From Candidatus Microbacterium stercoravium (GTDB taxonomy: Bacteria > Actinomycetota > Actinomycetes > Actinomycetales > Microbacteriaceae): DNA of 54,803 bases. Shown here piece by piece: positions 1-54,803 of this stretch (the first letter of the stretch is position 1; every line of letters starts with the position of its first letter). Position numbers and translations under genes: made by a program. The stretch covers positions 1-54,803 of the forward strand of contig DXAM01000092.1 in the NCBI GenBank assembly GCA_019117025.1. The letters run 5' to 3'. The notes below the pieces were generated by a model, which was not told the DNA's origin, did no database searches, and worked only from the letters and a program-made list of their open reading frames with translations.

Positions 1-479
1 GCACCGCGATCGAGCAGCTGTTTGAGCGAACGGATCGACTGGTCGTAGCGCATGTTCTGATTGACCGAGAGGATCTTGCCCGCGGCGGCGGCCTCGTCGC
101 GCAGGGCGATCGCCTCGTCGAGCGTCAGCGCCAGGGGCTTCTGCGCGAGGATCGCGCGGATGTGCGGCGCGGCGAGCGCCGCGCGGATCAGCGCTGGCTG
201 CTGGTCGGGAGGAAAGGCGATGTCGAGGATCTCGATGCGTTCGTCGGCGATGAGCGCGGCCGGGGTCTCGTGCACGGTCTCGATACCGTGCCGTTCGGCG
301 ACCGCTGCCGCGTGAGCCGGCGTGCGCGATGCGATCGCGAGCACCGGGAAACCCGCGTGAGCGTAGGCGGCGAGGTGCTGATCGGCCATGATGGCCCCCG
401 CACCGATCGCACCGATCGCATGGCCCGACGCGCGGATGGGGGCGTCAGGCGTCAGGTCGAACTGGTCTGGTGAACTCAT
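1..479 (-). CDS. Gfo/Idh/MocA family oxidoreductase (3' end outside window)
   Basis: Reverse-strand translation from ATG at 479: MSSPDQFDLTPDAPIRASGHAIGAIGAGAIMADQHLAAYAHAGFPVLAIASRTPAHAAAVAERHG..., with GxGxIxxxHL Rossmann start and later EKP-like 'AQKPLALT'. The listed + ORFs here are antisense. Confidence 0.85.
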   Translation of the reverse strand, partial: MSSPDQFDLTPDAPIRASGHAIGAIGAGAIMADQHLAAYAHAGFPVLAIASRTPAHAAAVAERHGIETVHETPAALIADERIEILDIAFPPDQQPALIRAALAAPHIRAILAQKPLALTLDEAIALRDEAAAAGKILSVNQNMRYDQSIRSLKQLLDRG

Positions 480-532
480 TCGGGCTTCCTCCTCGAAGCG
501 CTCGTCGGCTCTCGACCGACCAGAATGTGAGC

Positions 533-550
533 GTTACTGCTAGCGCTAAC
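533..550. promoter_or_regulatory. LacI-family operator candidate (GTTACTGCTAGCGCTAAC)
   Basis: Imperfect 18-bp palindrome (GTTAcTGCT/AGCGCTAAC) with central CTAGCGCTA, between the LacI regulator and the oxidoreductase start. Confidence 0.6.
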
Positions 551-592
551 ATCCGTCAATGTACCAACCTCCCCGCGGGGTGTCAACGCTCG

Positions 593-1651
593 TCAGCCTT
601 GCCTGCGAGCGACGCTCTCGCCGGGCACGAGCGTGTACCCGACGTCGATCGTCACCGGCTCGCCCGTGCGTCCGTTCGCGCCGATGCGCTCGATCAGCGC
701 GTGCCCCGCACGCTCGCCGATCGCGGCGCTCGGCACCGATACCGTCGTGAGCTGCGGACTCACGTGCGCGCCGAGATCGTACCCGCCGAATCCCGTGATG
801 CCCAGATCGTGCGGCACGCGGACCCCCTGTCTGTTCGCTGAGAGGATCGCCCCCGCGGCGAACGCATCGCTCGTGAACATCACGAGATCGGCGTCGGGCG
901 CCTCGCGTCGCACGCGCTCGAAGAGATCCGCACCGATCGCGAGCGATGAGCTCTCGCCCGCCATCTCGAACACCCGCCGCGGCGCTTCCGGCACCCGCCT
1001 CGCCATGCCCCCTTCGAATGCCGCGCGGCGCCGCAGCGCCCGCACATCCCCCGGAGGGAACTGCCCCGCGAGCACGGGACGGCGATAACCGAGGCCGCAC
1101 ACGTGATCCATGAGCGCGCTCATCGCATCGTGATTCGAGAAGCCGACGACCGAGTCCACAGGATCCTGCGCGAGCTCCCACGTCTCGATGACGGGGATGC
1201 GCGCAGCCGCGAGCAGCTCCCGCGACGCTTCGGTATGCACCGTGCCCGCCAGCACGATCCCATCGGGGCGCCGCCCGAGGAACGCGCGCAGCACCTCTTC
1301 CTCCCGATCCAGGCGATAGCCCGTCGTACCGATCAGCAGGTGATACCCGCCCGGCGAGACCGCCTGGTCGAGCCCCTGCACCATGTCGGCGAAGACCGAC
1401 GCCGACACGGTCGGGATCAGCACCGCGATGGCGTTGCTGCGATTCGACGCCAGATGGCTCGCGGCGAGGTTCGGCACATAGCCGGTCGCGCGGATCGAGG
1501 CCAGCACCCGCTCGACCGTCGCCTCCGACACGAGGCTGGGCTGGCGGATCGCACGCGACACCGTCTGCGCCGACACACCCGCATGCGCCGCTACCTCGGC
1601 GAGCGTGACGCTGCGGGTCGAGCGACGGCTCGGAACTCGCTTCGCGGTCAT
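593..1651 (-). CDS. LacI family transcriptional regulator
   Basis: 352 aa; N-terminal HTH VTLAEVAAHAGVSAQTVSRAIRQPSLVSEATVERVLASIRATGYVPN, then periplasmic-binding-like sensor domain. Confidence 0.95.
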   Translation of the reverse strand: MTAKRVPSRRSTRSVTLAEVAAHAGVSAQTVSRAIRQPSLVSEATVERVLASIRATGYVPNLAASHLASNRSNAIAVLIPTVSASVFADMVQGLDQAVSPGGYHLLIGTTGYRLDREEEVLRAFLGRRPDGIVLAGTVHTEASRELLAAARIPVIETWELAQDPVDSVVGFSNHDAMSALMDHVCGLGYRRPVLAGQFPPGDVRALRRRAAFEGGMARRVPEAPRRVFEMAGESSSLAIGADLFERVRREAPDADLVMFTSDAFAAGAILSANRQGVRVPHDLGITGFGGYDLGAHVSPQLTTVSVPSAAIGERAGHALIERIGANGRTGEPVTIDVGYTLVPGESVARRQG

Positions 1652-1709
1652 CCCTCACCCCTCGGTCTCCGGTTTCCTCAGTGTAGGGCGCATGCGTGCG
1701 GACGCCGGA

Positions 1710-2849
1710 TCACAGGGCGCGTTCGGCGAGGCGCAGGCCCGCCCGCGGCGAGCGCACGTGCGGGCCGTTCGGCACCTGCCAGCTCTCGCTCGCCCGGAAT
1801 TGGTGGATCACGGCCTCGTCGATCTCGATCCCGGCGCCGGGCCGGTCGCCGAGCACGATCCCGCCATCGGAGATCTCCTGATCGACAGCGATTCCCACGG
1901 GCGCGCCGAGATCCTGCACCTCCGCCGTGAGGTGGTTCGGGATCGCGGCCGCGACCGCCGCGACCGCGTAGTTCGCCGTGAGGCCGACAGGGCTGAGGGG
2001 AAGGTCCCTCGCATGGGCGGCGAACGCGACGCGCTGCAGGTTCGTGATGCCCCATACGGCGCCCGCCTGCACGATATCGGCGCCGCCGGCGTCGAGGATC
2101 GCGCGATACTGCTCGAGGCCCGTGAGGTTCTCCCCCGTCGCGACGGCCGCACGAATGGCCGCACTGAGGCGCGCATGGCCCGCCGCGTCCCATCGGCGAA
2201 GCGGCTCTTCGATCCAGGTGAGGTCGATCTCGTCCTCGATCACAGCCATGTAGCGCACGGCCTGCTTGAGGTTCCACGATTCATTGGCGTCGAGCATCAG
2301 CGCGGGATCGTCCACGCCGAGCGCACCACGGACGATGTCGAAGCGCGCCAGATCGCGCGCGGCCTCGCGCCCGCCCTTCAGCTTCGCGGCCGTGAACCCA
2401 CGCGCGGCGAACCCTGCGTAGAGCTCGGCGAGAGCGTCGTCGGCGATCCCCGCATCGAGCGGCGACGCATAGCCGGTGACGAACCGATCGCCGGCGCCCA
2501 GCAGGCGCCAGAGCGGTTCGCCCGCGAGCTTGGCCTTGAGATCCCACAGCGCACTGTCGAACGTACCGATGCCGCCGAACGTTGCACCGTTGTGCGATGT
2601 CTTGAACACGCGGTCGATCATGGCGTCGTACAGCGTGGTGACGGCTCGCGGGTCCTTCCCCTCGAGCGCCGGGAACAGCCGATCGAGATCGGCGTGCGAC
2701 CCCATGCCGATGCCATCTATACCCTCATCGGTCTCGAGGATGACGATCGGCACCTCGGTGATGCCGCTCGCGATCACGCCGTTGACATCGCCGATGGGAC
2801 GTCCCCACTCGTGCACCGTGTGCAGCGTGCGATAGCCCGTGATCTTCAT
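1710..2849 (-). CDS. Enolase superfamily protein (mandelate racemase/muconate lactonizing enzyme-like)
   Basis: From MKITGYRTLHTVHEW; KLKGG, MLDANESWN, WIEEPL and ATGEN motifs (KxK and metal ligands). Confidence 0.85.
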   Translation of the reverse strand: MKITGYRTLHTVHEWGRPIGDVNGVIASGITEVPIVILETDEGIDGIGMGSHADLDRLFPALEGKDPRAVTTLYDAMIDRVFKTSHNGATFGGIGTFDSALWDLKAKLAGEPLWRLLGAGDRFVTGYASPLDAGIADDALAELYAGFAARGFTAAKLKGGREAARDLARFDIVRGALGVDDPALMLDANESWNLKQAVRYMAVIEDEIDLTWIEEPLRRWDAAGHARLSAAIRAAVATGENLTGLEQYRAILDAGGADIVQAGAVWGITNLQRVAFAAHARDLPLSPVGLTANYAVAAVAAAIPNHLTAEVQDLGAPVGIAVDQEISDGGIVLGDRPGAGIEIDEAVIHQFRASESWQVPNGPHVRSPRAGLRLAERAL

Positions 2850-2882
2850 TGCACCCTCGAATCTGAGATCAATAATCCAAAC

Positions 2883-2899
2883 AACATACATCATATGAT
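2883..2899. promoter_or_regulatory. Candidate GntR operator AACATACATCATATGAT
   Basis: Contains perfect palindrome ATCATATGAT; same AACATnnnTCATRTGAT pattern recurs at 3791-3807. Confidence 0.55.
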
Positions 2900-2956
2900 T
2901 CACGATCACCACGGACCATCACCTCGGTGGCACGGACGCGCACGAGCCTCGCCATA

Positions 2957-2971
2957 ATACGTACGACGTAT
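2957..2971. repeat. Inverted repeat ATACGTacgACGTAT
   Basis: Perfect 6-bp arms, 3-nt spacer, in the divergent promoter region upstream of the GntR gene. Confidence 0.5.
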
Positions 2972-3053
2972 GCTCGACGACAATAACGGTGAGCTCACGC
3001 ACCTCGCCAAACGGAAACGGCGACCGCCCGATCAACGAAATAGAGTGTGAACC

Positions 3054-3791
3054 ATGAGCACGTCCATGCCTCCCCGCACACCGCGCACGCGTGCACCGAT
3101 CGAGAGGATCGGGCTGACGGTGCTCCGCGAGATCGTCGAGTCGATCGTGGTGGGCGACTACCAGCCCGAGACGCCCATGCCGACCGAGGCGGTGCTCAGC
3201 GACCAGTTCGGCGTGAGCCGCACCGTCGTGCGCGAGTCGATGAAGCGTCTGCAGGAGAAGGGCATGGTCACGGTCGCCCAGGGGCGCGGGACGAGCGTGA
3301 ACCCGCGCACGAGCTGGAACATGCTCGATCCGCTCGTGATCGAGGCGCTCGTGCAGAACGACGAGACGCTCAAAGTGCTCGACGACCTGAGCGCCACGCG
3401 CGCGGCCCTCGAGGCCGAGATGGCGTCGGCGGCGTCGCGTACGCGCGACGACGAGGGCCTCACGGCGCTGCGCGAGGCGCTCGCCGCGATGACCGAGAAC
3501 ATCGCCGACTCGGCGGCGTTCCGCGAGGCCGACGTGCGCTTCCACCACACAGTGATGGCGATGTCGGGCAACGGTCTGGCGGAGAACATCGCCCGCGTGC
3601 TCGTCGCACACGCGATCGGCAGCGACCGGTTCACCGGACACGACCCCGCACACTCGTTCGAGCTGACGCTCGGCGAGCACGAGCGCATCACCGAGGCGAT
3701 CGCGGCCGGCGAACCCGACGCCGCCCGGTCCGCCATGCGCGCCCACATCGTCGATTCGTGGGAGCGCAGGCGCGAGCCGGATAACGCTTGA
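3054..3791 (+). CDS. FadR-type GntR family transcriptional regulator (FCD domain)
   Basis: 245 aa; wHTH ...MPTEAVLSDQFGVSRTVVRESMKRLQEKGMVTVAQGRGTSV and helical C-terminus with FHHTVMAMSGN. Confidence 0.93.
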   Translation: MSTSMPPRTPRTRAPIERIGLTVLREIVESIVVGDYQPETPMPTEAVLSDQFGVSRTVVRESMKRLQEKGMVTVAQGRGTSVNPRTSWNMLDPLVIEALVQNDETLKVLDDLSATRAALEAEMASAASRTRDDEGLTALREALAAMTENIADSAAFREADVRFHHTVMAMSGNGLAENIARVLVAHAIGSDRFTGHDPAHSFELTLGEHERITEAIAAGEPDAARSAMRAHIVDSWERRREPDNA

Positions 3792-3810
3792 ACATCAGTC
3801 ATGTGATGTT
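3791..3810. promoter_or_regulatory. Candidate GntR operator AACATCAgtcatgTGATGTT
   Basis: 7-bp perfect arms with 6-nt spacer, directly upstream of the -35 of the ABC operon promoter. Confidence 0.6.
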
Positions 3811-3812
3811 TA

Positions 3813-3841
3813 TTGACGAGCTTCATCAGACGTAGTACATT
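3813..3841 (+). promoter_or_regulatory. Sigma70-type promoter candidate TTGACG-N17-TACATT for the ABC operon
   Basis: Near-consensus hexamers with 17-bp spacing, 65 bp before the solute-binding protein ATG. Confidence 0.55.
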
Positions 3842-3905
3842 TCAGGGACATTCGCTCGAGCAATCCGACCCCGCCCGCAGCGAATCATCCCCTGAGAGGA
3901 CCGCA

Positions 3906-5177
3906 ATGAAGCGCACCATCATGACGACGGCCATCGCCGGCATCTCCCTCGTCGCCCTCACCGCCTGCGGCGGAGCGGCGCCGACCACGGGCCCCGACTC
4001 CGCGGGCGGATCGTCGGGCGGCGACAAGCTCACGATCTGGAACTGGGGCGATGCCGACGAGGCCGCCGCTGCCTACACCGAGGACGTGACCGCGGCTTTC
4101 CAGGAGGAGCACCCCGACGTCGACGTCGAGATCGTCAACCAGCCGTTCGATCAGTACTACACGCTGCTCGGCAGTGCCGTCGAGGCCGGCACCGGTCCCG
4201 ACCTCGCGCTGTACAACGGCGGCACGCAGCTCAAGAGCCGTGCGGACTCGCTCGTGCCCATCACCGAGGAGCTCGCCGACCTCCAGGACCAGCTCGCGGG
4301 CTGGCCGGCATTCGAGCGCGACGGCGAAACGTACTCCGCGCCCACGTTCCTGCAGGGCTTCCCGATCTACTTCAACAAGGCTCTGTTCGACGAAGCGGGG
4401 CTCGACCCCGCCGCTCCCCCGACCACGTGGGATGAGCTCAGCGCTGCCTGCGAGCAGATCCTTGCGAAAACCGACGCGTCGTGCTTCGCCCTCGGCAACA
4501 AGGAGGGCCTCGGCATCGAGTTCTTCCTATCGGGCTTCGGATCCGGCGTGTTCACGCCCGAGGAGTACGACGCCTGGATCGACGGCGAACGCGACTGGAC
4601 GAGCGATCACGCGACGCAGATCCTGCAGATGTGGGCCGACAGCGCGGCCGACGGCTGGTACAACGACGGCGCGAACTCGACCGCGATGTTCAACGATTCG
4701 TTCGACATCTTCTCGGCCGGAGACTCCGCCATGGTCGTCGCGCTGATGAGCGGGACCGCACACTGGAAGCAGTTCGATGAGTTCCTCGGCGACGACCTCG
4801 GGTTCATGATGCCCGTGACCGCCAACGATGGCACGACGATCGCGCTCCCCGCCGAGGGCGGCATCGGTTATGGCATCCTGAACGAGGACAAGAAGGACCT
4901 CGGCGTCGACTGGATCCGCGCGAGCGTCGACCACGACGCGCTCGCTGCCTACTCGCTCGCCGGCGGACAGATCACGTCGGACACGACGATCGAACTCGAC
5001 ACCGACATCGCCTCGGCCAACGAGATCGTCGCCGAGCTTCCGGGGAGCAAGCCGCTCCTGCACACCGCACTCAGCGCCGACGCGCTCGACCTGCTGCACC
5101 GCCTCGGACAGCAGCTGCTCAACGGCGACGTCACGGTCGACGAGGCGGCGTCGAAGCTCGCCGCATCCGAAGGCTGA
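3906..5177 (+). CDS. ABC sugar transporter extracellular solute-binding lipoprotein
   Basis: Lipoprotein signal MKRTIMTTAIAGISLVALTACGG; LTIWNWG...FQEEHPDVDVEIV; followed by two permeases. Confidence 0.93.
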   Translation: MKRTIMTTAIAGISLVALTACGGAAPTTGPDSAGGSSGGDKLTIWNWGDADEAAAAYTEDVTAAFQEEHPDVDVEIVNQPFDQYYTLLGSAVEAGTGPDLALYNGGTQLKSRADSLVPITEELADLQDQLAGWPAFERDGETYSAPTFLQGFPIYFNKALFDEAGLDPAAPPTTWDELSAACEQILAKTDASCFALGNKEGLGIEFFLSGFGSGVFTPEEYDAWIDGERDWTSDHATQILQMWADSAADGWYNDGANSTAMFNDSFDIFSAGDSAMVVALMSGTAHWKQFDEFLGDDLGFMMPVTANDGTTIALPAEGGIGYGILNEDKKDLGVDWIRASVDHDALAAYSLAGGQITSDTTIELDTDIASANEIVAELPGSKPLLHTALSADALDLLHRLGQQLLNGDVTVDEAASKLAASEG

Positions 5178-5183
5178 TCCGCC

Positions 5184-6137
5184 TTGTCCAACCTCGCGAC
5201 GGCGACCAGGACACTGGTGACCGACGGACGGGGCGACGGGGGCACGCGCTCCCGTCGCCCCGCCGGCCGGCGCCGCCCCTGGACCTTCGAACGCCTCACC
5301 CCTTATCTCATGGTGCTGCCGGTCATCGCGATCCTCGCGGTGTTCCGCCTCTACCCGCTCGTGCTCGGCATCAACTTCTCGTTCACGGGCGACGGCGTGC
5401 TCAACGGCCAGTTCATCGGCCTCGACAACTACGCCTACCTGCTGCAGGACGAGCGGTTCCAGGCGTCGGCCCGCAACGTGGTCGTCGTGCTGCTGTTCGT
5501 GCCGATCCAGGTCTTCTTCGCCGGCATCCTCGCGACGTTCATCTACCTCAAGGTGCCGGGCCACCGCTTCTACCGCAGCGTCTACTTCCTGCCGGTCGTA
5601 CTCTCGCCGATCATCATCGGCGCGATCTTCAACATCATCCTCGCCGCGAACGGACCGCTGAACGGCACTCTGAGCACCATCAGGATCCCGTCGGTCGACT
5701 GGCTCGGCCTGCCGGAGACGGCACTGCCGACCGTGCTCGTCGTTCACATCTGGGCGACGTTCGGCATGGCCTTCACCATCTTCCTCGCGGGATTCGCGAC
5801 GCTCGATGCGCAGCTGCTCGACGCGGCCAAGATCGACGGCGCGAACCTCTGGCAGCAGATCGTGCACGTCATCATCCCCAGCCTCAGCCAGACGATCCAG
5901 TTCGTCTTCGTCACGACCACGATCGGCATGCTGACCGGACTCTTCGCCCTGCTTTACACGATGACCGCCGGCGGCCCTGGAGCCGCGAGCTACCTGCCGG
6001 AGTTCCTCATCTGGAAGCTCAACGGAGAATCCCGCCCCGCGCTCGCATCAGCGGCGTCCGTGTTCCTCCTCGCGATCGTGCTCGTGATCGGCCTCATCCA
6101 GATCCGCGTGCTCCGCCGCGCGACGAAGGAGGCATGA
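5184..6137 (+). CDS. ABC sugar transporter permease
   Basis: 317 aa; multiple TMs; 'DAQLLDAAKIDGANLWQQIVHVIIP' EAA loop; TTG start. Confidence 0.92.
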   Translation: MSNLATATRTLVTDGRGDGGTRSRRPAGRRRPWTFERLTPYLMVLPVIAILAVFRLYPLVLGINFSFTGDGVLNGQFIGLDNYAYLLQDERFQASARNVVVVLLFVPIQVFFAGILATFIYLKVPGHRFYRSVYFLPVVLSPIIIGAIFNIILAANGPLNGTLSTIRIPSVDWLGLPETALPTVLVVHIWATFGMAFTIFLAGFATLDAQLLDAAKIDGANLWQQIVHVIIPSLSQTIQFVFVTTTIGMLTGLFALLYTMTAGGPGAASYLPEFLIWKLNGESRPALASAASVFLLAIVLVIGLIQIRVLRRATKEA

Positions 6138-6964
6138 TGCGCCGCGAACGCGCCGCCCGCTGGGCCATCGCCGTGCCGATGATGCTGCTCGCCATCGCCA
6201 CGATCTATCCGATCCTGTTCGGCCTGAACGTCTCGCTGAAGACGCGCAAGGACTACGTGCTCGACCGGCTCGGTGCCACGCAGACGATCAACCTGCAGAA
6301 CTACGCGGATGCGTGGACCAATGCCGATATGGGGCGGTACTTCCTCAACACGATCACCGTGACGGTGGTCTCGGTCGCGCTGATCCTGCTGCTCGCGTCG
6401 ATGTGCGGGTACGCGCTCAGCCACCTGTCGTTCCGCGGCAGCAAGGTCGCGTTCCTCATCATCCTCGCGATGATGATGATCCCGTTCCAGGTGATCATGG
6501 TGCCGACGGTCAAGGTCATGAGCGACCTCGGACTGATCGATACGTTCCCCGGCCTGATCATCGCGTACGTGGCCCAGTACCTGCCGTTCACCGTGTACTT
6601 CATGACCTCGTACTACTCCGGGATCCCCCGGGAGATGACCGAGGCCGCGCGCGTCGACGGCAATGGGCTCTTCGGCGTCTGGTGGCGCATCATGGTGCCG
6701 ACCGGCAAGCCCGCCCTCATCTCAATGGGCATCCTCAACGCGCTGTTCATCTGGAACGACATCCTGATCGCCCTGCTGCTCATGCAATCGCCTGAGAAGC
6801 GCACCGTCATGGTGGGCGTCAGCACTCTGCGCGGACAGTATCCCGACAACGTGCCGACCTACATCGCCGGTGTCATGCTGGCTGTACTGCCGATCATCGT
6901 CATCTATCTCGTCTTCCAGCGTCAGATCACCGCCGGCGTCACCGCCGGCGCCACGAAGGGATGA
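6134..6964 (+). CDS. Carbohydrate ABC transporter permease
   Basis: 276 aa; 'EMTEAARVDGNGLFGVWWRIMVPTGKPAL' EAA loop; overlaps previous CDS. Confidence 0.93.
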   Translation: MMRRERAARWAIAVPMMLLAIATIYPILFGLNVSLKTRKDYVLDRLGATQTINLQNYADAWTNADMGRYFLNTITVTVVSVALILLLASMCGYALSHLSFRGSKVAFLIILAMMMIPFQVIMVPTVKVMSDLGLIDTFPGLIIAYVAQYLPFTVYFMTSYYSGIPREMTEAARVDGNGLFGVWWRIMVPTGKPALISMGILNALFIWNDILIALLLMQSPEKRTVMVGVSTLRGQYPDNVPTYIAGVMLAVLPIIVIYLVFQRQITAGVTAGATKG

Positions 6965-6968
6965 GCAG

Positions 6969-9092
6969 ATGAGCACCGACCGCATCGAGGTCTATGTCGC
7001 GCCGGATGGATCCCCTTTCGCCGACGGATCCCACGGCTACCCCGCGAACGACCTGGCGCACGGGCTCGCTCTCGTGAGGAAGCGCCGCGAAGACGGGCAG
7101 CGCGCCGTGATCTGGATGGCGGGCGGCGAGTACGCCCACCCGCAGCCCGTCGCATTCGGGCCCGAAGACTCGTTCACGTCCATCGTCGCCGCCGATCCTC
7201 AGAACCCGCCGCTGCTGCGCGGATCCGTGCGGATCACCGACTGGCGGCCGGTGAGCGTGAACGGCCGTGAGGTGTGGGCCGCGGCCGCTCCGCGGGCGAC
7301 GGGCCGGCGGCTGTACGTCGAGGGCACTGCCGCGCCCCGCCCACGGTATCCCCGCTCCGACTTCCTGCGCGTCGAGGAGCAGGAGGGGCTCGACCCTGCG
7401 GGCAGCTTCGTCGGCACGCTCTTCGATGGAACCGCGACGTTCCGCTACGCCGACGGTGACATCCCGGCGCTGGCGGAGGCGACGAGCGTCGAGGTGGTCG
7501 TTCCGCACTACTGGGTGGAGGAGCGCATGCCCATCGCCCGCATCGACCGCGACGCCCGCACGATCACGAGCGACCTCACGAGCATCTTCGCACTGCGCGA
7601 CGACGCCGCCGCACGGTTCGCCCGCTACTACCTCGACAACGTCGTCGAATCGCTCGGCGAGGTGCCCGGCGAGTGGTATCTCGATGCGACCGGCGCCGTC
7701 TCGGGACTCGACGGCCCGCACATCCTGCTCGCCGTCGACGATCCGCACGACCTCGATGTGCGCTTCCCTGTCACGGATGCGTTCGCCGTGCTCACGGGCT
7801 CCCCCACCGCGCCCGTGCGCGAGGTGCGCTTCGAGCACATCCGCTTCGCCGAGGCCGACTTCGCGGAGGTGCCGGCCGCCTCGGTGCCGTTCGGTGTGCG
7901 CGAGGATCCGCAGCTGCCGGCCGACGGCCGCTACGCCGCTGACGTGCAGGCCGCGAGCTCGGTGCCGGCCGCGCTGCGCTTCGAGTTCGCCCGCGCGTGC
8001 GCGGTCGTCGGCGGATCCGTCGAACGCGTCGGCGGGTACGGCATCTCGCTCGGCCAAGGATCACGGGGCAACCTCGTCTCGGGAACCGCGTTCCGCGATC
8101 TCGGCGCGGGCGCCGTGCGCTCCGGCGGAGACATCGATGCGCACTCCCCCGCGTTCAACCGCGCCAACGAAGTCTCCGACTGCACCGCCGAGCGCGGCGG
8201 GCAGGTGTACCGCGGCGCGGTCGCCGTGCTGTTCCAGCACGGTTCCCACAATGTGATCGCCCACAACGAGATCCGACGCTTCCCGTACTCGGGCGTCTCC
8301 GTCGGGTGGATGTGGGACTACCTCACGAGCCCGTCCGAGGGCAATCAGATCGTCGGCAACCACATCCACGACCTCGGCCAGGGCCGACTCAACGACATGG
8401 GCGGCGTCTATCTGCTCGGCATCGCGCCCGGCACGGTCGTGCGCGGCAACCACATCCACGACATCGAGTGCCAGAACTACGGCGGGTGGGGCATCTACCT
8501 CGACGAGGGATCGAGCCACGTCGTCATCGAGGGCAACGTCGTGCACGACACCTCGAGCCAGTGCTATCACCAGCACTACGGCCGCGAAGTGATCGTGCGC
8601 GACAACGTATGGGCGCGCGGCCGCTGCGGCCAGGTGTCGATCACCCGCCCCGAGAGCCACACGTCGTTCACGTTCCTCCGGAACATCGTGGTCGGATACG
8701 GCACGCCCGCCTTCGTCGGTGCCCCCGGCCCACGGGACGTCCGCGGTTTCGGCGTCGACAGCGACCTGAACCTGTTCTGGGATGCGTCCCCCATTCCCGG
8801 TGCGGTGCGCGCTGCGAACGCCGAGCGCCCCGTACAGGACGACGGATCGGTCGGATTCGAGATCACGGAGGCCCTCGACGAGGAGTGGGCGGCGCTCGGC
8901 CACGATCGTCACTCCGTGACGGCGGATCCGATGCTCGCCGACGATTTCCGGGTCGCGCAGGATTCTCCCGCGCACGCGCTCGGGATCCGCGTTCCGGATG
9001 TCTCGGGCGCCGGGCCGCGCGCGGCCGGGGCGCGCCGGCACCCTCTCGTGGCCCCCACACTGATCGACCCGTTCCTGCCGTCGCAGGGGTGA
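6969..9092 (+). CDS. Right-handed parallel beta-helix repeat protein (predicted carbohydrate-active)
   Basis: 707 aa from MSTDRIEVYVAPDGSPFADGSHGYP; repeated NxIxxxxxxG beta-helix rungs (NQIVGNHIHDLGQG, TVVRGNHIHDIE, VVIEGNVVHDTS); no signal peptide apparent. Confidence 0.8.
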   Translation: MSTDRIEVYVAPDGSPFADGSHGYPANDLAHGLALVRKRREDGQRAVIWMAGGEYAHPQPVAFGPEDSFTSIVAADPQNPPLLRGSVRITDWRPVSVNGREVWAAAAPRATGRRLYVEGTAAPRPRYPRSDFLRVEEQEGLDPAGSFVGTLFDGTATFRYADGDIPALAEATSVEVVVPHYWVEERMPIARIDRDARTITSDLTSIFALRDDAAARFARYYLDNVVESLGEVPGEWYLDATGAVSGLDGPHILLAVDDPHDLDVRFPVTDAFAVLTGSPTAPVREVRFEHIRFAEADFAEVPAASVPFGVREDPQLPADGRYAADVQAASSVPAALRFEFARACAVVGGSVERVGGYGISLGQGSRGNLVSGTAFRDLGAGAVRSGGDIDAHSPAFNRANEVSDCTAERGGQVYRGAVAVLFQHGSHNVIAHNEIRRFPYSGVSVGWMWDYLTSPSEGNQIVGNHIHDLGQGRLNDMGGVYLLGIAPGTVVRGNHIHDIECQNYGGWGIYLDEGSSHVVIEGNVVHDTSSQCYHQHYGREVIVRDNVWARGRCGQVSITRPESHTSFTFLRNIVVGYGTPAFVGAPGPRDVRGFGVDSDLNLFWDASPIPGAVRAANAERPVQDDGSVGFEITEALDEEWAALGHDRHSVTADPMLADDFRVAQDSPAHALGIRVPDVSGAGPRAAGARRHPLVAPTLIDPFLPSQG

Positions 9093-9104
9093 TCCGCGCC
9101 CGCG

Positions 9105-10022
9105 TCAGCCGGTGATGTCGCGGGCGCGCGCGGTCTCGGCGTCGAGCCAGCGGGTCTGCGCGTACCGGCGGAACCAGCTCACCTGACGGCGCGCGTACCG
9201 CCGCGTGAGCGCCTGCGTCTCGGCGATCGCTTCGGCCTCGCTCTTCTCGCCCGCGAGCTGCGCGAGGGCCTGCGCGTAACCGATCGCGCGGCTCGCGGTT
9301 CTGCCCTCTTCGATGCCGGCTCTTCGCAGCGCCTCGGTCTCGGCGAGGATCCCGTCCGCCCACATGCGCTCGACGCGGACGTCGAGGCGTTCGACGAGGG
9401 CCGCACGCTCCATCGCGAGCCCGACGATGCTCGTCTCGCGCCAGAGCGTCGGCTCGTCGGGCAGCGCCGCGCCGTGGCCCGCATCGCCGAGCAGCGCCAC
9501 TTCAAGCGCGCGCACCACGCGCCGACCGTTGCGCGGATCGACCCGCTCGGCCGTCGCGGGGTCGGCGGCGCGCAGCTCGTCGTACAGCGCACCGACACCC
9601 TCGGCTGCGAGGCGGGCCTCGAGGTCGGCGCGCAGCGCGGCGTCGCGCGGCGGAAACCGGAAGTCGTAGATGACGCTCGACACGTACAGTCCGGATCCTC
9701 CGACGAGGATCGCGTGGCTCCCGGCATTGAGAAGGCCGTCGATGATCGTGCGCGCCTTCGGCTGATAGGAGGCGACTGCGGCGTCCTCCGTGACGGCGAG
9801 CACATCGAGCATGTGGTGCGGCACGCCCCGGCGCTCGTCGACCGGGAGCTTCGCCGTGCCGATGTCCATGCCGCGGTAGAGCTGCATCGCATCGGCGTTG
9901 ACGATCTCAGCGGGCTCGCCGCGAGACCGGAGCTGTTCGGCGAGGTCGAGCGAGAGGTCGCTCTTTCCCGTGCCCGTCGCCCCGACGACCGCCCAGAGCC
10001 GGGGGCCGTCAGCCATCGTCAC
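9105..10022 (-). CDS. miaA: tRNA dimethylallyltransferase
   Basis: [39 protein letters not shown]; downstream of miaB with ATGA overlap. Confidence 0.97.
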
Positions 10023-11563
10023 AGCCCGGCGCGCAGCGTCGGCAGCCCGAGACCGACCGTGCCGTCGGCCGAGCCGCCCGGCGCGGGGACGGCACAGCTC
10101 GCGGCGAGGCTGCGATCGTGCGCGTCGCCCGCGCGCGTGCGACGCACCGTGAGAGGCGCTCCGTTCGCACTGTCGGCGAGCAGGTGCGACGGTGCCGCGT
10201 GCGTGATCTCGACGGTCACGACGTCGCCCGGTCGCGGGATCTCGGAGCCGTCGGGCACCTCGAAGTGCACGAGACGGTTGTCTTCGGCGCGACCGGTGAG
10301 GCGATGCGTCTCCGCGTCCTTCTTGCCTTCACCCGTCGAGACGAGCACCTCGACCGTGCGACCCAGCTGCTTCTCGTTCTCCTCCAGCGTGATGCGGCGC
10401 TGAAGCTCCATGAGGCGGTCGTAGCGTTCGGTCACGACGTGCTTCGGCACCTGGTTCGGCATCGTCGCGGCCGGCGTGCCCTCGCGGATCGAGTATTGGA
10501 ACGTGAAGGCGCTCGCGAATCGCGCCGCTTCGACGACCCGCAGCGTGTCTTCGAAGTCTTCATCGGTCTCACCCGGGAAGCCGACGATGATGTCGGTGGT
10601 GATCGCCGCATTCGGCATCTTCTCGCGCACGCGGTCGAGGATGCCGAGGAACTTCTTCGAACGGTATGACCGCCGCATGTCCTTCAGCACCTTGTCGCTG
10701 CCCGACTGCAGCGGCATGTGCAACTGCGGCATGACGTTCGGCGTCTCGGCCATCGCGTCGATCACATCGTCGGTGAATGCCGCGGGGTGCGGACTCGTGA
10801 AGCGCACGCGCTCGAGCCCGTCGATGTCGCCGCAGGCGCGCAGCAGCTTGCTGAACGCCTGACGATCGCCGAACTCGACGCCGTAGCTGTTGACGTTCTG
10901 GCCGAGCAGCGTGACCTCGATCGCCCCGTCGTCGGTGAGCAGCTTGATCTCTTCCAGGATGTCGCCCGGACGGCGGTCCTTCTCCTTGCCGCGCAGGCTC
11001 GGCACGATGCAGAAGGTGCACGTGTTGTTGCAGCCGACCGAGATCGACACCCACCCGGAATAGTGCGAATCGCGCTTCGTCGGGAGCGTCGACGGGAACA
11101 CCTCGAGCGACTCGAGGATCTCGAGCTGGGCCTCGTCGTTGTGGCGCGAGCGTTCGAGCAGCTGCGGAAGCGCGCCCATGTTGTGCGTGCCGAAGACCAC
11201 GTCGACCCACGGCGCCTTCTGTGTCACGACGTCCTGGTCCATCTGTGCGAGGCACCCGCCCACGGCGATCTGCATGCCGGGGTGCTGCTCTTTCACCGAC
11301 TTCAGATAGCCGAGTGTTCCGTAGAGCTTGCCCGCGGCGTTCTCGCGCACGGCGCAGGTGTTGATGATCACGACGTCGGCTTGCTGCTCGTCGCCCGCCG
11401 GCGCGTAGCCCGCGCTCTCGAGCGAACCGGACATGCGTTCCGAATCGTGCACGTTCATCTGGCAGCCGAACGTGCGCACTTCGTAGGTGCGCGCGCGACC
11501 GTCGTCGTTGAGGGCTGCGGGTGAGGGCGCAATGAGCGTCGGGGCTGAAGATGGCATGGTCAT
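10019..11563 (-). CDS. miaB: tRNA-2-methylthio-N6-dimethylallyladenosine synthase
   Basis: [20 protein letters not shown], radical [21 protein letters not shown]-terminal TRAM-like region. Confidence 0.97.
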
Positions 11564-11636
11564 AGCACCATCGATTCTACGGAGTCGGGCGCGGCCGCGC
11601 GTGTGAAGCTGCCCACCGCGCGCGGACCATCCCCCG

Positions 11637-12368
11637 TCAGCGGAACCGTACGCGCGCGGTGCCTGCGGACCCCGCCTCGTCGAGCGCCTGCTTCGCCACG
11701 CTCATCGCGAGCGAACCGCCGTACCCGCGTCGCGACAGCTGCCCGATGAGACGCCGCAGCGCCGTATCGCGATCGAGTCGCGCCAGACTCGGAGCCTTGC
11801 CCTGAGCGAACTCCAGAGCCCGTTCGTAGTCGTCGTCGGGCAGCGCCTCGAGCGCGATATCGATCTCGTCTCGGGAGATGCCCCGCTTCGAGAGCGTCTG
11901 TGCCACCGCGCGCCGGCCATGATTCTTGCGCGTCACCGACTGATACACGATCTGCTCGGCGAGCACGCGGTCGTCGAGCGCCCCCACGGCCATCAGCCGT
12001 TCGATGATCTCTTCGACGTCGTTCTGCTCCACGCCGTCTCGGCGCAGACGATCGCGCGCCTCGCGCTCGGACAGCCCGCGCGCTGCGAGTGCGCGAGCCA
12101 GCCGCGTCTCCGCCCGGCGCGCAACAGCGGATGCGTCGCCGTCATCGTCAGCTTCCTGGAGGTCGGCCTCGGGTGAGCCTGCGTCAGTGACGGACGTCGC
12201 CGAGGCGCGGCTCCCCGCCCGTGTGGAGTCCGCCCGCCACGTCATGTGCCATTGCTCCGGCGCATCGGTGTCGTCGACCGGCTGTTCCTGCGGATCGGGC
12301 GTCGTGCCGCCGAACAGCGGCACGACGGGGGCGAGCTTCTCCTCGCCCCCGCGCGCGTGATCACTCAT
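11637..12368 (-). CDS. recX: Regulatory protein RecX
   Basis: Start [63 protein letters not shown]; immediately after recA. Confidence 0.93.
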
Positions 12369-12375
12369 GATCGCG

Positions 12376-13443
<1,068 letters not shown>

Positions 13444-13548
13444 GATGAACTCCCTTTTCGCTCGTAATCCGCCGCCCATAGGCTGTCGTGATCCGCCTCT
13501 CAGGGACGGATTCTTCGACAGGGCGCGTAGCCTCTGCGGCTGCTCGCC

Positions 13549-13571
13549 ACGTTACGGAGAACCACTGACAT
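13549..13571 (-). promoter_or_regulatory. RecA-NDp/PafBC-type promoter candidate ATGTCAGTG-N8-TAACGT
   Basis: Minus strand matches TTGTCRGTG-N8-TANNNT at 8/9 upstream positions plus TAnnnT, 106 bp before the recA ATG. Confidence 0.65.
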
Positions 13572-13696
13572 TCGAAGTCGGCGGTTCCCGCAATGTGGAG
13601 AATCAGTGCAGATCCCACGTTGGGAACGACGTTACGCCGAAGTGGACAAATATTCGAAGGCGACGCGCCGAAGTCGAAAAGTAATTCGAATGGCCG

Positions 13697-13915
13697 TCAG
13701 TCGCGCGGCGTCTGCAGACCGACCCCGTAACGGGCCGACGGGGGAAGATCGGCCTCGGTGCACAGTGCTTCCCACACCTCACGAGGAGGAATGCCGGCAC
13801 CGATCGCGGCGTTCGCCGTCATTCCGACGCCGGGCAGCACGAGGTCGTCGAGCACCCACGTCGCCCGAGCATCGAAGTGCTCGTCGACAGCGCGCAGGAA
13901 CTCACTGCGTCTCAT
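13697..13915 (-). CDS. DUF3046 family protein
   Basis: 72 aa MRRSEFLRAVDEHFDARATWVLDDLVLPGVGMTANAAIGAGIPPREVWEALCTEADLPPSARYG. Confidence 0.8.
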   Translation of the reverse strand: MRRSEFLRAVDEHFDARATWVLDDLVLPGVGMTANAAIGAGIPPREVWEALCTEADLPPSARYGVGLQTPRD

Positions 13916-13925
13916 GCAGAGCGGC

Positions 13926-14237
13926 TCACCGCAGCGACAGCTCGGGCTCGACCTCTGCCACGAGATCGTCGGGAACGACGTCGGGGAAGGCATCCTCGAT
14001 GCCCTCGAGCACCGCCAGACGATCGCCCACGCGGTGCATCACCGTGGACATCGACACGCCGAGCGCCTCGGTCACGGCCGAGAGGATCTCGCTCGAGACC
14101 TCTTTCTGGCCGCGTTCGACCTCGCTGAGATAGCCGAGAGCGACACTGGCCCTGCTCGCGACCTGACGAAGCGTCTGGCCCTGCTGCTGTCGGAAATCCC
14201 GAAGCACGTCACCGATCTCTTGACGAATCAGAATCAT
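13926..14237 (-). CDS. XRE-family HTH regulator, ClgR-like
   Basis: 103 aa; IGDVLRDFRQQQGQTLRQVASRASVALGYLSEVERGQKEVSSEILSAVTEALGV; typical position near recA/cinA/pgsA. Confidence 0.8.
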   Translation of the reverse strand: MILIRQEIGDVLRDFRQQQGQTLRQVASRASVALGYLSEVERGQKEVSSEILSAVTEALGVSMSTVMHRVGDRLAVLEGIEDAFPDVVPDDLVAEVEPELSLR

Positions 14238-14390
14238 GACGGGCCCTCCCCTTCGCTCTTCGCGTGTGTCGACGTGGTGTGCGCGGCGCTCGCGCCCCGC
14301 GCTCGGTCATACCAGAGTAGTCGAGATTTCTGGATGAGGGACGTCGTTTCGCTGGCCATCACATCGAAGAAACGTATGACGCCCATGCGT

Positions 14391-14897
14391 TTATTCCTGC
14401 GTGGCCCCGACGAGCGCCTCGAGAGCGAGCGCCAGCACGTCTCCGGTCGCCTGTCGCCGGATCTCGTCGCGCGTTCCCTCATAGACGCGGCGGCGGCCGG
14501 CATAGCCCTTCGGGGTCGCGACACCGAGGTAGACGAGTCCGACCGGTTGCCCATCGGGCGAGCCCGGTCCTGCGATGCCGGTCGTCGAGAGCCCGACGTC
14601 GACCGGTGAGCCGTCGACGCTGAGCACGCGGCGCACGCCCTCGGCCATCTGCTGGGCGACCTCGGGATGCACGGCGCCGTGCGCCTCGAGCAGATCGCGC
14701 TCGACGCCGAGCATGTCGCGCTTGACGCGCGTGTCGTACGCAACGATGCCGCCGCGCATCGACGCGGAGGCACCGGAGACGTCGATGAGCGCGGCCGCGA
14801 CGAGACCGCCGGTGAGCGACTCGGCCGTGCCGATGCTCCAGCCGCGGTGACGCAGCTCGGCGAGCAGCGCGACGGCAGAGGGATCGGGGGCCATCAC
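14391..14897 (-). CDS. CinA family protein (nicotinamide-nucleotide amidohydrolase domain)
   Basis: SIGTAESLTGGLVAAALIDVSGASASMRGGIVAYDTRVKRDMLGV ... VGLSTTGIAGPGS. Confidence 0.92.
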   Translation of the reverse strand: MMAPDPSAVALLAELRHRGWSIGTAESLTGGLVAAALIDVSGASASMRGGIVAYDTRVKRDMLGVERDLLEAHGAVHPEVAQQMAEGVRRVLSVDGSPVDVGLSTTGIAGPGSPDGQPVGLVYLGVATPKGYAGRRRVYEGTRDEIRRQATGDVLALALEALVGATQE

Positions 14898-14898
14898 C

Positions 14899-15471
14899 TC
14901 ACCTGCTTCGCGATCCGCGCGCCTGAGCCGCGATGTAGTCGATGCCGCTGACGATCGTGAGCACGAGAACGACCCAGAGGCCGATCTCCGTGCCCGTCGT
15001 CCAGACCGCCTCTCCGAACACCGCCCCCAGAGGGAGCAGCGCCCATGCGAGCACGACGCCCTGCGCTGCGGTCTTGATCTTGCCGAGCCATGCGGCCGCG
15101 ACGTCGTGCGATCTCCGAACGACGAGCCGGTGCACCGTGATGCCCCACTCGCGCGCGAAGATCACGATGACCATCCACCACGGCATCTCCGACAGCACGG
15201 CGAGACCGACGAAGGCGAGGCCGGTCAGGAGCTTGTCGGCGATCGGATCCCAGAGTTTGCCGAAGTCGCTCACGATCTCGTACTTGCGCGCGAGGAATCC
15301 ATCGACCCAGTCGGTGGAGATCGCGACGATGAACAACGCTGCCGCAACCCAGCGCACCGCGGGGTTCGCCTCGCCGTACGTGCCGCCGACCAGCAGCAGC
15401 ACGAAGAAGACGACGGCGAGCGGGATGCGGGCGATCGTGATCGCGTTGGGCAGCTGAGGATGGATCGCCAT
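14899..15471 (-). CDS. pgsA: CDP-diacylglycerol--glycerol-3-phosphate 3-phosphatidyltransferase
   Basis: PNAITIARIPLAVVFFVLL; CDP-alcohol motif STDWVDGFLARKYEIVSDFGKLWDPIADKLL. Confidence 0.95.
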   Translation of the reverse strand: MAIHPQLPNAITIARIPLAVVFFVLLLVGGTYGEANPAVRWVAAALFIVAISTDWVDGFLARKYEIVSDFGKLWDPIADKLLTGLAFVGLAVLSEMPWWMVIVIFAREWGITVHRLVVRRSHDVAAAWLGKIKTAAQGVVLAWALLPLGAVFGEAVWTTGTEIGLWVVLVLTIVSGIDYIAAQARGSRSR

Positions 15472-15493
15472 GGATCAAGTCTCGCAGGTGCGC

Positions 15494-18349
15494 TCAGTCG
15501 CGCCCCGTGAGACCCCACGCATCTTCGTCTGCATCGTCGTCACCGGCGACCGGGATCCCGTCGAACTGCGCCTCGATCGGATCCGTCGGGTAACGGTCCG
15601 GAGATTCAGACGCGGCCTGCGGCTCGGGCGACGCGGGCGCGGGTGCGGGTGCGGCGGGGGCCGCGCCCTTCGGCGGCTCCTCCCCCTTGAGCTTCGCGAG
15701 AACCGATGCGAGCTGCTCGGGAGCCACCAGCACGTCGCGCGCCTTCGAGCCCTCGCTCGGGCCGACGATCTCGCGCGACTCGAGCAGGTCCATGAGGCGC
15801 CCGGCCTTCGCGAACCCGACGCGCAGCTTGCGCTGCAGCATCGACGTGGAGCCGAACTGGCTGGAGACGATCAGCTCGGTCGCGGCGAGCAGCACCTCGA
15901 GGTCGTCGCCGATGTCTTCGTCGATCTCCTTCTTCGGCGCCTCGAGCGCTTCCGCGACATCGGCGCGGTACTCGGGACGCGCCTGGTGGGTGACGTGCTT
16001 GACGACCGAATCGATCTCGGCCTCGGTGACCCACGCGCCCTGCAGTCGGAAGGGCTTGGACGAGCCCATGGGCGAGAACAGCGCGTCGCCCTGACCGATG
16101 AGCTTGTCGGCGCCCGGCCCGTCGAGGATCACTCGCGAATCGGTCACGCTGGTGACCGCGAACGCCATGCGCGAGGGCACGTTCGCCTTGATGAGTCCGG
16201 TCACGACGTCGACCGACGGCCGCTGGGTGGCCAGAACGAGGTGGATGCCCGATGCGCGGGCGAGCTGCGTGATGCGCACGATCGAGTCTTCGACGTCGCG
16301 CGGCGCCACCATCATGAGGTCGGCGAGCTCGTCGACGACGACGAGCAGGTACGGATACGGCTTGAGCACGCGCTCGGAGCCCGCGGGAAGCTGGATCTCG
16401 CCGGCGACGACCGCCTTGTTGAAGTCGTCGATGTGGCGGAACCCGAACGACGCGAGATCGTCGTACCGCATGTCCATCTCTTTCACGACCCACTGCAGCG
16501 CTTCAGCCGCCTTCTTGGGGTTCGTGATGATGGGCGTGATCAGGTGCGGAACGCCCGCATAGCTCGTGAGCTCCACGCGCTTGGGGTCGACGAGCACCAT
16601 GCGCACGTCGCTCGGCTTGGCGCGCATGAGCAGGCTCGTGATCATCGAGTTCACGAAGCTGGACTTGCCCGATCCGGTCGATCCCGCCACGAGCAGGTGC
16701 GGCATCTTGGCGAGGTTGGCCACGACGAAGCCGCCCGAGACGTCTTTGCCCACGCCGATCGTGAGCGGGTGCGTCGAGCGCTGCGCCGCGGGCGAGCGCA
16801 GGATGTCGCCGAGCGCGACGGTCTCGCGGTCGACGTTCGGGATCTCGATGCCGATCGCGCTCTTGCCGGGGATCGGCGCGAGGATGCGCACATCGTTCGA
16901 CGCGACGGCGTAGGAGATGTTGCTCGAGAGCTGCGTGATCTTCTCGACCTTCACGCCCGGGCCGAGCTCGACCTCGTACTGGGTCACCGTGGGACCGCGG
17001 GAGAACCCGGTGACGCGCGCGCCGACTTTGAAGTCTTCGAAGACCTTCTCGATCTGGGCGACCGTGCGGTCGTTGGCCTCTGAGCTGACGACCGCCGGAG
17101 GACCGGCCGCAAGGGCTGCCGGAGAAGGCAGCACGTAGGGGGCCTCGGGCGGCTGCGGACCGCGGGCGCCCGGGCCATCGGTGCCGAACCCGGAGATGCC
17201 GCCGATCTCGCCGGTGTCGCCATCATCGCCGTCGCCGATCAGGCCGAAGCCGGGATCGGGCGCGTCCGACGCATCGCGGAGCCGGTCGAGCGCGGGGCTG
17301 TTGAGCACCTCGGTGACCTGATCGGCGGGAGCGGCAGCGGGCTCGGCCGACGGCGCGAACGTCGGTCCCGTGGGCGTATCGACCTCGACGACCGAGTTGT
17401 CGTACCCGCGATCGGTCTGCTCGCCGAGCAGGTCGGTGAGGTGCTGAGGATCGGTGACGGCGTCGACGTCCTCTTCGCGGCCCGAGGCGTTGCGGCGCCA
17501 CCAGGGCAGCTCGTCGGCCCCGTCGAACAGCTCGGAGTCGGACTTCTTCCTGCGCCCCCGGCGACCGCGGGCGGGCTTGTCGTCGAGCACCTTCGTCGGC
17601 GTCGCATCGGTCGGTGCCGCTTCTGCTGCCGCCGAGCGCGGGGTGTCGTCGAACATCCACTCGTAGAGATCGCCGAGACGTCGCCCGATGCGGTTCGGCG
17701 GGGTCTTCGTGATGATCAGCAGGCTGAGGATGACGAATATGCCGAGCAGGGCATACCCGCCGATCGGCGTGATGAGCATCGCGAGCGGCTCGCCGAGCAG
17801 CCAGCCGAACAGACCGCCCGACGCGCTGAGAGCCGGCATTCCGTCGGCCGGGGCCGGACGGCCGAGGGCGATATGGCAGATCGCCGCGACCGAGATCGTG
17901 AACAGGGCGAAGCCGATGCCGACCCGGCCGTTGTCGTTGACCGAGGCGGGGTGGCGGAACAGCCACCCCGCGAGGAAGAGCAGCAGCACAGGGAACACGA
18001 ACGCCGTGCGGCCCATGACGAGGCCGAATGTGAAGGCGCTGATGTTCGCGGCGATCTCGTTGCCGATGAAGAACCACTCGGTCACGGCTCCGGCGACCGC
18101 GAGCAGCACGAGGAGGAACGGAAAGCCGTCGCGGCGGTCTTCGCGCTGCAGGTCTTCGGACCCGAAGGCACGGAACAGGCCGCCGACGCCGTGGGCCACC
18201 CCGTTCCACATGCGCACCGGAAGCGCCGGACGCTCAGGATCGTCGATGTGCTTCTTCGGCGCAGGCGCGGCCTTCTTCGGCGCTCCCTTCCCGGAAGCGC
18301 GCGAGGAGTTCTGACCCGAATTCTTGGGCGCGGTGGACGAGCGTGCCAT
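15494..18349 (-). CDS. ftsK: DNA translocase FtsK/SpoIIIE
   Basis: N-terminal TMs, [22 protein letters not shown]-terminal gamma-like domain ([23 protein letters not shown]). Confidence 0.96.
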
Positions 18350-18443
18350 GGGCTCTACGGTACGCGCGACCCCCGACATTCGTAGGGAGGACGCGCAAAG
18401 CCCGGGCGAACCCGCAGGTCCCCGGGCCCTGCGCGACCGACGG

Positions 18444-20120
18444 TTACGCCTCGATGACGAGGGGCACGATCATCGGACGACGACGCAGCCGCTGCCCGAC
18501 CCACCGGCCGATCGTGCGGCGCACGATCTGCGAGAGCGCGTGGTTGTCGCGCACGCCCTTCTGAGCGGCCTCTTCGAGCGCGGCGACGATCTTCGGACGG
18601 ATCTTGTCGAAGACCTTGTCGTCCTCCGCGAAGCCGCGGGCGTGGATCTCCGGACCGGTCACGATCTGGCCCGTCTTCGAATCGACCACGACGATGATCG
18701 AGATGAAGCCCTCCTCGCCGAGCACGCGTCGGTCCTTGAGGTCGGCGTCGGTGATCTCTCCGACGGACGAGCCGTCGACGTAGACGAAGCCGAGGTCGAG
18801 CTGCCCGGAGACCCACGCCTCGCCGTCCTTCAGGTCGACCGACGTGCCGTTCTCGACGATGAAGATGTTGTTCTCGGAGATGCCGGTCTGCTGCGCCAGG
18901 GCGGAGCTCGCCGCGAGGTGGCGGTACTCGCCGTGCACGGGGATGACGTTCTTCGGCCGCAGAATGTTGTAGCAGTACAGCAGTTCGCCGGCCGCGGCGT
19001 GGCCCGAGACGTGCACCTTGGCGTTCGCCTTGTGCACGACGTTCGCGCCCAGCTTCGTGAGGCCGTCGATCACGCGGTAGACCGCGTTCTCGTTGCCGGG
19101 GATGAGGCTGGAGGCGAGGATGACGGTGTCGTCCTCCCCCGGGGTGATCGCGTGGTCGAGGTTCGCCATGCGGCTGAGGACGGCCATCGGCTCGCCCTGC
19201 GAACCGGTCGACATGTACACGATCTGGTGGTCGGGGATGTCGTGCGACTTCTTGTAGTCGACGAACGTGCCGTCGGGCACCGTGAGATACCCGAGCTGCT
19301 GTGCGATCGTCATGTTGCGCACCATCGAGCGTCCGAGCAGGGCCACACGGCGGCCGTTCGAGACGGCGGCATCGATGACCTGCTGCACGCGATGCACGTG
19401 ACTCGAGAAGCTCGCGACGATGACGCGTCCGCGCGTCTTCGACATCACCTGGTCGATGACCGGCCCGATCTGGCGTTCGGTCGGGGTGAAGCCCGGCACC
19501 TCGGCGTTCGTCGAGTCGGGCAGGAAGAGGTCGATGCCCTCTTCCCCCAGCCGCGCGAATGCCCGCAGGTCGGTGATGCGGCCGTCGAGCGGCAGCTGAT
19601 CCATCTTGAAGTCACCGGTGTGCAGCACGAGGCCCGCTTCGGTGCGGATCGCGACGGCGAGCGCGTCGGGGATCGAGTGGTTCACCGCGACGAACTCGAG
19701 CTCGAAGCCGTCGACCTGGCGGGTCTCGTCCTCACGCACGACGTGCGTGACCGGCGTGATCCGGTGTTCCTTGAGCTTCGCGGTCACGAGCGCGAGCGTG
19801 AGCTTCGAGCCGTAGATCGGGATGTCCTCGCGCATGCGCAGCAGGTACGGCACGGCTCCGATGTGGTCTTCATGGCCGTGGGTGAGCACGAGGCCGACGA
19901 TGTCGTTCAGGCGACTGCGCAGCGGCTCCATGTCGGGCAGGATCAGGTCGACGCCGGGCTGGTGCTCCTCCGGGAACAGCACGCCGCAGTCGAGCAGCAG
20001 GATCTTGCCGTCGAACTCGTACATGGCCATGTTGCGGCCGACCTCGCCGAGGCCGCCGAGCGGTGTCACGCGCAGGGCGCCGGAGTCGAGTGAGGGCGGG
20101 TCGAAAACAGGGGTGGTCAT
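18444..20120 (-). CDS. rnj: Ribonuclease J
   Basis: [83 protein letters not shown]. Confidence 0.96.
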
Positions 20121-20154
20121 TGTGCCTTTCCGCGCTGTCGCGCAGGGGTGGTCG

Positions 20155-21132
20155 TCACCGTGTGGTGCCAGGCACCTTGGGCAGAGCACCGCCCGCGGCC
20201 GCGTTGCGGTCGGGGCGGAAGTTCGAGAGATCCACGCCTTCGATGTCGGTCACGAGGGCGAGTTCGTCCTCGATCACGGCGGCTTCCCATTCCTCGGGCC
20301 CGACGAGCGGCAGGCGCACGCGGGGGCTCGAGATGCGGCCGAGGCCGTGCAGGACGTACTTCGTGGATACCGTGCCCGGAACGTGAGTCATCACGGCGCG
20401 GACGAGCGGCTCGAGCTTCTTGTGCTGCTCGGTGGCGGTGGTGAGGTCGCCGCGGTTGACCGCGTCGACGATGGTTCGATATGGGCCGGCGGCGATGTTC
20501 GCCGTGACGCCGATGAGGCCCGAGGCGCCGATGGACAGAGCAGGCAGCGCATTGGCGTCGTCGCCCGAGAAGTACATGAGGTCGGTCTGGTTCAGAACGC
20601 GGCTGACCTCGCTGAAATCGCCCTTCGCGTCCTTGACCGCGAGGATGTTGGGGTGCTTCGCGAGACGCAGGAACGTCTCGTAGTGGATCGGCACGCCGGT
20701 GCGGCCGGGGATGTCGTAGAGGATGACCGGAAGATCGGTCGAATCGGCGATGAGCCGGAAGTGCGTGAGAATGCCCGCCTGGGTCGGCTTGTTGTAGTAC
20801 GGCGTGACGATCATGATGCCGTCGGCGCCGAGGCGCTCGCTCTTCGTGTACAGATCGATCGCGTGCGCGGTCTCGTTGGACCCGCCGCCGGTGATGATCT
20901 TCGCGCGCCCGGACGATACGCTCTTGCCGACCTCGACGAGTTTGAGCTTCTCGGGGTCGGTCAGCGTCGAGGTCTCACCCGTGGTGCCCGTGACGACGAT
21001 GCCGTCGGCGCCCGCCTCGATCACCTCGTCCATGAGCTTCTCGGTCGCGTCCCAGTCGACTTCGCCGTCGGCCGTCATCGGCGTGACGAGGGCGACGAGA
21101 ACCTGTCCGAACGGGTTTGCGGGCTGCGTCAT
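20155..21132 (-). CDS. dapA: 4-hydroxy-tetrahydrodipicolinate synthase
   Basis: VTGTTGETSTLTDPEKLKLVE, YYNKPTQAGILTHFRLIA, LYDIPGRTGVPI. Confidence 0.96.
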   Translation of the reverse strand: MTQPANPFGQVLVALVTPMTADGEVDWDATEKLMDEVIEAGADGIVVTGTTGETSTLTDPEKLKLVEVGKSVSSGRAKIITGGGSNETAHAIDLYTKSERLGADGIMIVTPYYNKPTQAGILTHFRLIADSTDLPVILYDIPGRTGVPIHYETFLRLAKHPNILAVKDAKGDFSEVSRVLNQTDLMYFSGDDANALPALSIGASGLIGVTANIAAGPYRTIVDAVNRGDLTTATEQHKKLEPLVRAVMTHVPGTVSTKYVLHGLGRISSPRVRLPLVGPEEWEAAVIEDELALVTDIEGVDLSNFRPDRNAAAGGALPKVPGTTR

Positions 21133-21644
21133 TGCTCTAGGCTAGCGCGCGCGGCTGAAAGCGTGTATCGCACGAAGCGATACCGCGTGCCCGTGCGGCT
21201 GGTGTGCCAGCCCTCGTGCGGATCGATCGATGATCGGATCCACTCCGTGCCGAGCCGCGGCGCACGGGTGTCGCCCGCGACGTCGAGGTCGATCTCGGTG
21301 ACCGAGATCTCATCGAGGTGCGGCAGCGCCTGAGCATAGATCTGGCCGCCGCCGATCACCCATGCCTCGTCGTCGGCCGCGCGGACGGCGTCGTGCAGTG
21401 AGAGGACGGTCTCTCCGCCCGGCGCCCGGAAAGTCGGATCCCTCGTGATGACGATGTTGCGTCGCCCGGGGAGCGGGCGGAACCGCTCGGGGAACGATTC
21501 CCACGTGCGGCGCCCCATGATCACGGCTGAGCCGGAGGTGACCCGCTTGAAGTGGGCCAAGTCTTCGGGCACGTGCCAGGGCATGCCTCCGTCAGCGCCG
21601 ACGATCCCGCCGTGGGCCTCTGCCCAGATCGCTCTGAGTGCCAC
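21129..21644 (-). CDS. folA: Dihydrofolate reductase
   Basis: IWAEAHGGIVGADGGMPWHVPEDLAHFKRVTSGSAVIMGRRTWESFP; WVIGGGQIYAQAL. Confidence 0.96.
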   Translation of the reverse strand: MALRAIWAEAHGGIVGADGGMPWHVPEDLAHFKRVTSGSAVIMGRRTWESFPERFRPLPGRRNIVITRDPTFRAPGGETVLSLHDAVRAADDEAWVIGGGQIYAQALPHLDEISVTEIDLDVAGDTRAPRLGTEWIRSSIDPHEGWHTSRTGTRYRFVRYTLSAARASLEQ

Positions 21645-21647
21645 GGC

Positions 21648-22454
21648 TCAGACCGCGACGGCGCCGCGGATCGCCGGGTGGTGCTCGTAGCCGACGAGGT
21701 CGAAGTCTTCGTAGGCATAGTCGAAGATGGTGTCGGCGCGGCGCAACGAGAGCGTCGGGTAGGGGTAGGGAGCCCGCGAGAGCTGCTCGGCGACCTGCTC
21801 GCGGTGGTTGTCGTAGATGTGGCAGTCGCCGCCGGTCCACACGAACTCTCCCGGCTCCAGGCCCGCCTGCTGCGCCATCATCATCGTGAGCATCGCGTAG
21901 CTCGCGATGTTGAACGGCACGCCGAGGAAGAGGTCGGCGCTGCGCTGGTAGAGCTGGCAGCTGAGGCGCCCGTCGGCGACGTAGAACTGGAACATCGCGT
22001 GGCAGGGCGGCAGCGCCATGTCGTCGATCTCGGCCGGATTCCACGCGGAGACGATCATGCGCCGCGAATCGGGTGTCGTGGTGATCTGCTCCATCACCTT
22101 CTGGATCTGGTCGACGTGGCCGCCATCGGGCGTCGGCCACGAGCGCCATTGCACGCCGTACACGGGACCGAGATCGCCGTTCTCATCCGCCCACTCGTCC
22201 CAGATCCTGACGCCCCGCTCCTGCAGCCAGCGCACGTTCGAATCGCCGCGCAGGAACCACAGGAGCTCGAGCGCGATCGACTTGAAGTGCACGCGCTTGG
22301 TCGTGATGAGCGGGAACCCCTTCGACAGGTCATAGCGCAGCTGTCGGCCGAAAACGCTGGTGGTCCCGGTGCCCGTGCGGTCGGACTTGTGAGATCCGTT
22401 CGCGATCACATCGCGCAGCAGGTCTTCGTAGGGTGTCGGGATCGCATCGGACAT
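21648..22454 (-). CDS. thyA: Thymidylate synthase
   Basis: [61 protein letters not shown]. Confidence 0.98.
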
Positions 22455-22508
22455 GCTCCCACCCTACGGCTAGGTTTGATCTCATCGGCTGACAGAGAAG
22501 GAGCAATC

Positions 22509-23282
22509 GTGGCAGAGGTCGTCATCGTATCCACCCCCGCAGACGCGGGCCGCCTCGCGGCGGAGAGCATCGAGCGCAGGCTGGCCGCATCCGAGCGTCC
22601 GGTGCTCGGCGTGGCCACCGGATCCACCCCCCTCGAGACCTATCGTGCGCTCGCCGAGCGCGGCACGGATCTCACGGGCGTCACGGCGTTCGCGCTCGAC
22701 GAGTACGTCGGCCTGCCCGACGGGCATCCGGAGGGCTATCGTGCCGTGCTCGAGCGCGAGTTCTGCGAGGTGACCGGGTTCGATCCGTCGCGGCTGAACG
22801 TGCCGGATGCATCGGTCGAGGGCCTCGAGACGGCGGGCCCGCGGTACGAATCCCTCATCAGCGAAGCCGGCGGCATCGACGTGCAGATCCTCGGCATCGG
22901 CACCGACGGACACATCGGCTTCAACGAACCCGGTTCGAGCCTCGCGAGCCGTACTCGCGTGAAGACCCTCGCCGGGCAGACGCGCCGCGACAATGCGCGG
23001 TTCTTCGCATCCATCGACGAGGTGCCGATCCACTGCGTGACGCAGGGGCTCGGCACCATCCGCGACGCGCGCCACCTGATCCTGCTCGCGTTCGGCCCGT
23101 CGAAGGCCAACGCCATCCGTGCGGCGCTGGAGGGCCCGGTCTCGAGCAGCGTTCCGGCCTCGCTGATCCAGCTGCACCCGAGCGTGACCGTGCTGATCGA
23201 CGAGCCGTGCGCCGCCAAGCTCGAGCACGCCGACTACTACCGCATGGCGTACGACAACAAGCCCTCGTGGCAGACCCTGTGA
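22509..23282 (+). CDS. nagB: Glucosamine-6-phosphate deaminase
   Basis: GTG start; LGVATGSTPLETYRALAE, TAFALDEYVGLP, GIGTDGHIGFNEPGSS. Confidence 0.95.
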   Translation: MAEVVIVSTPADAGRLAAESIERRLAASERPVLGVATGSTPLETYRALAERGTDLTGVTAFALDEYVGLPDGHPEGYRAVLEREFCEVTGFDPSRLNVPDASVEGLETAGPRYESLISEAGGIDVQILGIGTDGHIGFNEPGSSLASRTRVKTLAGQTRRDNARFFASIDEVPIHCVTQGLGTIRDARHLILLAFGPSKANAIRAALEGPVSSSVPASLIQLHPSVTVLIDEPCAAKLEHADYYRMAYDNKPSWQTL

Positions 23283-24415
23283 CCGAACGGCTCCTGATCC
23301 GCGGCGCCGACCTCGTCGATCACGACGGTCGGCGCCGCGGATGGCTGCTGCTCGAGTCCGGTGCCGTCATCGGCTCCGGCGATGGCCCGGAGCCCGCCGC
23401 GGATCGCGTGATCGACGCCGCCGGCCGCGTCGTGACGCCCGGCTTCGTCGACCTGCACAATCACGGCGGCGCCGGAATCGCATTCGACGACGAGGCCGAT
23501 CCGACGGCCGCCCTCGCGTTCCATCGGTCGCACGGGACGACCAGGCAGCTGCTCAGCCTCGTGTCGGCCCCGATCGACGCGCTCGAGCGCAGCCTGTCGC
23601 GGATCGCGGCGCTCACACGAGCCGACCCGCTCGTCCTCGGCGCCCATCTCGAGGGGCCGTTCCTCGCCGATGCGCGCCGCGGGGCGCACGATCCGGCGTC
23701 GCTGCGCAACCCCGACCCCGACGCCGTCTCGCGCCTGCTGGCCGCCGGCGACGGCGCACTGCGCATGGTCACCCTCGCGCCCGAGCGCGACGGATCCGCG
23801 CAGGCGCAGGAGCGCCTGCAGCAGGGCGGCGTCGCGGTCGCCGTCGGGCACACCGATGCCGGCTACGACGACGCGCGCGCGGCCTTCGACCGCGGGGCGA
23901 CCATCCTCACCCACGCGTTCAACGCGATGCGCCAGATCGAGCACCGCGCGCCGGGCCCGGTGATCGCGGCCGTCGATGCGGGCGCCGTGCTCGAGCTGAT
24001 CCTCGACGGCATCCACGTGCACCCGTCGGTCGCCGGCGCCGCGTTCCGCATGGCGCCCGGCCGCCTGGCTCTCGTAACGGATGCGATGTCGGCCGCGGGG
24101 CGCCCCGACGGCCCGTACACGCTCGGCGGACTCGACGTGGTCGTCGCGCACGGCTCCGCCCGGCTCGCCGGCACATCGACGCTCGCCGGATCCGTGCTGA
24201 CGCAGGACGTCGCGCTGCGGCAGGCGATCGAGCATGCCGGCGTGGATCCCGTCCACGCCGTGACCGCCCTCACTGCGACGCCCGCGCGCGCCCTGGGGCG
24301 GCCGGACCTCGGCTCGTTCCGAACGGGTGCGCGGGCAGATGTGCTGGTCCTCGCCGACGACTGGTCGCCCACCGTCGTGATCGCCGAGGGCCGTGTGCTC
24401 ACGCCGTTCCCCTGA
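23279..24415 (+). CDS. nagA: N-acetylglucosamine-6-phosphate deacetylase
   Basis: GTG start overlapping nagB stop; VVTPGFVDLHNHGGAG, LGAHLEGPFL, GHTDAGYDDARAAFDRGATILTHAFNAM. Confidence 0.95.
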   Translation: MTERLLIRGADLVDHDGRRRGWLLLESGAVIGSGDGPEPAADRVIDAAGRVVTPGFVDLHNHGGAGIAFDDEADPTAALAFHRSHGTTRQLLSLVSAPIDALERSLSRIAALTRADPLVLGAHLEGPFLADARRGAHDPASLRNPDPDAVSRLLAAGDGALRMVTLAPERDGSAQAQERLQQGGVAVAVGHTDAGYDDARAAFDRGATILTHAFNAMRQIEHRAPGPVIAAVDAGAVLELILDGIHVHPSVAGAAFRMAPGRLALVTDAMSAAGRPDGPYTLGGLDVVVAHGSARLAGTSTLAGSVLTQDVALRQAIEHAGVDPVHAVTALTATPARALGRPDLGSFRTGARADVLVLADDWSPTVVIAEGRVLTPFP

Positions 24416-24475
24416 CGACTGCTGATCGATAGGCTGGCCACGACCCGCACACCCCAATCCGTTCGAGGAGTCACT

Positions 24476-24898
24476 ATGTCTGTCACCAGCGAAGCCACTG
24501 CCACCTGGTCGGGAAGTCTGCCCGAGGGATCCGGCTCCGTCACCGCCGCGAGCGGCATCGGCACCTTCCCGATCAACTGGAAGGCGCGCAGCGAGGGCGG
24601 GGAGCCCACGACCACGCCGGAGGAGCTCATCGCCGCCGCGCACTCGTCGTGCTTCAACATGGCGCTGTCGAACGAGCTCGGTCAGGCCGGCTTCACCCCC
24701 GACAATGTCCGCACGACCGCGTCCGTCACGTTCGTTCCGGGTACCGGCATCACCGGCAGCCACCTCAACGTGTCCGCCTCGATCCCGGAGATCTCCGAGG
24801 AGAAGTTCGAGGAGATCGCCAACGGCGCGAAGGCCGGCTGCCCGGTCTCGCAGGCGCTCGCAGGCATCGAGATCACGATCGAGGCCTCGCTGGCGTAG
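24476..24898 (+). CDS. OsmC family peroxiredoxin
   Basis: 140 aa; EELIAAAHSSCFNMALSNELGQAGF, GCPVSQALAG. Confidence 0.92.
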   Translation: MSVTSEATATWSGSLPEGSGSVTAASGIGTFPINWKARSEGGEPTTTPEELIAAAHSSCFNMALSNELGQAGFTPDNVRTTASVTFVPGTGITGSHLNVSASIPEISEEKFEEIANGAKAGCPVSQALAGIEITIEASLA

Positions 24899-24917
24899 CA
24901 CCGGCTCGCCGGGCTCC

Positions 24918-24966
24918 GACGCCTCTGTCCCGCAGGGCGCTTCGCGTGCGGCGGGACAGAGGCGTC
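24918..24966. terminator. Bidirectional terminator hairpin, 16-bp perfect arms
   Basis: GACGCCTCTGTCCCGC / GCGGGACAGAGGCGTC between convergent genes. Confidence 0.8.
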
Positions 24967-24973
24967 TTCTGCG

Positions 24974-25432
24974 CTATCGGACGGCCCGCTCGAGGCGGAT
25001 CGCCTGGCGGGTCGCTTGACGCGCGCGCTTGCGATCGCCGGCCGCGTCGTAGACGACGCCGAGCCGGAACCACGATCGCCAGTCCTCCGGAGCATGCTCG
25101 ACCGCGGCTCGGTAAGTCGGGAAGAGCGCGTCTGCGTCACGCTGCACGACGCGCCCCGACGGGCGCAGCTCGACCTCTTCGTCCGGGAGCAAGCCCTCGG
25201 CGTCGAGGCGCTTCGCGAGCTGTTCCGCGCGCCATCCGAACCACAGCTCCCGGCAGAGCGCCCAGGCTCCGAGGAATGGGAAGACGATGAGCGCAATGCC
25301 CATGATGAGCGCGACCGGCTCGCCGTCATCGATTCCCACGCGGATGAACGAGACCGCCCGGCCGCCGAGCAGCCAGATGTACAGGGCGAACGCCGCTGCC
25401 ATGACGACGACGCCGATGCGTGTCGCCATCAA
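24974..25432 (-). CDS. Hypothetical membrane protein with C-terminal TPR-like segment
   Basis: 2 predicted TMs, then LFPTYRAAVEHAPEDWRSWFRLGVVYDAAGDRKRARQATRQAIRL; overlaps dapB stop (ATGA). Confidence 0.65.
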   Translation of the reverse strand: MMATRIGVVVMAAAFALYIWLLGGRAVSFIRVGIDDGEPVALIMGIALIVFPFLGAWALCRELWFGWRAEQLAKRLDAEGLLPDEEVELRPSGRVVQRDADALFPTYRAAVEHAPEDWRSWFRLGVVYDAAGDRKRARQATRQAIRLERAVR

Positions 25433-26160
25433 GCACCGAGGCCGAGGTCGAGGAAGTTCTCGAGCCCGACCGTGACGCCCGTCGTCGCCATCGCGCCCGC
25501 GAGCGCAACGCGAATGCCCGGCGCGTATGCGGCCGCCGGGTCCGTCGTGTCGTGCTGGATCGTGAGCGACTCGCCGGGCCCCGAGAGGATGGCCTGCTGC
25601 TGCGCGATCACGCCGGGGCGCCGCAGCGAATGCACGGGCACGCCGGCGATGCGCTCGCCGCGCGCGGGCTGATCGGCGTGCGGAGCAGCGACCGGCTCGT
25701 CTCGGGCATCGGCGATGAGCTCGGCCGTGCGCACCGCCGTGCCGCTCGGCGAATCGACCTTGGAGTCGCGGTGGGCTTCGATGATCTCGGCGAAGTCGAA
25801 GAAGCGCGAGGCGCTCGCGGCGATCGCGGATCCGATCACCGAGCCGAGCGAGAAGTTCGGCACGAACACCACGCCCGTGCCGGCGCGCTCGACCGCCGGG
25901 CGGATCCTCTCGATGCGCTCGGCCGACCAGCCGCTCGTTCCGACGAGCACGCGGGCGCCGCGCTCGAGCGCCGCGGTGAGGATCCGTTCGCTCGCGTCGG
26001 GATGCGTCGCGTCGATCACGAGGTCCGCCCCGTCGAGCTCCGACACCTCGCTCGCGGACGTCAGAACCGCCGTGAGCTCGTACCCGGGCTCGGATTCGAC
26101 GACCGAGCGGATGATGCTGCCCAGCTTGCCGGTGCCGCCGGCGAGTGCCACGAGAGTCAT
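25429..26160 (-). CDS. dapB: 4-hydroxy-tetrahydrodipicolinate reductase
   Basis: VALAGGTGKLGSIIRSVVE, DLVIDATHP, EIIEAHRDSKVDSPSGTA. Confidence 0.95.
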   Translation of the reverse strand: MTLVALAGGTGKLGSIIRSVVESEPGYELTAVLTSASEVSELDGADLVIDATHPDASERILTAALERGARVLVGTSGWSAERIERIRPAVERAGTGVVFVPNFSLGSVIGSAIAASASRFFDFAEIIEAHRDSKVDSPSGTAVRTAELIADARDEPVAAPHADQPARGERIAGVPVHSLRRPGVIAQQQAILSGPGESLTIQHDTTDPAAAYAPGIRVALAGAMATTGVTVGLENFLDLGLGA

Positions 26161-26170
26161 GGTCTCGAGT

Positions 26171-26797
26171 CTAGACGGGCGGAACCTCGGGGAGCCCGGT
26201 GCGCAGCTCGTACGGCAGGTGGGCGATGTCGTTATGGCTCACGAGGCTCCAGGGGCGCCCCTTCTTCTGCGCCAGCACTGTCAGCCCGCAGTGCGCCTGG
26301 TTGAGCGTCAGCCAGCGCCATTCGTCGGCGCCCATGATCTCGCGCACGAACCACGAGATGACGAAGTTGTGCGTGATGAGCAGCTCGTGCACGTCTCCGG
26401 GTTTGCGCACGAGGAACTCGTTGACCGCGTCGGCCATCTGCGCCGTGCCGGCCTCGAAATCGTCGTCGCTGAAGCTGCCGAAGAACGGCTCGAAGACCGA
26501 GGGCGTGTCTTCGGTCATGCCCGTGGGAACGCAGTCGAACAGCAGCGCGTTCGGCTGCGGGTCGATCGCCGGCATGCGGTCGGCGAGGATCTTCGCGGTC
26601 TCGCTCGCCCTGACCAGCGGAGAATGCCAGACGGCGTCGAACGGCAGTCCCGAGAGTCGGTCGGCGAGCAATGCCGCCTGGCGTACACCACGGGGCGACA
26701 GTGGTCCGTCTTCCAGCCCGTGCTCCGCGTCCTGATGTTCGCCGTGGCGTACGAGATATATGTAATGCGTCACCGCTGCCCGCTTCGTCGAGGTCAT
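26171..26797 (-). CDS. Histidine phosphatase family protein
   Basis: HYIYLVRHGEHQD...LSPRGVRQAALLADRLSGLPFDAVWHSPLVRASETA. Confidence 0.92.
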   Translation of the reverse strand: MTSTKRAAVTHYIYLVRHGEHQDAEHGLEDGPLSPRGVRQAALLADRLSGLPFDAVWHSPLVRASETAKILADRMPAIDPQPNALLFDCVPTGMTEDTPSVFEPFFGSFSDDDFEAGTAQMADAVNEFLVRKPGDVHELLITHNFVISWFVREIMGADEWRWLTLNQAHCGLTVLAQKKGRPWSLVSHNDIAHLPYELRTGLPEVPPV

Positions 26798-26871
26798 TCA
26801 GGGCGCGGAAGAATACGGCTCGTTGCACCCGGACCAACCCTATCGTGACATCGGACCGATCGGCCCGACCG

Positions 26872-26929
26872 GCTGTCGCGGACGCGCCCGCCGGCCCCGT
26901 TCGGGACCGGCGGGCGCGTCCGCGACAGC
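26872..26929 (-). terminator. Terminator-like hairpin downstream of pnp, 23-bp perfect stem
   Basis: GCTGTCGCGGACGCGCCCGCCGG / CCGGCGGGCGCGTCCGCGACAGC, loop CCCCGTTCGGGA; no T-tract. Confidence 0.8.
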
Positions 26930-26938
26930 GTCAGTGGA

Positions 26939-29191
26939 TCAGACCTCTGCGGCCTCATCCTTCGCGGCCTCGTCCTGCTCCTGAACGAGCTCGAGCGAGA
27001 GCTTGCCGCGGTCGTCGACCTTGGAGATCTTGACGAGCACCTTCTGACCGACCGAGACGACGTCTTCGATGTTCTCGACGCGGTTTCCGCCGTTGAGCTT
27101 GCGCAGCTCGGTGACGTGCAGCAGGCCGTCCTTACCGGGAAGCAGCGAGACGAACACACCGAACTTCGCGATGTTGACGGCCGTACCGAGGTACTGCTCG
27201 CCGACCTCGGGGTTGGTCGGATTCGCGATCGCGTTGACCTGCGCACGGGCGGCCTCGGCCGTCGGGCCGTCGGTCGCGCCGATGTAGACGGTGCCGTTGT
27301 CCTCGATCGAGATCGTGGCGCCGGTCTCGTCCTGGATCCCGTTGATCGTCTTGCCCTTCGGGCCGATCAGCTCGCCGATCTTGTCGACGGGGATCTGCAC
27401 GCTGATGACGCGCGGCGCTGTCGGCGCCATCTCGTCGGGAGCATCGATCGCCGAGTTCAGCACGTCGAGGATGCGCAGACGCGCATCCTTCGCCTGCGTG
27501 AGCGCGGCGGCCAGCACCTCGGAGGGAATGCCGTCGAGCTTCGTGTCGAGCTGCAGCGCCGTGACGAACTCGCTCGTGCCGGCGACCTTGAAGTCCATGT
27601 CTCCGAGCGCATCCTCGGCGCCCAGGATGTCGGTGAGGGCCGCGTAGCGCGTCTCCCCGTCGACGTCCTCGGACACGAGGCCCATCGCGATCCCCGCGAC
27701 GGGAGCGCGCAGCGGCACACCCGCATTCAGCAGCGACAGGGTCGAGGCGCAGACCGAACCCATCGACGTGGATCCGTTGGAGCTGAGCGCCTCGGACACC
27801 TGACGGATGGCATAGGGGAACTCCTCGCGCGTCGGCAGCACCGGCACGAGCGCGCGCTCGGCCAGGAAGCCGTGACCGATCTCGCGGCGCTTCGGGCTGC
27901 CCACACGACCCGTCTCGCCCGTGGAGTAGGGCGGGAAGTTGTAGTGGTGCATGTAGCGCTTCGACGTGGTCGGCGAGAGCGAATCGATCTGCTGTTCCAT
28001 CTTCAGCATGTTCAGCGTGGTGACGCCCATGATCTGGGTCTCGCCGCGCTGGAAGATGGCGGATCCGTGCACGCGCGGGATGACCTGCACCTCGGCGTCG
28101 AGCGGACGGATGTCGGCCAGCCCGCGGCCGTCGATGCGCGCGCCCTCGGTGAGGATGCGGCCGCGCACGACCTCCTTGGTGACCGACTTGTAGGCGGCCG
28201 ACGCCTCGCCGTTCGCGGAGGCCGGCAGCTCGCCCGCCTCGACCTTTGCGGCGACGGAAGCCTTGACGCGCTCCTTCAGAGCGTCGTCGGCGTCCTGACG
28301 CTCAACCTTGTCGGCGATCTGGTAGATGCCCTTCAGCTCCTCCAGCGCCGCGTCGCGGACGACCTGGAACACCTCGTCGCCGTACGGCGGGAAGACGGGG
28401 AACTCGAGCGGCGCGCGCGTCGACGAGGCGGCCATCTCGGCCTGCGCGGCGACGAGCTGCTTGATGAACGGCTTCGCGGCCTCGAGACCGCCGGCGACGA
28501 TCTCTTCGTTCGGCTTCACGGCGCCGCCGCGGATGAGGTTCCAGGAACCCTCCGTGGCCTCGGCCTCGACCATCATGATCGCGACCTCGCCGTTGTCGAG
28601 CACGCGGCCCGCGACCATCAGGTCGAAGACGGCCTCGTCGAGCTGTTCGGCGTTCGGGAACGCGACCCACTGGTCGTCGTGCTGGCCGAGCCCCGGGATG
28701 AGCGCGAGGCGCACACCGGCGATCGGGCCGGAGAACGGCAAGCCGGAGATCTGGGTCGACGCGCTGGCCGCGTTGATCGCGAGGGCGTCGTAGAACTCGC
28801 CCGGTGCGATCGACAGCACCGTGACGACGATCTGGACCTCGTTGCGCAGGCCGCTCGTGAACGACGGGCGCAGGGGCCGGTCGATCAGACGGCAGACGAG
28901 GATCGCGTCGGTCGAGGGGCGACCCTCGCGACGGAAGAACGAACCGGGGATCTTGCCCGCCGCGTACGAGCGCTCTTCGACGTCGACCGTCAGCGGGAAG
29001 AAGTCGAAGCCCTCGCGGGGGTGCTTGCCGGCGCTCGTCGCCGAGAGGAGCATCGTCTCCTCATCGAGGTACGCGGCGACCGCGCCCTGCGACTGCTGCG
29101 CGAGGCGACCGGTCTCGAAGCGGATCGTGCGGGTGCCGAAGCGGCCGTTGTCGAGAACGGCCTCGGCTGCGGTGATTTCTGGACCTTCCAA
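26939..29191 (-). CDS. pnp: Polyribonucleotide nucleotidyltransferase
   Basis: TTG start; [35 protein letters not shown] domain [17 protein letters not shown] and S1 domain at C-terminus. Confidence 0.97.
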
Positions 29192-29205
29192 GAGGTCTCT
29201 CTCTT
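29190..29205 (-). promoter_or_regulatory. Hairpin overlapping pnp RBS and start (AAGAG-AGAGAC-CTCTT)
   Basis: Minus strand ...AAAGAGAGAGACCTCTTGGAAGG; loop holds purine RBS-like bases, 3' arm includes TT of the TTG start. Confidence 0.4.
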
Positions 29206-29405
29206 TCTGTCATGCTCGTCAGTTCGAGCGTGCGTCAAGAGCAGGAGAGGAGATTCTTGCTGGCCACCAGGAGAAACCCACCGGAGGACTCCGGGAGATC
29301 ACTTCTAGGGACCAGCTCCTGCGTGCCTGCTCCATGATGATGTGAAGTTATCGGTGCCCAGCCTATCAGTGCGGCCTGATTCCGGGCCTGGATAGACTTC
29401 CGCTC

Positions 29406-30035
29406 ATGGGGATGACGCGGACGGACGAGCTCGTGCGCGCGCTCGACGCCGCAGACGCCCGTGCCGCCTCACGAGCCGCCGACGAACTCGTCGCGGCCGG
29501 ATACGCGGACGAAGCGCTGGACGCCCTCGCGGAACGCGCGGCCTCGAGCCGCTCGGCGCTCGAGCTGCTCGTCGAGACGCTCGACACGTCGGGCGTCGTG
29601 CACCGCTTCGTCGGATCCATGCTGCTCGACCGCGATGCCATCGACGACGTCGCGCAGGACACGCTGATCTCGGTCGTGCAATCGATCGCCTCGTACCGCG
29701 GCGGCGGACGGTTCACCAGCTGGGTGCATCCGATCGTGCGCCGACGCGTCGCCGATCATCTCAGGCGGCAGCGCGAGACGACGACGCTCGACGAGGAGCT
29801 GCTGCCGACCGCGCGGATGAGTTCGATGATCGCCACGCGGGCGACGGTGCAGCAGGCGCTCGCGGATCTGCCCGAGCTCTACCGGATCCCGGTCATGCTG
29901 CGCGATGTGCACGGGCTCACGTACGCGCAGGTCGCCGAGCGCACGGGCCGCACCCTCGGCACGGTCAAATCGCAGATCAGCCGCGGCCGCGCGATGGTCG
30001 CGGGCATGCTGACCGAAGACGGGGAACCCGCATGA
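29406..30035 (+). CDS. RNA polymerase sigma factor, sigma-70/ECF family
   Basis: 209 aa; sigma2 DAIDDVAQDTLISVVQSIASYRGGGRFTSWVHPIVRRRVADHLRRQRE; sigma4 ALADLPELYRIPVMLRDVHGLTYAQVAERTGRTLGTVKSQISRGRAMV; ~75-aa N-terminal extension. Confidence 0.92.
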   Translation: MGMTRTDELVRALDAADARAASRAADELVAAGYADEALDALAERAASSRSALELLVETLDTSGVVHRFVGSMLLDRDAIDDVAQDTLISVVQSIASYRGGGRFTSWVHPIVRRRVADHLRRQRETTTLDEELLPTARMSSMIATRATVQQALADLPELYRIPVMLRDVHGLTYAQVAERTGRTLGTVKSQISRGRAMVAGMLTEDGEPA

Positions 30036-31219
30036 CGGTGCGCATCGGCCCCTATCTCATCACGGAGAGCATCGGCGCGGGGTCGTTCGCCTCGGTGCAC
30101 CGCGCCGTCGACGAGCGCTTGGACGACACCGTCGCGATCAAGATCCTCGCCGAGAACCACAGCATGAATCCGGAGATCCGGGAGCGGTTCATCGCGGAGG
30201 GGCGCGCCCTGCGCCGCGTCGGCGGCCACGGGGTGCCCGCGGTCTACGACATCGGCGAATCCGATCGTCAGCAGCCATACCTCGTGCTCGAGCACGCCGA
30301 CCGCGGATCCCTCCGCGAGCGCGTCGAGACGCTGCGCGCCCGCGGTTGGATCGCGCGGCCCCACGACCTGCTCGCACTCGCACGTCCGCTCGCCGCGGGT
30401 GTCGCAGAGGTGCACCGCGCACGCCTCGTGCACCGCGATCTCAGCCCCGGCAACCTACTGCTCGCCTCGCACGCGACGCCGGCCGACGAACCTCCGCTCG
30501 GGTCGCATCTCGTGCGCGACGACGAACGTCTTCTGCTCGCCGACCTCGGCATGTGCAAGGACCTCGCCGTGAATTCGGGGCTCACCGTTGCGGGCGGCAC
30601 GAGCGGATTCCGCCCGCCCGAGCAGGACGCGCCCGGCACTGTCGACACCCGGGCCGACATCTGGGCGATCTCGGCCGTGCTGAGCTGGGTCGCAGAGGGC
30701 GCGACGCTGCCGGCCGCGTTCACGCGAGCGCTCTCGCGCGGTCGGTCGACGCGGCCCGCGCGGCGCCAGCCGGATGCTCGCACGTGGCTCCGCGAGGTGG
30801 AAGACGCGCTCGCCCCGCCCGCGCCGGCGATCGAGGCGCCGCAGCCCGCACCGCACGCCGTGCCGCCCCGACGCCGCGGCATGATCACCGCGATCACGGC
30901 CGCTGTCGCGATCGCGGCCGGGTTCGTGATCGGCATCTGGGTCGGCGGCGATCCGCCGACGCCATCGGTCGTGCCCGGGGCGTCGATCAGCATCTCGGGC
31001 CCGGACGAGATATCCGTGGGCGAACGCGCGGTGTTCACCGCGACGGTCAGCGGAGTCGAATCCTGGTCGTGGTCGCTCCCGAACCATCGGTTCATCGCCG
31101 ACGAGGCCGACGTGACCATCACCCCGACGAGCCCCGGAACCGGCGAGATCGTGCTGCGGTCGCGCACCGACGACGGCGACGACCTCGAGGCGCGACGGAC
31201 CGTGCGCGTGGTCGACTAG
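30032..31219 (+). CDS. Transmembrane Ser/Thr protein kinase with extracytoplasmic PKD/Ig-like domain
   Basis: IGAGSFASVHRA, VAIKIL, HRDLSPGNLL, LLADLG, GTSGFRPPEQ; TM GMITAITAAVAIAAGFVIGIWVG; C-terminal ISISGPDEISVGERAVFTATVSGVESWSWSL...; ATGA overlap with sigma gene. Confidence 0.9.
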   Translation: MTVRIGPYLITESIGAGSFASVHRAVDERLDDTVAIKILAENHSMNPEIRERFIAEGRALRRVGGHGVPAVYDIGESDRQQPYLVLEHADRGSLRERVETLRARGWIARPHDLLALARPLAAGVAEVHRARLVHRDLSPGNLLLASHATPADEPPLGSHLVRDDERLLLADLGMCKDLAVNSGLTVAGGTSGFRPPEQDAPGTVDTRADIWAISAVLSWVAEGATLPAAFTRALSRGRSTRPARRQPDARTWLREVEDALAPPAPAIEAPQPAPHAVPPRRRGMITAITAAVAIAAGFVIGIWVGGDPPTPSVVPGASISISGPDEISVGERAVFTATVSGVESWSWSLPNHRFIADEADVTITPTSPGTGEIVLRSRTDDGDDLEARRTVRVVD

Positions 31220-31239
31220 AAGATTCTCTCGGACGCGTT

Positions 31240-31267
31240 GCAACCAATCGGGCGCGGGGCGCGACAT
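31240..31267 (+). promoter_or_regulatory. ECF-type promoter candidate GCAACC-N16-CGACAT
   Basis: -35-like GCAACC and -10-like CGACAT, 16-nt spacer, 36 bp before lipoprotein ATG. Confidence 0.4.
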
Positions 31268-31302
31268 ACAGACGAACCGTCCATGATTCACAGGGAGAGA
31301 CC

Positions 31303-32466
31303 ATGACGATCACGACCACGCGCACACCCTTCACTCGTTGCGCGATCGGCCTCGCCGCACTCTCGGTGCTGGCGCTCACCGGATGCGGAACGAACGCCGA
31401 TCCCGCCGGATTCGAGAGCGGTACCGGCACCGTGGAAGAGAGCGCGCCGACGCCCGAGACCACGGCGGAGGCTGCCGATGACGTCGAGCGCGTCGAGCCC
31501 GGCTTCGTCTACGACGACATCTCGAAGGACGTCACCGCGACGGAGACGATCCGGCCGGAGAACGCCGAGATCATCACGCCCAGCGGCACGCTCACCATCA
31601 ACTCCGTGCAGGAGGTCGCCGCCGTGGCACCCACGGAGATCGGCCTCGATACCGTCGACGGTGACGACGGCGATCCGCGCGATTACGGCGCGGCAGAGGG
31701 TGAGTCATTGCGCATCGTCGACGTGTCGTACATGCCGGACGAGGAGTTCCCCGCGGACGACGCCCCCACCACAGAACTTTCCATCGAGGTCGGCGGGGCG
31801 CAGGAGCACCTGTCGACGCTGGACGACCAACAGGACCATCGGATCCTCGTCTCCGCGGCGCAGGACGGCTCGGCGCAGCTCATCGTCTCGTCCGAGGGAC
31901 ACGACCAGGCGGTCGACGTGCTCACGGGCGAGCGCGCCGACGATGAGGTCGCGGCGGCGTACTACCTGCCGACCACGCGTCAGGAGCCCCACCACACCTT
32001 CCCGATCGACGACGGCGCCCTGCCGACGAAGTCGGGCACCACGCCCGAAGAGGACGTGACGACCACTTACTCGTTCCAGATCGACGCCGCGACGCTGACG
32101 GCATGGACCGCGAGCGACGGCTGGGCCGACCCCGGCCAGGCGTGGCTCGTCGTCGATTGGACGTACACGGTCACGGCCGCGCACCCGGTGATCTCGGGGC
32201 GCATCGACCGCTTCGACGCCGCACTCGAGGTCACGGCAGGCGATGAGGTCGTGGAAGACACGGTGCACGACGAAGACAAGGGCGGCGATGTCACGGGCAC
32301 GAAATCGACGTCGGTCGCCGTCCCGATCGAGACGACCGATGTCGCCCTCAGCGTCTCGGGCGGTGCCGAGATCGACATGTACTCGGGCTCCGGCCTCGAG
32401 ATGGCGGGATCAACGGCCGTCGAGTTCTCGTCCGACCCCCTGGAGATCTCCTTCCCGCGCGAGTGA
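31303..32466 (+). CDS. Hypothetical secreted lipoprotein
   Basis: 387 aa; lipobox ALSVLALTGCGTN; acidic Thr/Asp-rich mature protein. Confidence 0.8.
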   Translation: MTITTTRTPFTRCAIGLAALSVLALTGCGTNADPAGFESGTGTVEESAPTPETTAEAADDVERVEPGFVYDDISKDVTATETIRPENAEIITPSGTLTINSVQEVAAVAPTEIGLDTVDGDDGDPRDYGAAEGESLRIVDVSYMPDEEFPADDAPTTELSIEVGGAQEHLSTLDDQQDHRILVSAAQDGSAQLIVSSEGHDQAVDVLTGERADDEVAAAYYLPTTRQEPHHTFPIDDGALPTKSGTTPEEDVTTTYSFQIDAATLTAWTASDGWADPGQAWLVVDWTYTVTAAHPVISGRIDRFDAALEVTAGDEVVEDTVHDEDKGGDVTGTKSTSVAVPIETTDVALSVSGGAEIDMYSGSGLEMAGSTAVEFSSDPLEISFPRE

Positions 32467-32499
32467 CGAAGAACGGGGCGCGCGCTCGGGTCGGGTACC

Positions 32500-33663
32500 G
32501 TGAATCAGGTGTCTGAAGCCGGATCCTTCCTTCTCCTGTTCGCGACCGGCGCGATCCCCGCCGTCGTCGGCCTCGTGATCGTCGCGATCGCCCGTCCGAT
32601 CGCGCGCCGCCTGCCGACGTCTCCCGCCGCCGAATTCGTGCCGCCACCCGGCGACCTCATCATGCACGGCCTGGCCGTGCGGTCCGAGCGGCGGCTCGTG
32701 TCGGCGGCGATCACGCGGCTCGCGCTCAGCGGACGGGTCCGCGTGCTCGCCCCGCGCGGCGAGCACGGCCCCGTCGCGATCGAGGCGCGCCCGGGCACGG
32801 GCCTCGGTCCTGACGACCATTTCTTCCTGCAGACGCTGCGACCCCAGCGCATGCGCCCCCGGCAGCAGCGGCGGTATCTGGCCGCCTTGCACGAGGTCGG
32901 CATCCGCGTCGAGCGGTACGAGGACGCGCCCGATGTGTCGTTCCTCCGCGGTCCCGGGGCTTTCCGCCGCATTCAGCGCCGGCAACTGTCGGCCTACATC
33001 GACCGCGCACGGTCCCGCGCGAAGTCGTCGGGAATCGCCCGGCGGACATCGGGCAGCGTGCATCTGTATCTGCTGTCGCTGCTGTTCCTCGCCTCGGCGG
33101 TCGCGGCTCTCCTGATGGCGATCGGGTCGATGGTGAACGGGGTGACCTGGGGCGTGATCGGCGCACCGCTCGGCGTCGCGGCGATGTTCTGGGTGCTGAC
33201 CCTGTCTCCGCCGCCGATCATGAGGTTCACTCCCGAGGGCCAGCAGATGCGCCAGCGCCTCTCCGGCCTGCGCGACTACATGAGGCTCGCCGAGCAGGAC
33301 CGGATGCGCATTCTGCAGTCCCCGCAGGGCGCGCTGCGCACTCCGGCGGGCGAGCTCACGCCGGGCGGCCGAGCGCTCGGCCTGCGCCCGGAGCCCACCG
33401 CGGGCGACGCCGTCGCGCAGTCGGACCTGGATCGCTTCGTGCTCGTCGAGCGCCTGCTGCCGTACGCGATCCTGTTCCGCCAGGAGCGCGAGTGGCAGCG
33501 CGAGTTCGAGCATCTCGGCGGCGCCGTCGACTTCTCACAGAACATGCGCGTGCTCGGCACCACGCTCGAAGGCATCATGGCGGTGCTGGAGGTGCTCGCC
33601 GCGGTCGGTCAGGTGCTGCGCGGCATCGGCGCGATCTTCTCGTTCGTCGGGCGCGTCGGCTGA
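32500..33663 (+). CDS. Hypothetical membrane protein, DUF2207-like
   Basis: 387 aa; N-terminal TM, central LYLLSLLFLASAVAALLMAIGSMVNGVTWGVIGAPLGVAAMFWVLTL TMs, EGQQMRQRLSGLRDYMRLAEQDRMR and ERLLPYAILFRQEREWQREFE resembling DUF2207 C-terminus. Confidence 0.6.
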   Translation: MNQVSEAGSFLLLFATGAIPAVVGLVIVAIARPIARRLPTSPAAEFVPPPGDLIMHGLAVRSERRLVSAAITRLALSGRVRVLAPRGEHGPVAIEARPGTGLGPDDHFFLQTLRPQRMRPRQQRRYLAALHEVGIRVERYEDAPDVSFLRGPGAFRRIQRRQLSAYIDRARSRAKSSGIARRTSGSVHLYLLSLLFLASAVAALLMAIGSMVNGVTWGVIGAPLGVAAMFWVLTLSPPPIMRFTPEGQQMRQRLSGLRDYMRLAEQDRMRILQSPQGALRTPAGELTPGGRALGLRPEPTAGDAVAQSDLDRFVLVERLLPYAILFRQEREWQREFEHLGGAVDFSQNMRVLGTTLEGIMAVLEVLAAVGQVLRGIGAIFSFVGRVG

Positions 33664-33691
33664 GCCGCATTCGGCCGGCCGCGAGAACGGT

Positions 33692-35659
33692 TCAGGCCTC
33701 CGCCGGCTCGCCGTCTCGGCGGTGTCGCGGGATCAGCACGTAATCGCCGTGCTTCGCCACGATGCCGTCGCCCGCCGTGCGGCCGTGCAGGCGGCGCCAG
33801 ATCCAGGGGATCGCGTGCGTCGTGACCCATGGGCCGCCCGCGGCGTCATCGTCGCTGTGGAACGCGTCGTCGAGGTCGCCGAGATGGGCCGCGTCGGGCA
33901 CGCCGAGCACTTCCGCCGCGCGATACGACAGCAGGCGGTGGCCGCGACTGGCCAGATGCACCCTGTCGGCGGCGAACATCTCCAGCTCGCCGAGCTCCGG
34001 AAGCGCCTCGGCATCGACGAGGTATGACTCGGTGTTGCGGGCGATGCGGCGCATCTCGTGCGCGAAGCGCGCGAACCTGCGCGCGAAGGGCCTCGCGGCC
34101 CGGCGCCTCGGTAGGAACGGCGTCACGAGCAGCACGTCTGACCCGGCGCCGCGAAGGGCGCGCACGTTCGCCTCCAGCTCTCGCGCCAGACGCACCGGTT
34201 CCGCCCCATGGCTGATGAGGTCGTTGGATCCCATGAAGATCGCCGTCAGGTCGGGCGTCAGCTCGAGCGCATCCGGAACCTGCACGTGCGTGAGGTCGCG
34301 CACGCGGCGGCTGCGCACCGCGAGGTTCGCGTAGCGGAAGTCCGCGTCGGAGCTCTCGGCGAGCATGGTCGCGAGCCGGTCGGCCCATCCGCGGTAGTGA
34401 CCGTCGCGCATGCGCGAGGTGTCGCACAATCCCTCGGTCAGCGAGTCGCCGAGCGCGACGAAGCGCCGCCACTGCGGACGCACCCTCGGACGCAGTGGGG
34501 CGACGGGGCGAGTCAGCGAACGCACCACGAGGCGGTCGTCGAACCGGCGCAGCCGCTGCGACTCGGCGTAGTGCGACACGAGCTGTTCGGTGAGCGCGCG
34601 CCAGGTGCGGGGCGCGACGCTCTCGCGCGCGGCACGGCCGAACGAGGCGCGCTTCGCGTCGTCTCCCAGCAGGTCGACGACGCGCGAGCGCATGTCGTCG
34701 AGGTCGCCCGGCGTGTAGAGCCAGCCGTCGATCGAGCTGCGTACGAGGTCGATGGGGCCGCCGGATCCGGTCGCCACGACGGGCACGCCGCTCGCGAGCG
34801 CCTCCTGCACGGTTTGGCAGAACGTCTCCGCCTCTCCGGGGTGCACGAAGACGTCGAAGCTCGCCACCGCGCGACCGAGGTCATCGCCGCCGAGGAAACC
34901 GGTGAACACGGCGCCCGGCAGCTCTCTCGCGAGCCGCTCGCGCTCGGGTCCGTCGCCGACGATCACGAGGCGTGCGCCCGGGATATCGTTCAGCGCCCGC
35001 AGGTCCTCGACCTGCTTCTCGGGGGCGAGGCGCCCCACGTACCCGATGATCCGCTCCCCCGGCGCGACCTCGTTCCGCCAGGCATCCGAGCGGCGCTCCG
35101 GAGCGAAGCGCTCGGCGTCAACGCCCCGGCCCCAGCGCCAGATGCGATCGGTTCCCAGGTGCGCGAGCTGGTCCTCCGCCGCGCTCGATGGCACGAGCGA
35201 CATCGTCGCGCGGCGGTGCAGCCGGGCGACGTGCGCTTCGGCGAGCGCAGCGATCCCGGGAACGCCGTACTTCGCCGTATACGCGATGACATCGGTCTGG
35301 TAGACCGCGACGCTCGGCAGGGCGAGGGCATCGGCCGCCACCACAGCCTGCCAGCCGAGCACCGCCGGGGACGCGAGATGCACGACGTCGGGTGCGAAGG
35401 CCGTGAGGATCCGCTTGAGCTGCGCGACGGGCGCGACCGCGACGCGCACATCGGGGTACGACGGCAAGGCGACCGAGGAGAGCAGCATCGTCTCGGGGAG
35501 GTCGATGCCGATCACGTCGGCCGGCCGCCCCGGTGCCTTGGGGGCGATGACGAGCACCTGATGACCCAGCGCCCGCAGGTGCGACGACACCTGCAGCACG
35601 GATCCGGTGACCCCGTTCATGTGCGGGAGGAAGCTCTCTGTCACGATCGCGACGCGCAT
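33692..35659 (-). CDS. Fused GT4 glycosyltransferase - SGNH/GDSL hydrolase
   Basis: 655 aa single ORF: GT4 MRVAIVTESFLPHMNGVTGSVLQVSSHLRALGHQVLVIAP...GYVGRLAPEKQVEDLRAL...FDVFVHPGEAETFCQTVQEALASGVPVVATGSGGP, then SGNH FVALGDSLTEG, GSNDL, DRVHLASRGH. Confidence 0.9.
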   Translation of the reverse strand: MRVAIVTESFLPHMNGVTGSVLQVSSHLRALGHQVLVIAPKAPGRPADVIGIDLPETMLLSSVALPSYPDVRVAVAPVAQLKRILTAFAPDVVHLASPAVLGWQAVVAADALALPSVAVYQTDVIAYTAKYGVPGIAALAEAHVARLHRRATMSLVPSSAAEDQLAHLGTDRIWRWGRGVDAERFAPERRSDAWRNEVAPGERIIGYVGRLAPEKQVEDLRALNDIPGARLVIVGDGPERERLARELPGAVFTGFLGGDDLGRAVASFDVFVHPGEAETFCQTVQEALASGVPVVATGSGGPIDLVRSSIDGWLYTPGDLDDMRSRVVDLLGDDAKRASFGRAARESVAPRTWRALTEQLVSHYAESQRLRRFDDRLVVRSLTRPVAPLRPRVRPQWRRFVALGDSLTEGLCDTSRMRDGHYRGWADRLATMLAESSDADFRYANLAVRSRRVRDLTHVQVPDALELTPDLTAIFMGSNDLISHGAEPVRLARELEANVRALRGAGSDVLLVTPFLPRRRAARPFARRFARFAHEMRRIARNTESYLVDAEALPELGELEMFAADRVHLASRGHRLLSYRAAEVLGVPDAAHLGDLDDAFHSDDDAAGGPWVTTHAIPWIWRRLHGRTAGDGIVAKHGDYVLIPRHRRDGEPAEA

Positions 35660-35814
35660 GATTTCAGGATGGCCCCGCACGGCGCTCGGCGCGCGCCGTT
35701 TCGCCGGCTGTTCACGGAGCACGCCGGGAGAATTCTCCGCGCGTTCACCGGGGCGCGCGGAGGCATCGTGGTCGAGGCGCTGGACTCGTGTGCGAGGAGG
35801 GTTAGGCTGACGGC

Positions 35815-35994
35815 ATGAGCGCACCAGATGAGGACGTCACCCCGTCCGACGAGATGAAACGCAAGTTCCGAGAGGCGCTGGACAAGAAGAACGCGCGCCA
35901 GCGCGATGGCGAGTCGCACCTCGATGGCGAGTCTGCGATCCAGGAGACGCACCAGGCGCACACGCAGCGTCAGTTCCGCCGCAAGAGCGGCTGA
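35815..35994 (+). CDS. Small DUF5302-like protein
   Basis: 59 aa MSAPDEDVTPSDEMKRKFREALDKKNARQRDGESHLDGESAIQETHQAHTQRQFRRKSG; below ORF-track cutoff. Confidence 0.7.
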   Translation: MSAPDEDVTPSDEMKRKFREALDKKNARQRDGESHLDGESAIQETHQAHTQRQFRRKSG

Positions 35995-36003
35995 CGCGCA
36001 CTC

Positions 36004-36051
36004 CAGACGAATGCCGCTCCGGAACCGTGGTTCCGGAGCGGCATTCGTCTG
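36004..36051. terminator. Bidirectional terminator hairpin, >=21-bp perfect stem
   Basis: CAGACGAATGCCGCTCCGGAA / TTCCGGAGCGGCATTCGTCTG between convergent genes. Confidence 0.85.
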
Positions 36052-36075
36052 CAGCGGGCGCGTTCTCGCGTCGGA

Positions 36076-36720
36076 TCAGCCGCGCACGGGAACGTCGTTC
36101 AGCAGGTCGGCGAACGAGCTCGCCCCGCCGAGGTACGTCTCAGGATCGTACGGGTCCGTCTTCTCGGGCCGCGCGGATCCCACGAGGCGCGCAGCGAGCT
36201 CGCCGGCCGCGCGATCGATGCGCTTCTGCAGCGGCGCGACCTGGTCGGCCTCCGCGCCCCAGTCGGAGCTGGCCGCGAACACACCGGTCGAGATCGGCTC
36301 GGCGTGCAGATACGTGAACAGCGGGCGCATCGCGTAGTCGATCGCGAGCGAGTGGCGCGCCGTGCCCGCCGTCGCCCCGAGCAGCACGAGGGTGCCGTCG
36401 AGCGCATCGCGGTCGAGCGCGTCGAGCCAGCTCTTGAACAGGCCAGAGTAGCTCGTCGAGAAGATCGGCGAGACGGCGATCAGCGCATCGGCGTTCGCGA
36501 CGTAGTCGTTGACCTCGGCCAGCGGCTGCGGAGCGAACCCGCTGAGCAGGCTGTCCGTGATGTCGTGTGCGACGTCGCGCAGCTCGAACACGCGCGCCTC
36601 CCGTTCCTCGCCGCGCGCGTCGAGCTCGGTGAACACGGCCTGCACGAGCCTGTCGGCGAGCATGCGCGTCGACGACGGGTCGGACAGCCCCGCGGAGACG
36701 ACCGCGATCTTCCTGGTCAT
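36076..36720 (-). CDS. NADPH-dependent FMN reductase
   Basis: MTRKIAVVSAGLSDPSSTRMLADRL...NADALIAVSPIFSTSYSGLFKSWLDALDRDALDGTLVLLGATAG; coupled to LLM oxidoreductase. Confidence 0.9.
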   Translation of the reverse strand: MTRKIAVVSAGLSDPSSTRMLADRLVQAVFTELDARGEEREARVFELRDVAHDITDSLLSGFAPQPLAEVNDYVANADALIAVSPIFSTSYSGLFKSWLDALDRDALDGTLVLLGATAGTARHSLAIDYAMRPLFTYLHAEPISTGVFAASSDWGAEADQVAPLQKRIDRAAGELAARLVGSARPEKTDPYDPETYLGGASSFADLLNDVPVRG

Positions 36721-37925
36721 CGATCTGCCGCCTTTCCGAATGCGCTCTCGCTGTCTTGGTACGGGGATCCGCCGGTGACGTTGTCGCCGCGATTCGCGTT
36801 CGGACGCGGCTGACGCGGTGCGGCGTCGCCGTACTTGGCGGTGACGAGCGCCGCGTGCGTCGGGGCATCGGGCACGTTCGCCGGCCGGTTCTTCTGCAGC
36901 TCGCGACGCAGCACGGGAACGACCTCTTCGCCGAGGAAGTCGATCTGCTCGAGAACGATCTTGAGCGGCAGGCCGGCGTGGTCCATGAGGAACAGCTGGC
37001 GCTGATAGTCGCCGAAGGTGTCGCGCATGGCCGCATAGCGGTCGATCACCTGCTGCGGGGATCCGACGGTGAGCGGCGTCATCTCGGTGAAGTCCTCCAT
37101 CGCGGGGCCGTTGCCGTAGACCGGAGCGGCGTTGAAGTAGGGGCGGAACTGGTCGACCGCGTCCTGCGAGTTCTTCGCCATGAACGCCTGACCGCCGAGG
37201 CCGACGATCGCCTCTTCGGGGGCGCCGTGGCCGTAGTGCGCGAAGCGCTGACGGTACAGCGCGATGAGCCGCTGGTAGTGCTCCTTCGGCCAGAAGATGT
37301 TGTTCGCGAAGAAGCCGTCTCCGTAGTACGCGGCCTGCTCCGCGATCTCGGGCGTGCGGATGGAACCGTGCCACACGAACGGCGGCACATCATCGAGCGG
37401 ACGCGGCGTCGAGGTGAAGCCGCTGAGCGCCGTGCGGAACTTCCCGTCGAAGTCGACGACGTCCTCCCGCCACAGGCGGTGCAGCAGCTGGTAGTTCTCG
37501 ATCGCGAGGGGAAGGCCCTGGCGGATGTCCTTGCCGAACCACGGGTACACGGGGCCCGTGTTGCCGCGCCCCATCATGAGGTCGGACCGCCCGCCGGCCA
37601 GGTGCTGCAGCATCGCATACTCCTCGGCGATGCGCACGGGGTCGTTCGTGGTGATGAGCGTCGTCGACGTCGAGAGGATGATCCGCTCGGTCTGCGCCGC
37701 GATGTACGCCAAGGTCGTGGTGGGAGACGACGAGAAGAACGGCGGATTGTGGTGCTCACCGATCGCGAACACGTCGAGCCCCGCGTCCTCCGCGTGCTTC
37801 GCGATCGCGACGACGTCGCGGATCCGCTGCGCCTCGCTCGGCGTCTCACCGGTGACGGGGTCACGGGTGATGTCGCTCACGCTCATCAGGCCGAACTGCA
37901 TGCCCGGCCAGGTGGTGTCGCTCAT
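36717..37925 (-). CDS. LLM class flavin-dependent oxidoreductase
   Basis: MQFGLMSVSDITRDPVTGETPSEAQRIRDVVAIAKHAEDAGLDVFAIGEHHNPPFFSSSPTTTLAYIAAQTERIILST. Confidence 0.93.
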   Translation of the reverse strand: MSDTTWPGMQFGLMSVSDITRDPVTGETPSEAQRIRDVVAIAKHAEDAGLDVFAIGEHHNPPFFSSSPTTTLAYIAAQTERIILSTSTTLITTNDPVRIAEEYAMLQHLAGGRSDLMMGRGNTGPVYPWFGKDIRQGLPLAIENYQLLHRLWREDVVDFDGKFRTALSGFTSTPRPLDDVPPFVWHGSIRTPEIAEQAAYYGDGFFANNIFWPKEHYQRLIALYRQRFAHYGHGAPEEAIVGLGGQAFMAKNSQDAVDQFRPYFNAAPVYGNGPAMEDFTEMTPLTVGSPQQVIDRYAAMRDTFGDYQRQLFLMDHAGLPLKIVLEQIDFLGEEVVPVLRRELQKNRPANVPDAPTHAALVTAKYGDAAPRQPRPNANRGDNVTGGSPYQDSESAFGKAADR

Positions 37926-38002
37926 GAGGTCTCCCCTACTTTCCATGCATCTGAATATACATGATGGAACGCAGGCGACGCCGAACTATTCCCGGGAACG
38001 GC

Positions 38003-38035
38003 GAAAGCCCGCCTCACACCGTGAGACGGGCTTTC
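38003..38035 (-). terminator. rpsO terminator hairpin
   Basis: GAAAGCCCGCCTCAC / GTGAGACGGGCTTTC (one G-U), 53 bp after the rpsO stop. Confidence 0.8.
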
Positions 38036-38087
38036 GAGAAGTCGATTGAACGCTGGGCGCTCTGCTTCTGCCTGAGCGGCTTGAGCC

Positions 38088-38357
38088 TTAGCGGCGCAGC
38101 CCCAGACGGGCGATCAGCGCACGGTAGCGTGCGATGTCGACGCGCTGGAGGTAGCCGAGCAGACGGCGGCGCTGACCGACGAGCAGGAACAGGCCACGAC
38201 GCGAGTGGTGGTCGTGCTTGTGCTCCTTCAGGTGCTCAGTCAGGTCGAGGATGCGACGCGACAGCATCGCAACCTGCACCTCGGGGGATCCGGTGTCACC
38301 GGGGTGCGTCGCGTACTCTTCGATGATCGACTTCTTGACGGATGCTTCAAGTGCCAT
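38088..38357 (-). CDS. rpsO: 30S ribosomal protein S15
   Basis: [70 protein letters not shown]. Confidence 0.98.
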
Positions 38358-38488
38358 AGAAATAGATCCCCTCTCTGCTTGTTGCGCGGTGCCCAGCGCC
38401 TGATGCGTGAGCTCTCTTTATCCGCGGCCGTTGGACGGCAACCTCAGAAGTTTACCCCATGATCCACTGACGTTCCTCCGCGCACCAC

Positions 38489-38520
38489 GAAGGCGGGGAT
38501 CCCTCGGGAACCCCGCCTTC
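38489..38520 (-). terminator. Terminator hairpin after FKBP gene
   Basis: GAAGGCGGGG / CCCCGCCTTC. Confidence 0.75.
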
Positions 38521-38532
38521 GGAACGAGCGGC

Positions 38533-38901
38533 TCAGGCGTCGATCAGATCGATGATGAAGATGAGGGTCTTTCCGCCGAGGAAGTGCCCCGAACCGGCGG
38601 GGCCGTAGGCGAGCTCGGGCGGGATCGTCAGCTTGCGACGACCGCCGACCTTCATCCCGGGGATGCCCTCCTGCCAGCCCTTGATGAGCATGCCGAGGGG
38701 GAACTGAGCGGCCTCGCCACGGCTCCACGACGAGTCGAACTCCTCACCGGTGTCGTAATCGACGCCGGCGTAGTGGATCGTGACGGTGGCGCCGGGCTTC
38801 GCCTCGGCACCGTCGCCGACGATGATGTCTCGGATCTCGAGCTGTTCGGGGGCGGGGCCCTCGGGTGCGTCGAACTCGGGCTTCGTGCGATCTGCAGTCA
38901 T
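38533..38901 (-). CDS. FKBP-type peptidyl-prolyl cis-trans isomerase
   Basis: GATVTIHYAGVDYDTGEEFDSSWSRGEAAQFPLGMLIKGWQEGIPGMKVGGRRKLTIPPELAYG. Confidence 0.96.
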   Translation of the reverse strand: MTADRTKPEFDAPEGPAPEQLEIRDIIVGDGAEAKPGATVTIHYAGVDYDTGEEFDSSWSRGEAAQFPLGMLIKGWQEGIPGMKVGGRRKLTIPPELAYGPAGSGHFLGGKTLIFIIDLIDA

Positions 38902-38973
38902 GCGTCCATCTTCACCCGGGCGCGGGCAGAACCGGAAACGAATGCGCTATCGGCGAAACCGACCGAACGAAGA

Positions 38974-39021
38974 ACCAGCACCTGGGTCTCGGCGAGGCCT
39001 GAGAACCTAGCAGGTGCTGGT
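38974..39021 (-). terminator. Terminator-like hairpin after PrsW gene
   Basis: ACCAGCACCTG / CAGGTGCTGGT 11-bp perfect arms. Confidence 0.65.
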
Positions 39022-39076
39022 CTATGCCCAACACCATCACCCATTCGCGCGCGCGTGTCAATACCCCGCGCGCGAA

Positions 39077-40276
39077 TCACCACGCCCCGATGGGCGCCAG
39101 CAGTTCGGTGCGCGTGAGCATCATGCGATGCAGGAGCGCGTGCTCATCCGTCGCGGCCTCGGGATCCTTGCCGGTGATCGCGCGCTGACGGGCCCAGGCG
39201 AGCCGGGCACCGTCGACGATGAAGCGCTGCATGGCGGGCCGACGATCGCCGGGAATGGACCGCGCCCACGCGAGCCCCGCCCTGCGACCGGCCGGCGTCG
39301 AGAGCATGTCCGCCTCCTGCGCGGTGAACCATCCCGCGACGACGTAGTCCTGCAGACGCTCGCGGCGGATCTGCAGCTCGGCGCGGCGGATGCGCAGCAC
39401 GACGATCAGGAAGACGACGAACAGCGGGATCTGCAGCAGCAGGTACGGGAGGAAGAATCCCGCGAATTCCGCGGATCCGTTCCAGAAGGCGTGCAGCAGC
39501 ATCGCGGCGAGCAGGCCGAGGAACCATGCCCCGGCCACCGGCTTCGCCCGGCGCACCGCGAGCCCGACCGCGAAACCGCAGCACGCCGTGAACATGATGT
39601 GCGCGAACGGTGAGAGCACCGCGCGCAGGAAGAACACCGCCGTCAAGCCGCCGACCCCGCCCTCGGCGAGCGCTTCGACGAAGTATTTGATGTTCTCGAC
39701 GAAGGCGAATCCCGCTCCGATGAGGCCGCCGTAGACGATCCCGTCGAGCGCCCCGTCGAGCGCGCGGCGCCCCATCGCCAGCACCACGATGATCCCCGAG
39801 CACTTGAGCAGCTCTTCGACGATCGGCGCCTGCACGACCGACCCGAACCAGCTGATCTGGCTCGCGACCGGATTCATGATCGCGATGACCAGGCCGACGG
39901 CGAGCGTCAGTGCGACGGCGACGAAGGCTCCCCACGCCGTCGCGGCGATCATGAGCCCCTTCGGCTCGGGCTCCCATCGATCGAGCCACATCAGCGCGAG
40001 CAGAACGCCGCCGAACGGGATGAACGCGAGGATCGACGCGAGCACCGGTGTCACGGCGCCGTACGTGAGCACGAAGAAGGCGAGAGTCGCGACGGCGAAG
40101 AAGGCGACGACGAACCAGACCCACGGCCACACCGTGCGGCCCTGCTTCAGCAGCCGCGGCGGCGGCGCCACGGGAAGATGGGGCTCGCCGAGCGGGGCCT
40201 CGGTGATCGGTGCGCCCTCCTGTCGGCGCCGGGTGGAGAAGGCCCGAGCATCGGAACCCGGATCGAAATATGTCAT
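39077..40276 (-). CDS. PrsW family intramembrane metalloprotease
   Basis: Multi-TM; VVQAPIVEELLKCSGIIVVLAMGRRALDGALDGIVYGGLIGAGFAFVENIKYF; AHIMFTACCGFAVG. Confidence 0.9.
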   Translation of the reverse strand: MTYFDPGSDARAFSTRRRQEGAPITEAPLGEPHLPVAPPPRLLKQGRTVWPWVWFVVAFFAVATLAFFVLTYGAVTPVLASILAFIPFGGVLLALMWLDRWEPEPKGLMIAATAWGAFVAVALTLAVGLVIAIMNPVASQISWFGSVVQAPIVEELLKCSGIIVVLAMGRRALDGALDGIVYGGLIGAGFAFVENIKYFVEALAEGGVGGLTAVFFLRAVLSPFAHIMFTACCGFAVGLAVRRAKPVAGAWFLGLLAAMLLHAFWNGSAEFAGFFLPYLLLQIPLFVVFLIVVLRIRRAELQIRRERLQDYVVAGWFTAQEADMLSTPAGRRAGLAWARSIPGDRRPAMQRFIVDGARLAWARQRAITGKDPEAATDEHALLHRMMLTRTELLAPIGAW

Positions 40277-40338
40277 CGGCTCGAATTCTATGGGGAGCCG
40301 ACAGCCGGTGCCTCCGTACCCGCCGATAGGCTGGATCC

Positions 40339-41202
40339 ATGCGATTCGCCCATGTCGTCGTTCCCGGTTCTGCCTCCCCCGTGCTCGCCCACGTGACCGA
40401 CGACGGCGTCGTCGCGGTTCCCGACCTCATCGCCGGCGGACCGGCCACGCTCGAGCAGCTGATCTCGGGCGGCGACGACCTCGTGCGCCGCATCGAAGGC
40501 GCCGCCTCGGACGCGGCACGGATCCCGATCGCCGACGTGACGTTCGCCCCCGCGGTGCTCACTCCCCCGTCGATCATGGCCGTCGGCCTGAACTACTCGG
40601 CCCACGCGGGCGAGCTGAGCCTCAAGAGCGACGACACCCCGACGGTGTTCACGCTCTGGCCGAACTCGCTCGCTGCGCACAAGGGCACGACGACGTGGTC
40701 GCGCGCGCAGACCGAGTCGGTCGACTACGAGGCCGAGCTCGGCGTGATCATCGGCCGCGCCGCACGCGACGTGTCGGAGGCCGACGCGCTCGATCACGTG
40801 TTCGGCTACACGGTCGTCAACGACATCTCGGCGCGCAACATCCAGTACTCGGAGGCGCAGTGGTGCCGCTGCAAGTCGCTCGACGGGTTCACGCCGGTCG
40901 GGCCGTACGTCGTGACGGCCGATGAGATCCCCGATCCCCAAGCGCTGAAGATCTGGACGCGCATCGGCGACGACCTGCTGCAGGACGCGACGACCGGTCA
41001 GATGATCCGATCGGTCGCGAAGCTCATCGCGCACCTCTCGAAGGGAATCACGCTGCTTCCCGGCACGCTGATCTCGACCGGTTCGCCCGGCGGTTCCGGC
41101 TATTCGCGCACGCCGCAGGTGCTGCTCACCGACGGCACCACCGTGTCGGTCGGCGTCGAGCACATCGGCGAGCTGACGACGCACTGCCGCACGACCGAAT
41201 GA
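40339..41202 (+). CDS. Fumarylacetoacetate hydrolase family protein
   Basis: IMAVGLNYSAHAGE...VDYEAELGVIIGRAARDVSEADALDHVFGYTVVNDISARNIQYSEAQW. Confidence 0.93.
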   Translation: MRFAHVVVPGSASPVLAHVTDDGVVAVPDLIAGGPATLEQLISGGDDLVRRIEGAASDAARIPIADVTFAPAVLTPPSIMAVGLNYSAHAGELSLKSDDTPTVFTLWPNSLAAHKGTTTWSRAQTESVDYEAELGVIIGRAARDVSEADALDHVFGYTVVNDISARNIQYSEAQWCRCKSLDGFTPVGPYVVTADEIPDPQALKIWTRIGDDLLQDATTGQMIRSVAKLIAHLSKGITLLPGTLISTGSPGGSGYSRTPQVLLTDGTTVSVGVEHIGELTTHCRTTE

Positions 41203-41210
41203 CGCCGCGC

Positions 41211-41269
41211 ACCGTGTCCCGCTCGGCGCTGTTCTGAGCGTCTTCTCCCCGCCGGACGCGGGACACGGT
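41211..41269. terminator. Bidirectional terminator-like inverted repeat
   Basis: ACCGTGTCCCGC / GCGGGACACGGT 12-bp perfect arms between convergent genes. Confidence 0.7.
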
Positions 41270-41279
41270 ATGGGCCGGG

Positions 41280-42728
41280 TTACGGCAGGTCTTCGGGCGC
41301 GATGATCGGGATCGCCATCGTCGCGGGCTCGAGCCCCGTCAGCCGCTCGGGGCGAAGCCGCTTCTCGACCTGGGCCCGGTCCATCAGCCCGGCCTCGACG
41401 ACGAGGTCTGCGACATCCTTGCCCGTGAGCAGGGCGGTCTTCGCCAGCGCCGCCGCCGACGAGTAGCCGATGTACGGCGTGAGCGCCGTGATGACGCCGA
41501 CGCTCTGACCGACCATGGCGCCCAGCCGCGCCGTGTTCGCGGTGATGCCGTCGACGCAGTTCACGCGCAGCGTGCGCATCGCCTGACGCATCCACGTGAT
41601 CGACTGGAACAGCGCATGCCCGATCACCGGTTCGAAGGCGTTGAGCTGCAGCTGCCCCGCCTCCGCCGCCATCGTGACGGTGGTGTCGTTGCCGACGACC
41701 GCGAACGCCACCTGGTTGACGACCTCGGGGATCACCGGGTTGACCTTCGCGGGCATGATCGAGGATCCGGCCTGCATCGCCGGCAGATTGATCTCGCCGA
41801 ACCCGGCCTGCGGCCCGGACGACAGCAGCCGCAGATCGTTGCAGATCTTCGACAGCTTGATCGCCGATCGTTTGATCGAGCTGGAGAACGACATGAACGC
41901 GCCCGTGTCGCTCGTGGCCTCGATGAGGTCGCCGGCGGTGCGCAGCGGCAGGCCGGAGATCTCGGAGAGGTGCCGGCGCACGGCCTCGCCGTACCCGATC
42001 GCCACGTTGATGCCGGTGCCGATCGCGGTCGCGCCCATGTTGATCTCGTGCAGCAGCACCGAGTTGTCGGTGAGGCGCGCCAGGTCTTCGCGCAGCGTCG
42101 TGGCGAACCCGTGGAACTCCTGGCCGAGCGTCATCGGCACCGCGTCCTGCAGCTGCGTGCGGCCGACCTTGAGGATGTCGTGGAACTCGTTGCCCTTGGC
42201 CATGAACGAGCGGCTGAGCGCGTCGAGCTCATCGAGCTGCGAGACGTGCGCCAGCAGGATGCCGATCTTGAGCGCCGTCGGGTAGACATCGTTCGTCGAC
42301 TGCGACCGGTTCGTGTGGTCGGTCGGCGACAGATAGCGGTAGTCGCCCTTCTCGCGCCCCGCCATTTCGAGCGCGATGTTCGTGATCACCTCGTTCGCGC
42401 ACATGTTCGTCGAGGTGCCGGCGCCGCCCTGGATCACACCGACGGCGAACTGGTCGTGGAACTCGCCGTCGATCACGCGCTGGCTCGCCCGGTCGATGAG
42501 GTCGGCCCGCGTGGCGTCGAGCGCGCCGACCTGCTTGTTCGCGCGAGCTGCGGCCTGTTTGACCATGGCGAGAGCGATGACGAGCTCGGAGTAGACCGAG
42601 ATCTCTCGCTTCGTGATGTCGAAGTTCTCCCGCGCCCGAAGGGTGTGGATGCCCCAATAGACGTCGGCGGGGATCTCCCGCGAGCCCAGGGAATCGGATT
42701 CTGTACGCGTCTTCGCGATGTGTTCCAT
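41280..42728 (-). CDS. aspA: Aspartate ammonia-lyase
   Basis: GAGTSTNMCANEVITNIALE...GSSIMPAKVNPVIPEVVNQV. Confidence 0.95.
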   Translation of the reverse strand: MEHIAKTRTESDSLGSREIPADVYWGIHTLRARENFDITKREISVYSELVIALAMVKQAAARANKQVGALDATRADLIDRASQRVIDGEFHDQFAVGVIQGGAGTSTNMCANEVITNIALEMAGREKGDYRYLSPTDHTNRSQSTNDVYPTALKIGILLAHVSQLDELDALSRSFMAKGNEFHDILKVGRTQLQDAVPMTLGQEFHGFATTLREDLARLTDNSVLLHEINMGATAIGTGINVAIGYGEAVRRHLSEISGLPLRTAGDLIEATSDTGAFMSFSSSIKRSAIKLSKICNDLRLLSSGPQAGFGEINLPAMQAGSSIMPAKVNPVIPEVVNQVAFAVVGNDTTVTMAAEAGQLQLNAFEPVIGHALFQSITWMRQAMRTLRVNCVDGITANTARLGAMVGQSVGVITALTPYIGYSSAAALAKTALLTGKDVADLVVEAGLMDRAQVEKRLRPERLTGLEPATMAIPIIAPEDLP

Positions 42729-42814
42729 GGCTCCAGGCTAATGGGCCGCACCGCGCGGCGAGCGTCTCGGCACACGTCGGCACGGCACAGGATCCGGCAA
42801 CGTGCGTTCCGTCG

Positions 42815-43705
42815 TCATCTCCGCTTGCGCGAGAAGAACTCGAGCCTCTCCTGCGGGGTCATGGCCTCGATCCGTGCGTACCACTCGGGTGTGAAGAATC
42901 CCGCCGGGTCCGCGGAGGCCACGGGAACGACCGTGCTCGTGACCTGATCGTCGTACACGTGCACGAGGTGGAACGACTGACCGGCGTCCATGCCGTTGAT
43001 CCGGCGGGGCGGCCGGGCGACGTCCATCGTGTAGCAGCTCGCGGCGGCGACGAACGTCGGAACGCCCGCGAAGGTTCCGCTCATCGAATAGTGCAGGTGC
43101 CCCGCGAGGATCGCGCGCACATCGGATCCCTCGATCGCCTCGGCGAGCGCGGGCTGGTTCTGCAGCTCGAGGATGTCGAACATCGGCACATGGCTCGGCA
43201 GCGGCGGGTGATGCATCGCAAGGATCGATCCGTGACGAGCGGGAGTCGCGAGCTCGTCGCGCAGCCAGGCGAGCTGGTCGTCGTCGATGCGCCCGTGATG
43301 CCAACCGGGCACCGTCGAGTCGAGGGCGATCAGGCGCAGTCCGTCGAGATCGAACGCGCGGTGGATCGCCTGCTGCGAGGGCGTCTCGCCCAGCAGGTCG
43401 CGGCGCATCTCCGGCCGCTCGTCGTGATTGCCCGCGATCCAGACCACGGGGATCCCCATGCGTTCCGCGACCGGCTCGACCATCGCCTTCAGCGCGCGAT
43501 ATGCGTCGGGCTCGCCCAGGTCCGTCAGATCGCCCGTGACGACGAGGGTGCAGGCGCCGTCGATCCGTTCGATGCGGTCGAGCATCGCCTCGAGATTGGC
43601 GCGAGTGTCGTACTCGCCCCCGAGCAGTGCGTCGCCCGCGAGCAGGTGCGTGTCGCTGATGTGGATGAGCGTGTGGTGCGCGGGGTCGTGCTGACCGAAC
43701 TTCAT
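42815..43705 (-). CDS. Metallophosphoesterase (cyclic-nucleotide phosphodiesterase-like)
   Basis: LIHISDTHLLAG, VVTGDLTDLGEPDAY, WIAGNHDERPEMR, LAMHHPPLPSHVP, AILAGHLHYSMSG. Confidence 0.9.
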   Translation of the reverse strand: MKFGQHDPAHHTLIHISDTHLLAGDALLGGEYDTRANLEAMLDRIERIDGACTLVVTGDLTDLGEPDAYRALKAMVEPVAERMGIPVVWIAGNHDERPEMRRDLLGETPSQQAIHRAFDLDGLRLIALDSTVPGWHHGRIDDDQLAWLRDELATPARHGSILAMHHPPLPSHVPMFDILELQNQPALAEAIEGSDVRAILAGHLHYSMSGTFAGVPTFVAAASCYTMDVARPPRRINGMDAGQSFHLVHVYDDQVTSTVVPVASADPAGFFTPEWYARIEAMTPQERLEFFSRKRR

Positions 43706-43726
43706 GCCACCAAAGGTAACGTGGAC

Positions 43727-45847
43727 ATGGTGACTGCACCGATCGCCCCGCGCATTCCCACGACACGAATCCACCACGACCGGGTGTTCACAGACCCGTA
43801 CGAGTGGCTGCGCGACAAGGACTCCCCCGAGGTCATCGCGCACCTCGAAGCCGAGAACGCGCACACCGATGACGCGCTCGCCCGCCTCCAACCGCTGCGC
43901 GAGAGGATCTTCGAGGAGATCAAGGGCCGCGTGCGCGAAACGGATCTCTCCGTGCCCCTGCGACGCGGCGACTGGTGGTACTACGGACGCTCCATCGCGG
44001 GCAAGCAGTACGGCGTGCAATGCCGGGCGCCGATCACCGATCCGAACGACTGGGCTCCCCCGAAGCTGAGCGTCGACGACGAGGTGCCGGGCGAGCAGGT
44101 TCTGCTCGACGCGAACGTCGAAGCCGGCGACAACGAGTTCTTCTCGCTCGGCGCCTTCGGCGTGACGCTCGACGGATCCCGCATGCTGTGGGGCGTCGAC
44201 CTCGCCGGCGACGAGCGCTACACGGTACGGGTGCGCGACATCGCGACGGGCGAGGTGCTTCCCGATCTCCTCGAGGGGATCTCATCCGGGGCGTCATTCA
44301 CGCCCGACGGCAGGTTCATCCTGTACTCGACCGTCGACGATGCCTGGCGCCCGGATCGAGTGTGGTTGCACCGCGTCGGCGAGGCCGGCCGCGAGAACGA
44401 TGTGGAGCTGTTCCACGAGACGGACGAATCGTTCTGGGTGGGGGCCGGCTTCACGCGCAGCCACGAGTTCTTCATGATCGTCTCGGGCTCCAACACGACC
44501 AGCGATGTGGCGATGTTCCGTGCCTCGGACGTCGAGCGCATGTACGCGGGCGAAGACGTCGAGTCGTACACGGTGTTCGCGCGCGAGGACGGCGTGGAAT
44601 ACTCGGTCGATCACGCCGTCGTCGACGGGCGCGACTGGTTCTACGTGCTGCACAACCAGAATGCCGAGGACTTCGAGCTCGTGCGCCTGCCCGTCGACGA
44701 CCCGGAAGCCGGTGCGGAGACCGTGATCCCGCACCGCCCGGGCGTGCGACTCGAAGACGTCGACTGCCTGCGCGACTTCGCGATCGTGGAGTACCGCTCG
44801 GGCGGAATCGCCCGCATCGCGATCCTCGACTACCCCGAGCACGAGACGCACGAGATCGCCTTCGACGAGCCGCTGTTCACAGCGGGGGCCTCGGGCAACC
44901 CCGAATGGGCGCAGCCCGTCGTGCGGCTCACCTACGACTCGTTCACCTCTCCCAGCACAGTGTTCAACTACCGCGTGGCGACAGGTGAGCTCACGGCGCT
45001 GAAGCGTGCCGAGATCCTGGGCGGATACAACCGCGAGGAGTATGCGCAGGAGCGCGTGTGGGCGACCGCGGCCGACGGCACGCAGATCCCGGTCTCGCTG
45101 GTGTGGAAGCGGTCGTTCGGCGAGCTGGGCGACGCGCCGCGGCCGGTTCACCTGTACGGATACGGCGCGTATGAGCACTCGATCGACGCCCACTTCTCGA
45201 TCGCCCGTCTGTCGATGCTCGACCGCGGTGTGGTCTTCGCCGTCGCGCACGTGCGGGGCGGCGGTGAGATGGGCCGGGCGTGGTACGAGAACGGAAAGCT
45301 CGAGCACAAGCGCAACAGCTTCACCGACTTCGTCGATGTCGCGCAGCACCTCGTCTCGGACGGCATCACGAAGCCCGAGCTGATCGTCGCCGAGGGCGGA
45401 TCCGCGGGCGGCCTGCTGATGGGTGCCGTCGCGAACATCGCTCCCGAGGCGTTCGGCGGGATCCTCGCGGACGTGCCGTTCGTCGACGCGCTCACGACGA
45501 TCTTGGATCCGTCGCTGCCTCTCACGGTGATCGAGTGGGAGGAGTGGGGCGATCCCCTGCACGACGCGGCGTTCTACGACCTGATGGCGTCGTACTCGCC
45601 CTACGAGAACGTGCGCGACGACGTGACGTACCCGCGGATCCTCGCCATGACGTCGCTCAACGACACGCGCGTGTACTACGTCGAGCCCGCGAAGTGGGTG
45701 GCCCGGCTGCGCGAGGTCGGCGCCGATGTGCTGTTCAAATGCGAGATGGTCGCCGGCCACGGCGGCGTCTCCGGCCGCTACAACTCCTGGCAGGAGCGCG
45801 CCTACCAGCTGGCCTGGATGCTCGACGTGATGGGGATCTCGGAATAG
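43727..45847 (+). CDS. S9 family peptidase (oligopeptidase B-like)
   Basis: 707 aa; RVFTDPYEWLRDKDSPEVIAHLEAEN; VAEGGSAGGLLMGAVANIAPE catalytic Ser; HGGVSGRY catalytic His. Confidence 0.95.
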   Translation: MVTAPIAPRIPTTRIHHDRVFTDPYEWLRDKDSPEVIAHLEAENAHTDDALARLQPLRERIFEEIKGRVRETDLSVPLRRGDWWYYGRSIAGKQYGVQCRAPITDPNDWAPPKLSVDDEVPGEQVLLDANVEAGDNEFFSLGAFGVTLDGSRMLWGVDLAGDERYTVRVRDIATGEVLPDLLEGISSGASFTPDGRFILYSTVDDAWRPDRVWLHRVGEAGRENDVELFHETDESFWVGAGFTRSHEFFMIVSGSNTTSDVAMFRASDVERMYAGEDVESYTVFAREDGVEYSVDHAVVDGRDWFYVLHNQNAEDFELVRLPVDDPEAGAETVIPHRPGVRLEDVDCLRDFAIVEYRSGGIARIAILDYPEHETHEIAFDEPLFTAGASGNPEWAQPVVRLTYDSFTSPSTVFNYRVATGELTALKRAEILGGYNREEYAQERVWATAADGTQIPVSLVWKRSFGELGDAPRPVHLYGYGAYEHSIDAHFSIARLSMLDRGVVFAVAHVRGGGEMGRAWYENGKLEHKRNSFTDFVDVAQHLVSDGITKPELIVAEGGSAGGLLMGAVANIAPEAFGGILADVPFVDALTTILDPSLPLTVIEWEEWGDPLHDAAFYDLMASYSPYENVRDDVTYPRILAMTSLNDTRVYYVEPAKWVARLREVGADVLFKCEMVAGHGGVSGRYNSWQERAYQLAWMLDVMGISE

Positions 45848-45851
45848 GAGC

Positions 45852-45891
45852 ATGTCCCGGTTGGGGCGGGGATACGCCCCAACCGGGACAT
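45852..45891. terminator. Bidirectional terminator hairpin, 17-bp perfect arms
   Basis: ATGTCCCGGTTGGGGCG / CGCCCCAACCGGGACAT between convergent genes. Confidence 0.85.
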
Positions 45892-45902
45892 AGTGCGAAG
45901 CG

Positions 45903-46931
45903 TCAGCCGAAGAGGGCGGAGGCCTCCTCGTAGCGCGAGTACGGCACCGAGTTGAGCTCGCCGAGGGCCTCTTCGAACGTCACGCGCTCGATCTCGGTCC
46001 CCCGCATCGCCACCATCTGGCCCCAGGCACCGTCGACGACAGCGTCGGCGGCGTGCAGACCGAGGCGCGTCGCGAGCACCCGGTCGAACGCCGACGGCGA
46101 TCCGCCGCGCTGGATGTGGCCGAGCACCGTCGAACGCGTCTCGATGCCCGTCGCCTTCTCGATGAGCGGCGCCAGCACCTCGCTGATGCCGCCGAGGCGC
46201 GGGCGGTTGAACGCGTCGAGGCCCTTGTCGGAGTATGCCTCTTCCTGGCCTTCCAGCTTGAAGCCCTCGGCGACGACGACGAGAGGCGCACGCCCGCGCT
46301 CGGAGGCCGACGAGACCTGCTCACAGATGTCGTCGAGCGTGAGCGGCACCTCGGGGATGCAGACGATGTGGGCGCCCGCCGCCATACCGGAGTGCAGCGC
46401 GATCCATCCGACATGACGGCCCATCACCTCGGCGACCATGCAGCGCTGGTGCGAGTCGCCCGTGGTGCGCAGGCGGTCCATCGCCTCGGAAGCGATGTTG
46501 ACGGCGGTGTCGAAGCCGAACGAGTAGTCGGTGGCCTGGAGGTCGTTGTCGATCGTCTTCGGTACGCCGAGCACCGGCACGCCGTCGTTCCAGAGGCGGT
46601 TCGCGGCCGCGAGGGTTCCCTCGCCGCCGATCGCGATGATGCCATCGATCTTGTGGCCGTACATCGTCTTCTTGATGTTCTCCGCGCCGCCGCGGTCGCC
46701 CTCGTACGGGTTGGTGCGGCTCGTGCCGAGGATCGTGCCGCCGACCTTCGACAGCCCCTTCACCTCGGTGCGCTGCAGGGGAAAGAAGTCGGCGTCGACG
46801 AGGCCCCGCCAGCCGTCGCGGATGCCGACGAATTCGATGCCGTACTTTCTTGAGCCCTTGAGCACGGCTCCGCGGATGACGGCGTTCAGTCCGGGGCAGT
46901 CTCCGCCCGATGTAAGGATCCCGATCTTCAT
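45903..46931 (-). CDS. pfkA: 6-phosphofructokinase
   Basis: GILTSGGDCPGLNAVIRGAV, GGEGTLAAANRLW, PKTIDNDLQATDYSFGFDTAVN. Confidence 0.96.
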   Translation of the reverse strand: MKIGILTSGGDCPGLNAVIRGAVLKGSRKYGIEFVGIRDGWRGLVDADFFPLQRTEVKGLSKVGGTILGTSRTNPYEGDRGGAENIKKTMYGHKIDGIIAIGGEGTLAAANRLWNDGVPVLGVPKTIDNDLQATDYSFGFDTAVNIASEAMDRLRTTGDSHQRCMVAEVMGRHVGWIALHSGMAAGAHIVCIPEVPLTLDDICEQVSSASERGRAPLVVVAEGFKLEGQEEAYSDKGLDAFNRPRLGGISEVLAPLIEKATGIETRSTVLGHIQRGGSPSAFDRVLATRLGLHAADAVVDGAWGQMVAMRGTEIERVTFEEALGELNSVPYSRYEEASALFG

Positions 46932-47040
46932 ACTCCGAGACTATTGCCTGTCGCGATCCCCCGCATCGCAGATGCCCCGCGCGCGTCGCGGATCCGCGTT
47001 AGATTGGCGGTCGTCGACGCTTTCGAGATCGGATCGTTCT

Positions 47041-47928
47041 ATGCCCGCTGCCCGTCCCGCTTCGCTCGTCATCGGCGAAGCCCTCATCGATGAGGTGACG
47101 CTGTCCGACGGATCCGTGTCGCGCACGCCCGGCGGGAGCCCGTTCAACGTCGCCATCGGCCTGTCGCGCCTCGGCGTGAACACTGGTTTACTCGCGCATC
47201 TCGGCGATGATGACGACGGATCGGCGCTCGCCGCGCGGCTCGCAGCAGACGACGTGATGGAGGTCGGCGAACGGCACGGAACGTCGTCCGTCGCGCACGC
47301 CGCGCTGGCCGAGGACGGATCGGCCGCGTACGACTTCCGCGTCGCCTGGGATCCGCGCCCCGAACCGGCGCAGCTGGCGCGCGAGTGGACGCACGTTCAC
47401 GTCGGCTCCTTCTCCGCGTTCCGCGATGCGACGCTCGACCTGCTCGCGCAGGCGCTCGGCGGCCGCACGCGCCCGCTCGTCACCTTCGATCCCAACATCC
47501 GCGCCGCACTGATCGGCCCGCGCGACGAGGTGCGGCGGCGCACCCTCGAGCTCGCGCGGACCTCGCACGTCGTCAAGCTCAGCGACGAAGACGCCGAGTG
47601 GCTGTTCGCGGGGCGCGCGCTCGACGACGTGGCGGATCAGCTGCTCGCGGCGGGCCCCGCGCTGGTCGCGGTCACGCGCGGCGGCGACGGATCCGTGCTC
47701 GCCACGGCCGACGAGCGCGTCTGGCTCACCGCGCCGCACGCCGATGTCGTCGACACGATCGGCGCGGGCGACAGCTACATGGCCGCGCTGATCGCGCACG
47801 TGCTGCGACACGGGCTGCCGCAGACGGCGTCCGACATCAGGGCCACGGGATCCTTCGCACAGCGCGCGGCCGCGATCACCGTCGGCCGGCGCGGTGCGGA
47901 TCCGCCCACGACGGCCGAGCTCGCCTGA
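47041..47928 (+). CDS. PfkB family carbohydrate kinase (fructokinase-like)
   Basis: VIGEALIDEV...SRTPGGSPFNVAIGLSRLGV; VDTIGAGDSYMAALI. Confidence 0.93.
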   Translation: MPAARPASLVIGEALIDEVTLSDGSVSRTPGGSPFNVAIGLSRLGVNTGLLAHLGDDDDGSALAARLAADDVMEVGERHGTSSVAHAALAEDGSAAYDFRVAWDPRPEPAQLAREWTHVHVGSFSAFRDATLDLLAQALGGRTRPLVTFDPNIRAALIGPRDEVRRRTLELARTSHVVKLSDEDAEWLFAGRALDDVADQLLAAGPALVAVTRGGDGSVLATADERVWLTAPHADVVDTIGAGDSYMAALIAHVLRHGLPQTASDIRATGSFAQRAAAITVGRRGADPPTTAELA

Positions 47929-47952
47929 GCGAGCCGCCACCGCCGGCGAAGA

Positions 47953-50100
47953 CTACGCGGCCAGCGCGTCGCGGAGCAGGGACTTGAGCGCCGAGAGCTG
48001 AACCGATTCGACGTCGCCCTCGGGAACCTGCGCACCGTCCAGGGCACGGGCGGCGAGGCCCTCCTTGCTGTCGATGAGCTCGGCGATCCTCTGGTCGATG
48101 GTGTGGGCGGCGATGATGCGCCATGCCGTCACCGGCTCGTCCTGTCCGATGCGGTGCACGCGGTCGATCGCCTGCGTCTGCTCGGCCGCGGTCCAGCTGA
48201 GCTCCGCGAGCACGACGTTCGACGCCGCCTGCAGGTTCACACCGACGCCGGCCGCCGTGAGCGAGCACACTGCGATGCCGACCTCGGGGTCGTCGTTGAA
48301 CGCATCGATCGCCTGCTGACGCGACGTCGACGACTGCTCTCCGCGGATCGACACCGCCGTGATGCCGGCCTCTTTGAACTGACGCTCGGCCTGGTCCATG
48401 ACGTCGATGTGCTTGGCGAAGAACACGACCTTGCCGACGGAGCGCTGCAGCTGCGCCGCGTAGTCCGCGGCGAGCGCGGCCTTGCCCTGTCCGATGCGGC
48501 GCACCATCGAGAACACGTTCGTGCCGTCGGTTCCGGCAGCACGCGACTCTTCGAGCTCGCCGTTGGCCACGAGGCTCACGATGTCTTCGTCGATCTCGCC
48601 GTCGGCGAGACCGCGGTCACCGCGCGCCTCGATGATGCGGCGGTACCGATCGGCGAGTCGGCGCGAGAGCTCCTGCTCGGCCTGCGCGATCGAGCGGCCG
48701 AACTCGTCGTCGAGCTGCACGGGCATGTCGGCGACGAGCTTGTCGGGAAGGTCGGTCGCGACGTCCTTCTTGCGGCGGCGCACGATGCCGAGGTCGATCA
48801 CGGCCTGGCGCGCGGCCGGGTAGAAGGCCTTGTCAGCGGGCGTGTAGCCGGTCGCGTCGAGCCGCTCCATGAGTTCGGGCCCGGGCTTCGTGCCGTCGGT
48901 CCAGCCGAGGAAGCGCCAGATCGCGTCGAAGTCTTCGACGTCGTTGATCAGCGGCGTTCCGGTCAGCGCCATCAGCAGCGGATCCTCGCCCGCCGTGCTG
49001 ACGATCCGTTGCGCGAGCGCCAGCACGTTCTGCGAGCGCTGCGACGAGAGGTTCTTGATGAAGTGCGCCTCGTCGACGACCATGCCCTTGAGACCGATCT
49101 CGCTGAGCCACCCGAGGTGGCGGTCGAGGATCTCGTAGTTGACGATGAACACATCGGCGAAGGCGTCGACGTCGTTTCCGTCGCCGTTGATGACGCTCGC
49201 GCGGCGCTGGGGCGTCCAGCGCTCGACCTCGCGTGCCCAGTTCATCTTCACGACGTTCGGCACGACGACGAGCAGCGGGTACGCATTCGCGACCGACGCG
49301 GCGAGCACGGACTGGGCCGTCTTGCCGAGGCCCGGCTCGTCGGCGAGCAGGAAGCGGCGATGTCCTTCGCGCACCGACTCGAGGAAGCGGGACTGGTGCT
49401 TCATCACCTCGAGCCCGCGGGGCGAGAGGCGATCGAACTCGGGAACCTCGGGCAGCGGCATCGTCGCGGATCCGCCGCCGGCACCCTGCGCGAACGACTT
49501 GTACAGCGGGCCCATGAGCTCCCAGCTGTCGAGCTGGCGGCGCGGCTGGTGCGCCTCGCGCACGCGCGCAGCGTCCGGCGCGAGGAACGGGTTCGATTCG
49601 ATTCGCGCGTCGACCTGCACGGGACGCACGGCCCGCTCGGTTGCAACGGCCGGAACGGCCGGGGCACTCGTCGCCGCGGGCGCGTCGTCGATCACGAGCT
49701 CCTCCGGCGGCAGGTCGACCCCTGCATCGAGGAGCCAGTCGCGTCGCATGCGCCGCGCAACGGGGGTCGTCGCCTGATCGGCCTCGAGCAGCTGGATCAG
49801 CGAGGTGTCGCGTGCGGCGGTCTTCGCGAGGATCGTCGCCACCCCGTCGAGCCGCTTGAGCAGTTCGGCGCGAGAGCTATCGCTCAGTGCCTCGTCTTCT
49901 TTGACGCGCGCACGTTCTTCTCGCACCAGGAACGCGATGACCTGGAACTTCACCCGGTTCGTCGGTCCGAGTTTGTTCTTCTGGGCCTTCGCCTCGACCT
50001 CGCGCACCTTGCGGGCGAGGATCGGGATGATCGGTGCCCCGTCATCGCGTCGGGCGGACGAAGTCTTCTTGCGCTGTCGCGCGGGCGCCGTAGTCGGCAT
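47953..50100 (-). CDS. SNF2-family DEAD/DEAH box helicase
   Basis: 715 aa; LADEPGLGKTAQSVLAASVA, VVDEAHFIKN, ALTGTPLIND, QAIDRVHRIGQDEPVTAWRIIA. Confidence 0.94.
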   Translation of the reverse strand: MPTTAPARQRKKTSSARRDDGAPIIPILARKVREVEAKAQKNKLGPTNRVKFQVIAFLVREERARVKEDEALSDSSRAELLKRLDGVATILAKTAARDTSLIQLLEADQATTPVARRMRRDWLLDAGVDLPPEELVIDDAPAATSAPAVPAVATERAVRPVQVDARIESNPFLAPDAARVREAHQPRRQLDSWELMGPLYKSFAQGAGGGSATMPLPEVPEFDRLSPRGLEVMKHQSRFLESVREGHRRFLLADEPGLGKTAQSVLAASVANAYPLLVVVPNVVKMNWAREVERWTPQRRASVINGDGNDVDAFADVFIVNYEILDRHLGWLSEIGLKGMVVDEAHFIKNLSSQRSQNVLALAQRIVSTAGEDPLLMALTGTPLINDVEDFDAIWRFLGWTDGTKPGPELMERLDATGYTPADKAFYPAARQAVIDLGIVRRRKKDVATDLPDKLVADMPVQLDDEFGRSIAQAEQELSRRLADRYRRIIEARGDRGLADGEIDEDIVSLVANGELEESRAAGTDGTNVFSMVRRIGQGKAALAADYAAQLQRSVGKVVFFAKHIDVMDQAERQFKEAGITAVSIRGEQSSTSRQQAIDAFNDDPEVGIAVCSLTAAGVGVNLQAASNVVLAELSWTAAEQTQAIDRVHRIGQDEPVTAWRIIAAHTIDQRIAELIDSKEGLAARALDGAQVPEGDVESVQLSALKSLLRDALAA

Positions 50101-50235
50101 GCTCCTCCTGAGCCAAATCACCGCTGACGAGAGGCCAACGGCCGTGAAATCGTGCGTCGCGGGCAATGAGGGTGAACCGAAACCAAGCGGGCATATCGCC
50201 CTGCGTACCCACCCCCGCGGATAACGAGCACTATT

Positions 50236-51234
50236 CTACGGCATCAACCCGCGAATCGCGCGTGGACGCGATCGCAGCAGCGACCAGGCGGTATCGACAT
50301 CGTGCTGCATCTGCTCCTTGAGCGGTTCCATACCGTCGAACGCCACCATGCCGCGGATCCGATACGAGAAGCTCACATCGACCGTGCGGTGGTACAGATC
50401 GAGGTCATGGCGACCGAGCACGTGAGCTTCGACGACCCGTTCGGGCACATCGTCGAACGTCGGGTTGGTGCCGACGGATATCGCCGCCGGGAACTGCGCA
50501 CCGATCGCCAGCTCGCCGTCGGGCGGCCGCACCGCGACCCAACCGGCGTACACGCCGTCGGCGGGCACGAATCCGGTGAGATCGGGGGCGAGGTTCGCGG
50601 TCGGAAAGCCGAGCTCGCGGCCGCGCTGCAGTCCGTGCACGACGGTACCGCGCACCGCATGCGCGTGGCCGAGGACCTTCGCCGCGCGCTCGACGTCTCC
50701 CTCGGCGAGCAGCTCGCGGATCCATGTGGACGACACACGGCGTCCTGTCTTCTGGTCGCCGCTCGCGACATCTGCGATGACCGCGACGGTGAAACCGTGC
50801 TCGCGGCCCATCTCGGCGAGCATGTCGGGATTGCCCCTGCCTCCGCGTCCGAACCGGAAGTCCTCGCCCACCAGCACGCGCGACGCGTGCAGCCCGTCGA
50901 CGAGATAGCGCGTGACGAAGTCTTCCGCGGACACCGCCGCGAGCTGCTCGTCGAACCTCAGCACGAGGGTCGCGTCGAGCCCCGTCGCCGCGAGCAGGTC
51001 GATCTTCTGATCGACGCCGACCACGAGCTCGGGGCAGTGCTCGGGCGCGATGGTCGCGAGCGGATTCCGATCGAACGTCACGGCGACCGTGCGCGCGTCG
51101 CACGAGGCGGCGTCGATCAGCAGGTGATCGATGATCGTGCGGTGCCCGGCGTGCACGCCGTCGAACTTTCCGATCGCGACGACCGTGTCGCCGAAGTCGC
51201 TCGGCAGCTCTGAGGGGTCGTCGACGACGATCAT
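50236..51234 (-). CDS. ribF: Bifunctional riboflavin kinase/FAD synthetase
   Basis: VVAIGKFDGVHAGHRTIIDHLL, LVGEDFRFGRGGRGN, GRELGFPTANL, SFSYRIRGMVAFDGMEPLKEQM. Confidence 0.96.
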   Translation of the reverse strand: MIVVDDPSELPSDFGDTVVAIGKFDGVHAGHRTIIDHLLIDAASCDARTVAVTFDRNPLATIAPEHCPELVVGVDQKIDLLAATGLDATLVLRFDEQLAAVSAEDFVTRYLVDGLHASRVLVGEDFRFGRGGRGNPDMLAEMGREHGFTVAVIADVASGDQKTGRRVSSTWIRELLAEGDVERAAKVLGHAHAVRGTVVHGLQRGRELGFPTANLAPDLTGFVPADGVYAGWVAVRPPDGELAIGAQFPAAISVGTNPTFDDVPERVVEAHVLGRHDLDLYHRTVDVSFSYRIRGMVAFDGMEPLKEQMQHDVDTAWSLLRSRPRAIRGLMP

Positions 51235-51659
51235 CGCTTCTCCTCGTTGCGCTGCGAGGCGAGGTACCAGATGCCGGCCAGCGGCAGCACGAGCGGAATC
51301 CAGACGTACCCGCTGCCGTACTGCGACCACACGGTCGCGTCGGCGTGGAACACGTCGGGTGCGGCGAGGCTCAGGGTGCCGACGATGATGACGCCGACGA
51401 GCTCGAACAGTACGGCGATCCACGCGACGCGGTACCAGGCTCGGCTGCGCGAGAGCAGCAGGGCGATGGTGGCGAGGATGTAGACGACGGCCGCCGCAGC
51501 GCTCAGCAGATAGGGCACCGGCGCCTGTTCGAAGCGCGACGCGATCTGCACGAACGATCGACCGGTCGAGGCGAGCGCCATCACGGCGTAGACGAAGGCG
51601 AGCACCGTGCCGATCCCGGTGATGCGGCGCGACGGGCGGATGTCAGTCATATCACTCAC
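51231..51659 (-). CDS. Hypothetical four-TM membrane protein
   Basis: 142 aa hydrophobic ORF in truB-ribF operon; 4-nt overlap with ribF. Confidence 0.75.
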   Translation of the reverse strand: MSDMTDIRPSRRITGIGTVLAFVYAVMALASTGRSFVQIASRFEQAPVPYLLSAAAAVVYILATIALLLSRSRAWYRVAWIAVLFELVGVIIVGTLSLAAPDVFHADATVWSQYGSGYVWIPLVLPLAGIWYLASQRNEEKR

Positions 51660-51670
51660 AGTTTATGGCG

Positions 51671-52039
51671 TCACGCCGCGGCCACAGTCCAGATGACGTG
51701 CATGCGGTAGGTCATGACCGCGACGGCGAGCGCGAGCACGCCCATGACGACGACGCTCCACCTGCCCCGGTCGACGAATGCCCAGATGATGCCGGCGAGC
51801 GGCAGAACGGCGGCAGAGACGAGATAGGTCCAGAATTCGAGCACGTTGCCCGCCGGTGCGTTGCCGGCGAACGGCGCGACGATCGCGACGACGATCTGCG
51901 CGATGAGCAGCAGCTGCACGACGGCGAGCGAGCCGACGGAGACGTCGCCGGGCCGCCGACCGGCGAGGCCGATCGCGATGCAGAGCGCGCCGGCGACGGC
52001 CGCGACCACGATCTGCGCGATCGTGAACCAGAGGATCAT
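51671..52039 (-). CDS. Hypothetical membrane protein
   Basis: 122 aa hydrophobic ORF from MILWFTIAQIVV; overlaps truB stop. Confidence 0.75.
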   Translation of the reverse strand: MILWFTIAQIVVAAVAGALCIAIGLAGRRPGDVSVGSLAVVQLLLIAQIVVAIVAPFAGNAPAGNVLEFWTYLVSAAVLPLAGIIWAFVDRGRWSVVVMGVLALAVAVMTYRMHVIWTVAAA

Positions 52040-52923
52040 CGGTCGGCCTGCGGCATGTTCATGGTGCTCTTCATCACGGATCCGCGGCGTTCGACGACGC
52101 CGATCAGCGCCCCCCGCGGATCGATCGCCGCGCGCGGGCCGTCGAACGGTTCGGGTGCAGCGACGCGCTTTCCGTGGCGCAGATCGCGCGCGGTCTCGTC
52201 GTCGACCTGGAGCGCGCCGAGCACGCGCGCGGCGGCGTCGGCGGGCGCGATGAGCGCGGCCTGTTCGAGGTCGTCGGCGGCGAAGGATCCCTCGACCCCG
52301 AAATCTCCGATGTGCGTGCGGCGCAGGCGCATGAGGTGTCCCCCGGTGCCGAGCGCGGATCCGAGGTCGCGCGCGAGGGCGCGGATGTATGTGCCCGATG
52401 AGCAATCGACCTCGACATCGACGTCGATGTGGTCGGCGGCGCGGCGGACCGAGACGATCTCGAAGCGGGACACCGTGACCTCGCGCGCCGCCAGCTCGAT
52501 GTCTTCGCCCGCGCGCACGCGGTCGTACGCGCGGCGCCCATCGACCTTGATCGCCGAGACCTTGCTCGGCACCTGCGAGATCGCGCCCGTAAGCGCGGCG
52601 ATGCCGTCGCGGATCCGTTCGTCGGAAACCGCCGAGACCGCCTCCGACGACGCGCACACATCGATCTCGCCGTCCGCATCGTCGGTCGTGGTCGTCTGAC
52701 CGAGCCGGATCGTCGCCTGATACGTCTTGCCGAGGCCCACGATGAACGTCAGCAGCCTCGTTGCGTGCTCGACGCCGACGATGAGCAGACCCGTCGCCAT
52801 GGGGTCGAGAGTGCCGGCATGACCGACTTTGCGTGTGCCGCGCGCGCGGCGCGCGCGAGCGACGACGTCGTGACTGGTGATGCCCGACGGTTTGTCGACG
52901 AGCAGGATCCCGGGTTCCGCCAT
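52036..52923 (-). CDS. truB: tRNA pseudouridine(55) synthase
   Basis: GILLVDKPSGITSHDVV, KVGHAGTLDPMATGLLIVGVEHATRL, CSSGTYIRALARDLG. Confidence 0.97.
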   Translation of the reverse strand: MAEPGILLVDKPSGITSHDVVARARRARGTRKVGHAGTLDPMATGLLIVGVEHATRLLTFIVGLGKTYQATIRLGQTTTTDDADGEIDVCASSEAVSAVSDERIRDGIAALTGAISQVPSKVSAIKVDGRRAYDRVRAGEDIELAAREVTVSRFEIVSVRRAADHIDVDVEVDCSSGTYIRALARDLGSALGTGGHLMRLRRTHIGDFGVEGSFAADDLEQAALIAPADAAARVLGALQVDDETARDLRHGKRVAAPEPFDGPRAAIDPRGALIGVVERRGSVMKSTMNMPQADR

Positions 52924-52946
52924 GTTGGTCAGCTTATTCTGGTCAG

Positions 52947-53396
52947 ATGCCCGATTCCTCCGAGCCCCTCGTCTCGTCCGCACGATTGGGCGATATGCAT
53001 CCCGCCACGCTGTACGGGATCCTTCGCCTGCGCTCCGACGTGTTCGTCGTCGAACAGGAGTGTCCTTACCCGGACCTCGACGGCCGAGACCTCGAAGAGG
53101 GCGCGCTGCAGCTCTGGATCTCCGAGGCGGGCCGCGTGCGCGCGACCGCGCGTCTGCTGCGCGACGGCGACGATCGCCGCATCGGCCGCGTCGTGACGAG
53201 CCGAGATGCGCGCGGATCCGGTTATGCGGCCCACATTCTGCGCGAGGCGATGCGCCTGGCCGACGGGCGCGTGATCCGCCTCGATGCGCAGGCGCACCTC
53301 GAGTTCTGGTACGCGCGCTTCGGTTTCCAGGTGACCGGCCCCGAATTCCTCGAGGACGGCATCCCGCACGTGCCGATGGCGTGCGCCGCGGCGTGA
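52947..53396 (+). CDS. GNAT family N-acetyltransferase (ElaA-like)
   Basis: LYGILRLRSDVFVVEQECPYPDLDGRDLE...RIGRVVTSRDARGSGYAAHILREAM...EFWYARFGFQVTGPEFLEDGIPHVPM. Confidence 0.93.
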   Translation: MPDSSEPLVSSARLGDMHPATLYGILRLRSDVFVVEQECPYPDLDGRDLEEGALQLWISEAGRVRATARLLRDGDDRRIGRVVTSRDARGSGYAAHILREAMRLADGRVIRLDAQAHLEFWYARFGFQVTGPEFLEDGIPHVPMACAAA

Positions 53397-53403
53397 GGCC
53401 GCC

Positions 53404-54066
53404 TCAGGCGCAGGGCTCGTACGAGGGCTGCTTGCCGGTGAGCGTGGAGACCGCCACCGCACCGTCGTATCCGTCGCGGTACGTGAATACGAGCTTGCTC
53501 GCCTCGTCGGCGACGACGACGTAGGAGTTGTCGGCGATGTCGGAGGGCTGCTCCGCGGCGCTCTCGTACGCGCCGAGCACCTGGGCCTTCGTGGACCCGA
53601 GACCGAGGTCTTCGTCAGTGCGCGGTCCGACGCCCATCGTGTCGCCGATCCAGCCGACGCTGACCTCGACGACCTCATCGGTGCCGTCGTAGCGATCCTT
53701 GATGACGATGACGTCGTACGCGTTGTCTTCGGCGACCCCATACGCGACGCCGTCGCAGGTGTCGAGCGTGCCGATCCCGCTTCCGCGGATCTCGTCGAGG
53801 ACCGTCGGGAAGTCGTCGCCGACGTCGATCGGCCCGATGCCGCGCTCGGTGACGACCCACGAATCGGGATCCGTCGGATCGTCGCGCTCGGTCTCTTCGG
53901 GCGTGGGAGTCGGAGACGTCGTGTACGGCGTGCTGCGCACCGACGCGGACGGTGACGTCTGCTCGGACACCGTCGGCGCGCTGCGCGTGCATCCCGAGAA
54001 GGCACCGATCCCCAGCACGAGCGCCACGGCAGCTGCCGCAATACGGCGCGCTCCGACGTTCGTCAT
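53404..54066 (-). CDS. Hypothetical lipoprotein
   Basis: 220 aa; lipobox VLGIGAFSGCTRS followed by Ser/Thr/Pro linker. Confidence 0.75.
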   Translation of the reverse strand: MTNVGARRIAAAAVALVLGIGAFSGCTRSAPTVSEQTSPSASVRSTPYTTSPTPTPEETERDDPTDPDSWVVTERGIGPIDVGDDFPTVLDEIRGSGIGTLDTCDGVAYGVAEDNAYDVIVIKDRYDGTDEVVEVSVGWIGDTMGVGPRTDEDLGLGSTKAQVLGAYESAAEQPSDIADNSYVVVADEASKLVFTYRDGYDGAVAVSTLTGKQPSYEPCA

Positions 54067-54195
54067 ATAACTCTCCGGGGGTAGATGTGTCGCGTTCCAG
54101 CAATCGACGTTACGCGTCTAATGACACAGCAGGGTTACGAACGACGCCGGTTTCACAACCGTTCCATCACGATCGCCTCCTCGTACACTGAGAGG

Positions 54196-54803
54196 ATGCG
54201 TGCGACCGATCTCTCCGAGGTGCTCGTGCCCTGGTATCTCGACAGCGCGCGCGACCTGCCGTGGCGCCGCCCGGGCTTCGGCGCCTGGGGCACGCTCGTG
54301 AGCGAGTTCATGCTGCAGCAGACGCCCGTGGCGCGCGTGATCCCGCGGCTCGAGGAGTGGCTCGATCGCTGGCCGACGCCGGCGGCCCTCGCCGATTCGT
54401 CGCCCGGGGAGGCCGTGACCCGCTGGGCGAACCTCGGCTATCCGCGCCGAGCCCTGTGGCTGCACCGGGCGGCGACCGAGATCCGCGATCGCCACGGCGG
54501 TGTCGTTCCGCGCGACGTCGATCAGCTCCTCGCGCTGACCGGCATCGGTGATTACACGGCCCGCGCCGTGGCCGTCTTCGCATATGGAGAACGGCACGCG
54601 GTCGTCGACACGAATACGCGTCGGGTCATGGCTCGTGCCCTCGACGGGCGGGCCGTTCCGGGCACCGCCCATCGCCGCGATCTCGAGCAGATGTCGACGC
54701 TCCTTCCCGACTCCGACGAGCGCGCGGCCGTCATGAACGCGGCCGTGATGGAGCTGGGACAGGTGATCTGCACGGCGCGGTCGCCTCGCTGCGGCGCCTG
54801 CCC
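54196..54803 (+). CDS. mutY: A/G-specific adenine glycosylase (truncated at window end)
   Basis: RDLPWRRPGFGAWGTLVSEFMLQQTPVARVIPRLEEWL, LPWR, LTGIGDYTARAVAVFAYGERHAVVDTNTRRV. Confidence 0.95.
   Translation, partial: MRATDLSEVLVPWYLDSARDLPWRRPGFGAWGTLVSEFMLQQTPVARVIPRLEEWLDRWPTPAALADSSPGEAVTRWANLGYPRRALWLHRAATEIRDRHGGVVPRDVDQLLALTGIGDYTARAVAVFAYGERHAVVDTNTRRVMARALDGRAVPGTAHRRDLEQMSTLLPDSDERAAVMNAAVMELGQVICTARSPRCGAC

Follow-up and report, generated by a model that had tools for sequence, protein, structure and literature searches.

An ECF sigma factor, a membrane Ser/Thr kinase and a lipoprotein gene form a conserved unit with a candidate phospho-switch in the sigma linker

The window analysed here, a 54,803-nucleotide stretch of DNA from Candidatus Microbacterium stercoravium, carries an ECF sigma factor gene that overlaps the gene of a membrane Ser/Thr kinase. 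By sequence comparison, the conserved unit is the sigma factor, the kinase, an ECF-type promoter and a lipoprotein gene. On this evidence we consider it reasonably probable that these parts make up a self-contained circuit, in which an envelope-sensing kinase phosphorylates the linker of the sigma factor and the sigma factor drives one lipoprotein operon.

Gene organization

Four genes follow one another at the locus:

29406..30035, + strand: ECF sigma factor of a kinase-linked clade, 209 aa
30032..31219, + strand: membrane Ser/Thr kinase, 395 aa, its start sharing ATGA with the sigma stop
31303..32466, + strand: lipoprotein, predicted main sigma target, 387 aa, lipobox LTGC
32500..33663, + strand: DUF2207_C-like membrane protein, 387 aa, GTG start, a neighbour outside the conserved module

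The ORF coordinates bear out a preliminary description of this DNA as to the sigma/kinase overlap and the lipoprotein and DUF2207-like protein on the same strand. No anti-sigma gene was found beside the sigma/kinase pair in the gene neighbourhood, again as described. The statement that the genes are inserted between pnp and rpsO was loose: pnp (26939-29191, minus strand) is the next gene upstream of the sigma gene, but rpsO (38088-38357, minus strand) lies 4.4 kb downstream of the four genes, with other genes intervening.

The sigma factor and known kinase-linked groups

The sigma factor has σ2 and σ4 domains only (Pfam Sigma70_r2, 6e-14, and Sigma70_r4_2, 3e-16, both above cut-off) and scores 73.9 bits against TIGR02937 (cut-off 42.9), in keeping with an ECF, or group 4 sigma-70, factor. 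Its conserved adjoining Ser/Thr kinase gene and the lack of an anti-sigma gene mark it as a kinase-linked ECF. The ECF43 pairs EcfP/PknT of Vibrio parahaemolyticus and EcfK/PknS of Xanthomonas citri are likewise made up of an ECF beside a membrane Hanks-type kinase, without anti-sigma. To our knowledge, ECF43 members are the only ones in which phosphorylation of the sigma factor itself has been demonstrated in detail to work as an activating switch. These members lack the acidic DAED residues of region 2.2 (PMC8999054), whereas an acidic motif is retained here:

29637..29660, + strand: sigma region 2.2, AIDDVAQD by alignment, acidic residues kept, unlike ECF43/EcfP (STTA)

The acidic pair is preserved throughout the family in the alignment, which places the protein outside ECF43. 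Because region 2.2 retains these residues, the EcfP/ECF43 switch is inapplicable, and an EcfP-style phospho-switch in this region is not favoured; T86, which follows the acidic residue, varies among S, A and V. Other kinase-linked groups also keep acidic region 2.2 residues, so they may work differently, according to a review (PMC8999054).

The preliminary description had placed control in an N-terminal extension of about 75 aa or in the linker. The linker, which is conserved, survives as a candidate; the extension measures only about 45-50 aa, is not conserved, being even shorter in three homologs (L073, L075 and L077), and is not favoured.

ECF–kinase pairs are already known from ECF43 and from the actinobacterial ECF283 (PMC8999054). 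The prospects are about even that our sigma factor is a plain member of ECF283 (type Nocardioides sp. Root190), an already kinase-linked group to which our finding would then add sequence detail only. Like the sigma factor here, ECF283 is actinobacterial and predicted to be controlled by phosphorylation, and it is listed as phosphorylation-regulated (PMC8999054); however, we did not find the promoter, output or linker motif described in the literature examined.

A conserved promoter precedes the lipoprotein gene

Two promoter elements were assigned:

31239..31265, + strand: ECF-type promoter TGCAAC-N17-CGAC (-35 at 31239-31244, -10 at 31262-31265), between the kinase and lipoprotein genes
29393..29398, + strand: TAGACT, putative -10 of the leaderless housekeeping promoter proposed to drive sigma and kinase together, by analogy with known leaderless promoters

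The element at 31239-31265 had been overlooked in the preliminary description. Of the 19 non-duplicate loci, 18 carry it unchanged behind the kinase gene and the remaining one reads TGAAAC; L174, a locus from another class, has it there too. Pairwise identity is 0.99 in the motif, against 0.38 in the spacer and 0.33 in the flanks. A scan of both strands over 545 kb of oriented loci gave 20 sites, 18 of them at the module position and the other two ahead of lipoprotein genes upstream of sigma. A longer pattern gave 25 sites in 17 genomes, versus 4 for the reversed control. The promoter usually occurs once per genome. There is one good site in the window's own genome, where relaxed sites equalled the reversed control and a large regulon was not found. 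L175-L177 lack the promoter after the kinase gene, though sigma and kinase are present. An extra site in G466 (C1:879481), without a convincing lipoprotein gene behind it, is likely due to chance. The sigma factor probably recognises the conserved promoter, turning on just the neighbouring lipoprotein gene. Its own gene looks leaderless and transcribed from a housekeeping promoter, by analogy; of the 18 loci with an assigned start, 13 have a TANNNT that begins 12-13 nt ahead of that codon.

ECF43 outputs are T6SS or polymyxin resistance genes, in contrast to the one adjacent lipoprotein gene predicted here. Sigma-E of S. coelicolor is under two-component control. As an envelope-stress factor it resembles ours in being an actinobacterial ECF with envelope-protein targets (PMC6767563); its regulon is large, whereas here we predict a near-single local target, together with a Ser/Thr kinase.

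The lipoprotein comprises two tandem β-rich domains behind a leader with a Cys and then an A-x-F signature. It matched no Pfam family and no PDB entry by sequence, and Foldseek returned only weak, low-TM β-sandwich matches. A 34-residue leader with these features is common to two otherwise dissimilar lipoprotein families, and the mature domain varies by lineage while the kinase domain remains conserved. Most other genera encode the lipoprotein plus an OmpA-domain, peptidoglycan-binding-type protein. The lipoprotein had been proposed as a possible sensor. Given the conserved ECF-type promoter in front of its gene, it is better read, the other way round, as a sigma output. It could double as a sensor arm, induced by sigma and feeding back, with any OmpA partner, on the extracytoplasmic domain of the kinase. 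We regard this as somewhat unlikely: the lipoprotein gene is always linked, the leader is shared and the kinase domain is co-conserved, but the mature lipoprotein changes beside a constant kinase domain, and the interaction itself is a prediction.

The kinase and the sigma linker

The kinase matches Pkinase (Pfam, 4.5e-24), and its nearest PDB relatives are PknB/PknA. K37, the HRD aspartate D136, N141 and D171 are invariant in 12 aligned homologs, and DLG occurs where DFG is usual. Two further features follow the catalytic domain:

30878..30946, + strand: single transmembrane segment, about residues 283-305, a hydrophobic stretch in the sequence
30974..31216, + strand: extracytoplasmic all-β (Ig/PKD-like) domain, eight strands, AlphaFold2 pLDDT 96

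With its catalytic residues, one transmembrane segment and extracytoplasmic domain, the protein is a Hanks-type receptor kinase, and the earlier view of a kinase with such a domain agrees with the intact, conserved catalytic residues and the predicted β-sandwich. Homologs of this domain are 40-75% identical to the window's. The kinase is not a PASTA kinase like PknB: Pfam found no PASTA family in it, a single β-sandwich stands in place of outside PASTA repeats, and against NF033483 (102.6 bits, cut-off 450) the catalytic part alone aligned.

Candidate phosphosites lie between the two sigma domains:

29814..29840, + strand: σ2–σ4 linker motif RMSSMIATR, residues 137-145, from the family alignment
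29820-29825, + strand: Ser139/Ser140, candidate phosphosites, invariant in the family

R137, S139, S140, A143 and R145 are unchanged in 18 aligned family members. Column 139 is Ser in all 42 wider-clade relatives, a kinase gene being seen nearby in 40; among 60 ECFs for which no kinase was detected, 13% have Ser or Thr there, in a linker alignment that is gappy. Asp/Glu at positions 137-143 is absent from the kinase-linked clade, compared with up to 48% in other ECFs. In a tree that leaves out the linker columns the kinase-linked ECFs cluster together; a more distant kinase-upstream group of the same clade is without the motif. The motif descends within a single clade, so that its co-occurrence with a linked kinase amounts to little more than one evolutionary event. 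EcfK also has functionally important phosphosites in its σ2–σ4 linker, a likeness to the candidate sites S139/S140; the EcfK sites are T104/T106/S108/S110, and of seven further ECFs of X. citri six have acidic residues at the equivalent place (PMC13147305).

Since region 2.2 is already acidic, the sigma factor might bind core polymerase without phosphorylation and could be active unless inhibited. The same circuit might thus have a kinase with a negative effect or a different target residue, for instance by phosphorylating region 2 or region 4 or by holding the sigma factor at the membrane, with structural linker serines; in M. tuberculosis, PknB phosphorylates the SigH linker, and no activating effect of this is known (PMC13147305). 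We find this reading improbable, as Ser139 is the sole Ser/Thr column that never varies within the clade yet is uncommon outside it, and phosphorylation activates the characterised kinase-linked ECF43 sigmas.

Conservation of the unit

Sigma and then kinase occur on one strand in 19 of 19 other close loci (L078 has interrupted genes and L035 a broken reading frame), and all 19 keep the sigma–kinase–promoter–lipoprotein unit. The sigma–kinase association is far above chance. Synteny comparison thus supports the supposed kinase-linked ECF without anti-sigma and extends it well beyond close strains. The four-gene module of the preliminary description did not hold up. Among module loci, DUF2207 is found in the window and L034 only, with a minus-strand gene intervening in L034; an ortholog is encoded in a genome where the sigma factor has no match, and the DUF2207 and pnp neighbourhood is common only to the window and M. 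gubbeenense. The window's protein matches PF20990 (DUF2207_C, Pfam) at 3e-9. As judged from sequence, the gene pair, the promoter and its near-single use, the linker motif and the lipoprotein output are conserved. A chance neighbourhood with no functional linkage is highly implausible: the module is rare in the genus (4 of 298 genomes), but its order and promoter persist across families and another class with different flanking genes, and the motif identity set against that of spacer and flanks refutes it.

Proposed circuit

We infer phosphorylation, its activating direction and site, the signal, and promoter recognition by this sigma factor as follows. Basal sigma and kinase would be co-produced from the leaderless housekeeping promoter. 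An envelope cue would activate the kinase via its extracytoplasmic β-sandwich sensor, and the kinase would phosphorylate the sigma factor, most likely at the invariant linker serine(s) S139/S140, putting negative charge into a stretch where other ECFs often have Asp/Glu. Active sigma would then bring RNA polymerase to TGCAAC-N17-CGAC directly behind the kinase gene, with one lipoprotein gene as output, or lipoprotein and OmpA-domain protein in most other genera.

More tentatively, we speculate that these loci represent an actinobacterial class with its phospho-switch in the linker (R-x-[ST]-S) and not in region 2.2: a near-single-output, horizontally spread cassette of sigma, kinase and own promoter, with an exchangeable lipoprotein/OmpA payload behind the conserved promoter and signal-peptide leader. 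Because the locus brings together, within a short distance, a specific and mutable candidate site (S139/S140), a predicted promoter and a readout of a single gene, it makes the way in which such kinase-linked groups work directly testable; the module could also serve as a compact kinase-gated switch for gene expression.

Layout and distribution of the module

The window comprises the entire 54.8-kb contig of a draft genome totalling 2.43 Mb. In it, the ORFs of an ECF sigma factor and a membrane Ser/Thr kinase overlap by ATGA and are followed by two further genes on the same strand:

29406-30035, + strand, ECF sigma factor
30032-31219, + strand, membrane Ser/Thr kinase
31303-32466, + strand, lipoprotein
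32500-33663, + strand, DUF2207_C-like membrane protein
38088-38357, rpsO

The pnp gene adjoins the sigma gene upstream, on the opposite strand. The preliminary description placed the cassette between pnp and rpsO, a location that is only loosely right because the DUF2207 gene is separated from rpsO by three further ORFs: one for a glycosyltransferase/GDSL-hydrolase protein, a short one that is reductase-like, and one for a luciferase-like monooxygenase (named from Pfam matches or otherwise by sequence reading). The first of these (33692-35653, − strand) encodes 653 aa, with a GT4-type glycosyltransferase and a GDSL hydrolase domain in one chain, and is about 87% identical to its counterpart in the Microbacterium gubbeenense locus L034 over the portion available there.

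Sigma homologs of >50% identity are sparse: within the genus, 4 of 298 genomes have one, the window's own counted, and within the order about 14 of 395 do; named near relatives are from M. gubbeenense (84% identity) and Brachybacterium sp. Z12 (61%). The kinase gene lies immediately 3′ of the sigma gene on the same strand in all 20 loci (window counted), or 19 without the near-identical duplicate among L065 and L066. Both genes are interrupted in L078 and a reading frame is broken in L035, which could reflect decay or sequencing error. Outside the window, L034 is the only one of the loci compared in which pnp and DUF2207 accompany the module, and there DUF2207 is set apart from the rest by a gene on the minus strand that looks GNAT-like by eye; a DUF2207 ortholog (58%) is present in G625, a genome with no sigma match. 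Rarity, varying neighbours and the two module copies in each of genomes G190 and G530 suggest a history of horizontal transfer and loss.

A near-invariant predicted promoter behind the kinase gene

The element TGCAAC-N17-CGAC, which has the -35/-10 arrangement of ECF promoters, occupies the short gap 3′ of the kinase stop codon in every module locus except L076. This sole variant has TGAAAC in place of TGCAAC, and the reading frame that follows meets an early TAG, possibly a joint decay of promoter and lipoprotein gene. When the gaps of the 19 non-duplicate loci are aligned with that of L174, which belongs to a different class (20 gaps in all), mean pairwise identity is 0.99 for the ten motif bases, 0.38 for the spacer and 0.33 for the flanks.

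Exact sites number 20 in the oriented loci (545 kb, both strands), with 18 behind the kinase gene and one each in G466 and G397 preceding a lipoprotein gene upstream of sigma. The extended pattern TGCAAC-N17-CGAC-NN-A-Y gave 25 sites in 17 genomes versus 4 for the reversed control, and lies at the module in 16 of the 17. The window holds one promoter match versus 0.03 expected; no further good sites were found in its own genome, where relaxed matches equalled the control. Given this near-single occurrence, the lipoprotein gene is most likely the sole main target of the sigma factor.

In G397 (L071/L218), the upstream lipoprotein gene is a second one with its own promoter and an OmpA-like gene, so that the sigma–kinase pair appears flanked by two predicted target operons. 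The additional copy in G466 (L217) precedes a different, 217-aa lipoprotein. Distant sigma–kinase pairs (L175-L177) have no such promoter 3′ of the kinase gene.

Predicted lipoprotein output

Of the 19 non-duplicate loci, 17 have a lipoprotein gene that starts 35-92 nt 3′ of the promoter motif; the other two are L075, where the contig ends, and L076, with its early TAG. The Microbacterium type, with homologs in L034, L064, L073, L077, L081 and L082 by tblastn, is a single long protein of 382-444 aa with two beta-rich domains (AlphaFold2 mean pLDDT 75) and no match in Pfam. Most other loci encode a lipoprotein of ~210-250 aa and then an OmpA-domain protein (PF00691 in both tested); the two genes commonly overlap by four bases, and their products are fused in L067. 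Payload types differ between the copies within G190 (L065/L075) and within G530 (L066/L077), and one copy clusters with the Microbacterium type, which suggests that the module has moved between genera. The two lipoprotein families align over their initial 34 residues only (hhalign probability 94, E 1.9e-7), namely the signal peptide, lipobox and A-x-F. As judged from these alignments, the payload varies between lineages while promoter and leader are retained.

A conserved serine motif in the sigma factor linker

The sigma2–sigma4 linker is usually variable; in an alignment of 18 family members, R137, S139, S140, A143 and R145 (window numbering) are invariant. Region 2.2 retains its acidic residues, AxDDVxQ[DE], whereas EcfP of ECF43 has a phosphorylated STTA motif there (PMC8999054).

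Wider relatives gathered by class- and phylum-wide searches show other arrangements, including divergently transcribed kinase genes. In a tree computed without the linker columns, kinase-linked ECFs cluster together (53 rows, four with no kinase detected; support 92). Within them, a 42-row subclade (support 90) has kinases mainly codirectional-downstream or divergent, and upstream in L117; a kinase gene neighbours 41 of the 42, with none within the short flank of L118. The motif R-x-[ST]-S-[MVLI]-[IVLA]-A occurs in 41 rows, the exception being L055 with RRVSVLAG. Column 139 is Ser in all 42, versus Ser/Thr in 13% of 60 ECFs with no detected kinase, and Asp/Glu is absent from positions 137-143, versus up to 48% in other ECFs, in a gappy linker alignment that limits residue-by-residue comparison. 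Similarly, linker phosphosites of EcfK, foremost T106, replace acidic residues of other sigmas (PMC13147305). The correlation with kinase linkage is suggestive of a candidate phosphosite rather than proof, because the linker trait was largely inherited once. Related ECFs with a same-strand upstream kinase (L149-L153, L156, L158-L160) do not carry the serine motif and possibly use a different control mechanism.

The system is a kinase-linked ECF of a general kind already known, perhaps belonging to ECF283. In the literature covered we came across no account of three of its features: the near-invariant promoter of its own that follows the kinase gene, the predicted near-single lipoprotein/OmpA output, and the conserved linker serine motif in place of the region 2.2 switch. 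Since the defining ECF classification papers lie outside that literature, all three may have been described earlier.

Proposed supply and activation of the sigma factor

All catalytic residues of the kinase are present and invariant across 12 aligned members. Its extracytoplasmic domain is confidently predicted as an all-beta fold (pLDDT 96), and its profile matches Ig-like domains weakly; the Ig/PKD-like label of the preliminary description is plausible. Of the 18 loci in which the sigma start was assigned, 13 have a TANNNT hexamer that starts 12-13 nt 5′ of the sigma start codon, as a leaderless housekeeping promoter would, and no ECF-type promoter was found 5′ of the window's sigma gene. 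These two promoter observations favour a sigma factor that would be supplied constitutively and activated post-translationally.
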